NCBI GenBank assembly: GCA_937139605.1 | Contig: CAKZQG010000007.1 | Location: 111,298-175,297 of the forward strand | Reading direction: 5' to 3' | DNA length: 64,000 nt | From: an uncultured bacterium | GTDB lineage: Bacteria > DRYD01 | In this document: in pieces, positions 1-64,000 of the stretch | Layout of the letters: each line of letters begins with the position of its first letter | Position numbering within the stretch: position 1 is the stretch's first letter | Program-made: the position numbers and the translations under genes | The notes under the pieces: generated by a model | The model's database searches: none | Seen by the model: the letters and a program-made list of their open reading frames with translations, nothing else | Told to the model about the DNA's origin: nothing

Positions 1-869
1 CCTACTCTCTTATCATACTCCCTTTTCTGATAATCTTTATTATCATTAATGAATATTCCCCAATTTAAATCAACAATATTACCGTCTAAATCATTTAAAT
101 AATTATACATAAAATTATTATTGAAATCAGCTAAGTAAGAGATTTTTATATTAATATTTTTTTCAAAGGAAGAAACATTTTGAATTTTAAAAGGCTTCAA
201 AATTAAACTCTTTGAAAATTCCTTACTAAAAGGTACTAAGTCTAAACTTAAAAAGCTATCTGAATCTATATAAAAATTATTATCATAATAAACTGCGTTA
301 ATTACAGAAATTAAAGAATCACTATAAGATTTTTCTAATAACCTATTAGCCCATTCATTTAAAGAATCATTTCTATATTTTAAATTCTTTAATTTTAAAT
401 AAAGTTTAAAATTATTATTATCTTTTAATTCTATATCTTTATCTATATCAAAATAAATTGCAACAGAATAATCATAATTAAATACAGGCAAAGTTAATCC
501 TCCTAAAAAAGGATATATACTAATCCCTTTAGAAACAGAAAGATAAGAATAAAATAATTTATTCAATTTATCCTTAGGTAATTCAATAACATACTTATTA
601 TTATAACTATAAACATTAAGTAATCCTTGCTGTTTTGTAGCTTTTTTTAAAAAATCTTTTATATTTAAATTAAAACTAACATTTTCATTAAAAGGAGAAG
701 AAGATTTTTTTAAATCGTTTTGTACTTTAGAACTATTTAAACTGTTATCTAAATTTACATATGAATTAGCCAAAACCAAGTTATTAAATAATACAAAAAC
801 AATAAAAATAATAAAAACAAAAATAACAATAAATATGCTAAGTTTTAATTTTTTACTAATATATTCCAC
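1..869 (-). CDS. Membrane-anchored/exported protein of unknown function, truncated at window edge
   Basis: Open minus-strand frame from GTG at 869 (GTGGAATATATTAGTAAAAAA, preceded by AAAGGAGGG) running off the left edge; N-terminus EYISKKLKLSIFIVIFVFIIFIVFVLFNNLVLA is a signal/TM segment. Not in ORF track because the stop is outside the window. Confidence 0.7.
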   Translation of the reverse strand, partial: MEYISKKLKLSIFIVIFVFIIFIVFVLFNNLVLANSYVNLDNSLNSSKVQNDLKKSSSPFNENVSFNLNIKDFLKKATKQQGLLNVYSYNNKYVIELPKDKLNKLFYSYLSVSKGISIYPFLGGLTLPVFNYDYSVAIYFDIDKDIELKDNNNFKLYLKLKNLKYRNDSLNEWANRLLEKSYSDSLISVINAVYYDNNFYIDSDSFLSLDLVPFSKEFSKSLILKPFKIQNVSSFEKNINIKISYLADFNNNFMYNYLNDLDGNIVDLNWGIFINDNKDYQKREYDKRV

Positions 870-968
870 ATCCAACCCTCCTTTAAAATTTAAATGAAAA
901 TCTTACTAATTTTCAACAAAAACCTGATATTATTATATATAGTAAATAAAAAATTAATGATTTATTTT

Positions 969-1919
969 TTAAACTTTTTTAAGAGATAATCCTAATTCCT
1001 TTAATTTTTCTTTTATTTCTTCTAAAGATTTTCCTCCTAAATTTCTAACAGTTAATAAATCATCTTCTGAATAATTCAATAATTCTTCAAGAGTATTAAT
1101 TCCAATTCTTTTTAAAGCATTTAAAGCCCTAGAAGATAAATTCAAATCTTTTAAAGTTAGATTATTAACATTAATATTAGCAGAGCGAGAAGTAGCACTA
1201 AAACCTAAAGTATCACCTGGAACAAAATATTCACTAATAAGTTTATCATTATAATCTTTAATGATAAAAAGAGCTTTAGAAAGCGCTTCTTTTGGAGTAA
1301 GACTCCCATCTGTCCAGATTTCTAAATATAGTTTTTCAAAAGCTACTTTTTCTCCTTTCCTTTCAGGCTCCGTATAATAATTAACTTGAACAATTGGAGA
1401 AAAAATACTATCGACTTTTATATATCCAATAGTAAAAGGGATTTCAGGAGGTAAGATATGATCTTCAGCAGGAACATAGCCAATCCCTGGCATAACCCCT
1501 GCTTCAAACTCTAAAGTAGAATTAGTAGTAATAGTAGCTATGTAATGCTCTCTATTAATAACACTAACAAGTTCTGGACACTTTATATCCTTAGCAAAAA
1601 CTTGTCCAGGTCCCCTAACATTTAAATATACTTTAACAAAAGGCTCCTTACTATCATATCTAAATCTAACACCCTTAAGATTTAATATAATATCAATAGG
1701 ATCTTCCTTAACCCCTTCAATAGATTCATATTCATGAACAACACTATAAAATTTAACATAAAAAATAGCAGCCCCAGGAATATAAGATAACAAAATTCTT
1801 CTTAAAGTATTACCCAAAGTAACACCCATTCCTTTTGGTAAATTTTCTATTAAAAATCTTCCATAAGTAGGCTCTAATACTAAAGTTCCAGCTTTTATAC
1901 CTTCACTAACAATTAACAT
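969..1919 (-). CDS. rpoA: DNA-directed RNA polymerase subunit alpha
   Basis: MGVTLGNTLRRILLSYIPGAAI..., C-terminal alpha-CTD (LNLSSRALNALKRIGINTLEELL). Confidence 0.97.
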   Translation of the reverse strand: MLIVSEGIKAGTLVLEPTYGRFLIENLPKGMGVTLGNTLRRILLSYIPGAAIFYVKFYSVVHEYESIEGVKEDPIDIILNLKGVRFRYDSKEPFVKVYLNVRGPGQVFAKDIKCPELVSVINREHYIATITTNSTLEFEAGVMPGIGYVPAEDHILPPEIPFTIGYIKVDSIFSPIVQVNYYTEPERKGEKVAFEKLYLEIWTDGSLTPKEALSKALFIIKDYNDKLISEYFVPGDTLGFSATSRSANINVNNLTLKDLNLSSRALNALKRIGINTLEELLNYSEDDLLTVRNLGGKSLEEIKEKLKELGLSLKKV

Positions 1920-1963
1920 AATTCCAAAACCCCCTTACCTTAATAAAAAAATAATTTAATAAA

Positions 1964-2602
1964 TTATCTTGAATAGAACTCTACTATTAAATTATCTTCA
2001 ATCGGATACTCAATATCATTTCTTTCAGGTTCTCTTAAAATTTTAATAGTTAAATTATCAAGATTAACATTAATCCAAGAAGGAGTATTTAATTTATTAG
2101 AACTTTCTAAATAAGGTTTAATAACATTTAAAGCTTTATGTTCTAATTGTATCACATCACCTACTTTAACTAAATAAGAAGGAATATCTACTTTAATATT
2201 ATTAACTTTAACAAAATTATGAGCAATTAGTTGGCGTGCTTGTAATCGAGAAACAGCTAAATTGGCTCTATATAGTACATTATCTAATCTTCTTTCTAAT
2301 ATCTTCATTAGATTAGACCCAGTAAACCCTTTGCCTAACCTTGCTAATCTCTTAGCTTCATTAAAATATTTCCTAAATAACTTTTCACTAACCCAATAAA
2401 TTCTTTTCACTTTTTGTTTTTCTCTTAACCTTAACCCATAAGTAGTTAATTTAGGTCGTCTTTTAGCAAATCCATGTTGCCCTGGAGGATAATTCCTCTT
2501 TTCTATTGGACATTTTTCAGTATAACATTTCTCGCCTTTTAAATATAATTTTATACCTTCTCGCCTACATAATTTACAAACTGGTCCTATATATCTACCC
2601 AT
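1964..2602 (-). CDS. rpsD: 30S ribosomal protein S4
   Basis: MGRYIGPVCKLCRREG..., LERRLDNVLYRANLAVSRLQARQLIAHNFVKVN S4 domain. Confidence 0.97.
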   Translation of the reverse strand: MGRYIGPVCKLCRREGIKLYLKGEKCYTEKCPIEKRNYPPGQHGFAKRRPKLTTYGLRLREKQKVKRIYWVSEKLFRKYFNEAKRLARLGKGFTGSNLMKILERRLDNVLYRANLAVSRLQARQLIAHNFVKVNNIKVDIPSYLVKVGDVIQLEHKALNVIKPYLESSNKLNTPSWINVNLDNLTIKILREPERNDIEYPIEDNLIVEFYSR

Positions 2603-2624
2603 ATTTACCTTTCATTAATTATAA

Positions 2625-2670
2625 AAGCAAGAGGAATTTATATTCCGCTTCTCTTGCCATAAGCGGAATT
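2625..2670 (-). ncRNA. Putative H-type pseudoknot RNA element in rpsK-rpsD intergenic region (copy 1)
   Basis: Minus strand ATTCCGCTT-ATG-GCAAGAG-AAGCGGAAT-ATAAATTC-CTCTTGC: stem 1 ATTCCGCTT/AAGCGGAAT, stem 2 GCAAGAG/CTCTTGC interleaved; shares blocks with the element at 39758-39796. Confidence 0.6.
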
Positions 2671-2750
2671 ATAGTTAGACACATTTTTATTAGTTCTAAA
2701 TTTTCCTATTATTACCATTTTATAAATTAAACAAATCTTATTTTTTAATA

Positions 2751-2770
2751 ATTTCTTGTAATTAAGAAAT
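2751..2770 (-). other. Small stem-loop just downstream of rpsK
   Basis: ATTTCTT-GTAATT-AAGAAAT, 7-bp perfect stem. Confidence 0.4.
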
Positions 2771-2777
2771 ATATTTA

Positions 2778-3152
2778 TTAAACTCTTCTTCTTGAAGGAG
2801 GACGACACCCATTATGAGGGATAGGAGTAGCATCTTTTATATCACTTATTTCCAAACCAGCAGCTTTTAAAGCTCTAATAGCAGCTTCCCTACCCATACC
2901 AGGCCCCTTTACTATAACCTTTACTTCCCTTAATCCAGCATTGATAGCCTTTTCTGCGGCTTGTTTAGCAGCTAATTGCGCTGCAAATGGAGTACTCTTT
3001 CTAGATCCCTTATAACCAACTGTTCCACCACTAGCCCAGCTTACAGTATTCCCATTTTCATCTGTTATCGTTATTATAGTATTATTAAAAGTAGAATGAA
3101 TATGAGCAACTCCTGTAGAAGATACCAATTTTTGTTTTTTCCTTTTTGCCAT
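2778..3152 (-). CDS. rpsK: 30S ribosomal protein S11
   Basis: [22 protein letters not shown]...[15 protein letters not shown]. Confidence 0.97.
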
Positions 3153-3225
3153 TTAATTTGCCCCCTTTTTATTATTCCTACTTTTATTATTATTCTATAA
3201 TATTTATTTTAATCCTTTATTATCT

Positions 3226-4056
3226 TTAATTATTTTTTTTATTAGCAATTCTATGTAATTTATTAAAAGCAATTTTTTTATAAAATAAATCTCTTTGAAG
3301 ATATTCAAAAAGCTGTTGTTTATTAATATTATAGTAAATTTGCCCATCAGCAGCATAGGAAACAAAACCGTTAGTAGCAGAAACTACAATAGCAATAGCA
3401 TCAGTATTCTGAGTTATGCCAATAGCAGCCCTATGTCTAGCACCTACTAAAAGATCAATATTATTAGAAGTATCCATAGGCAAAAAACATTTCGCTGCAA
3501 CTATCTTATAATCCCTTATTATAACCGCTCCATCATGTAATAAACTATTAATATTAAAAATACTTTCTAATACTATTAAAGATACATCAGTTATCAAAGA
3601 ATAACCATTAGATATGTAATAATCTAAAGAAATATTCCTTTCAATAACAACAAGTGCGCCAATTTTTTTGCCACTCAATTCAAAAATAGCATCAATTAAC
3701 TCATCAATAAACTTACTAATAGAAACCTCCTTATTTACCCCCAAAAAACTCATAGCTTCAGAAGTATCTAATTTATAATACTTAGTAAAAAAATACCGAT
3801 ACTCAATCTGAAAAGCAAAACCCATTAACATACTTAACCCTAAATTAACTAATAACAATAAAATTAACAATATTTCATTATAAAATACTAAAACACTTAA
3901 AATCAATAAAATAATCTTAAAAATTAAAAAAATAAATAACCTATTTTTAATACAAAAAAATAAATTAAAAATAAAATCTAAAAATAAAATCAATAAAACA
4001 AAATATTTAATAAATAAAACAATATCCATTAATAAAATATTAGACAAAATTAGCAT
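3226..4056 (-). CDS. cdaA: Diadenylate cyclase (CdaA-type, DisA_N domain)
   Basis: N-terminal TM segments then DGAVIIRDYKIVAAKCFLPM...GARHRAAIGITQNTDAIAIVVSATNG; the start may be the internal ATG near 4029. Confidence 0.9.
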   Translation of the reverse strand: MLILSNILLMDIVLFIKYFVLLILFLDFIFNLFFCIKNRLFIFLIFKIILLILSVLVFYNEILLILLLLVNLGLSMLMGFAFQIEYRYFFTKYYKLDTSEAMSFLGVNKEVSISKFIDELIDAIFELSGKKIGALVVIERNISLDYYISNGYSLITDVSLIVLESIFNINSLLHDGAVIIRDYKIVAAKCFLPMDTSNNIDLLVGARHRAAIGITQNTDAIAIVVSATNGFVSYAADGQIYYNINKQQLFEYLQRDLFYKKIAFNKLHRIANKKNN

Positions 4057-5884
4057 AAATATTTAATTGTTCAATAATAGGCTTAGCTTGTTCATATAAT
4101 TTTAGAGCTTTTGCTATTTTTTCCTTATGACTACTTTTATATTCCCTTTCTTGGGGTTTTAAAATTCTTGTATCTACTTCCTCATAAGTTATCTCAGTTT
4201 CTAAAGTATTTGGATTAAATTTAGCCTTAGTAGTTTTAAGATAATTGATATCATCTCTATTTTCATAATCGGTTCTATAGTGAGCTCCCCGAGATTCCTT
4301 TCTTTCAATAGCCCCCTTTATTATAGCTAATGCCAAAATCATCATATCCCTTAATTGCTTTACATAAGATAACGTAGTATTAGCATAATAACTTTGATTA
4401 TCATAAATATTTATATCATTATATTTTTCCAAAGCTTCTTTTACAAAATTATAAGCATAATTTAATCCCTCCTGATTTCTTATAACTGTTACATATTTAC
4501 TCATAACAGTTCTAAACTCATCAGCCAATTTATAAGGATTTATACTACCTTTTAAATTCCTTATTTTATTCAATTCATCCTTTACTTCATCTAAATATCT
4601 TTTAATTAATTTTTGAGAATCAAAATTAGAATCAACTTGTTTAAGATAATTATCAATAATGTTAGGCATAATATAACCAGCATATAAACAAGAAAGTAGA
4701 GAATTAGCACCTAACCTATTAGCTCCATGATATTGATAATCTTGCTCGCCTATAGCAAAAAGCCCAGGAATATTAGTCATTTGATTATAATCTACCCACA
4801 ATCCACCCATAGAATAATGAACAGCCGGAAATATTTTCATAGGATTAGAATAAGGATCAACACCAGTAAATTTCTCATATATCTCTAAAACTCCCCCCAA
4901 CTTAGCTTTAACATAATCTTTACCCTTTTCTTTAACTAATTCAGTTATATCTAAATAAACCATAGGTTCTCCTTCAGCAGTATGATAACCTAATTCATGT
5001 ACAGCTTTAAATATAGCTCTAGATGCAATATCTCTAGGGACTAAGTTTCCATAGCCAGGGTACCATTCCTCTAAAAAATAAACTTTTCTCCCATTAGAAT
5101 CATAAGCCCAAACTCTACCTCCTTCTCCTCTAACACTCTCAGAAATCAATCTATTCTTATCATATCCCTTCATGGCAGTAGGATGAACTTGAATAAACTC
5201 AGGATTAGCAAAATAAGCACCCTGCTGATAAGCAATAGAACCAGCAGAACCCGTATTTATTATACTATTGGTATTTTCTTTAAAGATATAACCTAACCCA
5301 CCAGTAGCCAGGATAACAACATTAGCTAAATGAGTTTCAATTTCTCCATTATACAAATTCATCACAACTACTCCTCTACAAACTCCATCATCTGAAATAA
5401 TTAACTTCATTAATTGATAAGGTTCATACTTAATAACCCTTTGATCTACTTCCAATTTTCTAACTTGTTCATCAAGAGCATAAAGGAGTTGTTGTCCAGT
5501 AGTAGCGCCAGCAAAAGCAGTTCTATGAAATAGAGTACCCCCAAACCTTCTAAAATCTATATTCCCTTCAGGTGTTCTATTAAAAGGTACTCCCATCCTA
5601 TCAAATAAATATACAATCTTAGGAGCTAACTCAGCCATCCCTAAAACAGGTACCTGATTAGCCAAGAAATCCCCACCATATATAGTTTCATAAAAATGCA
5701 GCCAAGGGCTGTCCCCCTCACCTTTAGCATTAATAGCAGCATTAATCCCCCCTTGCGCACAAACACTATGGGATCTTTTAACAGGCACTATAGAAAAAAG
5801 CTTAACTCTATATCCTCTTTCTCCAAGCCTCAAAGTAGCCATTAAACCCGCTAATCCACCACCAACCACTATAACTTCCTTCAT
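4040..5884 (-). CDS. Succinate dehydrogenase/fumarate reductase flavoprotein subunit
   Basis: MKEVIVVGGGLAGLMATLRLGERG FAD motif, SHSVCAQGGINAA, FHRTAFAGATTGQQLLYAL, HPTAM, RGEGGRVW. Confidence 0.93.
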   Translation of the reverse strand: MKEVIVVGGGLAGLMATLRLGERGYRVKLFSIVPVKRSHSVCAQGGINAAINAKGEGDSPWLHFYETIYGGDFLANQVPVLGMAELAPKIVYLFDRMGVPFNRTPEGNIDFRRFGGTLFHRTAFAGATTGQQLLYALDEQVRKLEVDQRVIKYEPYQLMKLIISDDGVCRGVVVMNLYNGEIETHLANVVILATGGLGYIFKENTNSIINTGSAGSIAYQQGAYFANPEFIQVHPTAMKGYDKNRLISESVRGEGGRVWAYDSNGRKVYFLEEWYPGYGNLVPRDIASRAIFKAVHELGYHTAEGEPMVYLDITELVKEKGKDYVKAKLGGVLEIYEKFTGVDPYSNPMKIFPAVHYSMGGLWVDYNQMTNIPGLFAIGEQDYQYHGANRLGANSLLSCLYAGYIMPNIIDNYLKQVDSNFDSQKLIKRYLDEVKDELNKIRNLKGSINPYKLADEFRTVMSKYVTVIRNQEGLNYAYNFVKEALEKYNDINIYDNQSYYANTTLSYVKQLRDMMILALAIIKGAIERKESRGAHYRTDYENRDDINYLKTTKAKFNPNTLETEITYEEVDTRILKPQEREYKSSHKEKIAKALKLYEQAKPIIEQLNIYANFV

Positions 5885-5940
5885 AACCTTCCACTCCTTC
5901 CCTTACTTAAACAATCCCACACTCACTTAGTTAAATCCCC

Positions 5941-6840
5941 CTACATACTAACTAACATTAAAGTCCTTAACAACTGAAATTCAATATAAGTTTTATTTGT
6001 TTTTTTATAAAAATCTCGCTTTAAATTATCATCCATAATATTAAACTTTAATTTTATTTCTCTTTGAAGTAAAACGGGAATATTAGTATCTTTTTCATAA
6101 TATTCAAAAGAGCTAACATTAGAATCAATTAATTCAAAATCATTAAATAAATTTAAATCAGAACTAACAGATAAAACCCTACCCTCAGCTTTATAAAATA
6201 TAGTATTTACATTAGATAACTTTTTATTTAAATTGAGCTTTTTATAATCAACAAAAGAATAAGTAGTTTTTATATTGAATTTAACATATCCATTTTGATA
6301 TTCTGCAGTAATTTCTTTACTATTTAGAGGCTTCATCCATTCAATACTATTCTTAATTATATTTAAAAAATATTCACTATTTTTTAAATCGTTAATAAGT
6401 TGCTTATTTTTTTCATAATCAACTAAGTTTTCATAAAAATAAACTATTTCCGGAGAATAAATTAACTCATAATTAGATTTAATAATAAAAATAACTTTAA
6501 AACCTTTCAATAAAAAATTATTAATTAAATTTAAAGTATCTTGCTTAAAATTTTGAGATATCAAAGTATTAATCCTATATTCATTAGTATAAACAAATTC
6601 ATTATTAACATTATCTATTTTTAAGTTTTTTATACTAAATATGATTCTTTCTTGAGAATTAAAGTCTTTTTTAACTTGTAAAAACGGAATATAATAGTAA
6701 TTAGCTTGCTGGTAAACTAATACTTGATCTTTAGATAACTTTAATTTCAAATTTACTTTAAAATTATCATCAGCTAAACAAAATTTTAAATAAAAAACAA
6801 AAATAAAAACAAAGCTTAAAAAAATAATTTTATTTTTCAT
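5941..6840 (-). CDS. Exported protein of unknown function
   Basis: N-terminal signal peptide MKNKIIFLSFVFIFVFYLKFCLADD. Confidence 0.7.
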   Translation of the reverse strand: MKNKIIFLSFVFIFVFYLKFCLADDNFKVNLKLKLSKDQVLVYQQANYYYIPFLQVKKDFNSQERIIFSIKNLKIDNVNNEFVYTNEYRINTLISQNFKQDTLNLINNFLLKGFKVIFIIKSNYELIYSPEIVYFYENLVDYEKNKQLINDLKNSEYFLNIIKNSIEWMKPLNSKEITAEYQNGYVKFNIKTTYSFVDYKKLNLNKKLSNVNTIFYKAEGRVLSVSSDLNLFNDFELIDSNVSSFEYYEKDTNIPVLLQREIKLKFNIMDDNLKRDFYKKTNKTYIEFQLLRTLMLVSM

Positions 6841-6941
6841 AATATAAATTTTTACATAACAAAAAAAAAACCTTTAGCTAAAAAATACATAATAAACCAC
6901 CCAATGAAAGGGAAAAAATAAAAAATAAAAAATAAATTATT

Positions 6942-7721
6942 ATGAATAAAGAAACAAATTGGGTATTAGAATTTAATAATATAAACCTAAAGATAGGTAA
7001 TAACGAGATACTAAAAAATGTATCATTTAAAATAGAAAAAGGGAGCAATACATTCATAATGGGCCCCAGTGGATCTGGAAAAACAACTATTTTAAAAATC
7101 GCCGCAGGCCTAATATTCCCAACTAATGGAAATATTAAAATTTTAAATAAAGATATATCCAATATAAAAGATTTATATGAAGTAAGAAAAAAAATAGGAT
7201 TTGTTTTCCAATATAGCGCTTTAATAGATTATTTAACAGTACTAGATAACATACTATTACCCTTAAAAATAAGAAATAAATCAGATTTTAAAAAAAATTA
7301 TAAAACTTATATAGAAAAAGCAAAAGAAATATTAGAGAAACTGGATTTAAAAGGAGTAGAAAAATATTATCCAAATTCTTTAAGCGGAGGTATGCAAAAA
7401 AGGGTAGCATTTGCAAGAGCAATAATATCAAACCCTGAAATAATATTTTATGACGAACCAACCAGCGGCCTAGACCCAGTAACTGCAAAATCCATTGATA
7501 ACATAATAATAAATATAAACAAAAACTTTAATATAACAAATATAATAGTTTCCCATGATGTAAATAGTGCATTAAATGTTTCAGATTATATAATTTTTAT
7601 TTATAAAGGTGAAATTATTTTTAAAGGTAATATAAATGATCTAAAAAATTTACTTTATAATTCTTCATTAACTATACCACCAATTTTGAAAGACTTTTTT
7701 TATTCAATTATAAAAACTTAA
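6942..7721 (+). CDS. ABC transporter ATP-binding protein (MlaF-like)
   Basis: Walker A GPSGSGKTT, signature LSGGMQKRVAFARA, Walker B IIFYDEPTSGLDP. Confidence 0.88.
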   Translation: MNKETNWVLEFNNINLKIGNNEILKNVSFKIEKGSNTFIMGPSGSGKTTILKIAAGLIFPTNGNIKILNKDISNIKDLYEVRKKIGFVFQYSALIDYLTVLDNILLPLKIRNKSDFKKNYKTYIEKAKEILEKLDLKGVEKYYPNSLSGGMQKRVAFARAIISNPEIIFYDEPTSGLDPVTAKSIDNIIININKNFNITNIIVSHDVNSALNVSDYIIFIYKGEIIFKGNINDLKNLLYNSSLTIPPILKDFFYSIIKT

Positions 7722-7908
7722 ATTTATGTATATCATTTACTAAAAACAAAATCTTTTAAAAATTAAATATAATAAATAAACTTAAAAATTTAAATCTACT
7801 TGATTAGAAAGAGAAAATAATTAGTCTAAATTTTTACAAGCAGTTATCTTAAATAACCAATTAAAAAACACAAGCTAATAATTTAGGAAATAATTATAAA
7901 ATTTTTTA

Positions 7909-9918
7909 TTATTTATTAGAAGCTAATAATTCTTTTATTTCCTGTAATCTATTCTTTATTTCATTTATTTTTTTATTATATTCTTCTTCATCTATATCCC
8001 CAATACTCTTAAGAAAATTAAGTTCATTAATTTGTTTTAATAACTCTTCTTTTTCTTTATTAATTCTTTTAATATCCTCTGGGGTTAATTGTTTTTTAAT
8101 TTCTATTTCTAAACCTGTATCACTTTTAATGGTTTCAGTCTTAACAACACTATCTTTTTTTATATCTTCTATTTTTTGAGTTTTTTCTATTTTATTTTCA
8201 ACAGCTTCTAACAGTTTATCAAATTCTTCTATCACTAACTTTTTAGGGGATTCAACCGATTTAGAGTATAAATCCTGCGTTTTTAACGGTATCTTTTCTT
8301 CTTTTATAATATCACTATAATCCACCTTTTTAGATTCTTGTTTTGAATAACCTTCATCAGTAGCTAAAACTTTATCAAAATCTATTCTTAATTTAGGTTT
8401 TTTTAGATCTTCATTTTTAGTTTCCAATGAAAAACTTTTATCTTTAGATTCTTCTTTAATTTCCTCCTCTTGTTCATCTTCTTCTAAGAATTTTAATAAT
8501 TTAGAAGTATCATAAGCTATGTTTTGAGATTTTTCTTTTACCTCACTTAAAGCTTTTTTCATTAATTCTTCCTCAGAAACAACTTTCTTAGTAGTTAGAT
8601 TTTTATCATCTTTAGAGATATCCTTAATATCTTTTAAATCATCTTCAATTTTTTCTTGATTATTTTGTATTTCTTTCTCTTTTTTTGATTCATCTTCCTT
8701 AAGTAATTCCATTATTTTAGAAGTATCTATTGTAGAAGGTTTAGATTCTGTTGATTCTAAAGTTAATTTTAATAATTTCTCACTATCAACAATATTTCTT
8801 TTAGAATACTCTCGCTGTTCTTTATTTTCTTCATGTAATCCTTTAATAACTTCTTTTTTGGCTTCTTCAATAAATTTAGTTTTTTGCTCAATAATTTGTT
8901 CTCTTTCCTTAATTGATTCTTCTATTAAAGATGCAAGTTTATCTTCACCTTTAGCTTTTTTAATTTCAGTTACTCTCCACCTGCTAACTTCTATTTTAAA
9001 ATTCTCGTAAGTAAAATAAAACATATCCAAAGGTAATTTAAGTTGCCTTAAATATAAGGCTATAATATCTTCATAAGTAGGAAACAAAATAGCCCACATA
9101 GGATAATTAAGATTCTCAATATCACTAATCAAAAAATCAATATTACCTAATTTATTTAAAATAAAAATTTGTGGATAACTTTTTAGTCTTAAAACAACCT
9201 TATTAGGATTAAATGCCAAAACAACACTATCCCTAACATCTTCAGGTAACTTTATTATAAACTTAGCATTATTAGAAATAAAATAAAGTGCTTCTTTTTC
9301 TTTATCCTTAAGATAAAACAAAATATCCCCAGAATTATTTATATAATAATCTATTATTTGGATATCAGTTAATTCATAAGAAAGCTCCACTCTATAACTT
9401 ATTAAATTAATTTTTTCTATTAATTTTTGATCTTTAATGATTATATAATTAGAAAATGGAGATAATTTAAATTCTATAGTTTGATTAGATTCTAATTTTT
9501 TAGAGAAAAATATTTCTTCTTTATAATTTTCTAAATTAAGCATTCCTAATTCGTGTAAATAAATTTCTTTTTTAGCTAAAACATTTAGAAATGATTTATC
9601 CTGACTTTTTCTATAGAAAAATACCTTTTTATCTAATAAACTGAAATCCGATAGTATTCCTCCCTCTTTAAATTTACTATTTAGAATTATTTCCTCTTGA
9701 TTCAAATTAATTAAAATTAACTCACTTTGTGTTTGAACTAAAATTTCCCCTTTATCAGAAACAGCTAACAATTTTAAATCTAAACCTTTAAGTACTTTTT
9801 CAAATAAAAAAGTCCTTTCTCTATATAACAACAAATTATTACTATGCAAAATAACAATATACTTTAAATTAGAACTTATTTTTAACTGGATATTAGGAGA
9901 ACTTACTATCATACCCAT
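7909..9918 (-). CDS. Large protein: N-terminal beta-propeller-like region plus charged coiled-coil tail
   Basis: 669-aa ORF; Lys/Glu-rich C-terminal half with repeated DTSK(L/I)(L/M)xxLxEDE motifs. Confidence 0.7.
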   Translation of the reverse strand: MGMIVSSPNIQLKISSNLKYIVILHSNNLLLYRERTFLFEKVLKGLDLKLLAVSDKGEILVQTQSELILINLNQEEIILNSKFKEGGILSDFSLLDKKVFFYRKSQDKSFLNVLAKKEIYLHELGMLNLENYKEEIFFSKKLESNQTIEFKLSPFSNYIIIKDQKLIEKINLISYRVELSYELTDIQIIDYYINNSGDILFYLKDKEKEALYFISNNAKFIIKLPEDVRDSVVLAFNPNKVVLRLKSYPQIFILNKLGNIDFLISDIENLNYPMWAILFPTYEDIIALYLRQLKLPLDMFYFTYENFKIEVSRWRVTEIKKAKGEDKLASLIEESIKEREQIIEQKTKFIEEAKKEVIKGLHEENKEQREYSKRNIVDSEKLLKLTLESTESKPSTIDTSKIMELLKEDESKKEKEIQNNQEKIEDDLKDIKDISKDDKNLTTKKVVSEEELMKKALSEVKEKSQNIAYDTSKLLKFLEEDEQEEEIKEESKDKSFSLETKNEDLKKPKLRIDFDKVLATDEGYSKQESKKVDYSDIIKEEKIPLKTQDLYSKSVESPKKLVIEEFDKLLEAVENKIEKTQKIEDIKKDSVVKTETIKSDTGLEIEIKKQLTPEDIKRINKEKEELLKQINELNFLKSIGDIDEEEYNKKINEIKNRLQEIKELLASNK

Positions 9919-10075
9919 TTTAATATTTATACTTTAATAAAAAAAATCCTTTCAAAATTAAGTAAAAAATTAAAAAAAAAGTTAAAAAAGTAAAAAAGGA
10001 TTTTCAATTGTAAAAAAAAATAAATATATTAGAAAGAAATTATAATTAATCAACACAATTATAAGGAGGATTAAA

Positions 10076-10612
10076 ATGAAAAACATAAATAAACAAGAAT
10101 TAAATAAATTCATAGAGCAAGCAAAAAATGACAAAACTTTATTAGAAAAAGAAGTAAAAGTAGAAGTTTCATGGAATCTTGATGAAAAATTACCCCAAAT
10201 GGAAGCCACTTTAATTTATCCTAATGGAAAAACCACATTTAACATAGATCAAATTCCAAGCTTAGGAGGCAAAGGATTAGCTCCTAATCCTATACAATAT
10301 TGTCTAATGGGCTTAGGAAGCTGCTTCTTATCTACTTTCGCAACAGTATGTAGCCAACTAAACCTAAATATAAAAAGCTTAAAATTAAATATAAAAAATA
10401 AGATCAACTTATCCATTCCCCTTAACTTAGGTGATGAACCTGTAACTAAAGGAATAGAATTTGAAATAGAAATAGAAACAGATGAAGAAAACTCCAAAAT
10501 AGAAGAAGCTAAAACTATAGCTATAAACTCATGCCCAGCAGTATGGTGTATGAAAAACCCTATCCCTATAAACGTAAATATCAAACAAAACCAAACTAAT
10601 AAATTAAATTAA
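10076..10612 (+). CDS. OsmC family protein
   Basis: GLAPNPIQYCLMGLGSCFLSTFATVC ... SCPAVWCMKNPIPINVNI; RBS AAGGAGG. Confidence 0.82.
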   Translation: MKNINKQELNKFIEQAKNDKTLLEKEVKVEVSWNLDEKLPQMEATLIYPNGKTTFNIDQIPSLGGKGLAPNPIQYCLMGLGSCFLSTFATVCSQLNLNIKSLKLNIKNKINLSIPLNLGDEPVTKGIEFEIEIETDEENSKIEEAKTIAINSCPAVWCMKNPIPINVNIKQNQTNKLN

Positions 10613-10672
10613 CTTCTCATTAGCTTTTAATTAGTTTCTAATAAGTATTTATGGGGAGGTGAAAACCTAAAT

Positions 10673-12439
10673 ATGTTTGCATTGATATCTTCAAGTATAT
10701 TACTTACTTTCTATTTTATTATATTTCTCATTGCTTTAATAATTTTTACAATAGCAGGATTTGATTCAATAATAGCTATAAATTTTGCAGTGATATTTAC
10801 TTTTATATTCTCAATTATACAATTCTTTTTATCCCCATTTATTTTAGATTTATCTTTAAAATGGATGTATAATCTAAAATGGGTAGAATATAGCGAATTA
10901 CCAACATATCTAAAAGAATTCGTTGAAAAAGAATTTAATAAGAGGAATACAAAATTACCAAGAATAGGGATAATAGAAGATTTTACTCCAGAAGCATTTA
11001 CTTACGGAAACTTTCCAAACAATGCGAGAATAGTAATATCAAGAGGATTACTCCAAATACTAAATGAAGATGAAGTAAAAGCAGTAGTTGGTCATGAAAT
11101 AGGTCATATATTTCATTGGGACTTCGTATTCATGACATTAGCGTCATTTATCCCATTTCTATTATATATGCTATACAGAATAGCATACAACTTAGCAAGA
11201 TCTTCTAGAGGTAATAGTAGAAATAACGCTGCAGGACAATTACTATTATTTGCTTTAATAACCTATTTAATTTACATAGTAAGTGAATACATAGTTTTAT
11301 ATTTGTCAAGATTAAGGGAGTATTATGCAGATAAATTTAGTGCATTAACTACATTAAAACCAATGGCACTAGCTACTGCATTAATAAAAGTAGCTTATGG
11401 AATAATTGATCCTAATTATAAAACCGATACTAATCAAAGTCAAGAAAATACAAGCATAAGAAACACTCCTTTTAAAGTATTAGGCTTAATGGATAACAAA
11501 CAAGCAAAATCTTTAAGATTAGCTTTATTAAATAGCACATCAAATCTAAATTCCACAACAAATGTAGCAGTTTTAAATAACACTATAGAAATAACAACAG
11601 ATGAAATAAGTACTAATTATGATGTAATATCAAAAACATTAGCTTGGGATCTATTTAATCCTTGGGCTACATTAATTGAACTACACTCTACTCACCCCTT
11701 AGTAGCCAAAAGAATTAAAAACTTAAAAGAAATAGCACAACAAAATAATCTACCATTTAACATTAATATCCCTACATCATTACCTAAAGACAAAGATGAT
11801 AACTCAATTGATATTTTATCCAATACTTTAATAGATGAATTCATTATAGATGTAGCATTCCAATATGCACCATTATTAGGATTATTAAGTGGATTATTCA
11901 TTGGTCTTATAATGACAGTAACTAACCAAAATGGATTTAACTTAATAGGCTTTCCTATTTTATTGTTAGCTTTAGGTAGCTTAGCTAAATGGATATACAG
12001 TTATAAAATTTTTAACCCTAATTTTAAAGAATATAAAATAATAGATTTACTAAGTAAAACAAAGGTATCAATAATAAGAAGTATCCCTGCTATTTTAAAG
12101 GGGAAAATAATGGGTCGTGGAGTAGCAGGATATATTTTTAGTGAAGATATAACTTTTAAAGATGAAACAGGATTCATATATGTCGATTACAGAATAGGTT
12201 TTCAATTAGCAGAAATGGTCTATGGATTCTTTGTTACAAATAACTTAATAGGTAAAAATGCAACTATAAAAGGATATTACAGGAGATCCTATGTACCATA
12301 TTTTGAAGTTATAGAAATTATAACAGAAGATAATAAAGTTTACAAATCTTACTTTAGATTTTTCTGGTTATTCTTAATAATAATTTTATTATTAATAGGA
12401 GGATTTTTAACATTCTTAGGCCTAATGCCTATACAATAA
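10673..12439 (+). CDS. M48 family metalloprotease (HtpX-like) with extra C-terminal membrane/soluble region
   Basis: VVGHEIGHIFHWD zinc motif, YADKFSA; 588 aa. Confidence 0.88.
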   Translation: MFALISSSILLTFYFIIFLIALIIFTIAGFDSIIAINFAVIFTFIFSIIQFFLSPFILDLSLKWMYNLKWVEYSELPTYLKEFVEKEFNKRNTKLPRIGIIEDFTPEAFTYGNFPNNARIVISRGLLQILNEDEVKAVVGHEIGHIFHWDFVFMTLASFIPFLLYMLYRIAYNLARSSRGNSRNNAAGQLLLFALITYLIYIVSEYIVLYLSRLREYYADKFSALTTLKPMALATALIKVAYGIIDPNYKTDTNQSQENTSIRNTPFKVLGLMDNKQAKSLRLALLNSTSNLNSTTNVAVLNNTIEITTDEISTNYDVISKTLAWDLFNPWATLIELHSTHPLVAKRIKNLKEIAQQNNLPFNINIPTSLPKDKDDNSIDILSNTLIDEFIIDVAFQYAPLLGLLSGLFIGLIMTVTNQNGFNLIGFPILLLALGSLAKWIYSYKIFNPNFKEYKIIDLLSKTKVSIIRSIPAILKGKIMGRGVAGYIFSEDITFKDETGFIYVDYRIGFQLAEMVYGFFVTNNLIGKNATIKGYYRRSYVPYFEVIEIITEDNKVYKSYFRFFWLFLIIILLLIGGFLTFLGLMPIQ

Positions 12440-12483
12440 TTAAATTACAATAGCAAAATAAAGAAAAATAAAAGTTATAACAT

Positions 12484-14625
12484 ATGCAACTAGAAAGTAT
12501 TACAATAATAAAATTGAAACCCTTTATAGAAAATCTCTATAAAGAATATTCTAATCAAAATGCATTATCTTTAACTACCGTTGATATTTTCATAGAATTA
12601 GATAAAAAAAATATAATAAAATTAAATCCTGAAATAAAGAATTTTTTAATCTTGTTTTCCTCATTAAATATTAAATCAAATAATGAAACAACATATAGTA
12701 CATTATTAAAAAAATTTTTAAAACAATACAACGATCCTAATTTATTAGATTTAATTAATTTTTTGGATAATAATTCTTCATTTTTTGAAATATTAAAAAT
12801 ATATTTTGATACAAAGGATATAAAAAATATTTTGTTTAAAAAAGATCACCAAATAATCAAAGAAAAGAAAAAAGAAGAAGATAATGTAAAGATACCAGAG
12901 TTTTTAGAAAAATATGGTAGAAATTTAACAAAGTTAGCTAAAGAAAATAAATTAAATAAAGTAATAGGTAGAGAAGAAGAGCTTCAAAGGTTAGTGCAAA
13001 TATTACTAAAAAAGACTAAGAATAATCCTATTTTAATAGGAGAGCCTGGAGTAGGGAAAACAGCAATAGTAGAAGGCTTAGCTTATAAAATAGCAAACAA
13101 CGAAATTAAAGAATTACAAAATAAACAAATAATAGAATTAACAGTTAGCTCAATATTATCAGGTACTTCCTTAAGAGGAGAATTAGAAAAAAAATTAGAA
13201 GATTTAATAAAACAATTAGAAAATAATGAGAACATAATTTTATTCATAGATGAAATCCATACAATAATGTTAGATAATACAATATCAAATGTATTAAAAC
13301 CGGCATTAGCAAGAGGCCAAATAACAATAATAGGAGCAACAACTACCGAAGAATATTATAAATACATAGAAAAAGATCCAGCTTTAGAAAGAAGATTTCA
13401 ACCAATATTAGTAAATGAACCTACCATAGAACAAACTTTACAAATATTAGAAAATATAATCCCATCTTTTGAAGAACATCATAATGTAAAGTATAACAGG
13501 GATATGCTTTTTAATCTAATAAAATTATCTCAAAGATATATAACAAATAGAAACTTACCTGATAAAGTAATAGATATAATAGATGAAGTAGCAACATATG
13601 TTAAAACAGAAAAAAATAAAAATACCATAGATTTAGAAGATGTAAAAGAAGTAATAAGTAAGCAAACAGGAATCCCTATTTCAAAAATGGATCAAACAGA
13701 AACTCAAAAAATAGCTAAACTAGAAGAATTACTAAAATCAAAAATAATTGGTCAAGATGAAGCAATAGAAAAAGTAAGTAAAATAATAAAAATAGCAAAA
13801 GCAGGATTAAACGTTTCAAAAAGACCATATGGAGTTTTTTTATTTTTGGGGCCAACAGGGGTAGGTAAAACCTATTTTGCAAAAGTATTAGCAGAAATAA
13901 TATTCTCAGGGCCAGATGATATAATAAGATTAGATATGTCAGAATTCAAAGAAAAGCATGAAGTAGCAAAATTATTAGGAGCTCCGCCTGGATATATTGG
14001 CTATGAAAAAGATGGTATCTTAACCCTAGCTATTAAAAAAAATCCATATACAATAATACTACTTGACGAAATAGAAAAAGCACATCCAGAAGTATTTGAT
14101 ATATTTTTACAAGTATTTGATGAAGGCTATTTAAAAGATTCAAAAGGAAGAACACTAGTATTCTATGATACTGTTATTATTATGACCTCTAATATAGGCT
14201 CAAATTTGATATTCAATTTAATAAAAGAAGATCCAAATATAAGTAATGAAAAACTAAAAGAAAAATTAATTCCTGAAGTACTAAAATTTTTAAGACCAGA
14301 AATACTTAATAGAATAGATGAGGTAATAGTATTTAAACCCTTAGATAAAGAAAGTGTTATAAAAATAATAGATTTAGAATTAAAAGAAATAAGTAAAAAA
14401 ATAGAAGAAAGCGGCGGGAAATTAATATTTACAGATAAAATAAAAGAGTATATTTTAGATAATGCATTTGATTCTTCCTTTGGAGCAAGGAACATAAAAA
14501 GATTTATCCAAAGTAAAATTTTAGCAACCCTTGCAGAAGAAATTCTATTTAACCCCAATATAACAGGAAATACATTAGTAATAGATATTGAAAATGAAAA
14601 AATTACTGTAAAACCTAATATCTAA
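12484..14625 (+). CDS. ATP-dependent Clp protease ATP-binding subunit (ClpA/ClpC-like)
   Basis: Two AAA+ modules: [13 protein letters not shown] and [25 protein letters not shown]. Confidence 0.93.
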
Positions 14626-14644
14626 AAAATAATTAATATTTAAT

Positions 14645-14953
14645 ATGAGTAAAATAAAATTAATTATACTAGCTGGTCCATATGAAGGGAATTCTTATGA
14701 ATTTGAATACGATATAACAATTGGCAGAGACATAAGTAATGACCTAGCTTTACCATTAGATTTAACAATATCCAGAAAACATGCTAAATTAAATATAATC
14801 AATAATAACATTTATATAACAGATTTAGGCTCAACAAATGGAACATTTATTATCACTAAAAATAAATTAGAGAAACTAAAACCCAATATAGAAACAAATA
14901 TCCCAAAATCTAGTATAATTAAAATTGGTAATACCGTAATTCTTTTAAATTAA
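14645..14953 (+). CDS. FHA domain protein
   Basis: ITIGRDISNDLALPLDLTISRKHAKL...DLGSTNGTFI. Confidence 0.9.
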   Translation: MSKIKLIILAGPYEGNSYEFEYDITIGRDISNDLALPLDLTISRKHAKLNIINNNIYITDLGSTNGTFIITKNKLEKLKPNIETNIPKSSIIKIGNTVILLN

Positions 14954-14962
14954 CTTCTATAA

Positions 14963-15685
14963 ATGATTAATAAAAAAAGTAATTATAATATTTTATTTTT
15001 TTTAATATTTTTTTTCTTTACATATGAAATAATAGCTTTAAAGTTTAATTTTTTTTCTTTTACTTTATATTTATTCTCAATTTTACTAATTGTAGATACC
15101 AAGAATAATGAATTATACTTAAAAACACTTAATATTAATTATGAAAGCTTATTAAAAAGTATAGTTTATAATAACGATTTTCTAAAACTAACTAAAATTT
15201 TTGAAAAATCTGGTAATATTAACTACATTAATAATGTTAAAATAATAGCGTTAGCTGATATAATTCAAAAAGAAAAAGAATATTTCTATATAAATAAAGG
15301 CTATAATGATAATATAAGAATAAAAGATGTTGTAGTAAATGAAGAAAATATAATTGGGATAATAACAACAGTTTATCCTAATTTATCTAAAGCCAAATAT
15401 ATTTTAAGCTCAGATTTTGAAATAATATCAATAATAAAAGATACCCCGTATATGGGCCTAGTAAAATACTTAAACAATAATCTAGTTTTTGTTCCCTTTG
15501 ATATATACTCAATAGAAAAAATAAAAACAAACACAAAAAATACCCCTTACTTAACTTTAACTTATGGATACTACTCCATTCCAACTGGAATACCTATTGG
15601 ATACATTTATGATACAAATTCACTAAATATAGTAATAAAAAAAGATATAACGAATACCCTACACACCTTAATTTTAAGAAGATAA
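14963..15685 (+). CDS. MreC-like cell-shape protein
   Basis: Single N-terminal TM plus INKGYNDNIRIKDVVVNEENIIGIITTVYPNLSKAKYI and C-terminal GIPIGYI, the MreC beta-domain pattern. Confidence 0.6.
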   Translation: MINKKSNYNILFFLIFFFFTYEIIALKFNFFSFTLYLFSILLIVDTKNNELYLKTLNINYESLLKSIVYNNDFLKLTKIFEKSGNINYINNVKIIALADIIQKEKEYFYINKGYNDNIRIKDVVVNEENIIGIITTVYPNLSKAKYILSSDFEIISIIKDTPYMGLVKYLNNNLVFVPFDIYSIEKIKTNTKNTPYLTLTYGYYSIPTGIPIGYIYDTNSLNIVIKKDITNTLHTLILRR

Positions 15686-15716
15686 ATATAATATAAATAT
15701 TTTTTAAACTTTATTT

Positions 15717-16313
15717 TTAAACTTTACAAATAAAAGTATCTAAAACATATTTCAAATCATTAGCTAAATTTAAAACATATTCATTTTTACCAGAAAATTC
15801 TATTGTATAAAAGCCTTCATCAGAAGAAATAGTATAATATATTGATTTTGTACCATTATCTCTTTGAACAACTATTTTATAAACAATTCTAGAATAATCT
15901 GAAGAAATAATAGTTTTAGTAATTTGAATATCAGAAGAAGATTCCCTTAATTTTATTTTATTTATGAAATCATTATAACCACTATAAAAAGAATTAAGGT
16001 TAGTATAAAAAGTAACTTTTAAATTAACTTTATATTTATTATGTTGAAAAAGTACATAATAATCCCCTTCTTTACTAATTCTATTTCTATTGTCAATTAG
16101 AATCCAATTAGTATTTCCTTGAGAATAAACCTTAACACCTGTATCATCTACAATAACCTTACCTTCAGATCCCTCAACATAAACCCCATTATCATTTACT
16201 TTAACATTTTGATTGCCAGGTAACTCAAAAGAAAAATACTTACAATCAAATGAATAAGCTCGAATTATAAAAAAAGAAAATATTAAAATTAAAAATAAAG
16301 CTAATTTTTTCAT
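15717..16313 (-). CDS. Exported protein of unknown function
   Basis: Signal peptide MKKLALFLILIFSFFIIRAYS. Confidence 0.7.
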   Translation of the reverse strand: MKKLALFLILIFSFFIIRAYSFDCKYFSFELPGNQNVKVNDNGVYVEGSEGKVIVDDTGVKVYSQGNTNWILIDNRNRISKEGDYYVLFQHNKYKVNLKVTFYTNLNSFYSGYNDFINKIKLRESSSDIQITKTIISSDYSRIVYKIVVQRDNGTKSIYYTISSDEGFYTIEFSGKNEYVLNLANDLKYVLDTFICKV

Positions 16314-16450
16314 TTTTATTTTACCTCCTAGTATTAATTTTATAAATAAAGAATCAAATTTTTATACAATTATAATTCTAAAAAAAAAATAAAAAGCCTT
16401 TTTAATTTTAATTAAGCTTTTATTTTTTAATTACTTAAGAACCTCCTTTA

Positions 16451-16507
16451 TTTTTGAAGAATTTTACTAATTTTATATTTATAAATATAAAAAAGAATCT
16501 TCAAAAA
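16451..16507. repeat. Nested inverted repeat
   Basis: TTTTTGAAGA (16451-16460) / TCTTCAAAAA (16498-16507) enclosing TTTTATATTTATAAATATAAAA. Confidence 0.5.
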
Positions 16508-16722
16508 TTCTAACAATTTATTTAATATCATTTATCATTTCCTATAACTAACTAAAATATAGTAATTTAATTTATTAATTATTTCATTATTTTCCACAAT
16601 TTTCTGCTTCACTCTACGCACCATATCAAATCAATTTTCCTACATATATTTCCTAAATACACAAAAAAAGGATTTTTTAACTGCTTTTTTTTAAAATTAT
16701 AATAGGAAAGGAGGTGTAAAAA

Positions 16723-18158
16723 ATGAACAATATAAATAATACAAATTTTGTTAATACATTGTTAGGTAAAACTAAAACTGAAACTCTTAATAATAATAAT
16801 TTTATAAATATAAAAAAGATTTTTGGTATAGAAGAGAACACTAGCATAGGTGCTACTGTAGATGCTGTTATTATAGATGAATCAGAATAAAATCTATACT
16901 AGCGGTAATATTATAAATAACAATAATAACACCTCTGCTACTTACGTAGTTAGGCTAAATCCTGATCTTACCATTGATCCCACTTTTGGTGTAGAAGGGA
17001 AATTATTAATTGATACTAGAAATGATAGCAGATAGAGTTATGTCTTTAGCTTTAGATAAAAATGGAATTTTATACCTCGTTGCTAATACTTGGAACAAGG
17101 GCAAAAAAAATATAGATATACGACTAGTAAGAATAAATTCTGATGGAAGTGGAGGAAAAATAGATTTAGATGGAATAATCAAAGAAAATGGCCATGATAT
17201 TGCCAGAGCTGCATTTGCTAAAGATAACATATTATACATTATTTGATCTGCTTTTAAAAATACAGATAACAACTCAAATATAGTAAAATCTTTTATCATA
17301 AAGTTTGATCCTAAAAGTGGGTTTCAGAAAAAAATATTAGATGATGTTGATTTCGATCCTTCCAACAAAGATGGAGGAATAAATAAAATACCTAGTGATG
17401 AAAATAAAGGAATAAATATAAAAGAAAGTCATTCAACAGCTAGAGCTATATTCGTTGATAATAATGGAAGAGTTTATGTATCTAATACTACAAGTAAGCC
17501 AACTATTTTTGCGATCCCGATTTACTATACCACTATAAAGAGATATAATCCAGATGGTACTGAAGACAAGGATTTTAATAAAAAATTTATGGAATTTATA
17601 AATAATCCCAACGATTTCAGGAACAAGATTTTTGTTAATAATGGTATACTAGGTGGTAAGTTTGCAGGAGAGCCAAGAGTAGAAGGACACATAACTAGCA
17701 TTTATGTCGATAAACATAATAGAATATATATAGCAGGTAATTCTCAAAAGGGACCATATTTAATGAGATTTACTTCAAAAGGGGAAATAGATACTACCTT
17801 TGGAGAACAAGGGATAGTAAGTATAGAGCCTATTGAAGCAAATATTCTTTCTATTGAAAATTATATTGACATTGTTCCTATGTTAAATTCAATATCTTTT
17901 GATGAAAAAGAAAGGAAAATTAATGCTATTATCGAATATCCTGAAACAAAAGAATCTAAAATAATAGTATTTAACATGGATGGTAAAATAGAGAAAGAAT
18001 TTAAAAATGAAAATACCCCTAGATATACTACTGTTACTAATGAAAATAATTATGATTTCATGCTGTCTCAATTAATTCCAACTAATAACGTTATAACAAC
18101 TAAAGATGGAAAAACCTATGTAGCAAATAATAATGGTATTTATTTTATATCAAAATAA
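16723..18158 (+). pseudogene. Disrupted delta-60-repeat/beta-propeller protein gene
   Basis: RBS AGGAAAGGAGGTG at 5' end; fragments VVRLNPDLTIDPTFGVEGKLLI, KNGILYLVANTWN, YLMRFTSKGEIDTTFGEQGIVSI in shifted frames; stop TAA at ~16890, a second frameshift near 17036 and an in-frame TGA at 17244-17246. Confidence 0.75.
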
Positions 18159-18400
18159 TATAAATAGTAAAGATTTAATCTAATAATCTCTAAAATCTTT
18201 TTTATAAATAATTTAAGTTAGTTCCAATTCAGAGTTTTTAGACATCCTTATATTTACCAAAAAACAATAAAGTGCATTTCTTAAATCCATTACTTATTAA
18301 TATCAACTAATTTAAAACTATCCAAAGGCATCGTTTTATAAAAATATCCTTATCATTAAAAACCATTATAAAAATTTTTAGTATTCCAAACAAAAAATAA

Positions 18401-18429
18401 GGGGAGATAGCTTATAATAGCTATCCCCC
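18401..18429 (-). terminator. Rho-independent terminator after dnaK
   Basis: GGGGATAGCT-ATTATA-AGCTATCTCCCC (2-nt bulge) followed on minus strand by TTATTTTTTG. Confidence 0.75.
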
Positions 18430-18462
18430 AAAATTATCTATATTTTATAATTTTTAAGAAAA

Positions 18463-20283
18463 CTAATCTTCTATTTTATAATTTTGCTCAGAAGAAGCGT
18501 TAGGATTGGGGTTATTAGAAGAAGCAGAAGCACCTGTTGCTGCATAAGCAGTCGAAGTAAATTTATATAAAGCATTTTGTAATTGATCAATTGCTTTGTT
18601 AATATTAATAACATCTTCTTCTTTTTGGAATACTTCTTTAGCATGGTTAATAGCATTTTCTAATTCAGATTTAACATTAGCATCAACATTAGGATAATCT
18701 TTAATAGCTTTTTCAGCGGTATATATCATCTGATCTAGCCTATTTCTAGCTTCAATAAGTTCTCGTTTCTTTCTATCTTGTTCTGCATATTGTTGAGCCT
18801 CTTTAACCATCCTATCTATTTCCTCCTTAGATAATCTAGTGGCCCCAGTTATCTTAATAGATTGCTCTTTACCAGTAGATTTTTCTTTAGCACTAACTTG
18901 TAATATACCATTAGCATCAATTTCAAAAGTAACTTCTATTTGAGGTACTCCCCTTGGAGCAGGAGGTATATCAGATAAAATAAACCTACCTAAAGAAATA
19001 TTATCTTTAGCTAATGGTCTTTCACCTTGAACAACATGAACTTCAACATTAGTTTGGAAATCAGCAGCAGTAGTAAATACTTGACTCTTCTTAATAGGGA
19101 TAGCACTATTTCTTGGAATCAATACCTCAACAGCTCCTCCTAAAACTTCTACACCCAAGGATAATGGAGTAACATCAACTAAAACTATATCCTTAGTTTC
19201 ACCTTTAATAATAGATGCTTGAATAGCAGCCCCAACAGCTACTGCCTCATCAGGGTTTATGTCCTTAGATGGTTCTTTGCCAAAGAATTTTCTAACAAAC
19301 TCTTGAACCATAGGCATCCTAGTAGAACCACCTACTAATAATATCCTATCGATTTTATCTGGGGTTAATTTAGCATCCTCAAGTACTCTCTTACAAGGAG
19401 CTTCTAATCTGGCCATTAAATCTCTAGACATTTCTTCAAATCTGCTCCTAGTTAATCTCAATTGAATATGTTTTGGTCCTTTTTCATCAGCATATATATA
19501 AGGTAAATTAATTTCAGTTTCCATCTTAATAGATAATTCTTTTTTAGCATTTTCAGCAGCTTCTCTAATTCTTTGCATTGCAGCTTTCTCTTTAGATAAA
19601 TCTATGCCATGTTCTTTTTTAAATTCTTCTAAAATCCAGTCCATAATTTTTTTATCCCAATCATCTCCACCTAAATGATTATCCCCTGCAGTAGCTTTAA
19701 CTTGGAATACCCCCTGCCCTATTTCAAGAATAGATACATCGAAAGTACCACCACCTAAGTCAAATACCAAAACAGTTAATATTTGTTCTTGTTTATCAAG
19801 ACCATAAGCTAAAGCTGCAGCAGTTGGCTCATTTATTATCCTTAAAACATTAAGACCAGCTATTATTCCTGCATTTTTAGTTGCCTCCCTTTGAGCGTTA
19901 TTAAAATATGCAGGTACAGTTATAACTGCATCTTGAATAGGTTCCCCTAGGTAGCTCTCTGCATCTTTCTTTAGCTTTTGTAAAATAAAAGCAGAAATCT
20001 GTTCGGGAGTGTATTCTTTTGATTCTATTTTAACTTTATAATCAGTCCCCATTTTTCTTTTAATAGAAATAACGGTATTTTCGGGGTTAAGAATAGCTTG
20101 TCTTTTAGCATGCTCCCCTACTATTATTTCATTCCCTTTAAAAGCGACAACAGAAGGAGTTAATCTAGAACCTTCTGCATTGGGGATAACTATAACATTA
20201 CCCCCAGCTTCTTTATAAGCTATAACACTATTAGTAGTTCCTAAATCTATACCCACTGCTTTTGGCATTTTTATCACCTCCAT
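18463..20283 (-). CDS. dnaK: Molecular chaperone DnaK
   Basis: [18 protein letters not shown]..., likely start at the MPK Met about 15 nt inside the track ORF. Confidence 0.98.
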
Positions 20284-20515
20284 TTATATTATTATACATT
20301 TTTTATAAAAATTCCTCCTATTTTTATTATAACTTTTTCTTTAAAAATTTTTTATATATTTTTTATTTTTATTTTTTTAAAAAACTTATGATTATAATTA
20401 TAACTTTTTAATGGATAAAAATTAAAAAAAAATAATCAAAAATTCAACTATAAAAATTAATTATTACATAATTAATAAAGGGAAAAAGGAAAATATATAG
20501 AATTATAAAAATAAA

Positions 20516-20603
20516 GGAGAGGTGGCCGAGCGGTCGAAGGCGGCGGTCTTGAAAACCGCAGTGGGGCTAATCCCCACCGGGGGTTCAAATCCCTCCCTCT
20601 CCG
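20516..20603 (+). tRNA. tRNA-Ser (anticodon UGA)
   Basis: GGAGAGG...CCTCTCC-G acceptor, CGGTCTTGAAAACCG anticodon arm, long variable arm, GGTTCAAATCC T-arm. Confidence 0.96.
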
Positions 20604-20622
20604 GTTTAATCACCTTAAAATT

Positions 20623-20940
20623 ATGAAAGAATTCCCATACCCCGTTAATATTATACCCATAACTTATTCTATAATCAAAGAAATAGAAAATACAACCCAA
20701 AATACAAAAAAAAATAAAGAACTACAATTTATATTTAACCTACCCCCAGAACACACAAACTCAAACACACATAAAATATTAAACTTAATAAACGCTTACA
20801 TAATAAATAAACTCCAAAAATTATACAAAATAAAAATAGATATTTTAATAGAAAAAAACTGTTTAAATAAAAAAGACAACTCAAATAAAGAAAAAGAAAA
20901 TCAATTCATATTAAAAATAAATATAAATAAAGAGGATTAA
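20623..20940 (+). CDS. Small hypothetical protein
   Basis: 105-aa ORF between tRNA-Ser and galE, same strand. Confidence 0.5.
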   Translation: MKEFPYPVNIIPITYSIIKEIENTTQNTKKNKELQFIFNLPPEHTNSNTHKILNLINAYIINKLQKLYKIKIDILIEKNCLNKKDNSNKEKENQFILKININKED

Positions 20941-20952
20941 GGAAACTTAAGT

Positions 20953-21948
20953 ATGATAAATTTATTAATAACAGGTTCATCAGGATATATCGCATCTACT
21001 TTTATATATAAACTACTATCCCAATACACAAACTACCAAATAATAGCAATAGATAAAGTATTATCAATAAATAAAGAAAAACTACTATCAAAATTTAAAA
21101 ACAAAATTAAATTTTACCAATTAGATTTACTAAATTACCAAAAACTAGAAGAAGTTTTTAAAGCCAATGAAATAGATATAGTTATACACTTTGCGGCATT
21201 AACATTAGTTAATGAATCAGAAAATGAACCATTTACTTATTTAAATAATAACTTAAATTCAACAATAAACTTACTAGACTTAATGATAAAATATAATGTA
21301 TTTAATATAGTATTTTCCTCAAGTGCAAGCGTATATGGTAATGCAATATACACTCCAATAGATGAAAACCACCCCCTTAATCCCTTATCCTTTTATGGAT
21401 TAACTAAAAAAATATCAGAAGAAATAATAATAAACTATAATCGAAAAGGATTAAACTACATAATACTAAGATATTTTAATCCTGCAGGAGTAATAGATGA
21501 TCTAGGGGAAGAACATAACCCAGAAACCCATTTAATCCCTCTTCTAATTAAATCCATTATAAATAAAACAACATTTAAGGTATATGGAAATAATTATAAT
21601 ACGCCTGATGGAACTTGTATAAGAGATTTTATCCATATCTCAGATTTAGTAGATGCTCACATTCTATCTTTAGAATCTATTATAAATGAAGATAACTTAA
21701 ACGAAATATTTAACGTAGGAATAAATAAAGGATATTCAATACTACAAGTAATAGAGACAGCCGAAAAAGTATTAAACCAAAAAGTGAATTATATAATAGA
21801 TAATCCAAGAAAAGGAGATGTTCCAATATTAGTAGCTAAATCTGATAAAATAATTAGTAAATTAAAATTTTCTCCTAAATATGACTTATCTGATATAATA
21901 CTAGATGTATTTAATTACGAAAAATCAAAACAAATCCAAAAATACTAA
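20953..21948 (+). CDS. galE: UDP-glucose 4-epimerase-like NAD-dependent epimerase
   Basis: LLITGSSGYIAST, SSSASVYGN, YGLTKKISEE, RYFNPAGV. Confidence 0.9.
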   Translation: MINLLITGSSGYIASTFIYKLLSQYTNYQIIAIDKVLSINKEKLLSKFKNKIKFYQLDLLNYQKLEEVFKANEIDIVIHFAALTLVNESENEPFTYLNNNLNSTINLLDLMIKYNVFNIVFSSSASVYGNAIYTPIDENHPLNPLSFYGLTKKISEEIIINYNRKGLNYIILRYFNPAGVIDDLGEEHNPETHLIPLLIKSIINKTTFKVYGNNYNTPDGTCIRDFIHISDLVDAHILSLESIINEDNLNEIFNVGINKGYSILQVIETAEKVLNQKVNYIIDNPRKGDVPILVAKSDKIISKLKFSPKYDLSDIILDVFNYEKSKQIQKY

Positions 21949-21954
21949 AAATAT

Positions 21955-22839
21955 TCAATTTTTATTGTTTTTAATTAAATCAATTAATTCATAAGCCATA
22001 TAAGATGTCCTAACTTGATATCCAACTTTAACAAATTTAAACCCCATTTTAATTGCATAATCCCTAATTAAATTAAATTCTTCTTCAGAATAAACTTTCT
22101 TAACTTTAATTTGCTTATTAGAAGGTTGATAATACTGCCCAATAGTTATAGCATCACAATGAACATTTTTTAAATCTCTTAACGTTTCAAATATTTCTTC
22201 AATTTCTTCCCCAAATCCTAAAATAAGAGATGATTTAGTAATTATGTTATTTTTTATTTCTTTAGCCCATTTTAAAACATTTAAACTACCTTCATAACTA
22301 AACCTTTTATCCCTTATAAAAGGCGTTAATCTCTTAGTAGTTTCTAAGTTATGAGCTAATACATCAACAACATCAGAATCTAATAACATCTTTAGATTAT
22401 TATAATTTTGCCCTAAATCACTAATTAAAGCTTCTATATAAATAACTTTAGAATTTAATTTAAAAGAATAATATCTTAGCTTCTCAAAAAAATTAACAAG
22501 ATAATTAACTCCATGATCAGGTAAATCATCACGAGTAACCATAGTAAAAGTATGATAATCCAAGTTAAGCTTAGCAATAGAAACAGCTAATTTATCAATA
22601 GAAGAGTAATCTACATTAAGAGGTTTTCCTTTTTTTATATAACAGAACCTACAACTTCTAGTACAAATAGAACCCAGGAGCAAAAAAGTAGCACTTAAAT
22701 TAGCCCAACAAATCCCCCTATTAGGACATCTAGCTTCTTGACAAACAGTAGATACCCCTGTTTCATTTATTATCCTATGGATATTCTTAGAATTTTCATC
22801 AACAGGTAAAAATAACTTGCTTTTAACTGTACTAATCAC
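21955..22839 (-). CDS. lipA: Lipoyl synthase
   Basis: CQEARCPNRGICW and CTRSCRFCYIKKG radical SAM cysteines. Confidence 0.94.
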   Translation of the reverse strand: MISTVKSKLFLPVDENSKNIHRIINETGVSTVCQEARCPNRGICWANLSATFLLLGSICTRSCRFCYIKKGKPLNVDYSSIDKLAVSIAKLNLDYHTFTMVTRDDLPDHGVNYLVNFFEKLRYYSFKLNSKVIYIEALISDLGQNYNNLKMLLDSDVVDVLAHNLETTKRLTPFIRDKRFSYEGSLNVLKWAKEIKNNIITKSSLILGFGEEIEEIFETLRDLKNVHCDAITIGQYYQPSNKQIKVKKVYSEEEFNLIRDYAIKMGFKFVKVGYQVRTSYMAYELIDLIKNNKN

Positions 22840-22955
22840 TCAAAGCCCCTATTTTTTTTTAATTAATTTATTAATAGATAATTTAAATTATTATATCCTG
22901 CCTTATCCCCTATATCATAATTTACTACGAAACTACTATTTTAACAACCTTAACT

Positions 22956-23006
22956 AAGGTAATTCCACACCTTATGTAATTTTGCTCCGTATGTAATTCT
23001 CCTTCG
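22956..23006. repeat. 3 x 17-bp tandem repeat, degenerate
   Basis: AAGGTAATTCCACACCT / TATGTAATTTTGCTCCG / TATGTAATTCTCCTTCG. Confidence 0.6.
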
Positions 23007-23072
23007 TAAGATAGCCTAAAATCATTATAATTTTTTAGATACTTATTTCTTTTAAAATTTTTTATAAAATTT

Positions 23073-24296
23073 TTAGAAGCTAGCTGTAATAAGTTGATAA
23101 AGAGGCATAAATACAGCTAAAACTATAAATCCGACTATTCCACCCATCCCCACTATCATTATCGGCTCAATTAATGAAGTTAAAGAAGATAAAGTATATT
23201 CTACTTCAGTATCATAGAAATCTGCTATTTTATTTAACATTGTATCGAGGTTCCCCGTTTCTTCACCAACTGCTATCATTTGAGTAACCATAGGTGGGAA
23301 AATCCCCGTTTCACTCAAAGGTCCAGACAAACTTTCTCCTTCCCTTAGTCTAGCTCTAACACTATCTATTGCAGATCCTATAACAGCGTTACCAGAAACC
23401 TGCGCTACTATTTCTAATGATGCCATCAGTGATACCCCAGAAGAAAGCAAAGTTCCTAAAGTTCTAGCAAACCTACTAACTGCTACTTTCTTATTCAATA
23501 ACCCAAAAACTGGGATATTTAATTTTACTAAATCTATTTGCTTTCTTCCAACAGGTGTTTGATACCATACTCCTAATCCTACCCCTGCAAATATCAAAAC
23601 AACAATCAACCCAACAACAACAATAGGATTCTTTAAAGCTTCAACTACACTAATTAAAACCTGAGTTAATAAAGGTAATTTTACATCCATTTCTTTAAAT
23701 AAATTAACAAAGGTAGGCAAAATATAAGTAACTAAGAAAATAACTATACCAATTGCTAAAAACAGAATCATAGCAGGGTATGTCATAGCAGATTGTACTT
23801 TCTTTTTAAGTTGAAAATCTTTTTCCATGAAATTAGCTAATCTATCAAGTACTTCATCGAGCATTCCACCGATTTCCCCTGCTTTAACCATACTAATATA
23901 TAAGTCACTAAAAATATGTCTATGTTTAGATAAAGCAGCTGATAATGATTTTCCTCCTTCTACATCTTTCTTTACTTCAGCTATAGCAGCCTTTAAGAGT
24001 TTATCTTCACTTTGCTCTGCTAAAATATCTAAAGCTCTAACCAAGGATAAACCCGCATTTATCATTGTAGCAAACTGTCGAGAAAAAACAGTTAAAGCTT
24101 GTTGATTAACCCTAGGCTTAAAAAACGCAGCTATTCCACCTAAGGTTTTTGATTCTTCCTTTTTAGGTTCTAAGGATAAAATAGTTAATCTCTGTCTTAT
24201 AAGTTGAGTTTTAGCTTCCATTTCATTTTTAGCAGTTATTTCACCTTTAGATTCCTTCCCATCTGGCCCTTTAGCTCTATAAACATAAACTGGCAT
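23073..24296 (-). CDS. pilC: Type II secretion/type IV pilus inner-membrane protein (PilC/GspF)
   Basis: FSRQFATMINAGLSLVRALDILAEQ..., repeated GspF domains, C-terminal SLIEPIMIVGMGGIVGFIVLAVFMPLYQL. Confidence 0.94.
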   Translation of the reverse strand: MPVYVYRAKGPDGKESKGEITAKNEMEAKTQLIRQRLTILSLEPKKEESKTLGGIAAFFKPRVNQQALTVFSRQFATMINAGLSLVRALDILAEQSEDKLLKAAIAEVKKDVEGGKSLSAALSKHRHIFSDLYISMVKAGEIGGMLDEVLDRLANFMEKDFQLKKKVQSAMTYPAMILFLAIGIVIFLVTYILPTFVNLFKEMDVKLPLLTQVLISVVEALKNPIVVVGLIVVLIFAGVGLGVWYQTPVGRKQIDLVKLNIPVFGLLNKKVAVSRFARTLGTLLSSGVSLMASLEIVAQVSGNAVIGSAIDSVRARLREGESLSGPLSETGIFPPMVTQMIAVGEETGNLDTMLNKIADFYDTEVEYTLSSLTSLIEPIMIVGMGGIVGFIVLAVFMPLYQLITASF

Positions 24297-24330
24297 TAAC
24301 TAACCACCTCTCTATTTTTATATTATAAAA

Positions 24331-25101
24331 CTAATACCTTATCTCCTCTAATATCTTTTCTTTATTTTCTAATACCCATTTATAATAATCTTTATCCTTT
24401 AAATCATTATACATATCTAATAACTGTTTAATTTCATTTATTTTATCTTCTAATAGTTTTTTTTGATTTTTATTTAGATCTTTATAAATATTTTTTGATA
24501 ATTCATTTATTAAATCTTGGATTTTTTCTTTTTCCTTTAAATCATTTACTTTTTCTAATTTTTGTTTTAATTCATTTAAAACTTCTGGTCTAATTTTATA
24601 AAGCTTATCTTCTAATGATTTTTTGTATCTTTCTAACTCAGGTATTTTATCATCTATTTGTGAAAAAAATAAACTTACATAAAAATAATAAAATAAATTT
24701 ATAAAATTCTCATAACTTCCAAATTGATTCTCTATAGAATCTAAGGTAATTTTATCAAAATATTTTTCTTTTTGAGAAAAAATCAAACTAAATTCTTCTT
24801 TATCAACTAAAACATCAATTAAATTTCTTTTTTCAATTTGTCTTTTGAATTCATAATGAAAGTTCTTATTATTTTTTAAAGTTAAAATAAAATCATATAA
24901 TTTTTCTATATTATCTTTATTAATAATATCGTTTTGGTAGCTAACCAAAATAACATTCCCCATCTTTTTAGAAAAATTATCATTATCAATACTTTTATTA
25001 TTAAATTTAATTAAATTAAATAATAACAAAGTAAAAATTGATAAAATAATAATAAAAATTAATATTTTTTTAATATTTTTTTTATCTTTAACCCAATCCA
25101 T
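24331..25101 (-). CDS. Membrane-anchored, Lys/Glu-rich hypothetical protein
   Basis: One N-terminal TM segment, charged helical remainder. Confidence 0.6.
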   Translation of the reverse strand: MDWVKDKKNIKKILIFIIILSIFTLLLFNLIKFNNKSIDNDNFSKKMGNVILVSYQNDIINKDNIEKLYDFILTLKNNKNFHYEFKRQIEKRNLIDVLVDKEEFSLIFSQKEKYFDKITLDSIENQFGSYENFINLFYYFYVSLFFSQIDDKIPELERYKKSLEDKLYKIRPEVLNELKQKLEKVNDLKEKEKIQDLINELSKNIYKDLNKNQKKLLEDKINEIKQLLDMYNDLKDKDYYKWVLENKEKILEEIRY

Positions 25102-25152
25102 ATTAAAACTCCCTAGTTTATAAAACTAAATTTATAGAAAATAAATAATATA

Positions 25153-25548
25153 TTATCGTTTGTGCCATTGATGAGCTTTTCTAGCTTTGTGTTTATTATA
25201 ATGTTTTCTTTCTACTTCTCTAGAATCTCTTGTTAATAAATCATATTTTCTTAAAATTTTTTTATATTCATCAGAAATAGAAGCCAAAGCTCTAGCTAAG
25301 CCTAAGCTAACAGCATCTGCTTGTCCCGTAGTACCCCCACCTTTTACATAAGCATCAACTCTATATTTAGATAAAATCCCTAAAACTTCTAAAGGTTTTC
25401 TTACTTTTATTCTATAAGCTTCTCGCATTCTAAAATACTCATCTAATGGTTTGTCATTTATAAAAATTTCGCCTTTACCTGGTTTTAGAAAAACCCTTGC
25501 AGTACTTTCCTTTCTTCTACCTGTAGCATAATAAACTACGTTACGCAT
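25153..25548 (-). CDS. rpsI: 30S ribosomal protein S9
   Basis: YATGRRKESTARVFLKPGKG...KARKAHQWHKR. Confidence 0.96.
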   Translation of the reverse strand: MRNVVYYATGRRKESTARVFLKPGKGEIFINDKPLDEYFRMREAYRIKVRKPLEVLGILSKYRVDAYVKGGGTTGQADAVSLGLARALASISDEYKKILRKYDLLTRDSREVERKHYNKHKARKAHQWHKR

Positions 25549-25551
25549 AAC

Positions 25552-25989
25552 TTACATCACCACCTGTACTAAATTATGATTATTATGTTTATGATTAGAA
25601 TCCTTATATAATTTTAATCTTTTTAATAATCTTTTTCTTAGTTTATTTTTAGGTAGCATTTTGGATACAGCTAGTTCTAATACTTTTGTGCTATCTCTTT
25701 CAAGCATATATTTTAAATTAAACTCTTTTAAATTTCCTAAATGTCCAGAATGTCTATAATATTTTTTATGAATTAATTTCTTACCTGTAACTTTAATTTT
25801 ATCAGTGTTAATAACAACAACATAATTTCCTCCAACTCTATCTGGACTATAAGTTACTCTATTTTTACCAATTAAGATATAAGCAATCTTAGAAGCCAAA
25901 CGTCCTAAAATTTTATCCTTAGCATCTATCAGGTACCACTTCTCATCTTTACTATTGTCAAAAGATTTTGTTCTATTATCCATTTTCAT
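25552..25989 (-). CDS. rplM: 50S ribosomal protein L13
   Basis: WYLIDAKDKILGRLASKIA...YRHSGHLG...MLPKNKLRKRLLKRLK. Confidence 0.96.
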   Translation of the reverse strand: MKMDNRTKSFDNSKDEKWYLIDAKDKILGRLASKIAYILIGKNRVTYSPDRVGGNYVVVINTDKIKVTGKKLIHKKYYRHSGHLGNLKEFNLKYMLERDSTKVLELAVSKMLPKNKLRKRLLKRLKLYKDSNHKHNNHNLVQVVM

Positions 25990-27153
25990 TCACTCCTTAC
26001 TTATAATATTTTCTATTTTACTTACTAAATTCTTAGCAGTACTTAACCAATTAAAATTAAAGATTTTTTTATAACCTAATTCTATTATTCTATTTAATTT
26101 TTCTTTATCCTCTTTTAAGTAAAATTCTAAAAAATTTTTTAACTGAAAATATATACTCTCTACATCATTAGGATCAAATTTAAAAATATTTTCATTAAAT
26201 ATTTCATTAAACACAGGTATATCAGAGAACAAAATAGGAACCTTACAAGCTAAAGATTCTAAAATAGGCAAGCCAAATCCCTCATAAAAAGAACTAAAAA
26301 TAACTGCCACAGCCCCATTATATAAATCAACCATATCCTTATTATCTACATAACAAAACTTTACATTATCATTTAATTTATAATCTTGTATTATCTTTCT
26401 AACTTTTAATACATATTTATCTTTTAAATCATTATAATTATTAGCAGTTATTATCAATTTATATTTTTTATATTCTTCTAATTGATTAATTAATTTATAA
26501 AAAGCTAATAATAAATTAATAATATTTTTTCTAAACCATAACTTACCAGCAGGATAAAAAAAATACTCTTTATATTTCAAATCAAATTTTTCCAAATTTA
26601 CATGATCTAAAGGTTTAAAAATCTCAGTATCAACTCCTAAATAAATATAATCTATATTATTAATATCTAAGAACTTAACTATATCCTCCTTAACACTCTT
26701 AGATATAGTAAAAACACATTTTAAATTATTAATAACTAATTTTTTAAATAAAAACTGTTTTCGAATACCTCTCTTTAATTCAATCTCATTAATTAAATAT
26801 TTTTTTTCTAAAGGTAAATCATATAAAAAAGCAAATTGATTCTTAAAAAATGGGAAATAGGTTAATTTAGGATAAAAAATAACGTAATTATTCCCTAATT
26901 TCTTTAAGCTCAACATAATAAAAAATAATACAAATTTATTATTACTTTTTATTTTAATAAAATTTACATTTTGAGATTCATTATAATTAACATGAAAATT
27001 CTCAGGTACCAAAAAATAAAATTTAAACCTATTATCAAATTCATTTCCATTTAAACAAACAGCTTTAATAAGATTAAAAAAAACTACATTAGGACCATTT
27101 AAATTATTATTATCCAATTCATTAGCTACAAAAATAAGATTAAAATTACCCAT
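25990..27153 (-). CDS. Glycosyltransferase family 4-like
   Basis: SSFYEGFGLPILESLACKVPILFSDIPVFNEI. Confidence 0.88.
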   Translation of the reverse strand: MGNFNLIFVANELDNNNLNGPNVVFFNLIKAVCLNGNEFDNRFKFYFLVPENFHVNYNESQNVNFIKIKSNNKFVLFFIMLSLKKLGNNYVIFYPKLTYFPFFKNQFAFLYDLPLEKKYLINEIELKRGIRKQFLFKKLVINNLKCVFTISKSVKEDIVKFLDINNIDYIYLGVDTEIFKPLDHVNLEKFDLKYKEYFFYPAGKLWFRKNIINLLLAFYKLINQLEEYKKYKLIITANNYNDLKDKYVLKVRKIIQDYKLNDNVKFCYVDNKDMVDLYNGAVAVIFSSFYEGFGLPILESLACKVPILFSDIPVFNEIFNENIFKFDPNDVESIYFQLKNFLEFYLKEDKEKLNRIIELGYKKIFNFNWLSTAKNLVSKIENIISKE

Positions 27154-27313
27154 CAGTATATCCCAAATATTTATACAGAAAATGCTTTTCTAGATAATGC
27201 TTATAAAAAAATAAATTGTTCTTAAATTGGCAACACCAAATTATCATTATATCCAAAAACTAAGCTTTTTCAATATCACAATCTATCAATACAGGTTTAT
27301 CCCCGTTAAATAG
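27146..27313 (-). pseudogene. Probable gene fossil between pilC-like and glycosyltransferase genes
   Basis: Frame reads LFNGDKPVLIDCDIEKA*FLDIMIIWCCQFKNNLFFYKHYLEKHFLYKYLGYTDG*, one internal TAG (27260-27262). Confidence 0.35.
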
Positions 27314-28351
27314 CTACATTCCAAAATTAAGTCCTAAAGAGATAATAGGTAACAAAATAGCTAAAGCTAAAATAACAGTAAAACAAGCTACAAAAGTAAT
27401 TAATATAGGCTCAGTTAATGACAATAAAGATTCTAAAGTTAATTCAATTTCAAAAGTCATAAACTCAGATAAACTATCTAAAACCTCTATCTTTCCAGTT
27501 TCTTCATAAGTTCTTATAAAATAAGTAACAATCTTAGGAACCTGTTTATTATTAGCAAGTATATCGCTTAACGCTTCTCCTTCTAAAATTCTTTTGTAAA
27601 CTTCCCCTAAATATTTCTTAGTAATAAAATCCGGAAAAACTAATAATGAAAATTTTATACTCTCAGACATACTTAATCCACTCTTTATACACAAACTTAA
27701 ACTATATAAAAACATACTATTAAAATACTTCTTATAAAAATTATCTATAAATTTTATACTAAGCAAAAACGAAAGTAATTTTTCATAAAATACATCCTTT
27801 TTTACAAAAAAATGAAAAACTAAAAATAATATAAAAAAAACAAAAAGAATTATAATCAAATTTTTTAAGCTAAACAATTTAGTTATATATGCCACAACTT
27901 GTGTTAAAAATGGTAATTTAACGCTCATATCAGAATAAAGATTTAAAATAGAAGGAAAAACAGCTGTCATAACAAAATAACTAATTAAAATAGTAACTAC
28001 TATAATAAAAGCAGGATAAATCATAGAAGAAATTAACTTAGCTCTAACTTTACCCCTATTTTCATAGTACTTATAAATATAAAAAAATATATTCTCTAAT
28101 CTACCACTATTTTCGCCTATATATACTAATCTCAAAACCAAAGGTTCAAATAGATCTTTTCTTTTACTTAATGAATTATAAAGAGAAACTCCTTTTCTTA
28201 AATCTTCTGCTAAATTAACTATCAAATCCCTAAAAAATACATCTAATGAATCTTTTACAATTAATAAAGCTCTATATAAAGGTAACCCACTCTTTATAGC
28301 AGTATATAACATCAAAAAAAATCTACTCTTCTCTTTATCCCTTGAAAACAT
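27314..28351 (-). CDS. Type IV pilus/T2SS inner-membrane protein (PilC/GspF paralogue)
   Basis: GspF-like MLYTAIKSGLPLYRALLIV..., SLTEPILITFVACFTVILALAILLPIISL. Confidence 0.88.
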   Translation of the reverse strand: MFSRDKEKSRFFLMLYTAIKSGLPLYRALLIVKDSLDVFFRDLIVNLAEDLRKGVSLYNSLSKRKDLFEPLVLRLVYIGENSGRLENIFFYIYKYYENRGKVRAKLISSMIYPAFIIVVTILISYFVMTAVFPSILNLYSDMSVKLPFLTQVVAYITKLFSLKNLIIILFVFFILFLVFHFFVKKDVFYEKLLSFLLSIKFIDNFYKKYFNSMFLYSLSLCIKSGLSMSESIKFSLLVFPDFITKKYLGEVYKRILEGEALSDILANNKQVPKIVTYFIRTYEETGKIEVLDSLSEFMTFEIELTLESLLSLTEPILITFVACFTVILALAILLPIISLGLNFGM

Positions 28352-28369
28352 ATAATAAAATAATAATTT

Positions 28370-29992
28370 TTATGGATTTATAAAAGGAGCAGCTAATAAT
28401 GTAAAACTAGTTCCTCCATTGTTACTATACAATAAAACTCCTCTCATATTAGCTAAGGTACTTATAACATCATTATTAGTAGTAGTAAAAGGAGCACTAG
28501 CAGGGAATACTAAAGATTTAGTAAAAGGAGGCAAAGTAACCCCAGGAGCAGGACTATTCTGATAAGGCTTTATAGGACAATTACTTAAATCCACTCCCAC
28601 CACATATACATAACTAATCCCACTTATTAATACATTATTCACATCTAAGAAAACTACATCCGAGCTTAAATTCAAAGAACTTATATCTACACGATTTAAA
28701 GTATAATTAGAATTAACAGGAAACAAGTCCCCAGGAAGTCGATCTCCATTTCTTGTAAATCTCAATATAATAGGAACACTAGCATTAAAATCATAACCAA
28801 CAGCAATCCCACTAACATTAAAATTAGTATCATTAGTATCTCTTAAAACTGTTACCCCATAAAAACTAACATTAGGATAGATACTATCTACATCAATTGT
28901 CTCTATTTTATTAGGATCAAACTGATCTTGATTAGATGGAACATTAACATACCCTACTAAAGCATTCCTAACAGAAATAAAAGCAACCTTAAAATTAGAA
29001 TTATCATTTAAAAATGTTATATAATCACTGGAATAAAATGGCCCAGTAAAATTTCCAAATCCACTAAAATCACTACTCCAACCATTAGCTTCAGAAAAAT
29101 ATTTAAATTTAGCACTAGTATTCCCTTCATCTATCGTATGTCCAATTAATAAACCACTTTGAGAATTTTTACTAAAAGGTATAACATCTTCCCAAACATA
29201 TACATTACCACTTGGAGGACTACCAAGATTCACTCCATATAAATTCCTAAAATCATTAGCATTACTAACATCGTCTTTACAAGAAAAAGCACAATTCCTA
29301 CCAACTAACATCCCATAAAAACCAGTTATATCAGTAGTTCCAGCTTTAATAAAAGCTATAGCTTTAAAATCCTGATCAATATTCTGAAAATCAACTAAAG
29401 AATAATTACTACTATTATCTGTCTTTTTAACAGTCATGCTATCAAAAGTAGAATTAAAAGAACTAGAATTATAATTAAATCTTGCTATAAAATTAGTTCC
29501 TTTAATTACTATATAATTATTTCCTCCTACATTAATAGTATCTACCCAATCAGCTTGATTAGCAGAATTTAGAATCTTACCTACCCAAAATATATCTCTA
29601 TCATTACCAGCACTATTATCCCCCGCAGCAAATGCAGTGCCTAAAACTAAAACTTTATTCCCTTGATTCGGAAAATTACTAGCTCCAAATGATATAGGAA
29701 TTAAGCTATTATTAGTAGGATTAAGATTAATAAAAGCAAAAGGTTTAGTAGTATAATTAAAGTATCCAAAAGAAACTTCTGGTTTAACACTTGAAGTAGT
29801 AGTATTCATTTTATAGGTACCAACACTAAATAATGGTAATTGAGAATTAGCTCCACCACTAGGTCCGATAATAGGAGCTAAAACTAAATTATTAGGCCCA
29901 CAGGAACTAAATAATCCTAAATAAATTAAACTCAAAATACTAACTACTACTAATAGCAAATATAAATATCCGTTATTCATTATTTTTTTCAT
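28370..29992 (-). CDS. Exported lipoprotein-like protein of unknown function
   Basis: Signal/lipobox LGLFSSCGPNN, Asn/Ser-rich, repeat-like beta-rich sequence. Confidence 0.65.
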   Translation of the reverse strand: MKKIMNNGYLYLLLVVVSILSLIYLGLFSSCGPNNLVLAPIIGPSGGANSQLPLFSVGTYKMNTTTSSVKPEVSFGYFNYTTKPFAFINLNPTNNSLIPISFGASNFPNQGNKVLVLGTAFAAGDNSAGNDRDIFWVGKILNSANQADWVDTINVGGNNYIVIKGTNFIARFNYNSSSFNSTFDSMTVKKTDNSSNYSLVDFQNIDQDFKAIAFIKAGTTDITGFYGMLVGRNCAFSCKDDVSNANDFRNLYGVNLGSPPSGNVYVWEDVIPFSKNSQSGLLIGHTIDEGNTSAKFKYFSEANGWSSDFSGFGNFTGPFYSSDYITFLNDNSNFKVAFISVRNALVGYVNVPSNQDQFDPNKIETIDVDSIYPNVSFYGVTVLRDTNDTNFNVSGIAVGYDFNASVPIILRFTRNGDRLPGDLFPVNSNYTLNRVDISSLNLSSDVVFLDVNNVLISGISYVYVVGVDLSNCPIKPYQNSPAPGVTLPPFTKSLVFPASAPFTTTNNDVISTLANMRGVLLYSNNGGTSFTLLAAPFINP

Positions 29993-30053
29993 AAACTACT
30001 TACCTCCAACTTATAAATTAATATAAATCAAAATTAATTATACATCTATTTAA

Positions 30054-31823
30054 TTAATTATTTTTTTTTAATAAAAAACCTTTTTTTTCAGATAATAAAA
30101 TATTATAAATCTCTGTTAATAAATTAAGATAAAGCTTATTAGCAATATCTTTATTAGATTTTTCAATATCATCTAATTTAGACTCTAAAAACGCTGTAAA
30201 ATCTATATCCAATAACTCCTTATATTTACTAATTAAAAAATCACAAACTTTAATCCCCAATTCAGTTGGATAAATAGTATTTTTTTTAATTTGTATGTAA
30301 TTTCTTTTTAAGAGGGTATTAATAGTATTAGCGTAAGTAGAGGGCCTACCTATACCTGTTTCCTCCATCTTCTTTATTATACTACTAATAGAATATCTAC
30401 TAGGATAACTTTCTTTTTGCTTTAAAACTTTAAAATCAATTATTTTAAAATTATATACCCCATCCTTTAAATCAATATAATCCTTATTAAAAATAGGGAA
30501 ATTATTAATATAATCTGGTAAAAATCTCAAAAATCCATTAAAATAAATCTTTCCAGATTCATAAAACAAATATAAATCATCTATTAAGTTATTACTTTTT
30601 ATTACTTGATAATAATATTTAGCTTCATAATCAAAAGCCGCTAAAAACCTATTATAAATTAATAAATATATTTTAAATTCCTCTTGATTTAAATAATTCC
30701 TTAATAAATTTAAATCTAAATTATAAGTTATTCTAATAGCTTCATGAGCATCAAACATAGATTTATCAGAAAACCTATGGATTTTTATATCTCCTAAAAT
30801 ACTTTTAGCTAACTCAATACCTTCCTTACTAACTCTTACACTATCAGTCCTATGGTAAGTTATCAAACCAAAGTGCTTATCTTTGATCTTTATTCCTTCA
30901 AATAATCTCTGAGCAATAGACATAGTTTTAGAAGCACTAAATCCAAGCTTAGCAGCTTCCTGTTGTAAAGTAGAAGTCTTTAAAGGTGGTAATGGTTTTA
31001 TATATCTATCTTCATTTAATACTTCAAAAACCACTTCCTTACTTATTAATTCTCTTAATTTAAGTTCAATAAAATCAAGTTTTTCTTTCTCATTCTCAAA
31101 AACTTTAAAAATTTCCTTCTCTTTATTCATTAAATTAAACTCTACTTTCTTATTGTTAATATCAACTACAACTTTAAAAGTATAAAAAGTTCTTGGTTTA
31201 AAACTAAGGATTTCTTTTTCTTTATCAACTATCAATTTCAAAGTAGCAGTTTGTACTCTACCTGCACTTAATCCTTTAAGTTTAAAAGCTTGCCATAAAA
31301 CTGGGCTAATTTTATAACCTATTAACCTATCAGAAACTCTTCTAGCAAACTGACTTATAACCATAGACACATTAATATCCCCTAAATTTTCTAAGCCTTT
31401 CTTTATCCCATTATAAGTTATCTCATTTATAAAAGCTCTACTTATGTGTATGTCTTTTAAATTCTTTAATTTAATATAATTTTTTATTTCATTAGCAATA
31501 TGAAAAGCAATAGCTTCTCCCTCTCTATCAGGATCAGTAGCTATAACAATACTCATTTTATCTTCAATTTTATTTAATATATTATTTACTATCTTTTTTT
31601 TATAAGGTAGAAATAAAAAAATAGGTTTAAATCCATCTTTTATATTAACACCTAAATTATTAACAGGTAAATCTTTAATATGTCCTAATGTTGCTACAAC
31701 ACTAGCTTTATAATTAAAACTATTCAATATATTGGAAATTGTTTTAGATTTAGTAGGAGATTCCACAATAAATAACATTAAATTATTATTATTAGAATTA
31801 GCTTTTTTACTTTTCATTTTCAA
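30054..31823 (-). CDS. topA: DNA topoisomerase I (type IA)
   Basis: LFIVESPTKSKTI, ATDPDREGEAIA, LITYHRTDSVRVS, GIGRPSTYA. Confidence 0.95.
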   Translation of the reverse strand: MKMKSKKANSNNNNLMLFIVESPTKSKTISNILNSFNYKASVVATLGHIKDLPVNNLGVNIKDGFKPIFLFLPYKKKIVNNILNKIEDKMSIVIATDPDREGEAIAFHIANEIKNYIKLKNLKDIHISRAFINEITYNGIKKGLENLGDINVSMVISQFARRVSDRLIGYKISPVLWQAFKLKGLSAGRVQTATLKLIVDKEKEILSFKPRTFYTFKVVVDINNKKVEFNLMNKEKEIFKVFENEKEKLDFIELKLRELISKEVVFEVLNEDRYIKPLPPLKTSTLQQEAAKLGFSASKTMSIAQRLFEGIKIKDKHFGLITYHRTDSVRVSKEGIELAKSILGDIKIHRFSDKSMFDAHEAIRITYNLDLNLLRNYLNQEEFKIYLLIYNRFLAAFDYEAKYYYQVIKSNNLIDDLYLFYESGKIYFNGFLRFLPDYINNFPIFNKDYIDLKDGVYNFKIIDFKVLKQKESYPSRYSISSIIKKMEETGIGRPSTYANTINTLLKRNYIQIKKNTIYPTELGIKVCDFLISKYKELLDIDFTAFLESKLDDIEKSNKDIANKLYLNLLTEIYNILLSEKKGFLLKKNN

Positions 31824-31845
31824 TTAATTTTAAAAGCAATTTATT

Positions 31846-32544
31846 TTAAAATCCTAAGTCGGTATAAATAGCTGTATAAATAGGGGTATCTCTTAAGGTA
31901 TATTTTCTTGCCTCACTTTGTCTTAAGTCATACACTAATTTTTCAAATAAAACTATACTATCCATTTCATAAACCACTACGAACTCGTTATTAGATAAAC
32001 CAAAACAATAAAGTAATAACTGTAAAACTTCCGGATATTGTTTTCCTATTCTTATATGCTCATTCATCATACCTTGCCTAGTATCCTGCTTTAATAGATA
32101 CCATTCAGGTTTTTTTACAAATGGATAAACTGTTAAAAATTTTTTCCTTGGTGAATTAAAGGGATCTATTTCTTGAACAGATTTAGTAGCTTTTGAATAA
32201 ACAGAAGGTTTAGTAAATCCCCATAATACATCAACTAATTCCAAAGCTCCCCCCATTTTTAAATATATTTTAAATACCTCATCATTTACTATCCTTAAAA
32301 CATCTTCATTCTCAAAATCAAAAGCCATCCATACCATAAAATCCACATTATAATTCAAAGGAAATATTCTATAAAAATATACTTTAAAATCAACTTTTAT
32401 AACATCTTTTATACTCTTTAAACTTAAATAAAATTCAGAAAACTTTTTTAAAGAATTCTCTAAATCACTTATAATTAATTCTTCTTTAAAAAAAATCTTA
32501 TTTATTTTATTAAATAAAAAATAAGAAAAAATTCTTTTATCCAT
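31846..32544 (-). CDS. Chlorite dismutase family protein (HemQ-like)
   Basis: KKFLTVYPFVKKPEWYLLKQDTRQGMMNEHIRIGKQYPEV...VVYEMD. Confidence 0.82.
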   Translation of the reverse strand: MDKRIFSYFLFNKINKIFFKEELIISDLENSLKKFSEFYLSLKSIKDVIKVDFKVYFYRIFPLNYNVDFMVWMAFDFENEDVLRIVNDEVFKIYLKMGGALELVDVLWGFTKPSVYSKATKSVQEIDPFNSPRKKFLTVYPFVKKPEWYLLKQDTRQGMMNEHIRIGKQYPEVLQLLLYCFGLSNNEFVVVYEMDSIVLFEKLVYDLRQSEARKYTLRDTPIYTAIYTDLGF

Positions 32545-32604
32545 ATTTTTAACTCCTTTCCTATTTTTTATATTTTTTATATTTTATCATGAGAAGTTTT
32601 TAAA

Positions 32605-34116
32605 TTATTCAACAACTCTTATTGTTTTTAAAGTTTTATCAGAAAATCCCGTTATTTTTCCTCCATATTTTATTTCATTTTTAATATGTTCTATTATATC
32701 CTTAGTAATAACCTCACCAGGAATAATAATAGGGATCCCAGGAGGATAAGTAGTTATCAGTTCAGCACTAATCAAACCGTAACTATTATCCAATTCAACA
32801 TACTTATATTTAGAAGTAAAAGCTTGTCTAGGAGTAATAGCAAGCTCAGGCCAATCAGGTAATTCCTTTATTCTTCTTAAAATATTCCTAACCTTTATAT
32901 ACCCTCTTTTTAAATCATTAATTATTTCTTTAATAGCATTAATAAGATACCTTGCTTTTTTATAATTATCACCAACAGTAATTAAAAAAACAACATTAAA
33001 AAGATCCGCTAACTCCACTTGTATCTTATACCTATTAATTAAAATCTCCTCTAATTCATACCCGGATAGCCCATACTTAGACATATTAATAACTATTTTA
33101 GTAATATCTCTTTGATCAACCCCAGCTTTATTTTTTAATTTATCAAAAGTTAAAATAATATCCTCATCTATTTTTTTTATCTCTTTTTGAATAAAATTAG
33201 AAATAGAATATACTTTTTGAAATATTTTAGGATTATGTAATTCAAATTGAGTATAATCCATAGAAAAGAGCAATAAACTATTAGGGCTAGTAGTGGAAAG
33301 CATTAAAACAGTTTGCTCTATTTTTGGAATAATTTCTGGTTTTTTAGTTAATAAAGAATTACCGATATGAAGAAAAGAGCATTGAGTAAAAGCAGATAAA
33401 GTCTTATGAGGACTCATTATAATAATATCCGCATAATCAGTACTGCAAGTAGGGAATTCAGAATTAAATTTAAAATGAGAACCCCAAGCCTGATCAACTA
33501 CTAAAACAATATCTTTACCTATTTCCTTTAAAGTTAAAGCTAATCTCTTAATATCAATACAACTACCATAATACGTAGGATTAGAAATTAAAACATTCTT
33601 TATATTAAACTCCTTTACTTTTGACAAAACTTTATTAATATCAAGGTTATGATCAACATTAAAATCATAATCATATTCAGGATAAACAAAATAAGGTTTA
33701 ACACCACTAACAATTAAAGCAGAAAACACAGATTTATGAGCATTCCTAGGAATTAATATCTCATTATTATCATTAACTAAACTACTTAAAGCTATGATAT
33801 TAGATAAGGTAGATCCCCCAACAATAAAAAAAGTCTTATAAACCCCATAAATTTTAGCGACTTTTTCTTGAGATTCTCTTAATCCTTTTGTAGGATTCTG
33901 AAAAGTATCTATTAAAGGAATCTCATTAGTCTCTAATTCAAATAAATATTTTTTTAATATTTTTTTGTAAAAATTTAAATAAGAATTACCTGCTTTATGC
34001 CCCGGACATTGAAAAGGAATTATTTTATTACTTACATACTTTAATAAATCTCTTATATAGGGAGTTGAATTTATTAAATCTTCTTTTATATATTTTTTTT
34101 TATTACTAACAAGCAT
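32605..34116 (-). CDS. Orn/Lys/Arg decarboxylase family (PLP-dependent)
   Basis: FQCPGHKAG, IPRNAHKSVF, DQAWGSHFKF, MSPHKTLSAFTQ, ITTYPPGIPIIIPGE. Confidence 0.92.
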   Translation of the reverse strand: MLVSNKKKYIKEDLINSTPYIRDLLKYVSNKIIPFQCPGHKAGNSYLNFYKKILKKYLFELETNEIPLIDTFQNPTKGLRESQEKVAKIYGVYKTFFIVGGSTLSNIIALSSLVNDNNEILIPRNAHKSVFSALIVSGVKPYFVYPEYDYDFNVDHNLDINKVLSKVKEFNIKNVLISNPTYYGSCIDIKRLALTLKEIGKDIVLVVDQAWGSHFKFNSEFPTCSTDYADIIIMSPHKTLSAFTQCSFLHIGNSLLTKKPEIIPKIEQTVLMLSTTSPNSLLLFSMDYTQFELHNPKIFQKVYSISNFIQKEIKKIDEDIILTFDKLKNKAGVDQRDITKIVINMSKYGLSGYELEEILINRYKIQVELADLFNVVFLITVGDNYKKARYLINAIKEIINDLKRGYIKVRNILRRIKELPDWPELAITPRQAFTSKYKYVELDNSYGLISAELITTYPPGIPIIIPGEVITKDIIEHIKNEIKYGGKITGFSDKTLKTIRVVE

Positions 34117-34150
34117 CCTTTTAACTAATTTTAATAACGAATTTAAAAAA

Positions 34151-35506
34151 TTAATTTAAATAATCAACAGGTAAAATACTATCCTCTTGATAAACAAAGT
34201 ATTTATCTAAAATTTTTAGTAATTCCCCTAATTTTATACCTTTTAATTTAGCAGCTTTAATTGCCCTATGATTTTTTATAATCTTATTAACATACTTAAC
34301 TGCATAAATATTATCCATATCAAACCTTGAAATAATATTTTCTAAATCTTTATCATATATCACAAAAACCCTTCTGTTAGATTTTAAATACTTATCATAA
34401 ATACTTTGTACCTCTATCAAAGTAGGATTCAAAGAAATAACTTTATAATCCATTATGTTATTTTGTTTTTCCAGTTTTATCATTTGATTATTTATATTAT
34501 TGTCTTTTTCCAGCTTTTCTAATAAATCCTTTACTTTAAACAATAATTCATTAATATTTCTTTTAGTATAAGCAGAAATGAAAATAGGATCTATTTTCTT
34601 TGATTTAAAATATTTCTTTGCTTTTTTTATATCTTCTAAATTAGATATATCTATTTTATTTAATACTACTAATTCAGGTTTAGAAAGCAAATCTATGCCG
34701 TTCTCTTTAGAATAAATTTCTAATTCTTTTCTTATTATCTTATAATTTTTTTTATAATCAGAAGTTATATCAATAAGATGCAAAAATATTTTAGCGCGTT
34801 GGAAATGTTTTAAAAAAAATAATCCTAATCCTTTTCCTTCATGTGCTCCTTGAATAATTCCTGGTAAATCAATAAAGACAATAGATTTATAATCAACTTT
34901 TGCAACCCCTAAATTAGGTACAATAGTAGTAAAAGGATAATCGGCTATCTTAGGTTTAGCATTGGAAATAACAGAAAGTAGAGTAGATTTCCCTGCATTA
35001 GGTAATCCAATAATCCCTACATCTGCTATTAATTTTAGTTCTAATTTTAATTTTTTTTCTTCTCCCTTTTGTCCCTTTTCAGCAAATTTAGGAGCACGAT
35101 AAACAGGAGTTACAAAATGAGAATTCCCCCTTCCACCTTTCCCTCCCTTAGCAACAACTACTTCCTTGCCATCATAATCTAAATCAGCAACTAGCTCTCC
35201 ATTTTCATAAACTAAAGTACCCACAGGAACTAACAAAACTAAATCTTTCCCATCTTTACCATTAGCACCTTTACCTTTCCCATGCTCTCCATCTTGAGCT
35301 TTATAATATTTTTGATACCTAAAATCAATTAAAGTATTTAAATCTTTACTAGCTTTTAAAATTACATTTCCTCCATTACCTCCATCTCCACCATTAGGTC
35401 CCCCCTTAGGGACATATTTCTCTCTCCTAAAACTAATACATCCATCTCCCCCATCCCCACCTTTAACAACTATCTCAACTTCGTCTATAAAATTTATATC
35501 CCTCAT
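34151..35506 (-). CDS. obgE: GTPase Obg
   Basis: Gly-rich N-terminal Obg fold VKGGDGGDGCISFRREKYVPKGGPNGGDGG, GLPNAGKSTLL, C-terminal OCT-like domain. Confidence 0.95.
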   Translation of the reverse strand: MRDINFIDEVEIVVKGGDGGDGCISFRREKYVPKGGPNGGDGGNGGNVILKASKDLNTLIDFRYQKYYKAQDGEHGKGKGANGKDGKDLVLLVPVGTLVYENGELVADLDYDGKEVVVAKGGKGGRGNSHFVTPVYRAPKFAEKGQKGEEKKLKLELKLIADVGIIGLPNAGKSTLLSVISNAKPKIADYPFTTIVPNLGVAKVDYKSIVFIDLPGIIQGAHEGKGLGLFFLKHFQRAKIFLHLIDITSDYKKNYKIIRKELEIYSKENGIDLLSKPELVVLNKIDISNLEDIKKAKKYFKSKKIDPIFISAYTKRNINELLFKVKDLLEKLEKDNNINNQMIKLEKQNNIMDYKVISLNPTLIEVQSIYDKYLKSNRRVFVIYDKDLENIISRFDMDNIYAVKYVNKIIKNHRAIKAAKLKGIKLGELLKILDKYFVYQEDSILPVDYLN

Positions 35507-35510
35507 ATTA

Positions 35511-36803
35511 CTAAGTTCTTACTTTACTAAATTTTTTATAAAAACTATATAATAAATTGAAAGCATCAAAGAATGATAAAACTAACTTATCTTTATAGGT
35601 TTTTATAGGTAAATTAAGCTCTTTTAAAATATTATTATATCTACTTTTAATAGGATGTTTAAAACAAATAGCTAAGTGTTCCTGAATACCTTTAAATCCA
35701 TTTCTTTTAGAAAAGTCTAAATGTTTTATTAAATCAATAACCAAAGGAGCAGCTAAAATAGAATCTCTACCAATCCAGTTTATTTTAAAACTCATAGGGA
35801 GCCCTAAATATCCCATAAAATCTATATTATCCCAAGCTTCTTTATTATCATATCTTGGTTTATAATAATTTATTTCAACAACATGCTCAAAATCAGAATA
35901 CCCTAATATAGGCTCTAATACAGATAATTTATCTTCCATCTTTAGTTGCCTATGTTCATCTCTACTTAATATCTTACCATCATTATTCCCAAGTATATTT
36001 GTACTATACCATCCAATCAATTTGAAATTCCTTAATTTCAACATAGGAGCAATCAAAGTTTTTAATAAAGTTTGCCCCGTATTACCATCCATCCCAGCTA
36101 ACGGCACACCATAATCTACACTTAAATCCTCTATAAAAGGAATCGATAAAGTTAAATTAGGAGTAAAATCAATAAAAGAACACCCTTCTAAGATACTCCC
36201 TATAGCATACGCACAACTAGAAGGTAAATAATCAGGGCTTAATTTACTTAAATCTTTATAACTTATATTATAAAGTTCTTCTAACTTTTTTATTCCCTTT
36301 AAAGGTAAAGCGAGATAAACTACTACAACATCTTTAAGGTTATTATTTTTTCTAAAATCATCTATATTTTTTCTAACAATATCAACAGCTTCCATAAAAT
36401 TCTTTAATGAACTCATATTTATATTATATTGACTATTAATAGCTTCAAAAGAATCCCAAGAATTAACAAGCCCTTTAAATGGATAAATCTTTTCTAATTT
36501 TTCCTTAGAGTTATAATAATACTCAAAAGGAACAATCCTATGATACTTTGCAATATTAAAAGCATTTTCATAAAATACATCCCAACCACCTATAACAAAC
36601 TCCTCTTCATTAATAAAATCTATTTCTTTAAAATATTCTGTTTTAACAATACTTCCAAAAGATTTTAGCTCCTGATCAGTATAGTTATTGTTAATAGTAG
36701 GAGGTAAAAAAGTATTTTCTTTGAAATTAATAGAAGAATTTATACCAGTAATAACAGTATTAGCAACAGCTCCATTAAGTCCAACAAATAAAACCCCCAA
36801 CAT
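35511..36803 (-). CDS. ino1: Inositol-3-phosphate synthase
   Basis: GVLFVGLNGAVANT, GMDGNTGQTLLKT, GWYSTNILGNNDGKIL, IGRDSILAAPLVIDL. Confidence 0.9.
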   Translation of the reverse strand: MLGVLFVGLNGAVANTVITGINSSINFKENTFLPPTINNNYTDQELKSFGSIVKTEYFKEIDFINEEEFVIGGWDVFYENAFNIAKYHRIVPFEYYYNSKEKLEKIYPFKGLVNSWDSFEAINSQYNINMSSLKNFMEAVDIVRKNIDDFRKNNNLKDVVVVYLALPLKGIKKLEELYNISYKDLSKLSPDYLPSSCAYAIGSILEGCSFIDFTPNLTLSIPFIEDLSVDYGVPLAGMDGNTGQTLLKTLIAPMLKLRNFKLIGWYSTNILGNNDGKILSRDEHRQLKMEDKLSVLEPILGYSDFEHVVEINYYKPRYDNKEAWDNIDFMGYLGLPMSFKINWIGRDSILAAPLVIDLIKHLDFSKRNGFKGIQEHLAICFKHPIKSRYNNILKELNLPIKTYKDKLVLSFFDAFNLLYSFYKKFSKVRT

Positions 36804-36837
36804 ATCATTAAACTCCTTTCTTAATTTTTAATTTTAT

Positions 36838-37830
36838 TTACTTAATTAATTTATCTAATAAAAAACTAAAAGCTAAAACAAAACTTAAAAAATACCCTAA
36901 TTTAACTTGATATTCCATAGGTTTAATATGCTCAGACAAACTATTATAATTATAACTCTTTAAGAAATTATAAAAAGAGACAAAAATTCCTAAAAGAGAA
37001 ACTAAAGAATAAATAGGAAAAACTCTTAAAAAAACAGCTAAAATAATAGACAAATAAATAACAAAATTTTCAAACAAGAACAAAATAGCTGCCTTTTTTC
37101 TACCAAATCTAACAACCCAATTTAATGAATTAACTTTTTTATCGTTTTCATAATCAGGGAACTCATTTATTAATAAAACAGAAGATTTCCAAAAGCCAGC
37201 TATTAGTAAAATAAATATCACATCAAAACTTAAGTAATTATTAACAACATTATTATCAAAACTAACGATATAACTACCCAAAGTAGTAGAAGCAAAACCT
37301 AATATCATTGCGATTTCTCCCAACCCTTTAGGCTTTAAAAATGGAGTATATAACAAAACCATAGCTAATCCTATTATCCCGGGAATAATAACAACTGGAT
37401 AATTAATAACAAAATAAACAGAAATAAATAAAGAAATAATTAACAATATAATAGCAATATTAGCCATTTCAAATGGAGTAATAATTCCTTTAACTAAATA
37501 TCCCCCGCCCCCACTATACTCTGTAGAGTATTCAATAGTATCATTACCTCTTAAATAATCAAACAGCTCATTTAAAGCATTAACGGTAGCGTGAAAAAAT
37601 AAAGCAGCAAGTAAAGCTAAAAATGAATTAAGATAATTATCAGCACCTTTATAAAAAGCAAAAGAAACACCTATTAACCAACATACAAATGAAGTAAATA
37701 TAAACTGCGGCCTTATAGATAAAAAATAATCTAATATACTAACTTTCCTTGTTTTATTAAAAAAAACATTATTTAATTTCACTCCATTAGAATCTAAAAA
37801 TTTTATATTATCATATTCTCGTTTTATCAT
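36838..37830 (-). CDS. UbiA/MenA-family prenyltransferase
   Basis: NELFDYLRGND and NEFPDYENDK Asp-rich motifs, multiple TM segments. Confidence 0.85.
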   Translation of the reverse strand: MIKREYDNIKFLDSNGVKLNNVFFNKTRKVSILDYFLSIRPQFIFTSFVCWLIGVSFAFYKGADNYLNSFLALLAALFFHATVNALNELFDYLRGNDTIEYSTEYSGGGGYLVKGIITPFEMANIAIILLIISLFISVYFVINYPVVIIPGIIGLAMVLLYTPFLKPKGLGEIAMILGFASTTLGSYIVSFDNNVVNNYLSFDVIFILLIAGFWKSSVLLINEFPDYENDKKVNSLNWVVRFGRKKAAILFLFENFVIYLSIILAVFLRVFPIYSLVSLLGIFVSFYNFLKSYNYNSLSEHIKPMEYQVKLGYFLSFVLAFSFLLDKLIK

Positions 37831-38003
37831 ACAAAAAATATTATCAAATATACTTCTCTTTTAATTTATAATTCTATTAAAAATAATTAAACCCTTTAAA
37901 TGAATTACTATCAATAAAAACTAGTAGCCAGTTTAAAATCAATATTTTCTTTAAAATCAACATTAATATCAAGTATTTTTATACAAAAATTAAAAAATAA
38001 CAT

Positions 38004-39050
38004 TTAAGCACTTATAATAGCTTTTCCTTTAATTTTGTAAATATTTTTATCAGTTATAATATAATCAATATATTTAGCAGGAGTTATATCGAAAGCAGGA
38101 TTAAAAGTAGGATAACTACCCTTAGTTATATTAACAAAGGTATTATTATAATTAAAAGAAAGTAATTCTAAAGAATCTCTTAGTTCTACTTTAAAATTCT
38201 GTAAATTATTTAAAGAATAATCAATAGAAGATTCAGGTAGAGCAACAATAAAAGGGATATTAAAATTATAAGATAAAACAGCTAAATTAAGAGTACCTAT
38301 TTTATTAGCAGTATCCCCATTTAAAGCTACTCTATCTGCACCAACTATAACAAAATCCACTTCATTATTATACATCACAAAAGCAGCAGCACTATCAGGA
38401 ATAATTTTAAAATTAATCCCTTCTTTTTCTAATTCCAAAGCAGTTAATCTACTACCCTGAAGATAAGGCCTAGTCTCATCAACCCAAACAAATATTTCAT
38501 AATAATTTTTTAAATACTTTATAATCCCTAAAGCAGTACCTAAACCAATAGTAGCTAATGATCCTGTATTACAATGAGTTAAAATTTTTAAACTCTTCTT
38601 ATTTCTAAAAATATCTCTTATAAGATTATATCCATTCTTAGCTATTTTATCATTTTTATCTTTTTCATCTAATATAATTTTAACTAAGAAATCTTTAATA
38701 ATTTGTTTATAATCGCTTAATCTTATACTACTTAAAATTTGTTTAAGATTAGAAAAATAATTAAAAATATTAACAGCAGTAGGTCTCGCATTTTGAAGAT
38801 AATTCATTAACTCTAAAAGACTTTCATAACTACTAATAGAATTATTAATAGCTTCAATATAAATTCCAAGTAAGGCAACAACTCCTATCAAAGGAGCTCC
38901 CCTTACATTCATATCTTTTATTACTTTATAAACGTCTTGCTTATTCTTTAATTCTATATAAACTTCTCTAAAAGGTAATAATTTTTGATCCAATACTTTA
39001 AAAATATTGTTATTAAAATCTAAAACTATAGTCCAAAAATCCAAATACAT
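38004..39050 (-). CDS. mtnA: S-methyl-5-thioribose-1-phosphate isomerase
   Basis: MNVRGAPLIGVVALLG, THCNTGSLATIGLGTALG, VDETRPYLQGSRLTA, VGADRVALNGDTANKIGT. Confidence 0.93.
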   Translation of the reverse strand: MYLDFWTIVLDFNNNIFKVLDQKLLPFREVYIELKNKQDVYKVIKDMNVRGAPLIGVVALLGIYIEAINNSISSYESLLELMNYLQNARPTAVNIFNYFSNLKQILSSIRLSDYKQIIKDFLVKIILDEKDKNDKIAKNGYNLIRDIFRNKKSLKILTHCNTGSLATIGLGTALGIIKYLKNYYEIFVWVDETRPYLQGSRLTALELEKEGINFKIIPDSAAAFVMYNNEVDFVIVGADRVALNGDTANKIGTLNLAVLSYNFNIPFIVALPESSIDYSLNNLQNFKVELRDSLELLSFNYNNTFVNITKGSYPTFNPAFDITPAKYIDYIITDKNIYKIKGKAIISA

Positions 39051-39060
39051 AATATATTAA

Positions 39061-39735
39061 TTAAGCTAAATTATTTACATCAAGTAAAGGAGCAATAACC
39101 ACACTTTTATATGGATTTTCCCCTACTGAGTAAGTGGTAACATATTGATTATCTTTTAAAGCCATATGTATAATTTTTCTTTCAAAAGAAAGCATAGGAG
39201 GCAAAGTAATAGGCTTCTTAGTTAATTGAACTTTTTTAGCAGTTTTAATAGCAATCTCTATTAGTTTCTTTTTACGCTTTTCTCTATAATTATCACTATC
39301 AATTACAATATAAACTCTCTTATCCTTCGGAACATTTTTATTTATAATAAAATTAACGTAATTCTGAATAGCATTAATATTATTTCCATATTTACCTATA
39401 ATCAATCCCTTATCTTCACCTTCTAAATTTATAACATACTCCCCACTATCTTCTTTTTTAATATCTATATTAACATTAGCTTGTAAATTTTTAACAATAT
39501 TTTGTATTATGTTCAATGCATTTATTAAATAATCAGGATAAACTTGATTATCTTTTAGCTTAGCTTTAATAAAAACTTCACCTGTTTTTTTAGATTTAAC
39601 TATATCCAAAATATTAGAAGGATTTTCACTAATTTTTTCTATTATTAAATTATTTTCTGGTACTTTAAAATAATTAACTGCTTTAGAAATAGCTTCTTCA
39701 TAAGTTTTTCCACTAAACTCTATATAATCACTCAT
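39061..39735 (-). CDS. jag: Jag/KhpB RNA-binding protein (KH-R3H)
   Basis: IEFSGKTYEEAISKA, GLIIGKYGNNINAIQNYVNFIIN KH, R3H-like C-terminus. Confidence 0.88.
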   Translation of the reverse strand: MSDYIEFSGKTYEEAISKAVNYFKVPENNLIIEKISENPSNILDIVKSKKTGEVFIKAKLKDNQVYPDYLINALNIIQNIVKNLQANVNIDIKKEDSGEYVINLEGEDKGLIIGKYGNNINAIQNYVNFIINKNVPKDKRVYIVIDSDNYREKRKKKLIEIAIKTAKKVQLTKKPITLPPMLSFERKIIHMALKDNQYVTTYSVGENPYKSVVIAPLLDVNNLA

Positions 39736-39757
39736 AAAATAATAACATAATTTTAAA

Positions 39758-39796
39758 CTGGTTTAATTTATATTCCGCTTAACCAGCAAAGCGGAA
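39758..39796 (-). ncRNA. Putative H-type pseudoknot RNA element in yidC-jag intergenic region (copy 2)
   Basis: Minus strand TTCCGCTT-TG-CTGGTT-AAGCGGAA-TATAAATTA-AACCAG; same stem 1 and linker as 2625-2670 but a different, still complementary, stem 2. Confidence 0.6.
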
Positions 39797-39807
39797 ATTA
39801 TTTATAT

Positions 39808-40524
39808 TTATTTTTCTTCAGCTATTTTAGCTATCCTATTTAATTGCTCTTGAGTTATTTCCTTAGGTTTAAATATTTTATATAAAATAATACTAATAGG
39901 AATACTAGTTAAATTAAAAGCTAACCAATACAAAATGAAAGCCGATGGAAAAGAATAAAATAAAAATGAGAATAATAAAAGCATAATTATTTGAAATTGT
40001 TCAGCTTGCTTTTTAGATTGCTCATCATCATAACTAGTAGGCATAACTTTAAAAGAAACATACATAGATAAAACATAGAGTAAAAACAAAATCATATCAG
40101 ATTTAGCTAAAGATTTAATCCACAAAAAAGAAATATTTTGTAATATATTTATTTCTTTTTTTACAGCAAAGAAAACTCCAGCTAATATTGGTAATTGAAT
40201 TAAAGATAATAAAATGCTTGTAAAACAACCACCTATTGGATTAAATCCTAAATTTTGATACAATTCCATTTGCTTCTTATATAATTCCCGCATAGTTTCA
40301 GGATCTTTTATATCTTTATATTTTTCTTGCAATTTCAGCATATATGGTCTAATTTTTTTCATTTTTTCTGATAACTCTATAGATACTTGAATTTGCTTTA
40401 CATATAAAGGCAAAATCATTAATTTAGTTATAACTCCTAATAAAACCAAAGCCCAACCATAATCTCCAACATATGAATTCAACCAATTAATTAAACTACT
40501 AAAAATATTTATAAAAAAATCCAT
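39808..40524 (-). CDS. yidC: Membrane protein insertase YidC/OxaA
   Basis: YGWALVLLGVITKLMILPLYVKQIQ...NPIGGCFTSILLSLIQLPILAGVFFAV. Confidence 0.93.
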   Translation of the reverse strand: MDFFINIFSSLINWLNSYVGDYGWALVLLGVITKLMILPLYVKQIQVSIELSEKMKKIRPYMLKLQEKYKDIKDPETMRELYKKQMELYQNLGFNPIGGCFTSILLSLIQLPILAGVFFAVKKEINILQNISFLWIKSLAKSDMILFLLYVLSMYVSFKVMPTSYDDEQSKKQAEQFQIIMLLLFSFLFYSFPSAFILYWLAFNLTSIPISIILYKIFKPKEITQEQLNRIAKIAEEK

Positions 40525-40545
40525 AAAATCACATCCTTTCTTTGA

Positions 40546-41244
40546 TTATTTATATAAATTCTTTAAAATTTCATAATATAAGCGAGTATTTTTAGCATTT
40601 TCTTTATTTTCAGTATATTTTAAAGACTCATTATAATAGTCCCAAGCTTCTTTATATTTTTTCAATTCATAAGCAGAAAAAGCTAAAAATCTATATAATT
40701 TTAAAGCATCAGTTCTATCTAAAATTACTTTATTTTTACTAATTAATTCTTCTGTTTTTAAATAATATTTATAACTTTCATTATAATTTTTTATTTTTTG
40801 GCTATATATCATAGCAGTAGTAAAATAGAGTTTATATTCATTAGGATTATTTTTTATACCTTCTTTAATAAAATCAATAGCTTCATAAGGTTTATCTAAG
40901 AAAAAAGCCAATTGATAAGCCCCAAAATCATAAGCATCTACAAAATTCGGATTTAATATCGTTATTAATCTCGCATAATAAACAATTTCTGGTAAATTAT
41001 TAATAGTAGTTAACCCAGAATAATGTATAAAAAATTCTGTTCTTATCCAAAAGTATGCAGCTAAAGTATATCTTATATTACCTAAAGAATAAACAATAAC
41101 TTCATAAAATTTTAAATTCTTTTGATAATCTTCTTTTAACCCTAAATAATTACTCTTAAACAAAAAAATAGAATTAATTAATGCTATAAAAAAAGATAAT
41201 AACAAAATAAAGATATACTTTAAATCTTTCTTAATATTATCCAT
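40546..41244 (-). CDS. TPR-type membrane-anchored protein
   Basis: N-terminal TM and TPR-like helices (NPNEYKLYFTTAMIYSQ; YKEAWDYYNESLKY). Confidence 0.65.
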   Translation of the reverse strand: MDNIKKDLKYIFILLLSFFIALINSIFLFKSNYLGLKEDYQKNLKFYEVIVYSLGNIRYTLAAYFWIRTEFFIHYSGLTTINNLPEIVYYARLITILNPNFVDAYDFGAYQLAFFLDKPYEAIDFIKEGIKNNPNEYKLYFTTAMIYSQKIKNYNESYKYYLKTEELISKNKVILDRTDALKLYRFLAFSAYELKKYKEAWDYYNESLKYTENKENAKNTRLYYEILKNLYK

Positions 41245-41539
41245 ATTTTTTTAAATATAACTCTCTGATTATAAAAGAAATAATAATAAATAAAAGAGAT
41301 AATTTTAGCATTTTTAGAGATGAGTCATAAGGTAATCTATAAGGTTGTTGCTCAAATTCAGATTCAAAATAAGCAAGAGAACCTTCATCTTCATCATGAT
41401 GATGCTCATTATGAGTATAAGAAACAAAATTTTGTTGTTGAAATTGATAAACTCCTGTTTTAGCTAAAAACCAAGGAATAATAAAATACAAAATTAAACT
41501 TATTATTAAGATCAAAACAATCTTAAAAATTTTATTCAT
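41237..41539 (-). CDS. Two-TM small membrane protein with His/Asp/Glu-rich loop
   Basis: YTHNEHHHDEDEG between two hydrophobic segments. Confidence 0.6.
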   Translation of the reverse strand: MNKIFKIVLILIISLILYFIIPWFLAKTGVYQFQQQNFVSYTHNEHHHDEDEGSLAYFESEFEQQPYRLPYDSSLKMLKLSLLFIIISFIIRELYLKKYG

Positions 41540-41541
41540 AA

Positions 41542-41571
41542 TTTATTTCCAAATTATTTATTTCCAAATTA
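41542..41571. repeat. 15-bp exact tandem duplication spanning nuoA-like stop codon
   Basis: TTTATTTCCAAATTA x2. Confidence 0.85.
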
Positions 41572-41980
41572 AAGCATTCTTAGCAATAGCATAATATAAA
41601 CCAACCAATAAAACAACAATAAAAACGAACATTTCAATAATAACAGCTATCCCAAATTCTCTAATACTTAAAACCCACGGAATAAAGAATAAAACTTCTA
41701 TATCAAAAATGACAAACAATATAGCATACATATAATAATGAATATTATATTGAAACCTAGCAGGTAAAGGAGAAAGTTCCCCTGATTCATAGGGTTTATA
41801 TCTCCATTTTTTTAAAATCTTTGTTTTTTGATTCCTATCTTCCCAATCCTTAGGAGCAAGTATTAACGGAATAATTAAATCAAAAATACTAAAAAATATA
41901 GCAAAACCAGTTATAAAAAATATAAAAAAATAACCAAAATTATAATTAATTAAACTACCTTCCATAATACATACCCCCAT
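41558..41980 (-). CDS. nuoA: NADH-quinone oxidoreductase subunit A-like
   Basis: LPARFQYNIHYYMYAILFVIFDIEVLFFIPWVLSIREFG. Confidence 0.88.
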   Translation of the reverse strand: MGVCIMEGSLINYNFGYFFIFFITGFAIFFSIFDLIIPLILAPKDWEDRNQKTKILKKWRYKPYESGELSPLPARFQYNIHYYMYAILFVIFDIEVLFFIPWVLSIREFGIAVIIEMFVFIVVLLVGLYYAIAKNALIWK

Positions 41981-41996
41981 TATTTACTTTAAAATA

Positions 41997-43025
41997 TTAT
42001 TTACTTTTAACATCTAATTTAACCTTAATAACTTTTCTAACACTACCAGAATATAAAGTTACAGTTATATAATCTCCTGGTTTCTTAGATTCAACTAATA
42101 GTTTAAATTTACTAATACTATCTACTAACTGATCATTTATTTTAATAATAATATCACCAGGAGAAATTCCATATTTTTCAGCAGGGCTATCAGGATAGAC
42201 TGTTTTAACATAAATTCCGTAATTAACAGGGAAAGCATATCTTTCAGCCAAAGCAGGAGTAATCTCAATAGGCTCAATACCTAACCAAGCTCTAGTAGGT
42301 ATTAGTTTATGTCCTTTTAATATATCTTCTGCAACATATCTTGCTCTATTAGAAGTAATAGCAAATCCCATACCCTCAGCACCACTTTTTCCTCTATAAA
42401 CTAAAGTATTAACTCCAACTACTTCTCCATTTAAATTAATTAATGGTCCCCCAGAATTACCTCTGTTAATAGCAGCATCAGTTTGAATCAAATTTTCATA
42501 AATCCTATTATCAGCTTTTATATTTCTGTTTAAACCGCTAACAATACCAGAGGTAGCAGTCCAACCAAAATTCAAAGGATTACCAACAGCTACAACAGTT
42601 TGCCCAATTTTTAATTTAGAAGCATCTGCAAAATTAGCAGGAACTAAATTCAAATTACTAGGATCTACCTTTAAAACCGCTATATCATACTGATCTGAGT
42701 AATCTATTAAAACAGCTGTTTTTTTCTTCCCATCATAAAAAGTTACAGTAATTACTTCAGTATCTTTAACCACATGAGCATTTGTGATAATATGCCCTTG
42801 TTTAGAATAGATTATCCCAGAACCTAATTCCTTAGGTTTTCCTTCAGTAGACCATGCATCTATTCTAACAACCGATAGCTTTATTTTATTTATAGCATTT
42901 ATAACTTTTTCTTCATGCTCAGTATATGCTTTTTGAGTATTAGCTTTTTCTAAATAAAATATATATACAAATTGAAAAACAATAATGATTATTAGAAAAA
43001 TATTTATTTTTGATTTATTAGTCAT
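41997..43025 (-). CDS. HtrA/DegP-family trypsin-like protease with PDZ domain
   Basis: ITNAHVV, YDIAVLKVD, IQTDAAINRGNSGGPLINLNGEVVGVNT, PDZ C-terminus. Confidence 0.94.
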   Translation of the reverse strand: MTNKSKINIFLIIIIVFQFVYIFYLEKANTQKAYTEHEEKVINAINKIKLSVVRIDAWSTEGKPKELGSGIIYSKQGHIITNAHVVKDTEVITVTFYDGKKKTAVLIDYSDQYDIAVLKVDPSNLNLVPANFADASKLKIGQTVVAVGNPLNFGWTATSGIVSGLNRNIKADNRIYENLIQTDAAINRGNSGGPLINLNGEVVGVNTLVYRGKSGAEGMGFAITSNRARYVAEDILKGHKLIPTRAWLGIEPIEITPALAERYAFPVNYGIYVKTVYPDSPAEKYGISPGDIIIKINDQLVDSISKFKLLVESKKPGDYITVTLYSGSVRKVIKVKLDVKSK

Positions 43026-43034
43026 AATAAATAG

Positions 43035-43106
43035 AGGCGACGCCGGGATTCGAACCCGGGAATCAAGGCTTTGCAGGCCCCTGCCTTGCCACTTGGCTAC
43101 GTCGCC
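43035..43106 (-). tRNA. tRNA-Cys (anticodon GCA)
   Basis: Minus GGCGACGTAGCCAAGTGGCAAGGCAGGGGCCTGCAAAGCC...GGTTCGAATCCCGGCGTCGCC. Confidence 0.95.
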
Positions 43107-43127
43107 AAACCCCTTTTTATTATTCTA

Positions 43128-44384
43128 CTAAAATCTTGTTACCCCTTGTATAATACTACTTATCGGTAAAAATACAGCTAGTAAAATAATAGCAACAATA
43201 AAACCTACAAAAACTATTAACATAGGTTCAAATAAAGATAATAACACATCTATTTTCTCTTTTATTTCAAATTCCAAATTATAACATATTTTATCTAACA
43301 ATCTATCTAACTCTCCTGTTTCTTCCCCTGTTTTAACCATATCCAAAAAAAATGGATCAAAAAATTTAGTTTTATACATAGCAACTGTTAGATACTCTCC
43401 TTCTTTTAAAAATCTTTGCATTTTAATTATAATTTTTTTTAATATCCCACTATTAAAAGATTCTTCTAGATTTTTTAGGCCTTCTAAAAATGACATCCCA
43501 CTTCTATAAATTAATAAAAAAGCTCTAGCTAACCTTAATTCATATATCTTATACATAATATTCCCAATATAAGGCAAACTAAATAAAAATAACTCAATTT
43601 TTTCCTTAAAAGCAGGGGACAATTCCTCAAAAATCCTTAATAAGGTATAAATAAAAAATCCACCAACAAAGCCAATAGCTAAAATTATAGGATTCCCTAA
43701 AACATTAGAAACTATTAATAAAATTTTAGTTAATAAAGGAATTTCTACTTCAAAACCTTGCAATATTTCAAATAATTTAGGAAATATAAAAACAATTAAT
43801 CCCCAAGTTATTAATATGCTTACTATTATAATCAATAAAGGATAAATTAAGGAAGAAATCAATTTAGTTCTAACTTTATATTCTTCTTCAGTATACTTAG
43901 CTAATTCATCCATAATATCAGATAACTGCCCCGTTTTTTCCCCTATTTTTATTAAAGATACATAAATAGGAGAAAATATATCAGTATATCTTTCTAAAGC
44001 ATTACTTATAGCATATCCGCTCCTTAAGTTCTCTTTTATAACTAAACAAATAAGCGCTAATTTTTTATTAGTAGTAGTTAGTGCAATAACATCAAACAAA
44101 CGAGAAACTGGGAAACCAGCTTTAAGCATTTCACTTACCATCCGCGTAAATAACATAACATCATTTTTCGTCAATTTAACAAAATTCTTTATAAAAAAAT
44201 ATTGAAAACTTTTTAATTCCCCTACTTTTACTTTAGTATATCCAAATGAATTCAATAGCTTTATAGCTTCTTTTTCATTTAATGCTTCAATAAAACCTGC
44301 ATATCTTGATCCCTGTTGATCATAGGCAACATAATTAAACAATTTCCCTTTTTTTTCTTTTTTTAATACTTTGGATACACTCAC
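43128..44384 (-). CDS. Type IV pilus/T2SS inner-membrane protein (PilC/GspF paralogue)
   Basis: FNYVAYDQQGSRYAGFIEALNEKEA, FTRMVSEMLKAGFPVSRLFDVIA, SLFEPMLIVFVGFIVAIILLAVFLPI. Confidence 0.9.
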   Translation of the reverse strand: MSVSKVLKKEKKGKLFNYVAYDQQGSRYAGFIEALNEKEAIKLLNSFGYTKVKVGELKSFQYFFIKNFVKLTKNDVMLFTRMVSEMLKAGFPVSRLFDVIALTTTNKKLALICLVIKENLRSGYAISNALERYTDIFSPIYVSLIKIGEKTGQLSDIMDELAKYTEEEYKVRTKLISSLIYPLLIIIVSILITWGLIVFIFPKLFEILQGFEVEIPLLTKILLIVSNVLGNPIILAIGFVGGFFIYTLLRIFEELSPAFKEKIELFLFSLPYIGNIMYKIYELRLARAFLLIYRSGMSFLEGLKNLEESFNSGILKKIIIKMQRFLKEGEYLTVAMYKTKFFDPFFLDMVKTGEETGELDRLLDKICYNLEFEIKEKIDVLLSLFEPMLIVFVGFIVAIILLAVFLPISSIIQGVTRF

Positions 44385-44430
44385 TAAAAATTCACCTACC
44401 TAATGATAATATCAAAATTAATAAGATATT

Positions 44431-45507
44431 CTATTCTCTAGACCCTACACGTGCTTTCATTTCTTGTGGATTACTAGATCTTGCGATAGCTTCTTCAGCT
44501 GTTATCTTATTTTCTTTCCATAAATCATATAAAGCTTGATCCATAGTCTGCATTCCAATTTGCCTATTAGTTTGCATAATAGCTTTAAGTTGATGTACTT
44601 TTCCTTCTCTTATTATATTTTTAACAGCAGCATTAGCTATTAGCACTTCGCAAGCTAAAACCCTACCACTACCTGTAGCAGAAGGAATAAGCTGCTGACT
44701 AATTATAGCTTCCAAAACTCCCGCTAATTGAATTCTTACCTGTTGCTGTTGATGAGTAGGAAATACATCTATTATTCTATCTATAGTTTGAGGTGCATCT
44801 ATTGTATGTAAAGTAGATAAAACTAAATGCCCAGTTTCAGCAGCAGTTAATACTCCACTAATTGTTTCTAAATCCCTCATCTCCCCAACTAATATAACAT
44901 CTGGATCTTCTCTTAAAGCAGATCTTAAAGCATTAGCAAATGAATAAGTATCAACCCCTAATTCCCTTTGATTTATCATTGATTTTTTATGAGTATGAAT
45001 AAATTCTATAGGATCTTCTATTGTTAAGATATGTTCATTCCTTGTAGAATTTATTATATCAATTATAGCGGCTAAAGTAGTAGATTTTCCTACCCCAGTA
45101 GGTCCCGTTACTAAAACCAATCCACTTCTTTTTTTAGCTAATTCATTAACTATATCAGGTAACCCTAATTCAGAAGGAGTTTTAATAATATTAGGAATAG
45201 ATCTAAAAGCAGCAGACACTGCTCCCCTTTGCTTAAATACATTTAATCTAAATCTCCCATAACCTGCTATACCATATGAAGTATCTAATTCCAAATCTCT
45301 TTCAAATTTTTCTCGCTGCTTATCATTAAGTATAGCATATATTAATCTTCTGGTATCTTCAGGTTTAAGTCGAGGAAACTCAGTAGGTGTTAATCTCCCA
45401 TCTATTCTTAACATAGGAGGTAAGCCAGCAGTTATATGTAAATCACTTGCATTTCTTTCAATTGCTATTTTCAATAATTGATCTATTGATAATATTTCAG
45501 TAGCCAT
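44431..45507 (-). CDS. pilT: Twitching motility ATPase PilT
   Basis: NASDLHITAGLPPMLRIDG, GPTGVGKSTTLAAIID, LREDPDVILVGEMRDLETI, TGHLVLSTLHT. Confidence 0.95.
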   Translation of the reverse strand: MATEILSIDQLLKIAIERNASDLHITAGLPPMLRIDGRLTPTEFPRLKPEDTRRLIYAILNDKQREKFERDLELDTSYGIAGYGRFRLNVFKQRGAVSAAFRSIPNIIKTPSELGLPDIVNELAKKRSGLVLVTGPTGVGKSTTLAAIIDIINSTRNEHILTIEDPIEFIHTHKKSMINQRELGVDTYSFANALRSALREDPDVILVGEMRDLETISGVLTAAETGHLVLSTLHTIDAPQTIDRIIDVFPTHQQQQVRIQLAGVLEAIISQQLIPSATGSGRVLACEVLIANAAVKNIIREGKVHQLKAIMQTNRQIGMQTMDQALYDLWKENKITAEEAIARSSNPQEMKARVGSRE

Positions 45508-45544
45508 AAAATACCCCCTTTTATTTTAATTAATCCTTCTTTAA

Positions 45545-46489
45545 TTATTTTATTATCTTATTATTAACTATTGGAACATTAACTTTATTTATTACTTCAA
45601 TAACAAATCTCAATAAATCGGAATATTTATTATAATCTTTTAAGATAACTCTATGAGCCAAAACAAAAGGTAAAGTATTTTTAATATCATCAGGAATAAC
45701 ATAGTCCCTACCTTCTAAAAATGCAAAACTACCAGCAACTCTTAAAGAATGTAGTAAAGCTCTTGGACTTGGTGGTAAATAAACTCTATTATCATTATGT
45801 AATAAATCAAATATATTTATAACATAATCGACAATATTTTGTTCAATATATATTTTTTTCACTTCTTCAAAAGCTTGTAAAATATCATCTTTATTTATTT
45901 TCCTTTGAATACTATAATTAGAATTACTCCATAAATATAAATCAACTATTTTAAATAATTCTTGTTTAGAAGGGTAACCTAGGTTTATTTTCATTAGAAA
46001 TCTATCTAGTTGTGCTTCTATTAAAGGGTAAGCACCCGCTAATTCTAAAGGATTTTCAGTAGCTATAACAAAAAAAGGGATAGGTAAAATATAAGTTTTT
46101 CCATCAATGGTAGCCTGACGTTCTTCCATTACTTCTAAAAGTGCACTCTGAGATTTAGGAGGTATCCTATTTATTTCATCTACTAATAATATATTAGTAA
46201 AAACTGGCCCTGGCTTAAAATCAAATTCCATTGTTTTAGGATTATATATACTCAAACCAGTTATATCAGTTGCTAATAAATCAGGACTTCCTTGGATTCT
46301 TTTAAATGTTAAATCTAAGGATGTTGCTATTATTTTAGATAGTGTAGTCTTACCTACTCCAGGAACATCCTCTATTAATAAATGCCCCTTTGATAATAAA
46401 CAACTAAATATCAACTTCAATATATTTTTTGAAGTAAAAAATATACTGCTTATTTCTTCAATTACATCTTTAAATTTATTATAAATCAT
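45545..46489 (-). CDS. MoxR-family AAA+ ATPase
   Basis: GHLLIEDVPGVGKTTLSK, LLVDEINRIPPKSQSALLEVMEERQATIDG. Confidence 0.93.
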   Translation of the reverse strand: MIYNKFKDVIEEISSIFFTSKNILKLIFSCLLSKGHLLIEDVPGVGKTTLSKIIATSLDLTFKRIQGSPDLLATDITGLSIYNPKTMEFDFKPGPVFTNILLVDEINRIPPKSQSALLEVMEERQATIDGKTYILPIPFFVIATENPLELAGAYPLIEAQLDRFLMKINLGYPSKQELFKIVDLYLWSNSNYSIQRKINKDDILQAFEEVKKIYIEQNIVDYVINIFDLLHNDNRVYLPPSPRALLHSLRVAGSFAFLEGRDYVIPDDIKNTLPFVLAHRVILKDYNKYSDLLRFVIEVINKVNVPIVNNKIIK

Positions 46490-46658
46490 AATAATTCAAT
46501 TCCCCTTACTATTAATTTTTGATATTATAACAATATTATCCTGCTTTTTTATTAAAACTACTAAAGGATTTTAAAAATTAATTTATAATAAAAAAATAGG
46601 AAAACAAAAAATAAAATAAAAAATAACAAAAAAATCAAAATAAGGAGTGGTTTTATAA

Positions 46659-47591
46659 ATGACTTTAATATTAAACTCTTTTAAAGATATTAAAAAAACC
46701 CTTAAAGACTTATACTATCCTGTAGATTCAAAAATGCTAAACGAAAGAATAGAAATTCTATCAAAAAGGAGTATAAAAAAAGACTCCAAAATAAAAGGAT
46801 TAAAAATTTTAATAAGTTGTATGGATTTAACTACGTTAGAAGGGAAAGATACACCTAGTAAAGTTAAAATGCTATGTGAAAAAGCCAAAAGACCACATTC
46901 AGATCCTGATATCCCATCAGTAGCAGCAGTATGTGTTTATCCTTCATTAGTAAAAGTTGCAAAAGATTCCTTAAAGAATACCAATATAAAAGTTGCTACT
47001 GTAGCAACATATTTTCCTAGTTCCCAAACAAGCTTAGATGTAAAACTCAAAGATACAGAATATTCCTTAAAACAAGGAGCAGATGAAGTTGATATAGTTA
47101 TTAACAGAAATGCTTTCCTAAGTGGGAAATATGATATAGTTTATGATGAAATAGCTAAAGCTAAAGAATTGTGCTTATCGTATAACGCCAAACTTAAAGT
47201 AATTTTAGAAACAGGGGAATTAGCTACATATGATCAAGTTAAAAAAGCCAGTTTATTAGCTATATTATCTGGTGCAGATTTCATAAAAACTTCAACAGGT
47301 AAGATCTCACCTGCTGCTACTTTACAAGATTTCCTAGTTATGTTATATGCAATCAAAGATTATTATTATTACACAGGGCAAAAAATAGGGATTAAACCAG
47401 CAGGAGGCATAAAAACCGCAAAAGAAGCTCTAAAATATTTAGTGGTTCTTAATGAAACTTTAGGAGATTATTTCATAACTCCAACACTCTTTAGAATAGG
47501 TGCAAGCTCACTATTAAATGATATTCTAATGCAAATAATTAAAGAAAAAACAGGTAGATATCAAAATGAAGATTACTTCTCTAAAGATTAA
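46659..47591 (+). CDS. deoC: Deoxyribose-phosphate aldolase
   Basis: MDLTTLEGKDTPSKV, GADEVDIVINRNAFLSG, DFIKTSTGK, GIKPAGGIKT. Confidence 0.92.
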   Translation: MTLILNSFKDIKKTLKDLYYPVDSKMLNERIEILSKRSIKKDSKIKGLKILISCMDLTTLEGKDTPSKVKMLCEKAKRPHSDPDIPSVAAVCVYPSLVKVAKDSLKNTNIKVATVATYFPSSQTSLDVKLKDTEYSLKQGADEVDIVINRNAFLSGKYDIVYDEIAKAKELCLSYNAKLKVILETGELATYDQVKKASLLAILSGADFIKTSTGKISPAATLQDFLVMLYAIKDYYYYTGQKIGIKPAGGIKTAKEALKYLVVLNETLGDYFITPTLFRIGASSLLNDILMQIIKEKTGRYQNEDYFSKD

Positions 47592-47645
47592 AAAAATATT
47601 AAAATCAAATAGATAAATTTAAATTAAAGGGGTGTGATTATTTTT

Positions 47646-49226
47646 ATGAAACAAAATAAAAAAATAGAAGAAAATGTAAATATGCAAGATATAGAAAAAA
47701 CAATAGAATCAAATGGAAAAAACTTAAAAGAAGAAATATTAGAAGAAAAGTTAAGTCAAATAAAAGAATCAAAATTAAAAGAAGTTCCTGAATTAAGCTT
47801 TTATAATGTTTGGGACTATTCAACATCTTTAGAAGATAATTCTTATATAAAAATAAAAGAAAGATATGATTTATTTATAGGTGGTAAATGGATTAGTTCT
47901 AATAAGTATTTTAAAACAATAAATCCAGCAACTGAAGAAGTTTTATCAGAAATAGCTTATGCAGATCAAAAGGAAATAGATTTAGCAGTAAATAGCGCAA
48001 AAGAAGCTTTTGATAAATACTGGTCTAAACTTAAACCTACAGAAAGGGCAAAATACATATTCAGAATAGCAAGATTAATTCAAGAAAGATCAAGAGAACT
48101 AGCAATAATAGAAACAATGGATAATGGGAAACCAATAAGGGAAACAAGGGATTTTGATATACCTCAAGCTGCTCAACATTATTTTTACTACGCAGGTTGG
48201 GCAGATAAATTAGAATATGTACTAAAAGATGCTAAACCAATAGGAGTAGTTGGGCAAATAATACCTTGGAACTTTCCATTTTTAATGTTAGCGTGGAAAA
48301 TTGCTCCCGCTTTAGCTACAGGAAATACTGTAGTTATCAAACCTGCAGAATTAACACCTTTATCCGCTATGTTTTTAGCAGAAATAATTCAAGATGCAGA
48401 TTTACCTCCTGGAGTTGTTAATATAGTTAATGGAGATGGATATACAGGATCTTTAATAGTAAAACATCCTTTAATAAATAAAATAGCATTTACAGGATCT
48501 ACAGAAGTAGGAAAATTAATCCTAAAATCAATAAAAGGAACAAACAAAAAAGTAACTTTAGAACTTGGAGGTAAAGGACCATTAGTTATCTTAGAAGATG
48601 CTCCATTAGATCAAGCTATAGAAGCTGTTATAAGAGGAATTTATTTTAACCAAGGACATGTATGTTGTGCATCATCTAGAATATTAATCCAAGAATCAAT
48701 ATTAGATGAATTCATTCATAAATTAAAAGATAGAATAAAAACAATAAGAATTGGGAATCCTTTAGATAAAAACACAGATATGGGAGCAATTAATTCCAAA
48801 ATGCAATTGGAAAAAATTAAAACATATGTACAAATAGGAATAAATGAAGGTTGTAATATTTATCAATTAGAATGTAAATTACCATCTAAAGGGTACTGGT
48901 ATCCTCCTACATTCTTTACTAATGTTTCACAGTCTAATAAAATAGCGCAAGAAGAAATTTTTGGGCCAGTTCTAGCTATTTTAACATTTAGAGATCCAAA
49001 AGAAGCAATAGAAAAAGCAAATAATACTTTTTATGGATTATCTGCAGGTGTATGGACTAATAATCCTTCTAGACTATTAGAATTATCAAAACAAATAAAA
49101 GCAGGAGTTATCTGGGCTAACACTTATAACCAATTTGATCCAGCCTCTCCTTTTGGAGGTTATAAAGAAAGCGGATTTGGTAGAGAAGGCGGACTACATG
49201 GATTATTACCCTACTTAAATTTTTAA
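47646..49226 (+). CDS. Aldehyde dehydrogenase family protein
   Basis: VGQIIPWNFPFLMLAWKIAPALATGNTVVIKPAE, FTGSTEVGK, VTLELGGKGP, FNQGHVCCASSRI; the ATG at 47646 is more plausible than the track start. Confidence 0.94.
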   Translation: MKQNKKIEENVNMQDIEKTIESNGKNLKEEILEEKLSQIKESKLKEVPELSFYNVWDYSTSLEDNSYIKIKERYDLFIGGKWISSNKYFKTINPATEEVLSEIAYADQKEIDLAVNSAKEAFDKYWSKLKPTERAKYIFRIARLIQERSRELAIIETMDNGKPIRETRDFDIPQAAQHYFYYAGWADKLEYVLKDAKPIGVVGQIIPWNFPFLMLAWKIAPALATGNTVVIKPAELTPLSAMFLAEIIQDADLPPGVVNIVNGDGYTGSLIVKHPLINKIAFTGSTEVGKLILKSIKGTNKKVTLELGGKGPLVILEDAPLDQAIEAVIRGIYFNQGHVCCASSRILIQESILDEFIHKLKDRIKTIRIGNPLDKNTDMGAINSKMQLEKIKTYVQIGINEGCNIYQLECKLPSKGYWYPPTFFTNVSQSNKIAQEEIFGPVLAILTFRDPKEAIEKANNTFYGLSAGVWTNNPSRLLELSKQIKAGVIWANTYNQFDPASPFGGYKESGFGREGGLHGLLPYLNF

Positions 49227-49290
49227 TTTTTAATTTTTAAAATAAAAACTTTAAAACTAATCAAAATAAAGAGAGAGGAGGATATTTACA

Positions 49291-50352
49291 ATGTATTTTG
49301 AAAATCTTTATAATAAAGTAATGAATTTAGAAACCGATAATAATAGATTATTTAGTGCTACTCATGAAGAAATATTATCCGGATTAACTAGTGATATTTA
49401 TTTTATAAGAAGCGCTTATTTACTAGAAAAAGTTAATAAAATAGATACAGAGGTAGTAGCTGAAATCTTTGCAAATGATTACGGGGTCTTTGCAGGATTA
49501 CAAGAAGTATTATTTTTATTAAAAGATAAACACTTAGAAATAGAATCATTAAAAGAAGGAGATGAATTTGAGCCTTATGAAGTAGTTATGAGAATAAGAG
49601 CTAAGTACAGTCAATTTGGATATCTAGAAACAGTAATATTAGGGATTTTAGCAAGTAGTAGTAACTGGGCAACTGCCGCAAGATTGTGTAAAAATGAAGC
49701 TAAGGATAAAGTAGTATTATCCTTTGGAGCTAGATTTGTACATCCCGCCGTTGCTCCTGTTATGGAACGAGCAGCACTAATAGGAGGTGCTGATGACGTT
49801 AGTTGTATATTAGCAGCTAAATTATATAAAAAGCAGCCTAAAGGAACCATGCCTCATGCTTTCATTATTATCTTAAATGATACCCTAGAAGCCGCTAAAA
49901 TATACGATCAATTTGTAGAAAAAGAATTACCTAGAATAGTTTTAGTTGATACTTTTAAAGATGAAGTAGAAGAAGCTATAAGGATTGCAAAATATTTTAA
50001 AGAAATGGGAAAAAATTTGTATGCTATTAGATTAGATACTCCTAAAGAAAGAGGAAGAGTAACCCCAGAATTAGTTAAAGAAGTAAGAGCTAAATTAGAT
50101 TTAGAAGGATTTAAAGATGTTAAGATTGTAGTTTCTGGAGGATTAGATCCCGAAAGAATAAGGTTATTAAACCAAGCAGGGGCAGATATATTTGGGGTAG
50201 GCTCTTTTATTGCCTCTTATAATAAAATCCAAATGACAATGGATTTAAAAATGGTAAATGATAAACCTATTACTAAAAGAGGTAGAATCCCCGGTATAAC
50301 TCATAACCCTAAACTCCAAAAAATTAAATCTTTACTAACAAATCCCATATAA
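49291..50352 (+). CDS. Nicotinate phosphoribosyltransferase
   Basis: SFGARFVHPAVAPVMERAALIGGADDVSC, GTMPHAFI, SGGLDPERIRLLNQAGADIFGVGSFI. Confidence 0.88.
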   Translation: MYFENLYNKVMNLETDNNRLFSATHEEILSGLTSDIYFIRSAYLLEKVNKIDTEVVAEIFANDYGVFAGLQEVLFLLKDKHLEIESLKEGDEFEPYEVVMRIRAKYSQFGYLETVILGILASSSNWATAARLCKNEAKDKVVLSFGARFVHPAVAPVMERAALIGGADDVSCILAAKLYKKQPKGTMPHAFIIILNDTLEAAKIYDQFVEKELPRIVLVDTFKDEVEEAIRIAKYFKEMGKNLYAIRLDTPKERGRVTPELVKEVRAKLDLEGFKDVKIVVSGGLDPERIRLLNQAGADIFGVGSFIASYNKIQMTMDLKMVNDKPITKRGRIPGITHNPKLQKIKSLLTNPI

Positions 50353-50623
50353 ATATTAAAAATAACATCATTAAAAAATTTTTATTATCTTTAAAAATAA
50401 AAATAAATTTATAATAAAATTTTACAAACAAATATTTTTAAATTAATTTATTGATTCTTTCTCTAAAAATCCTATATTTTATCTATTCTTCCAAAACACA
50501 TTAAAGGACTCAAATTAAGAAAAAAACCCAAAACCCTCTAACTTACAAAAATATAAGATGCTTTCTAAGCTATTTTTATTCCTATTACAAAAATCTATTT
50601 AAATTTGCTTTATTTACTTCTAA

Positions 50624-51010
50624 TTGTTATTTTTTAACTTTGTTAATAATAATATTATAACTCTCCCTACTAACCAAGTAACCATCCGCTGTAACAATAG
50701 CCCTAGTGATAATACTTTTGAATTTGATTTATTTTATAATATAAAAATAGTTGAGTATTGTCAAGAAACGCATACTAAAATACATGTTGTTACCCAATTT
50801 GATGAAGTACAACCAAAAAGAATAATTACAAGTTACAAATGGTGCGATGATGATAATATAAATACTTGCATAGAGTATACCAAAAAGGCCATAGAAAGAG
50901 ACTATGGAAAAGTTACAGATTTTAAAGTTATTAAATGTTATAAACAGGAATGGAAGTTAGTAATAGAAGTATCATTTATAGACATTCCAGATATTATTAA
51001 AAAATCTTAA
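50624..51010 (+). pseudogene. Probable 3' gene remnant, unknown family
   Basis: 128-codon open frame with no internal Met, only a TTG right after an in-frame TAA, and no convincing RBS. Confidence 0.35.
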
Positions 51011-51044
51011 TCACACTAAAATAAATAAAAACAAACTAAATTAA

Positions 51045-51300
51045 TAAAAATAGATTTTTAATTTTCTTTAATAGGAATTTTTCCCCTAATTTCTTTTCTA
51101 TTTCAAAACATGCATAAAATTAAAACATTAAAAAGAAAAACCAAAAAAACCTAAAAAGTATATAAAAAAGTATCCTTCATATAATAATAATAAACTTCTA
51201 GCTAAAACTGTTCTCTATAGTTATTAACATAAACTAACTCTTAAAAAAATAAGCAAAATTAAAATTAAAAATATCAGAATACTATAAAAATATTATTAAC
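51045..51300 (-). pseudogene. Decayed second copy of small membrane-protein gene
   Basis: YREQF*LEVYYYYMKDTFLYTF*VFLVFLFNVLILCMF* aligns to YGERFWKEIYYYYTLWEGRTFFIFFLGVVSILFSIFYFYTY from 51326-51500, period about 267 bp. Confidence 0.6.
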
Positions 51301-51325
51301 TTTAGTTTTTTTTTATTAACTTATT

Positions 51326-51792
51326 TTAGGATTTCTTTGTTAGCTTCTTCTTTGTTTCAGAATATGTATAAAAGTAAAATATTGAAAATAAAATACTCAC
51401 AACCCCTAAAAAGAATATAAAAAATGTTCTTCCTTCCCATAAGGTATAATAATAATAAATTTCTTTCCAAAACCGTTCCCCATACTCACTAATATAAGCT
51501 AACAGTTAAAAAATAAACCAAAAATTACAATCAAAAATGTCATAGTAACATAAAATCTAAGTAATAAATTCCTTTCATGTATGTTATAAATTTTCTTATT
51601 AAGGTTAGCATTAATTTCTGCAATAAAAAAATTGATAATAAAGCCCACAACCATTGATACTCCCTTTCTATAATATTTTCTATATTTTCTCCATATTTTT
51701 CCCTCCTCTAAAAGCTTATCTGACATATTTAAAAATTTTTCAATATAAGAAGGATATACAAAAAAATAATAAGAAAAAGTAAAATTATTCAA
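51326..51792 (-). pseudogene. Small membrane-protein gene, apparently frameshifted
   Basis: ORF 51499-51792 ends ...VTMTFLIVIFGLFFNC*; the adjacent shifted frame continues LLAYISEYGERFWKEIYYYYTLWEGRTFFIFFLGVVSILFSIFYFYTYSETKKKLTKKS*. Confidence 0.5.
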
Positions 51793-51886
51793 AGAATCCT
51801 AGTCCTGAATAAATACTACATGAAAATAGCATCCCCCCTGACCCCCTTCCACTCACTTGCTTTTTAAACTATTTTTTAAAATAAGT

Positions 51887-52507
51887 TTAAAAAATTTTTA
51901 TTTTTAAAGGTTGTTTAGATTTATTTTCTATTTTTAAATAATAAATATTATCCTTTTCAATTATTTGACTAGGGAAAATACTTAAAAAAAGTATTTTAGA
52001 ATCTTTAGAAAACATAACATAATGAAAAACCTCAGAATTACTAGACCAAAAAGCAGGCAAATCTAAATAATGTATATATTAATCTAAATAATGTATATAT
52101 TCATTTGTATTTAAATGCGCTTTTAAATGTATTAAACACTTCAACTCATTTTCAATATCCCTATAATCTATAGTTCCTTGAAATTGATTATCTATTAATT
52201 CTAAGGTCTTAAACCCCTTATAATCATAAGTTTGTATCTGTTTGATATTAGATTTTTGGAAAGGAAATATTAAATTTATTTTATTTCCTCTTAAAGGGGT
52301 TTTCAGCCAAAAATTAGATCTATAGGTTAAAAATGAGTAAACTTCAATATAAACGTTATTTTGAAAATATATATAAGTATTAACTTCTTTCAAATTAATA
52401 GAATACGGTGGTAAATCCAAATAAAATATATCTACTACAAAGTAAATTATCAAAATTAATACAATAGATATAATAAACAATATAAATTGTCTATTATTTT
52501 TAACCAT
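51887..52507 (-). pseudogene. Membrane-anchored protein interrupted by a 21-bp tandem duplication
   Basis: N-terminal TM ORF stops at 52079 (TAA); the same frame continues YIHYLDLPAFWSSNSEVFHYVMFSKDSKILFLSIFPSQIIEKDNIYYLKIENKSKQPLKIKIF* to 51887. Confidence 0.75.
52060..52101. repeat. 21-bp exact tandem duplication
   Basis: AATCTAAATAATGTATATATT at 52060-52080 and 52081-52101. Confidence 0.95.
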
Positions 52508-52670
52508 AAAAAATCTTCCTATTTATTATTTTATAATTTTGTTACTAATTTTCCTTAGAGAAAAACTTCAAAATTTATTGACAAAAATCAATAAAATTAA
52601 GAAATATTTTATATAAAAATAAAAAAAAATAAAAACCCAAAGAGGAAAGCTCAAAAAAAAATAGAATAAC

Positions 52671-52676
52671 TATAAT
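52671..52676 (+). promoter_or_regulatory. Possible -10 box for small exported peptide gene
   Basis: TATAAT 4 nt upstream of the left inverted-repeat arm; no clear -35. Confidence 0.35.
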
Positions 52677-52680
52677 ACAG

Positions 52681-53048
52681 TGGGAGGGTTAGGTTTTATT
52701 AATAATTTATTTTCTACTATCTTTTTTCATATTTTATATCCCGCTTTTTATATTATATCCAAAAGTATGCTTAAGGAGGTGTTTTTAATTTGAAAACTTT
52801 AAAAGCTGTTCTTTCTTTAGCAGCTTTGACAACTGTGTTATTTTCTTATAATGTGTTTGCTTCTTGTCCTTGCGATCCCAATGATCCAGGAGATGGAGAT
52901 TGTCAATCATTAATATCAAAAGACTGTCCAAATTGTCCAGATGATCCAGAAGATGGTTATATCTTAATATCAAAAGACTGTCCAAATTGCCCAGATGATC
53001 CAGAAGATGGTTATATAGCTTAATAAAGACTACTCCCTAACCCTCCCA
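52681..53048. repeat. 13-bp perfect inverted repeat flanking small peptide gene
   Basis: TGGGAGGGTTAGG at 52681-52693 and CCTAACCCTCCCA at 53036-53048. Confidence 0.85.
52790..53023 (+). CDS. Small exported Cys/Asp-rich repeat peptide
   Basis: TTG start after AAGGAGGTG; signal peptide MKTLKAVLSLAALTTVLFSYNVFA; then CPCDPNDPGDGDCQS and two copies of LISKDCPNCPDDPEDGYI (54-bp tandem repeat 52910-53017). Confidence 0.7.
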   Translation: MKTLKAVLSLAALTTVLFSYNVFASCPCDPNDPGDGDCQSLISKDCPNCPDDPEDGYILISKDCPNCPDDPEDGYIA

Positions 53049-53200
53049 AAAGACTATTTTCCCTAAATTCTGTTTTCATTCTTTTATGATTCGCCTATTT
53101 TTTATATTAGTTATTTTTTGATTTTTTAAAAAAGGATTTTGCTTATTTTGTGATTAATAATATAAAAGAAGATTATATACTAATAAAAGGAGTGTTGAGA

Positions 53201-53536
53201 ATGAGAAGAGATTTAAAAAATATAGATGACCCAATAATAAAGGATATTTTAGATCTGTTAATTCCAATACAAGATCCAGAATTAGGTCTAAGTATAGTAG
53301 ATTTAGGATTAGTATATGATATAAGATACGATTTAGATAAAAAGGAACTAGAAATAGATGTAACATTAACAACGCCATATTGCCCATGGGGAGATGCTAT
53401 GCTAAACCAAATAGAAGAAGCAGTAAAAGGATACAAAGGTTTTCAAAAAGTTAGTGTAAACGTAGTATGGGATCCCCCATATAATCCAATGGAAATGGCA
53501 GAAGATTACATAAAAGAAATGATAGGTCTTTACTAA
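53201..53536 (+). CDS. DUF59/MIP18-type metal-sulfur cluster assembly factor (SufT-like)
   Basis: LLIPIQDPELGLSIVDLGLVYDI...VTLTTPYCPWGDAMLNQIEEAV; start by ATG after AAAGGAG. Confidence 0.87.
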   Translation: MRRDLKNIDDPIIKDILDLLIPIQDPELGLSIVDLGLVYDIRYDLDKKELEIDVTLTTPYCPWGDAMLNQIEEAVKGYKGFQKVSVNVVWDPPYNPMEMAEDYIKEMIGLY

Positions 53537-53579
53537 AAAACTAAATTAAAATAAAACTAAAATTTAAAGGAGAAAATTT

Positions 53580-54665
53580 ATGATAAAAAATATAAAAAAA
53601 CTAACTACAAAAAATAAACTATTTAAAATTATAATATCAATTGCATTAATAATTTCATTAATACTAAATTTTACAAATATTCCAAAAGCAGAAGAAGAAA
53701 GTCAAACTCAAGAACAATTTAAAACATTAAATAATAATATAAATAAAAATGAAGCAATATACAAGATAAATGAACTAAATTTATATGAAACAAACAAAAT
53801 ATTTAATTATTATTACAATGAAGAATTTGAGAAGTGCTATAATTATTGTTATGATCTAATAAAGAAGGATGCAGGAAATAGTGCTGCATATATATTTTAT
53901 TTGGCAAGTGCTTATCAATTAAATAAACTACAAGAAACAATAAACTCAATTGATAAATCTTACTATGAATACACAAAAGAATTAATATCTAAAAATAATC
54001 AAATATTAGAGAATGATAAGGTATATCAATATCTTTCATTACTTAATGCATATTCTAATTTATTTTTATATTATACAAGCGAAGGGAAATCAAAGGAGAG
54101 CTATCTAGAAGAGGCGTTAAATAATTTTAGAAATGCCTTATTTTTCCCCGCTTCATACTCATCTATATATACTGGGTTAAGTATAGTATATTATGAAAAA
54201 GGATTAAATGAAAGAGCAATATCTAATATAAATCGAGCATTATCAATTACTCCAAATGATCCTATTGCCCTAGAATACTATGCAAAACTACAAAATAAAT
54301 TACAAAATTACCAACTAACAATATCTAAACTAGAAAGATTCCAAAATTTAATCCAATATCCTGATCTAATATTCCTATTAGGATATGCATATGAAATGAC
54401 TAATGAAATAGATAAAGCAATAGAAACATATAACTTAACATATAATCTAGATCCTAAATTATTAGGGAACGGATATATAGCATTACTTAGATTAGGAGAC
54501 ATTTACTTAAATCAAAAAAAAGATAAAAACAAAGCAATTGAAATATATAATCTAATACTTCAAGTGATACCAGATAGCATAGCAGCAAAAACTAAAATAG
54601 AAGAAGCTCAAAAAAATGAAAATTTAAATAAATCAAACGAAAATAAACTAAAAAAAAATAAATAA
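53580..54665 (+). CDS. TPR-repeat exported/membrane protein
   Basis: N-terminal TM; SIVYYEKGLNERAISNINRALSITPNDPIALEYYAKL, DKAIETYNLTYNLDP. Confidence 0.8.
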   Translation: MIKNIKKLTTKNKLFKIIISIALIISLILNFTNIPKAEEESQTQEQFKTLNNNINKNEAIYKINELNLYETNKIFNYYYNEEFEKCYNYCYDLIKKDAGNSAAYIFYLASAYQLNKLQETINSIDKSYYEYTKELISKNNQILENDKVYQYLSLLNAYSNLFLYYTSEGKSKESYLEEALNNFRNALFFPASYSSIYTGLSIVYYEKGLNERAISNINRALSITPNDPIALEYYAKLQNKLQNYQLTISKLERFQNLIQYPDLIFLLGYAYEMTNEIDKAIETYNLTYNLDPKLLGNGYIALLRLGDIYLNQKKDKNKAIEIYNLILQVIPDSIAAKTKIEEAQKNENLNKSNENKLKKNK

Positions 54666-54670
54666 AAACA

Positions 54671-55717
54671 TTAAATTATTTTTTCTATTATAAAAGAGCT
54701 ATCATATCTCAATAAAAATAAATTTTGTTGGTATCTACTATCTAAAGGATATGATATACTTTTACCTAAGGTAATATTCCTAATATGCTCAAAGAAATTA
54801 GCATTAGCATAATAAGATAAAGGATATCCTCCTCCAAAACGAGTATTTACCTCACTTAAATAAAAATTTTCTTCATCTTTAATTAAGAATTGAAAATTAA
54901 CTGGCCCAATAAATTTAAAATTATTATCTTTTAGCAACCTTGATAAATATAAAATAAAATTAGTTAAGAAATTATATTTAACAGTAACAGCTCTTTCAAC
55001 TTCACCCGCCCTTACTTTTAACCTTTTTCTCTGACATAATTCTACTAAATCAGCTCCAGTATCAAAAAAAATATCAACTGTTATTTCCTCATTAAAATTT
55101 ATATACTTTTGAATTATAAAACTTCTATAATCTAAATCTAAAATAGAAATAATATTTTTAAAATAAGAAATAGCTTTTTCTAAGTTATTAAAATATTTAA
55201 AAACATTTTTTAATTTAAAAACGTTTAAAGAAGAAGATCCCCAAATAGGTTTAATAATCAAAAAATCATCATCTATAACTTCTTCAATAAAACTATTTAA
55301 CTCATTAGAATTTTCACTAAAAAGAGCACTTGAATTCAAAGTAGGTATTATATTATTTTTTATTAATTTAGAAAAAACTTCAAAAAACAAAAGCTTATTA
55401 TAAGTTATATTAACTACATTATAATCAGGAAAAAATCTAAAAACATTTTTTAAAATATCTTTATTTTCAGAAAAAATAGGTAATTCAGGGTCTATTAAAC
55501 TAAAAGCTATATCAATACCCTCTTTGTTAATTATATCAACAATATTAGAAATAAAATAAGGATCATTAAATTTAAAGTTTTTATAAAATTTATTAGAGAA
55601 ATACAAGGCAGGAGCAGTTAAATCAATATCTAATGAAATAACATAAAAACCGTTTTCTTTAAAAAAATTAACTAATTCCACTCTCCTTCCAACACCACTT
55701 AATAAAACTTTTATCAT
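54671..55717 (-). CDS. ATP-grasp protein (CarB/PylC-like)
   Basis: VLLSGVGRRVELVNFF, FLIIKPIWGSSS, FYLSEVNTRFGGGYPLSY. Confidence 0.8.
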   Translation of the reverse strand: MIKVLLSGVGRRVELVNFFKENGFYVISLDIDLTAPALYFSNKFYKNFKFNDPYFISNIVDIINKEGIDIAFSLIDPELPIFSENKDILKNVFRFFPDYNVVNITYNKLLFFEVFSKLIKNNIIPTLNSSALFSENSNELNSFIEEVIDDDFLIIKPIWGSSSLNVFKLKNVFKYFNNLEKAISYFKNIISILDLDYRSFIIQKYINFNEEITVDIFFDTGADLVELCQRKRLKVRAGEVERAVTVKYNFLTNFILYLSRLLKDNNFKFIGPVNFQFLIKDEENFYLSEVNTRFGGGYPLSYYANANFFEHIRNITLGKSISYPLDSRYQQNLFLLRYDSSFIIEKII

Positions 55718-55727
55718 AAAATATTAA

Positions 55728-56351
55728 TTAAAGTTTAATCGAAGTATTTATCAAGTTTAAAAATTCCTCACGGGTTTTAATATTTTCTTTAAATACCCCT
55801 AACATACAGCTTGTAACAGTTCTTGCATTTTGTTTTTCAATTCCTCTCATCATCATACATAAATGAACTCCGTCAATAACAACAGCAACCCCTAATGGAT
55901 TAACAGAAGTATTTATAGCCTCAGCTATCTGATAAGTTAACCTTTCCTGAATTTGTAATCTACGGGAATACATATCAACTATTCTTCCGAACTTAGATAT
56001 CCCTAAGATCTTTTTATCAGGGATATAACCAATATGTACTTTTCCGAAAAACGGAAGCAGATGATGCTCACATAATGAATAAAACTCAATATCCTTAACT
56101 ATAATCATATCATCATGAGTAGCATCAAAAATCCCTTTACCTATTACTTTATCCAAAGTTTGGAAATATCCCTTAGTAAGGTAAGCCCAGGCCTTAGCAA
56201 CCCTTACAGGAGTCCTTTTTAATCCATCTCTATTTATATCCTCCCCTAATTCCTTAATAAACTCTTTAATTAATTTAGCTAAATTATTTAAATTAACATT
56301 AGTTTCAAAAGATAAACTAATTTCTTCATCGTTTATAATTACTTTCTTCAT
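55728..56351 (-). CDS. folE: GTP cyclohydrolase I
   Basis: [66 protein letters not shown]. Confidence 0.96.
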
Positions 56352-56375
56352 AAATATTTTTCCTTTCCTTGATTA

Positions 56376-57845
56376 TTATTTAATTTCTATAAAATTTTTA
56401 TTTAATAATTCAAAAACATTAGCAACAAAATAAACAGAACCTGTTATAAAAATAAATTCATTTAAATTAATTAATTCAAAAAGCTTTTCTTCATTTAATT
56501 TTCCTAAATTTTTTAACTTTGATAAAACATTAAAATCAGAATTAGATATTTCTTTTAAATTAACATAAAAACTATTAAAAGGAATAGAAGAATCTTGAGC
56601 CTTTTGTTCAATAAGATGCTCCAGGAAATAAATACTTTCTATTTTATCAATATTCTTATAAATAATTTTATAAATATTTTGAAATTTTTGAAAAACTTTT
56701 CCTTTAGAAAAACTAAAAACTAAACTAATTTTAATTTTTCTTTTAAAATTATCACAAATTGTTTTATAAAGCTTATAAAAAAATAATTTCAAAATATATT
56801 CTAATGCTAAAATATCTTTAGCACTATCTAATAATAAAAATGAATTTTTAATTCTTAAGATATTAAATCTTCCTAGGAATTCAAAATCAATTGAAAGATT
56901 AGTTAATATTTTTTTAAAAAAATGCTTATTGTTAATAATTTCTTTATAACGTTTATCTAAGATAAGATACAAAATAGAGCAAACAAAGGCTATTAAATAG
57001 TTCTTAATCAAATATGGACTATAAAAATCAATAATAACTCCATCTTTAAAAAATAATTTTAAAATTTCATACAAATTTTCAAACACTTCTTTTGAAAACT
57101 CAAAATTTTTAAAAACCTTATTATTCATTTTTTTTATCAATTTTTTATCAGGTATAAATTTAACCAAATAGCTAAACTTAATTTTAAATTGATCTAATTT
57201 ATCAGTTTGTATATTAATACTAACCAAATTAATCCTAAAAATTTTATTTAAATTAAGGATAAAAGAATTTTTTTTAATAGATTGATTATAAATAGTTTTA
57301 AATCCTTTATTAGCGAAAGTCAAAGTAAAAGAATTATTTTTAATGATCCCAGACTTTTGATAAGCAATGGATTTAATAGAATTTCCTAGAATTTCAGTAT
57401 GCTCTAAACCTATATTAGTTATAATATTTATAATAGAATCTAAAGCATTAGTAGAATCATATTTACCCCCAATTCCTATCTCAAATATCCCCAAATCGAT
57501 TTTATTTTCTAAGAAATAAAAAATAGCAACTAAAACTAACTCGTCAAACCAATTTAAATTTACATTACTCTTTAATTCATTAACTTTTGTAATTAAATTA
57601 TTAAAATCACTATCATTAATATCAGAGTAGTTAATCTTTATTCTTTCATTTATCTTTAAGATATGTGGTTTAGAAAACAAACCTACTTTTAAATCTAAAT
57701 TTAATAATTTACTAAATTTCATTAAGAATAAATTTACCAAATGAGAAGTAGAACTCTTACCATTGGTACCAGTGATTAAAATAGTATTAAAATTAACATC
57801 TATATTATTACTTTTCAAAAATTCTTTTACTTCTTTAACTCCCAT
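56376..57845 (-). CDS. folC: Folylpolyglutamate synthase/dihydrofolate synthase-like
   Basis: ILITGTNGKSSTSHLVNLFL, FEIGIGGKYDSTNALD, TNIGLEHTEILGNSIKSIAYQKSGII. Confidence 0.88.
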   Translation of the reverse strand: MGVKEVKEFLKSNNIDVNFNTILITGTNGKSSTSHLVNLFLMKFSKLLNLDLKVGLFSKPHILKINERIKINYSDINDSDFNNLITKVNELKSNVNLNWFDELVLVAIFYFLENKIDLGIFEIGIGGKYDSTNALDSIINIITNIGLEHTEILGNSIKSIAYQKSGIIKNNSFTLTFANKGFKTIYNQSIKKNSFILNLNKIFRINLVSINIQTDKLDQFKIKFSYLVKFIPDKKLIKKMNNKVFKNFEFSKEVFENLYEILKLFFKDGVIIDFYSPYLIKNYLIAFVCSILYLILDKRYKEIINNKHFFKKILTNLSIDFEFLGRFNILRIKNSFLLLDSAKDILALEYILKLFFYKLYKTICDNFKRKIKISLVFSFSKGKVFQKFQNIYKIIYKNIDKIESIYFLEHLIEQKAQDSSIPFNSFYVNLKEISNSDFNVLSKLKNLGKLNEEKLFELINLNEFIFITGSVYFVANVFELLNKNFIEIK

Positions 57846-57859
57846 AATAATTTTTATTT

Positions 57860-58606
57860 TTATTTAATAGCTTTATGGATAGCAACTACCCCGAAAGTTA
57901 AGAGTTTATAACTAACTTCCTTAAATTTAATTTTTTCTAAAAAGAAATTTTTAAATTCATGTGGTTCATAGAAAGCTCTAATACTATCTGCTAAATACCC
58001 ATAAACCTCAATATTCTTTGATACAATCTTAGCTATATTAGTAGCAATATAGGCAGTAAATAAATCACTAAAAAACCTTATAAACTTATTAGGGGGTCTA
58101 GAGGTTTCAAGCCCCCAAAAAACTCCACCATCCTTTATTACCCTATGTATTTCTTTAAACCTTTTTTCAAATAATTCCTCATTAGTTTTTAGATTCCTTA
58201 TACCTAAGGATATAGTAGCTATGTCTATTTTTTTATCTTTAATAGGTATTTTAGATACATCAGCTAAAATAAAAAATACATCTTTTAACAAATATTTTTG
58301 TTTAGCTAATTTTATCATATCAAAAGAAAAATCTAAAGCTAAAAAATTAAAATTAATATTTAAGTTTTTATTTTTTATAAAATTTTTGAATTCAAACAAT
58401 AAATCTCCAGTACCAACACAAATATCAATAAAATTAATAACATCATTAAAACTTTTCTTACTAATATCATCAAAAATATCTTTAACCATAATTTTTCTCC
58501 AATATATATCTAAATAAAACGTCATTAAATGGTTATTAAGCTCATAAATGTTTGCAATATTTTTATAACCCTTTTTTAAATCAATATTTAAATACTTAAA
58601 TTTCAT
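57860..58606 (-). CDS. UbiE/MenG-type methyltransferase
   Basis: FIDICVGTGDLLFEF, ATISLGIRNLKTNEELFKEIHRVIKDGGVFWGLETSRPPN. Confidence 0.87.
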   Translation of the reverse strand: MKFKYLNIDLKKGYKNIANIYELNNHLMTFYLDIYWRKIMVKDIFDDISKKSFNDVINFIDICVGTGDLLFEFKNFIKNKNLNINFNFLALDFSFDMIKLAKQKYLLKDVFFILADVSKIPIKDKKIDIATISLGIRNLKTNEELFEKRFKEIHRVIKDGGVFWGLETSRPPNKFIRFFSDLFTAYIATNIAKIVSKNIEVYGYLADSIRAFYEPHEFKNFFLEKIKFKEVSYKLLTFGVVAIHKAIK

Positions 58607-58622
58607 AATAAAAACTAAAAAA

Positions 58623-60329
58623 CTATATTTCTAAAATTGAGTTATATTCAATAATTGATTTAGAAGAAACAAGAGAAGTATTTAAATTAATATTAGAAGC
58701 ATATTTCTCAAATAGAAAACTGTAAGCCTTAGGTATATAATTAATAATTTGTTCAGAAGAGACAGAAAAAGTAGTTAATTCTTTTTTAGCTAATTGTCCG
58801 CTTAAACCATGAATAAATACCCCCATCTTTATAGCTTCTACCACTTCATCTTTAATTAAATTTTTACTAATAGAGTTCTTAAGCATAGAAGCAAAAGCTC
58901 CAATAATTCCTGCTAAAACATCCCCACTACCAGCTTTTGCTAAAGCTAAACCATTAGTTAAATTTATCCATACATTATCAACCCCATTAGCATAATAAGA
59001 AATAAAAGTAGGGTTTCCCTTAGAAACTACAACGCTATTAGGTATTAAATTAGCTAATCTTAATGAACTACTTAATCTATCAAAATCGGTTAAATTAGAA
59101 ACTTTTACTTTATCACTAGCTTTACTAAAGAATAAAGATAATTCTCCACTATGAGGGGTTAAAACAATTCTAGAAACTTTAGTACTAAATTCATTTTTCA
59201 TTTTAATAAAATAATCATAAAACATATTTATTCCAGTTCCATCAATTATTAAAACTCCCTCAAAATTAGTCAATATATGCTTTAATATATTAAAATTAAT
59301 AGAATTATCTTCAATCCCATTACCAAATACAATAACAGAAACCTTGGAATAATAACTATTTAGAATATCTTCATAATTAGATTTATCATAAAAATCTACC
59401 ACTTCTTCTAATAATTTAGAGGCTACAATAGAATGAATAGATTTATCTACTAAAGCAAAAACCATTCCACTCCCAGCAGCCTTAGCAGCTTTGGCAGCTA
59501 AAGCTACAGCACCAGTATACTTTAAACTCCCTCCAATCACTAAAACACTTCCTACCTTATACTTATGATAATTCGGTAAAAAATTCGGAATCTTATTAAC
59601 CACATCAAACGGTAATATTAAATTATAATTAGGGTTATGTATTTTATCCATATAATAAGGGATAGATATATTAGCAACAACAAGCTTTCCTACATAAATA
59701 TAAGCAGGATATAAAAAGAACCCCAATTTAGGATAAGCAAAAGTAACAGTAACAGCTGCCCTAACAGGTTCTAATACCAAAAACTTTCCATTATCTACAT
59801 CTAACCCACTAGGAACATCAACACTTATAGTTAAAGGAGAATACTTATTTATAATTTCAATTACTCTTGAATAAACTTTTCCAATATCCCCTTTTACACC
59901 CGTACCGAGCAATGCATCAACTACTAAACCACTTATAGATAAATCAAAGCTCATTGATTGTAAAAACTTTTGAATTTCTTCTTCATTGTCCATATCATCT
60001 ATTGAAAAAACAGGTACTTTTAAATTCTTTAAAATAGACAATTGTAAAGCTGGATCTTGCTTTAATTTACTTTCATTAGCTACTAAATATACTTTAACAG
60101 GAATTCCCCTTAAAGATAAATGCCGCGCTACTACCATCCCATCTCCACCATTATTGCCACTCCCACAAACAATAACAACCCCTTTTCTTGCTAACTCTAA
60201 ATAATTATTATAAATAACTTCCAGAACAGCTAAACCAGCGTTTTCCATCAATAAAATTGAAGGAATTTTTATCTTATCAATAGCCTCTTTATCTATTTCC
60301 TGCATTTGCTTTCTAGTAACTATCTTCAT
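58623..60329 (-). CDS. nnrD: Bifunctional NAD(P)H-hydrate epimerase / ADP-dependent dehydratase
   Basis: N-terminal VVCGSGNNGGDGMVVARHL; C-terminal KVGSVLVIGGSLKYTGAVALAAKAAKAAGSGMV, NGLALAKAGSGDVLAG. Confidence 0.94.
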   Translation of the reverse strand: MKIVTRKQMQEIDKEAIDKIKIPSILLMENAGLAVLEVIYNNYLELARKGVVIVCGSGNNGGDGMVVARHLSLRGIPVKVYLVANESKLKQDPALQLSILKNLKVPVFSIDDMDNEEEIQKFLQSMSFDLSISGLVVDALLGTGVKGDIGKVYSRVIEIINKYSPLTISVDVPSGLDVDNGKFLVLEPVRAAVTVTFAYPKLGFFLYPAYIYVGKLVVANISIPYYMDKIHNPNYNLILPFDVVNKIPNFLPNYHKYKVGSVLVIGGSLKYTGAVALAAKAAKAAGSGMVFALVDKSIHSIVASKLLEEVVDFYDKSNYEDILNSYYSKVSVIVFGNGIEDNSINFNILKHILTNFEGVLIIDGTGINMFYDYFIKMKNEFSTKVSRIVLTPHSGELSLFFSKASDKVKVSNLTDFDRLSSSLRLANLIPNSVVVSKGNPTFISYYANGVDNVWINLTNGLALAKAGSGDVLAGIIGAFASMLKNSISKNLIKDEVVEAIKMGVFIHGLSGQLAKKELTTFSVSSEQIINYIPKAYSFLFEKYASNINLNTSLVSSKSIIEYNSILEI

Positions 60330-60376
60330 AAATTCCCCCTCCTTTTTAAAAATGTTCCCTCAAAAATAAAAACAAA

Positions 60377-60410
60377 ATATCATATTTTTATTAATATCAT
60401 ATTTTTATTA
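60377..60410. repeat. 17-bp exact tandem duplication
   Basis: ATATCATATTTTTATTA x2. Confidence 0.9.
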
Positions 60411-60590
60411 TTTTATTCTTAAAGCAATTATCCTTTAAAAAATAAGTAGATAAAACAAAAAGAATTCTAAAACAATACAAATCTAAAAACAAATGTAAAA
60501 AAAATGTTAATTTTTCAAATAAATTACTTTAATTTAAAAAAAAATGTATATATAAAAAATAGAAGAAAATAAAAAAGGAGGGATAAAAGT

Positions 60591-60884
60591 ATGTCAATAC
60601 CACCACAATTATTACAATTAGGAGCACAAGTAATTTTAGGAGGAATTCAAAGTGGAATTCAACAAGTTAATCAAGAATACCAACAAGCATTAGAAGCTAA
60701 AAAACAAGTTCAAGATATATATTTCCAAGAACTTCAAAAGGATAAAGAAGCTAAAAAACAGATTTTCGATAAACTAACAGAATCAAAGCGTGAAGAAGCT
60801 AAAAATGCTCAAGAAACCTACGCAAGTGCTTGGAAAAAAGCCTTAGACTCAAGCAGCGAAAACCAACAAAACACTGAGGGCTAA
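60591..60884 (+). CDS. Small Gln/Lys/Glu-rich helical protein
   Basis: 97-aa ORF, RBS AAAGGAGGG, followed by a strong terminator. Confidence 0.7.
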   Translation: MSIPPQLLQLGAQVILGGIQSGIQQVNQEYQQALEAKKQVQDIYFQELQKDKEAKKQIFDKLTESKREEAKNAQETYASAWKKALDSSSENQQNTEG

Positions 60885-60969
60885 AAAAATTAAATAGGAT
60901 TAGCAATATAAAAAAAACAATTGTAATTTTACAGTTGAGTAGTAAATCCCCCCCTAAAAACAATAAAAC

Positions 60970-60998
60970 AAAAGGGAAGCCCAAAAGGCTTCCCTTTT
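60970..60998. terminator. Bidirectional Rho-independent terminator
   Basis: AAAAGGGAAGCC-CAAAA-GGCTTCCCTTTT, 12-bp stem between convergent genes. Confidence 0.92.
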
Positions 60999-61049
60999 AT
61001 TTATTTTTTGTTTATATGTTATCAAACCAAATAGATTCTTTAAATTTAT

Positions 61050-63104
61050 CTAAAATTTAGTAGGCTCATTAACTTTCATATTTCTATTATTGTCAAATCT
61101 CTTATATTGAACACTTTCTTCAATCTTAGGTAAATCCATCATAACAACCGGAGTTATAGCTATTATCAATTCTATAATTTCCTTTTGTTTTGACTTAACT
61201 CTAAAGAATTCACCTATTATTGGGATATCTCCAAGCAAAGGTATTTTATTAAATGAATTAGCTTCTCTTTCTCTGAATAATCCACCAATCAAAACAGTAT
61301 CCCCTTGTTTTACTCTAACAGTTGTTTGAGCATTCCTTGTAATGATTCTAGGGAACTGAGTACCTGTTATAATTTCCCCGACTTCTGAAACCTGTGGTTG
61401 TAAATTCATAGTTACATAACCATCAGGAGATATCTCTGGAGTTACATTTAGTATAATACCAACGTTAATATAATTAGCCTGTGGTTGTCCAGTTCTGTAG
61501 TCAGTATAAATTAATGGGAACTGCTCACCAATTTGGATATTAGCTTGCTGTTTATTTTGAGTCATAATATATGGAGCTGCTAATATTTTAACTTGCCCTT
61601 GGTTTATTAAATAATTAAGTGTTGCTTGAAAATTCAGCATACTCCTTGTAAATAATTGAATCCCTAAGTAATCAGAAGGCCCAGTTTGAATAGCCCCATT
61701 TGGATCTTTTTTACCTTCTTGTAAAGTAACACCTGCACTTTGGTTCCAGTTAACACCTAAAGTTTTAGAAGCTCCTTCAGAAGCAGCCAATACATGTAAT
61801 CTCATAGCAACTTGAGGCATCGGAACATCTACAGCTTTTATAAAGGATTTGACAGTATCAATTATATCTGGAGTAGCTGTTACTATTAAAGAATTCATTC
61901 TTTGATCTATTGCTATTGCTTCTTTTGGTACTAAGCCACCCATCATAGAAACTACTTCTTGAGCATTAGCATAATTTAATCTAATTACTTCAGTAGTTGG
62001 AGGTGTAACTGGTGGTGGAGGAGGTGGTGGTACATCTAATTGACCAACCAAATTCTTTATTTCTCTTATAGTATCAACAGGAGCTTTAACTAACAAACTA
62101 TTAGTTTTCTCAACAACTTGAACAGTAGCTTCAGGATAAGAAGATTTAATAACTGGTTCTATTTCTTTAGCAGAAGCATTTTCTAAATTAATAACTTGAG
62201 TTTTCATAGGACCAGAAACTTTAACATCTTGCTGGAATTGTGCTAATTTATCTTTTGGAGCTACATAAGCTATCCCATTTACTATCTTATAATCAAATCC
62301 ATTAGATAATAATATCATTTTCAAAGCTTGTTCAGCTTCAACATTAACAAGTTTAGTTGTTATTTTTTCTGGATATTTTTGAACTTCAGGGCTAAATAAT
62401 ACATTCCAACCTAAAGTATCCGCTATTAATCTAACAGTATCTACTAAAGTAGCATCAACTAAATCTAAAGTGACAGTTTTTTTAGAAGAAACTGATGATG
62501 AAGAAGTTACAGATTTCTTAGTAGGCATTGTTTTAACAGTAGTAGATTCAGTACTACTTTTAGATTTAGTAGTATTAACCTTAGGAGCTTTAACTTCTAC
62601 TGTTGGTTCTTCTTTCATTTCTTCTTTTTTAGATTCTTCTTTTTTAACACTAACTTCCTTTTCTTCAGCTGCAGATAATACAATATAATTTCTTAAATTT
62701 TGTTTTTCAGAATATACAGTTTTAGGGCCAACAGGCTCTGGGGGATTCTTTTCTTTTATCTCAATTACAGTAAAACCAGAGCTTTCAAATACTTTAAAAT
62801 TAACTGCATCATAATTTAAATATACCTTTAATAAAGAATCTTTTCCTTCTTCAGATACTTCTACTTTAGAAACGGGCCCACCAGGCATTAAATTTGCGTC
62901 AGTTTGTGATAAATTAATATTGGAATCCTTAAATTTAACAGTTAATACATTACCTGATAAAACAGGTTTAGAAGCACCTAAGGTATTAACACTTATCTTA
63001 ACAGTACTATCTATTTCTTTTATTTCAACTTTAGAGATAGTACCTGCTAATGCTATATTAAAAATAATAACCGCTAATATAATATATTGAACTATTTTTT
63101 TCAT
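61050..63104 (-). CDS. pilQ: Type IV pilus secretin PilQ
   Basis: AMIN-like N-terminus, VTLDLVDATLVDTVRLIADTLGWNVLFSPEV, secretin VGIILNVTPEISPDGYVTMNLQPQVSEVGE...VRVKQGDTVLIGGLFRERE. Confidence 0.95.
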   Translation of the reverse strand: MKKIVQYIILAVIIFNIALAGTISKVEIKEIDSTVKISVNTLGASKPVLSGNVLTVKFKDSNINLSQTDANLMPGGPVSKVEVSEEGKDSLLKVYLNYDAVNFKVFESSGFTVIEIKEKNPPEPVGPKTVYSEKQNLRNYIVLSAAEEKEVSVKKEESKKEEMKEEPTVEVKAPKVNTTKSKSSTESTTVKTMPTKKSVTSSSSVSSKKTVTLDLVDATLVDTVRLIADTLGWNVLFSPEVQKYPEKITTKLVNVEAEQALKMILLSNGFDYKIVNGIAYVAPKDKLAQFQQDVKVSGPMKTQVINLENASAKEIEPVIKSSYPEATVQVVEKTNSLLVKAPVDTIREIKNLVGQLDVPPPPPPPVTPPTTEVIRLNYANAQEVVSMMGGLVPKEAIAIDQRMNSLIVTATPDIIDTVKSFIKAVDVPMPQVAMRLHVLAASEGASKTLGVNWNQSAGVTLQEGKKDPNGAIQTGPSDYLGIQLFTRSMLNFQATLNYLINQGQVKILAAPYIMTQNKQQANIQIGEQFPLIYTDYRTGQPQANYINVGIILNVTPEISPDGYVTMNLQPQVSEVGEIITGTQFPRIITRNAQTTVRVKQGDTVLIGGLFREREANSFNKIPLLGDIPIIGEFFRVKSKQKEIIELIIAITPVVMMDLPKIEESVQYKRFDNNRNMKVNEPTKF

Positions 63105-63128
63105 TTTTTCACCTCCTTATTTTTATTT

Positions 63129-63758
63129 TTACTTTTTATTCTTAGGTATAACTAGTTTTTCAGAACCCATAACTAAAACTAAATTATTATCTTGAATATC
63201 AGTAATCTTATATCCTCCTACAATAGTACCTGTTTTAACTATATAACTTCTATTAGTAGGAGTATGTCTTAAAATAGCTCTCCGTCCATCAGCAGAAGAA
63301 AGACTCCCTTCATAAGTAAACATCGTAATAGATTCAGTAGCTAAATTAACAGGAGCAGAGGAACTTTGCTGTTCAGATTGATTTTGCTGATTAACTTTAG
63401 ACTGCTGAGTAACTTGAATACTTTCATTTTTATCAGCTTTATTACTGTCAGTTTGTTGTTTATTTTTTAGTAATTCTATTCCTTTAATAGATTTAGCAAT
63501 AAAAGGATCGACAAAATCTTTTGTCTCTCTATTAACAGGAATAACAACCTTTTCAGATAATTTCTTTTTAATAGAATCTACGTCTTTTAATTCACTTGGG
63601 ATATCCAGATTAGAAGCTTCTTCTATTTTAATATCTTTAGTTAAATCACCTGGTTCTTGAATTCTTTCAGGACTTATACAACCACTTAAATAAAATACAC
63701 TAATTATAATAAGACTTAATAAAATATTTTTAAATAAAAAACTAATATTAAATTTCAT
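63129..63758 (-). CDS. pilP: PilP-like pilus assembly lipoprotein
   Basis: Lipobox YLSGCISPE; DPF motif; C-terminal YEGSLSSADGRRAILRHTPTNRSYIVKTGTIVGGYKITDI; sits between pilO-like and pilQ. Confidence 0.8.
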   Translation of the reverse strand: MKFNISFLFKNILLSLIIISVFYLSGCISPERIQEPGDLTKDIKIEEASNLDIPSELKDVDSIKKKLSEKVVIPVNRETKDFVDPFIAKSIKGIELLKNKQQTDSNKADKNESIQVTQQSKVNQQNQSEQQSSSAPVNLATESITMFTYEGSLSSADGRRAILRHTPTNRSYIVKTGTIVGGYKITDIQDNNLVLVMGSEKLVIPKNKK

Positions 63759-63762
63759 AAAA

Positions 63763-64000
63763 TCACCTACCTTGAATTTCTATAGTTTCCATAGTTAAAC
63801 TAACACTTAAAGTAGGAGACTTCCCTACTTCAACATTAGATGGCGAAAAAGAAATAGTTTTAATTCTAACTAAACTACCGACTTTATTTTGATCAGATAA
63901 TTGTTTTAAAAAATCAATAATAGTAGAATATTTACCAGTTAAAGACATTGTAATTTCAGTAGCTTTAATACTTATACCTGTAGAATTTTCTCCTCCACCA
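63763..64000 (-). CDS. pilO: PilO-like pilus assembly protein, C-terminal part, truncated at window edge
   Basis: ITMSLTGKYSTIIDFLKQLSDQNKVGSLVRIKTISFSP; operon context with pilP-pilQ; frame open to window end. Confidence 0.7.
   Translation of the reverse strand, partial: GGGENSTGISIKATEITMSLTGKYSTIIDFLKQLSDQNKVGSLVRIKTISFSPSNVEVGKSPTLSVSLTMETIEIQGR

Follow-up and report, generated by a model that had tools for sequence, protein, structure and literature searches.

A covarying RNA pseudoknot family between cistrons of Candidatus Calescibacteriaceae, with a probable role in translation initiation

The window, that is, the whole stretch of DNA analyzed here, comprises 64,000 nucleotides from an uncultured bacterium. 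A small pseudoknot is found twice on its minus strand, in the intercistronic regions of rpsK–rpsD (copy 1) and yidC–jag (copy 2). The identities of S4, S11, RpoA, KhpB/Jag, and YidC were verified by Pfam. The features of both loci are listed below and were read from the sequence where no other basis is named.

1964–2602, minus strand: rpsD (S4), gene downstream of copy 1 (PF00163, PF01479)
2627–2670, minus strand: pseudoknot copy 1, with the conserved A at 2670, 4 nt 5' of CCGC
2662–2666, minus strand: copy 1 stem 1, 5' arm CCGCT (core and fifth-pair covariation in the family)
2651–2657, minus strand: copy 1 stem 2, 5' arm GCAAGAG (complement of 2627–2633)
2645–2649, minus strand: copy 1 stem 1, 3' arm AGCGG (pairs with CCGCT)
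2634–2644, minus strand: copy 1 loop 3, AATATAAATTC (family consensus WAUANAAAU)
2627–2633, minus strand: copy 1 stem 2, 3' arm CTCTTGC
2778–3152, minus strand: rpsK (S11), gene upstream of copy 1 (PF00411)
39061–39735, minus strand: jag/khpB, gene downstream of copy 2 (R3H and KH_KhpA-B)
39758–39798, minus strand: pseudoknot copy 2
39790–39794 and 39775–39779, minus strand: copy 2 stem 1
39781–39786 and 39758–39763, minus strand: copy 2 stem 2
39808–40524, minus strand: yidC, gene upstream of copy 2 (PF02096)

Copy 1 reads AATTCCGCTTATGGCAAGAGAAGCGGAATATAAATTCCTCTTGC on the minus strand from 2670 to 2627, and the ATG of rpsD (2602) lies 24 nt downstream. The second copy reported before jag in the initial annotation is present at 39798–39758, 22 nt from the jag ATG (39735) and in the same orientation to its gene as copy 1. 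Covariance-model matches were obtained at 2669–2626 (39.3 bits) and 39797–39756 (46.6 bits). Both copies fit the pattern ANNN-CCGCY ... RGCGG-WAUANAAAU with a complementary but variable stem 2, and both lie on the strand of the following gene, about 10–24 nt before its start codon when counted from the last paired base. The rpsD pseudoknot is retained in all six genomes that carry the element, and the jag pseudoknot in five. Before rpsD, stem 2 varies by species, being of the GGCAAGAG/CUCUUGCU, AGCAAGAGAA/UUCUCUUGCU, or GCUGG type.

The consensus of 147 parsed copies is A-NNN-CCGCY-[S2]-RGCGG-WAUANAAAU-[S2'] with short linkers, where S2 and S2' are the arms of stem 2. From the 5' end, the A at position −4, NNN, CCGC, and Y are followed by a short loop 1, stem 2, a joint, R and GCGG, the sequence W A U A N A A A U, and the partner of stem 2. 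This geometry is that of a classical H-type pseudoknot, in which a short loop crosses stem 2 and an A-rich loop runs beside stem 1. A stem 1 of 9 bp had been described for copy 1, of which only the 5 bp CCGCY/RGCGG prove to be conserved. The family as a whole does not retain the outer ATT/AAT pairs, whose AAT side belongs to the loop WAUANAAAU, and an extension of stem 1 by pairs at −1 to −3 is likewise unconserved. The CCGC/GCGG core occurs in 144 of the 147 copies, the second pair being UA (two copies) or UG (one copy) in the others, and the fifth pair covaries as UA, CG, UG, or GC. Loop 3 has about 10 nt, and its positions 2, 3, 4, 6, and 7 are A, U, A, A, and A in at least 144 of the 147 copies. 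The A at −4 is not a by-product of adjacent stop codons, as it is also present in 63 of the 67 copies that are far from, or lack, a co-directional upstream stop. Stem 2 is mostly 5–9 bp long and is usually separated from the 3' arm of stem 1 by 0–6 nt, with up to 33 nt in the presence of extra hairpins. At locus L294 (60137–60215 of contig C27 of the window genome, G000), two tandem hairpins of the GTACCTTTAAGGTAC type lie between stem 2 and stem 1, indicating that this joint tolerates insertions. In 38 copies, an extra hairpin is stacked directly on stem 2. The window genome also contains sixteen near-identical copies of one subtype (GCAGACC/GGTCTGC; for example L163, L165, L170, L171, L173, L293, and L295–L298), most with an extra stem (TTAGCCT...AGGCTAA), followed by a hairpin of the AAAAGTGTATA type, and with partly shared upstream sequence. 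This subtype looks like a dispersed leader cassette that has been copied, and most of its copies are found in longer 5' leaders.

The H-type fold with a compensatory stem 2 had been deduced from two copies, and all of the pairs noted then are present. The family contains 111 different 5' arms of stem 2 in 147 copies, and complementarity is maintained. The mean helix score of stem 2 was 17.1, compared with 10.3 after the partners were re-dealt among the copies (sd 0.2 in 100 re-deals, maximum 11.0); this control is conservative because several copies have similar arms. Against shuffles of their own 3' tails, 106 of the 147 copies reached approximately the top 1% and 129 the top 5%. Stem 1 is 98.3% paired, with 24 both-side changes versus 7.0 (sd 2.0) in shuffles. 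G-U pairs account for 93 of the 1,032 pairs of stem 2, which, together with the strand-locking to the gene, indicates an RNA rather than a DNA element. The covariation confirms that the pseudoknot structure is real, far beyond chance.

The exact 9-bp pattern of stem 1 was over-strict and matched copy 1 alone; the first extra copies in the window genome and its relatives were obtained with a loose palindrome pattern and a 16-nt block. A covariance model (R1) was built from 28 copies with stem 1 only, leaving stem 2 out. At E-values up to 1, it detected 30, 19, 31, 27, 15, and 27 copies in G000 to G005, respectively, and none in G006, the sole sister-family genome examined. At E-values up to 0.001, the matches among 240 genomes fell in the same six carriers, and the pseudoknot was not found by covariance-model search in the sister-family genome or the 233 other genomes. 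The covariance-model search suggested in the initial annotation thus detected the element in six related genomes, 15–31 times in each, and in no other. A second model (R2), built from 115 copies, gave 37, 31, and 29 copies in G000, G002, and G003. Most true matches were clearly separated from the lower scores, and two matches in unrelated genomes were at chance level. Eight places that were new with respect to R1 were read directly, and the element was present in all eight. The total is at least 155 copies across six genomes, which are incomplete metagenome-assembled genomes (MAGs) whose related copies are not independent. The window genome has about 37 copies and the usage is about 30–37 copies per genome, as counted by model searches in which the E-values of short-calibrated models are rough.

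The carriers include Candidatus Calescibacterium sp. SKYB25 and bacterium SKW172. A third carrier, RSWP7, is filed under "Deltaproteobacteria" and belongs by kinship to the same genus as the window; the label of this MAG (JAPYWL; loci L065, L076, L095, and L096) is probably wrong. From the identities of the carriers, the element is restricted to one lineage, Candidatus Calescibacteriaceae of the phylum Calescibacteriota (Calescamantes), which has been reported from hot springs (PMC4791363). The genome collection and viral sequences were also scanned with the pattern CCGCT...AGCGGAATATAAAT. Most matches outside Calescibacteriaceae lacked stem 2, and the pattern was rejected. The viral contig IMGVR_UViG_3300020044_004166 (L261, 8792–8831, minus strand) has CCGCTTAGCCTTTAGCGGAATATAAATTAAAGGCT directly after a stop codon with a stem 2 of 7–8 bp, and this match is either due to chance or a true outlier. 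Rfam 15 at gathering cut-offs gave only tRNAs in the window and eight loci, and relaxing the threshold for the rpsD leader added nothing above chance level. In the relaxed search, PhotoRC-II RNA (RF01717) resembles positions 2593–2687 of the minus strand in having a hairpin followed by UAUAAAUU; the alignment is weak and at chance level (15.4 bits versus a cut-off of 39, E = 4.4). A search of the open-licence literature for structured RNAs of Calescamantes or Calescibacteriota found nothing. The pseudoknot is an undescribed RNA family, and the idea of a new small cis-acting RNA is supported.

The element generally lies between cistrons. With start codons taken from ORF predictions, a same-strand ORF starts within 55 nt downstream in 146 of the 147 copies, and the upstream gene is co-directional in 137 of the 143 copies that could be classified. 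CCGC begins 0–4 nt past the upstream stop codon in 37 of 133 pairs (median 9 nt). The distance from the last paired base to the AUG has a median of 15 nt in copies without a hairpin. The 38 hairpin copies have a raw median of 36.5 nt, which becomes 14.5 nt (interquartile range 13–16) when counted from the hairpin, and copies located 42–472 nt past the upstream stop still have a median of about 16 nt. As the spacing is fixed across both groups, the downstream AUG is the anchor of the element.

The downstream genes identified by Pfam encode ribosomal proteins (S4, S2, S15, L5, L7/L12, L17, L31, and L32), ribosome recycling factor, trigger factor, an RpoZ-type omega subunit, a class II tRNA synthetase, ATP synthase a and delta, complex I subunits, H+-pyrophosphatase, SSB, RecA, an acyl-carrier-type protein, GAPDH, a lactate/malate dehydrogenase, CutA, STAS, KhpB/Jag, and Csm2, among others; the gene names include rpsD, jag, acpP, ssb, rplL, tig, rpoZ, gapA, recA, csm2, and rpsO. 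There is a mild excess of ribosomal-protein genes (p about 0.02–0.03, with the gene number assumed). The set turns over, 7 of the 39 multi-member downstream gene families being common to both genera, and two of its most conserved members, rpsD and jag, encode RNA-binding proteins. The upstream partners are often unrelated, as in FliR-type export protein/trigger factor, Mur ligase/SSB, spermidine synthase/L31, and Cas10/Csm2. In five families (acpP, cutA, aminotransferase, DeoC/LacD-type aldolase, and HIT), the element follows the downstream gene despite a differing upstream gene. These mixed downstream genes speak against both an S4 leader and a metabolite-specific switch. An autoregulatory leader of the alpha-operon or Bacillus rpsD type was rejected since the element also precedes acpP, gapA, ssb, recA, and csm2, in line with the earlier argument that the jag copy speaks against a purely S4-specific leader. 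A metabolite riboswitch, which would serve one pathway, was rejected because the gene set is mixed.

We favor, with moderate confidence, a dispersed, strand-specific intercistronic pseudoknot family that would influence how translation starts at the gene immediately downstream. The element probably helps ribosomes to start the downstream genes. The near-invariant CCGC/GCGG of stem 1 and the A-rich loop 3 may form a common recognition surface, and stem 2 may be needed only as a helix. The pseudoknot, whose 3' edge is about 15 nt upstream of the AUG, would be placed on the platform of the 30S subunit, where the mRNA exits, and could dock this subunit; initiation at the downstream cistron would then not depend on the preceding gene. 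The net effect may be activation, or the element may be a switch that responds to a trans-acting factor. Codon usage showed no significant difference between downstream and upstream genes, and a role in raising expression is thus unsupported by this test. Shine–Dalgarno motifs precede 17% of the pseudoknot genes versus 42% in the window genome (p = 0.03), but no reduction was found in the other genus, and the idea that the pseudoknot replaces the Shine–Dalgarno sequence was rejected. An intrinsic terminator was also rejected, as stem 2 is followed not by a U-tract but mostly by A-rich linkers.

In other bacteria, ribosomal protein bS1 is located on S2, at the platform or mRNA-exit side of the 30S subunit, and normally holds messages on the ribosome. 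Since the structured edge at about −15 would correspond to this side, bS1 was searched for. G006, which has no pseudoknots, encodes a bS1 with four S1 domains (contig C63, 2223–3227, L301; TIGR00717, 227 bits; four S1 domains in Pfam). Using TIGR00717, PF00575, and the G006 bS1 protein as queries, bS1 was not found in the six carriers, whose detectable S1 domains occur only in PNPase and RNase E/G. The six carriers therefore appear to lack bS1, and it is unlikely that incompleteness alone (completeness 71–90%) explains its absence from all six. The contrast is correlative and represents one evolutionary event, between six genomes of one family and one of another, all incomplete MAGs. A bS1-dependent pseudoknot enhancer or standby site is improbable, as bS1 was not found in the carriers. 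As the usual occupant of the platform appears to be missing, the pseudoknot may stand in for it and do in cis part of the role of bS1 in other bacteria. A further-reaching proposal, which we regard as speculative and rather doubtful, is that a bS1-less lineage evolved a reusable cis pseudoknot for part of this task; at about 35 start sites per genome, it would dock the 30S subunit as a bacterial genome-wide internal ribosome entry module. S1 has affinity for pseudoknots (PMC10931766); the known S1-binding pseudoknots act with S1, whereas the carriers appear to be without it, which is a point against the initiation reading.

A possible but less probable explanation is a regulon in which a trans-acting RNA-binding protein reads stem 1 and loop 3 and represses or activates the whole set. 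KhpB/Jag (five genomes) and S4 (all six) are candidates, their genes being among the most conserved downstream genes, and the invariance of stem 1, loop 3, and the A at −4 exceeds the needs of folding. In Escherichia coli, S4 represses through the alpha operon pseudoknot (PMC10931766). However, the downstream genes are very diverse, with turnover from one genus to the other, and the conserved strand of the element resembles 16S rRNA no more than the shuffled background, by which 16S mimicry was also rejected. Nearly as probable as a regulon is that the element serves mRNA stability or processing, protecting a downstream 5' end or an upstream 3' end after polycistronic cleavage. Many copies lie directly past a stop codon between cistrons, and the carriers possess RNase E/G and PNPase. 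The plastid intercistronic expression element is comparable in being short, lying between cistrons, and setting expression of the downstream gene, which it does by processing, through cleavage into monocistronic mRNA (PMC2230500). However, such a role does not require the fixed AUG distance with its hairpin correction, and the presence of the element tracks the downstream gene in the five gene families. A transcription start or termination signal that merely resembles an RNA structure is very improbable: transcription might begin at the isolated A at −4 and TATAAT-like hexamers are slightly commoner just upstream, but there is neither a sharp −10 peak nor paired −35/−10 enrichment, no U-tract is present past the element, and stem-2 covariation with G-U pairs has no role in a promoter. 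The mobile palindrome raised in the initial annotation, taken as a REP- or MITE-like element without a host role, partly fits the sixteen-copy subset with its shared upstream sequence but is hardly tenable for the family, most copies being alike only at invariant positions with unrelated stem-2 arms, strand and AUG spacing being fixed, and the orthologous rpsD and jag sites persisting between species with a changed stem 2.

The initiation reading has precedents in individual leaders. The standby pseudoknot of E. coli tisB mRNA, an H-type pseudoknot in a leader, recruits the 30S subunit with S1, as proven by swaps of the stem-2 arms (PMC7708055). It serves one gene, lies far upstream of a sequestered ribosome-binding site, and depends on bS1, whereas the element described here occurs in about 30–37 copies per genome near the AUG, mostly between cistrons. 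A pseudoknot upstream of the ribosome-binding site is required for translation of repZ of plasmid ColIb-P9, a single plasmid gene under antisense RNA control (described in PMC8383071). The pseudoknots in the S4 alpha-operon and S15 (rpsO) leaders also act on initiation (PMC10931766), and rpsD and rpsO are preceded by the element here as well; those leaders are autogenous and gene-specific, whereas the present element precedes dozens of unrelated genes and has no Rfam match.

Thus, one small pseudoknot is reused 30–37 times per genome between unrelated genes with a fixed AUG geometry, and the lineage concerned has apparently lost S1. To our knowledge, cis pseudoknots affecting initiation are known as single, gene-specific cases. 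The freely rewritten stem 2 provides unusually clean natural covariation, and the family makes it testable whether 30S recruitment to internal cistrons can be achieved by an RNA module instead of a protein (bS1). The element could also find use as a compact building block with which to tune the cistrons of an operon. In a type III-A CRISPR locus, a copy lies between cas10/csm1 and csm2 (L111, 1500–1545, in G003; L226 in G005).

Follow-up and report, generated by a model that had tools for sequence, protein, structure and literature searches.

What is encoded by a short, cysteine-rich reading frame with a tandem repeat, and why should the ends of its predicted message be complementary to each other? 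These questions are raised by a locus within a 64,000-nucleotide stretch of bacterial DNA, referred to here as the window. A preliminary description, made from the letters of the window alone, regarded the frame as a translated gene for an exported Cys/Asp-rich repeat peptide of no recognised family, placed it directly before a SufT-like Fe–S assembly gene and left its role open between metal binding, a disulfide-rich structure and a multi-core peptide precursor. It also called for the number of repeats to be compared in related strains. Here, we report a comparative analysis of the gene, its relatives and its message, and weigh the possible functions of the peptide. All features of the gene and its message are given in window coordinates and lie on the plus strand.

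The reading frame and its translation signals

The gene (52790..53023) opens with TTG and encodes 77 amino acids. Its Shine–Dalgarno (SD) sequence, AAGGAGGTG, was read from the sequence at 52773..52781, eight bases upstream of the TTG, and a strong SD precedes the gene in all six family members, five of which are homologues in other genomes. In its own genome the gene is present as a single copy. Compared with its homologue in G001, a member of the same genus (g1), the window peptide is 79% identical, with a dN of 0.107 and a dS of 0.616 (dN/dS of about 0.17), and dN is lower in the mature part. These values indicate that the ORF is a real gene with its frame under purifying selection, and the initial view of a translated, TTG-started 77-residue product with a strong SD is upheld.

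The start codons of the six members are TTG, TTG, GTG, GTG, GTG and probably ATT, the last being the candidate with the best SD spacing in G004 (locus L026); none is ATG, which opens 19 of the 21 SD-supported ORFs elsewhere in the window. A putative −10 box, TATAAT (52671..52676), was read by its agreement with the consensus, with TATAATACAGTGGGAGGGTT also present in G001, and would place the transcript start at about 52682. It has no good −35 element and is absent from the list of the consensus scan. An intrinsic terminator was sought for the gene and none was found.

Distribution of the family

The peptide gene is present in all six genomes examined of its taxonomic family, among them all four species of a sister genus (g2). 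The comparison of repeat number across these relatives gave a range from one to five units, with five in G002, three in G003, one in G004 and four in G005. The peptide was not detected in the one further genome of the order, which is 73% complete. Six exact peptide words were looked up across 84,980 species and occurred in just two, both of them group members; in 386 genomes, searches with a profile and with single sequences found no homologue beyond the family, only short Cys-knuckle look-alikes. Five matches from outside the family were opened and rejected as homologues, being two bL33-like, one cytochrome-like and two zinc-ribbon proteins; the many outside matches of 360–400 residues are, judged by length, presumably DnaJ. 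Plasmids, phages and viral contigs yielded no relative of the peptide when searched. No family was assigned in Pfam or NCBIfam above the curated cut-offs, or in PHROGs at a clearly significant E-value, as the first reading had anticipated, and no report in the literature matched the peptide motif or the contigs. On these comparisons, the gene represents a coding family that is taxonomically restricted, undescribed and apparently exported. The family is new, and each of its ingredients has known analogues.

Of seven genomes, six have a reverse gyrase that scores over the NCBIfam cut-off; these are the six members that carry the peptide, and they are therefore likely to grow at high temperature. 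The reverse gyrase of the window's own genome (G000, contig C38, 3412–6849) and those of other family genomes look like full-length bacterial enzymes, pointing to hyperthermophily.

Protein anatomy and repeat units

The N-terminus, MKTLKAVLSLAALTTVLFSYNVFA (52790..52861), is a probable Sec signal peptide. Read by eye, it has a basic N-region, a hydrophobic core and a small residue at −1, with cleavage likely after VFA, and a signal-peptide-like N-terminus recurs by eye in all six homologues. This recurrence supports the proposal of an exported Cys/Asp-rich repeat product; the peptide would be exported and its signal removed. Of the 53 residues of the mature part, seven are Cys and 14 are Asp or Glu, bearing out the composition first noted. 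The mature part begins with a diverged, Cys-rich first unit, SCPCDPNDPGDGDCQS (52862..52909; from translation and alignment), which may be a degenerate repeat unit, and continues with unit 1, LISKDCPNCPDDPEDGYI (52910..52963), and unit 2 (52964..53017), whose protein sequence is the same as LISKDCPNCPDDPEDGYI. Tandem Repeats Finder places a 54-bp array at 52910–53025 with a score of 209, which no other of the window's 22 arrays reaches. As was described at the outset, the two units differ at only two synonymous positions, T/C at unit position 27 and C/A at position 54.

When every member was split before K[DE]CP, a common architecture became apparent: a signal peptide followed by n copies of K[DE]CPxC...[AS], with the C-terminus coinciding with a unit end. 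A or S terminates 22 of the 23 segments (a count that includes the end of the signal peptide and the C-terminus) and K comes next, although A and S together make up only 13% of residues. In G002 the successive segments are MKKIIITVSFGALIAVLGLGGLIA, KDCPNCPDDGLIIS, KDCPNCPDDGYLA, KDCPNCPDDGYLA, KDCPDCPDDDGYLA and KDCPDCPDDGMVA. The unit consensus is K[DE]CPxCP(D/T)DG-Y-hydrophobic-[AS]; one CPxC knuckle per unit and the acidic flanks or loop are constant across the family. Unit length is 18 residues in the window and in G001, the last unit of G003 is truncated, and G004 consists of a signal peptide and a single unit, nothing more.

The window species and G001 share the unit-specific synonymous sites at positions 27 and 54, and the unit duplication thus predates the split of the g1 species. 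The amino-acid differences between the two species (S/A and N/S) occur in both units, which indicates that the g1 units are homogenised or selected to stay identical. AlphaFold gave no usable fold (pLDDT 44–48), and a search of solved structures returned nothing better than an E-value of 0.068, with only weak matches to zinc-knuckle, ribosomal and similar structures.

A predicted stem between the ends of the message

A 5′ arm, TGGGAGGGTTAGG (52681..52693), lies a few bases past the TATAAT and is predicted to pair with a 3′ arm, CCTAACCCTCCCA (53036..53048), just after the stop codon, as identified by helix computation, folding and shuffles. In the window the arms form a 13-bp helix, and in all six species a purine/G-rich arm that precedes the SD matches, by complementarity, a C-rich arm shortly after the stop. 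The uninterrupted helix energies for the window species (G000) and G001–G005 are −24.8, −19.3, −24.3, −15.5, −27.4 and −15.5 kcal/mol, respectively, and shuffled flanks equalled the observed helix in 0, 2, 1, 49, 0 and 30 of 3000 cases. By these counts, the closing stem is strong in four species (0–2 per 3000) and moderate in the related G003/G005 pair (30–49 per 3000). The same flanks of 94 control genes, taken from the window and the fetched loci, gave a mean of −6.4 kcal/mol with a standard deviation of 2.5 kcal/mol; one pair reaches −18 kcal/mol via a long G.U-rich run.

Folding of the predicted messages retained the closing stem at 37 and 65 °C, and at both temperatures the pairing probability in the window is about 1 over most of the 5′ arm. 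The arm sequences diverge between lineages while their complementarity is kept, with both sides changed in seven of nine core pairs. Of the core-pair cells, 97.8% pair, compared with 42–60% in slid controls, although these counts are biased upwards because the arms were picked for complementarity, and the comparison with shuffled flanks gives a fairer estimate. The stems of G001 and G002 contain G.U pairs, so the stem fits RNA rather than DNA. Clamping of the mRNA ends by this predicted stem is strongly supported computationally. An Rfam search of the window returned two tRNAs and nothing else.

Sequestration of the SD by the 3′ arm was considered but is not supported, since the arms lie outside the SD and masking them barely alters its accessibility: the SD opening energy changes little and in no consistent direction across species, except that losing the 5′ arm alone brings a slight SD opening cost in most species. 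The small effect of masking favours protection of the message over an on–off control acting through the SD.

Bacterial precedents for end-to-end mRNA pairing block translation initiation (PMC6733600; PMC3868564). Pairing between the 5′ and 3′ ends prevents translation of hok and aapA mRNAs, the SD being trapped in the case of aapA (PMC6733600); in the icaR mRNA of S. aureus, a 3′-UTR UCCCCUG motif pairs with the SD region and creates an RNase III substrate (PMC3868564). The messages of the present family resemble those of hok and aapA in that a short ORF is predicted to be enclosed by a stable, covarying stem between the message ends, and that of icaR in a C-rich 3′ motif that pairs with the 5′-UTR. 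However, the 3′ arm pairs here with a separate upstream arm rather than with the SD region, the SD lies outside the arms and is hardly affected, and the product is not a hydrophobic toxin.

Genomic neighbourhood

In the window, a SufT-like FeS_assembly_P gene (PF01883) begins at 53201, directly downstream of the peptide gene as first reported. A link to SufT and Fe–S assembly was nevertheless rejected, as this adjacency is confined to the window: two unrelated ORFs separate the two genes in G001, and the SufT-like gene is not beside the peptide gene in g2. Gene names there were read from translations; the peptide gene is convergent with lpxA in G003, G004 and G005, and lies between pilin and transhydrogenase genes in G002. 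Among the flanking genes examined, no conserved partner, maturase, protease, transporter, metal gene or regulator is common to both genera. The neighbourhood is not conserved and thus offers no evidence for an Fe–S role or a local maturase.

Several further features of the surroundings were observed. The interval from a nicotinate phosphoribosyltransferase-like gene to the SufT-like gene (window 50353–53200; locus L002, 4573–6725) is a variable island that holds different small ORFs in the two species of the genus, three in the window and two others in L002, the peptide gene alone being common. A perfect two-copy 21-bp tandem repeat lies at window positions 52060–52101, at the 3′ end of a minus-strand ORF (52079–52507). 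Beside the G002 peptide gene stand two adjoining genes (locus L003, 278–1573) whose products are type IV pilin-like and have the N-termini of prepilins.

Proposed function and alternatives

The peptide probably takes part in metal or thiol chemistry beyond the cell. Our preferred reading, to which we assign a probability of roughly 0.4, is that the family consists of exported acidic polythiol peptides that bind soft metal ions and are made from stable, end-clamped mRNAs. Removal of the Sec signal peptide would leave one to five acidic units in the envelope or in the secreted fraction. Each CPxC knuckle, flanked by Asp/Glu, would be a site for a soft or transition metal ion, with one ion per knuckle or ions shared among knuckles; the unit copy number would set the metal capacity, one unit apparently being enough in one species. 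In favour of this reading are the purifying selection on the frame, the presence of the gene throughout the family, the constant CPxC and acidic flanks at varying unit number, and the likeness to zinc-knuckle profiles below threshold; the lack of a predicted fold and of a conserved neighbouring metal gene or regulator speaks against it. A site built obligatorily from two knuckles (Cys4) of the same chain is disfavoured, because some members have an odd number of units and one has a single unit. The stem joining the extreme 5′ end to the post-stop sequence would shield the short, AT-rich message, most likely against decay that depends on free ends when temperatures are high. In this reading, we infer the export of the peptide, its binding of metal and the protection of its mRNA.

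The nearest profiles, both below threshold, are the DnaJ CXXCXGXG domain (PF00684; 25.6 bits for the best relative against a cut-off of 32.7, the window protein being unmatched) and the NUDIX zinc ribbon (PF09297; 20.0 against 24.8). The likeness lies in repeated CxxC knuckles by Gly/Asp turns, but the peptide has no GxG after the knuckle, is probably exported, varies in unit number and carries no flanking domain. The bacterial metallothioneins SmtA and BmtA are small, Cys-rich and cytosolic, without a signal peptide or identical tandem units. The peptide resembles them in size, cysteine content and its proposed role as a metal buffer, but differs in its signal-peptide-like N-terminus and identical tandem units, and no sequence relation was seen.

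The phased units also suit a precursor that is exported and cut at each A/S–K junction into 13–18-residue CPxC peptides acting as a signal, metallophore or antimicrobial. The near-invariant A or S before K and the homogenisation of units, from both the shared synonymous sites and the paired amino-acid changes, speak for it, and a single-unit species exists. In yeast α-factor precursors a single pheromone is present in several copies, and the present chain shares with them a signal peptide, near-identical homogenised units and a copy number that varies between species; it differs in having no known processing site or protease, a possible cut being read from the A/S–K pattern. However, tandem duplication by itself would give phased units, the last unit of G003 is truncated, the units of the window and G001 have 18 residues rather than 13, and the two genera share no neighbouring protease, transporter or modifying enzyme. 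Compared with RiPP or multi-core loci, phased core units after a leader are present and a modifying enzyme is absent among the flanking genes examined, so the multi-core option of the preliminary description gains from the phasing and loses from the neighbourhood. We regard such a precursor as rather unlikely; its fuller version, a secreted multicopy precursor of a hyperthermophile whose one to five CPxC peptides capture metal or signal and whose mRNA is looped by the covarying stem, is unlikely. Much the same holds for a disulfide or redox peptide, in which CPxC would form a local disulfide or exchange thiols and disulfides in the envelope. CPxC is a thioredoxin-like active-site pattern, no even unit count is required and the protein is probably exported, but there is no thioredoxin fold and the very acidic flanks are left unexplained. 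Moreover, a search for three families, DsbA, VKOR and DsbD, found none above cut-off in seven genomes, which are incomplete MAGs; this counts against a redox role and mildly favours free thiols for metal over disulfides.

Two further explanations start from the paired arms. A message regulated as in hok, aapA or icaR, silenced by end pairing until processing and possibly part of a type I toxin locus, is improbable: long-distance 5′–3′ pairing is established in those systems (PMC6733600; PMC3868564) and all members have weak start codons, but the arms leave the SD uncovered, masking has no systematic effect on its opening cost, an antisense promoter does not rise above the shuffled background, and the peptide itself is acidic and exported rather than a small hydrophobic toxin. 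Of the hallmarks of a type I toxin, only the end pairing is seen, and that as a prediction; SD hiding, a hydrophobic product and an antisense promoter above background are lacking. A one-gene mobile cassette with terminal inverted repeats would explain the inverted arms that flank the gene and its different location in the two genera, but this is very improbable and largely refuted. There is one copy per genome, the arm has a single exact occurrence in its own genome, the G.U pairs of G001 and G002 suit RNA and not DNA, and, beside lpxA, the arms of G004 are unrelated in sequence to those of G003/G005 yet complementary.

Significance

The messages of this family are distinguished by a covarying 5′–3′ stem that would enclose the whole short message and leave the SD unaffected, unlike in hok/aapA and icaR, and an end-clamped mRNA of this kind is a simple and testable design. 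The searches described here located the peptide in every genome examined within its taxonomic family and in none beyond it. This family-wide yet restricted occurrence suggests that the peptide probably serves something particular to a hot-environment lifestyle.
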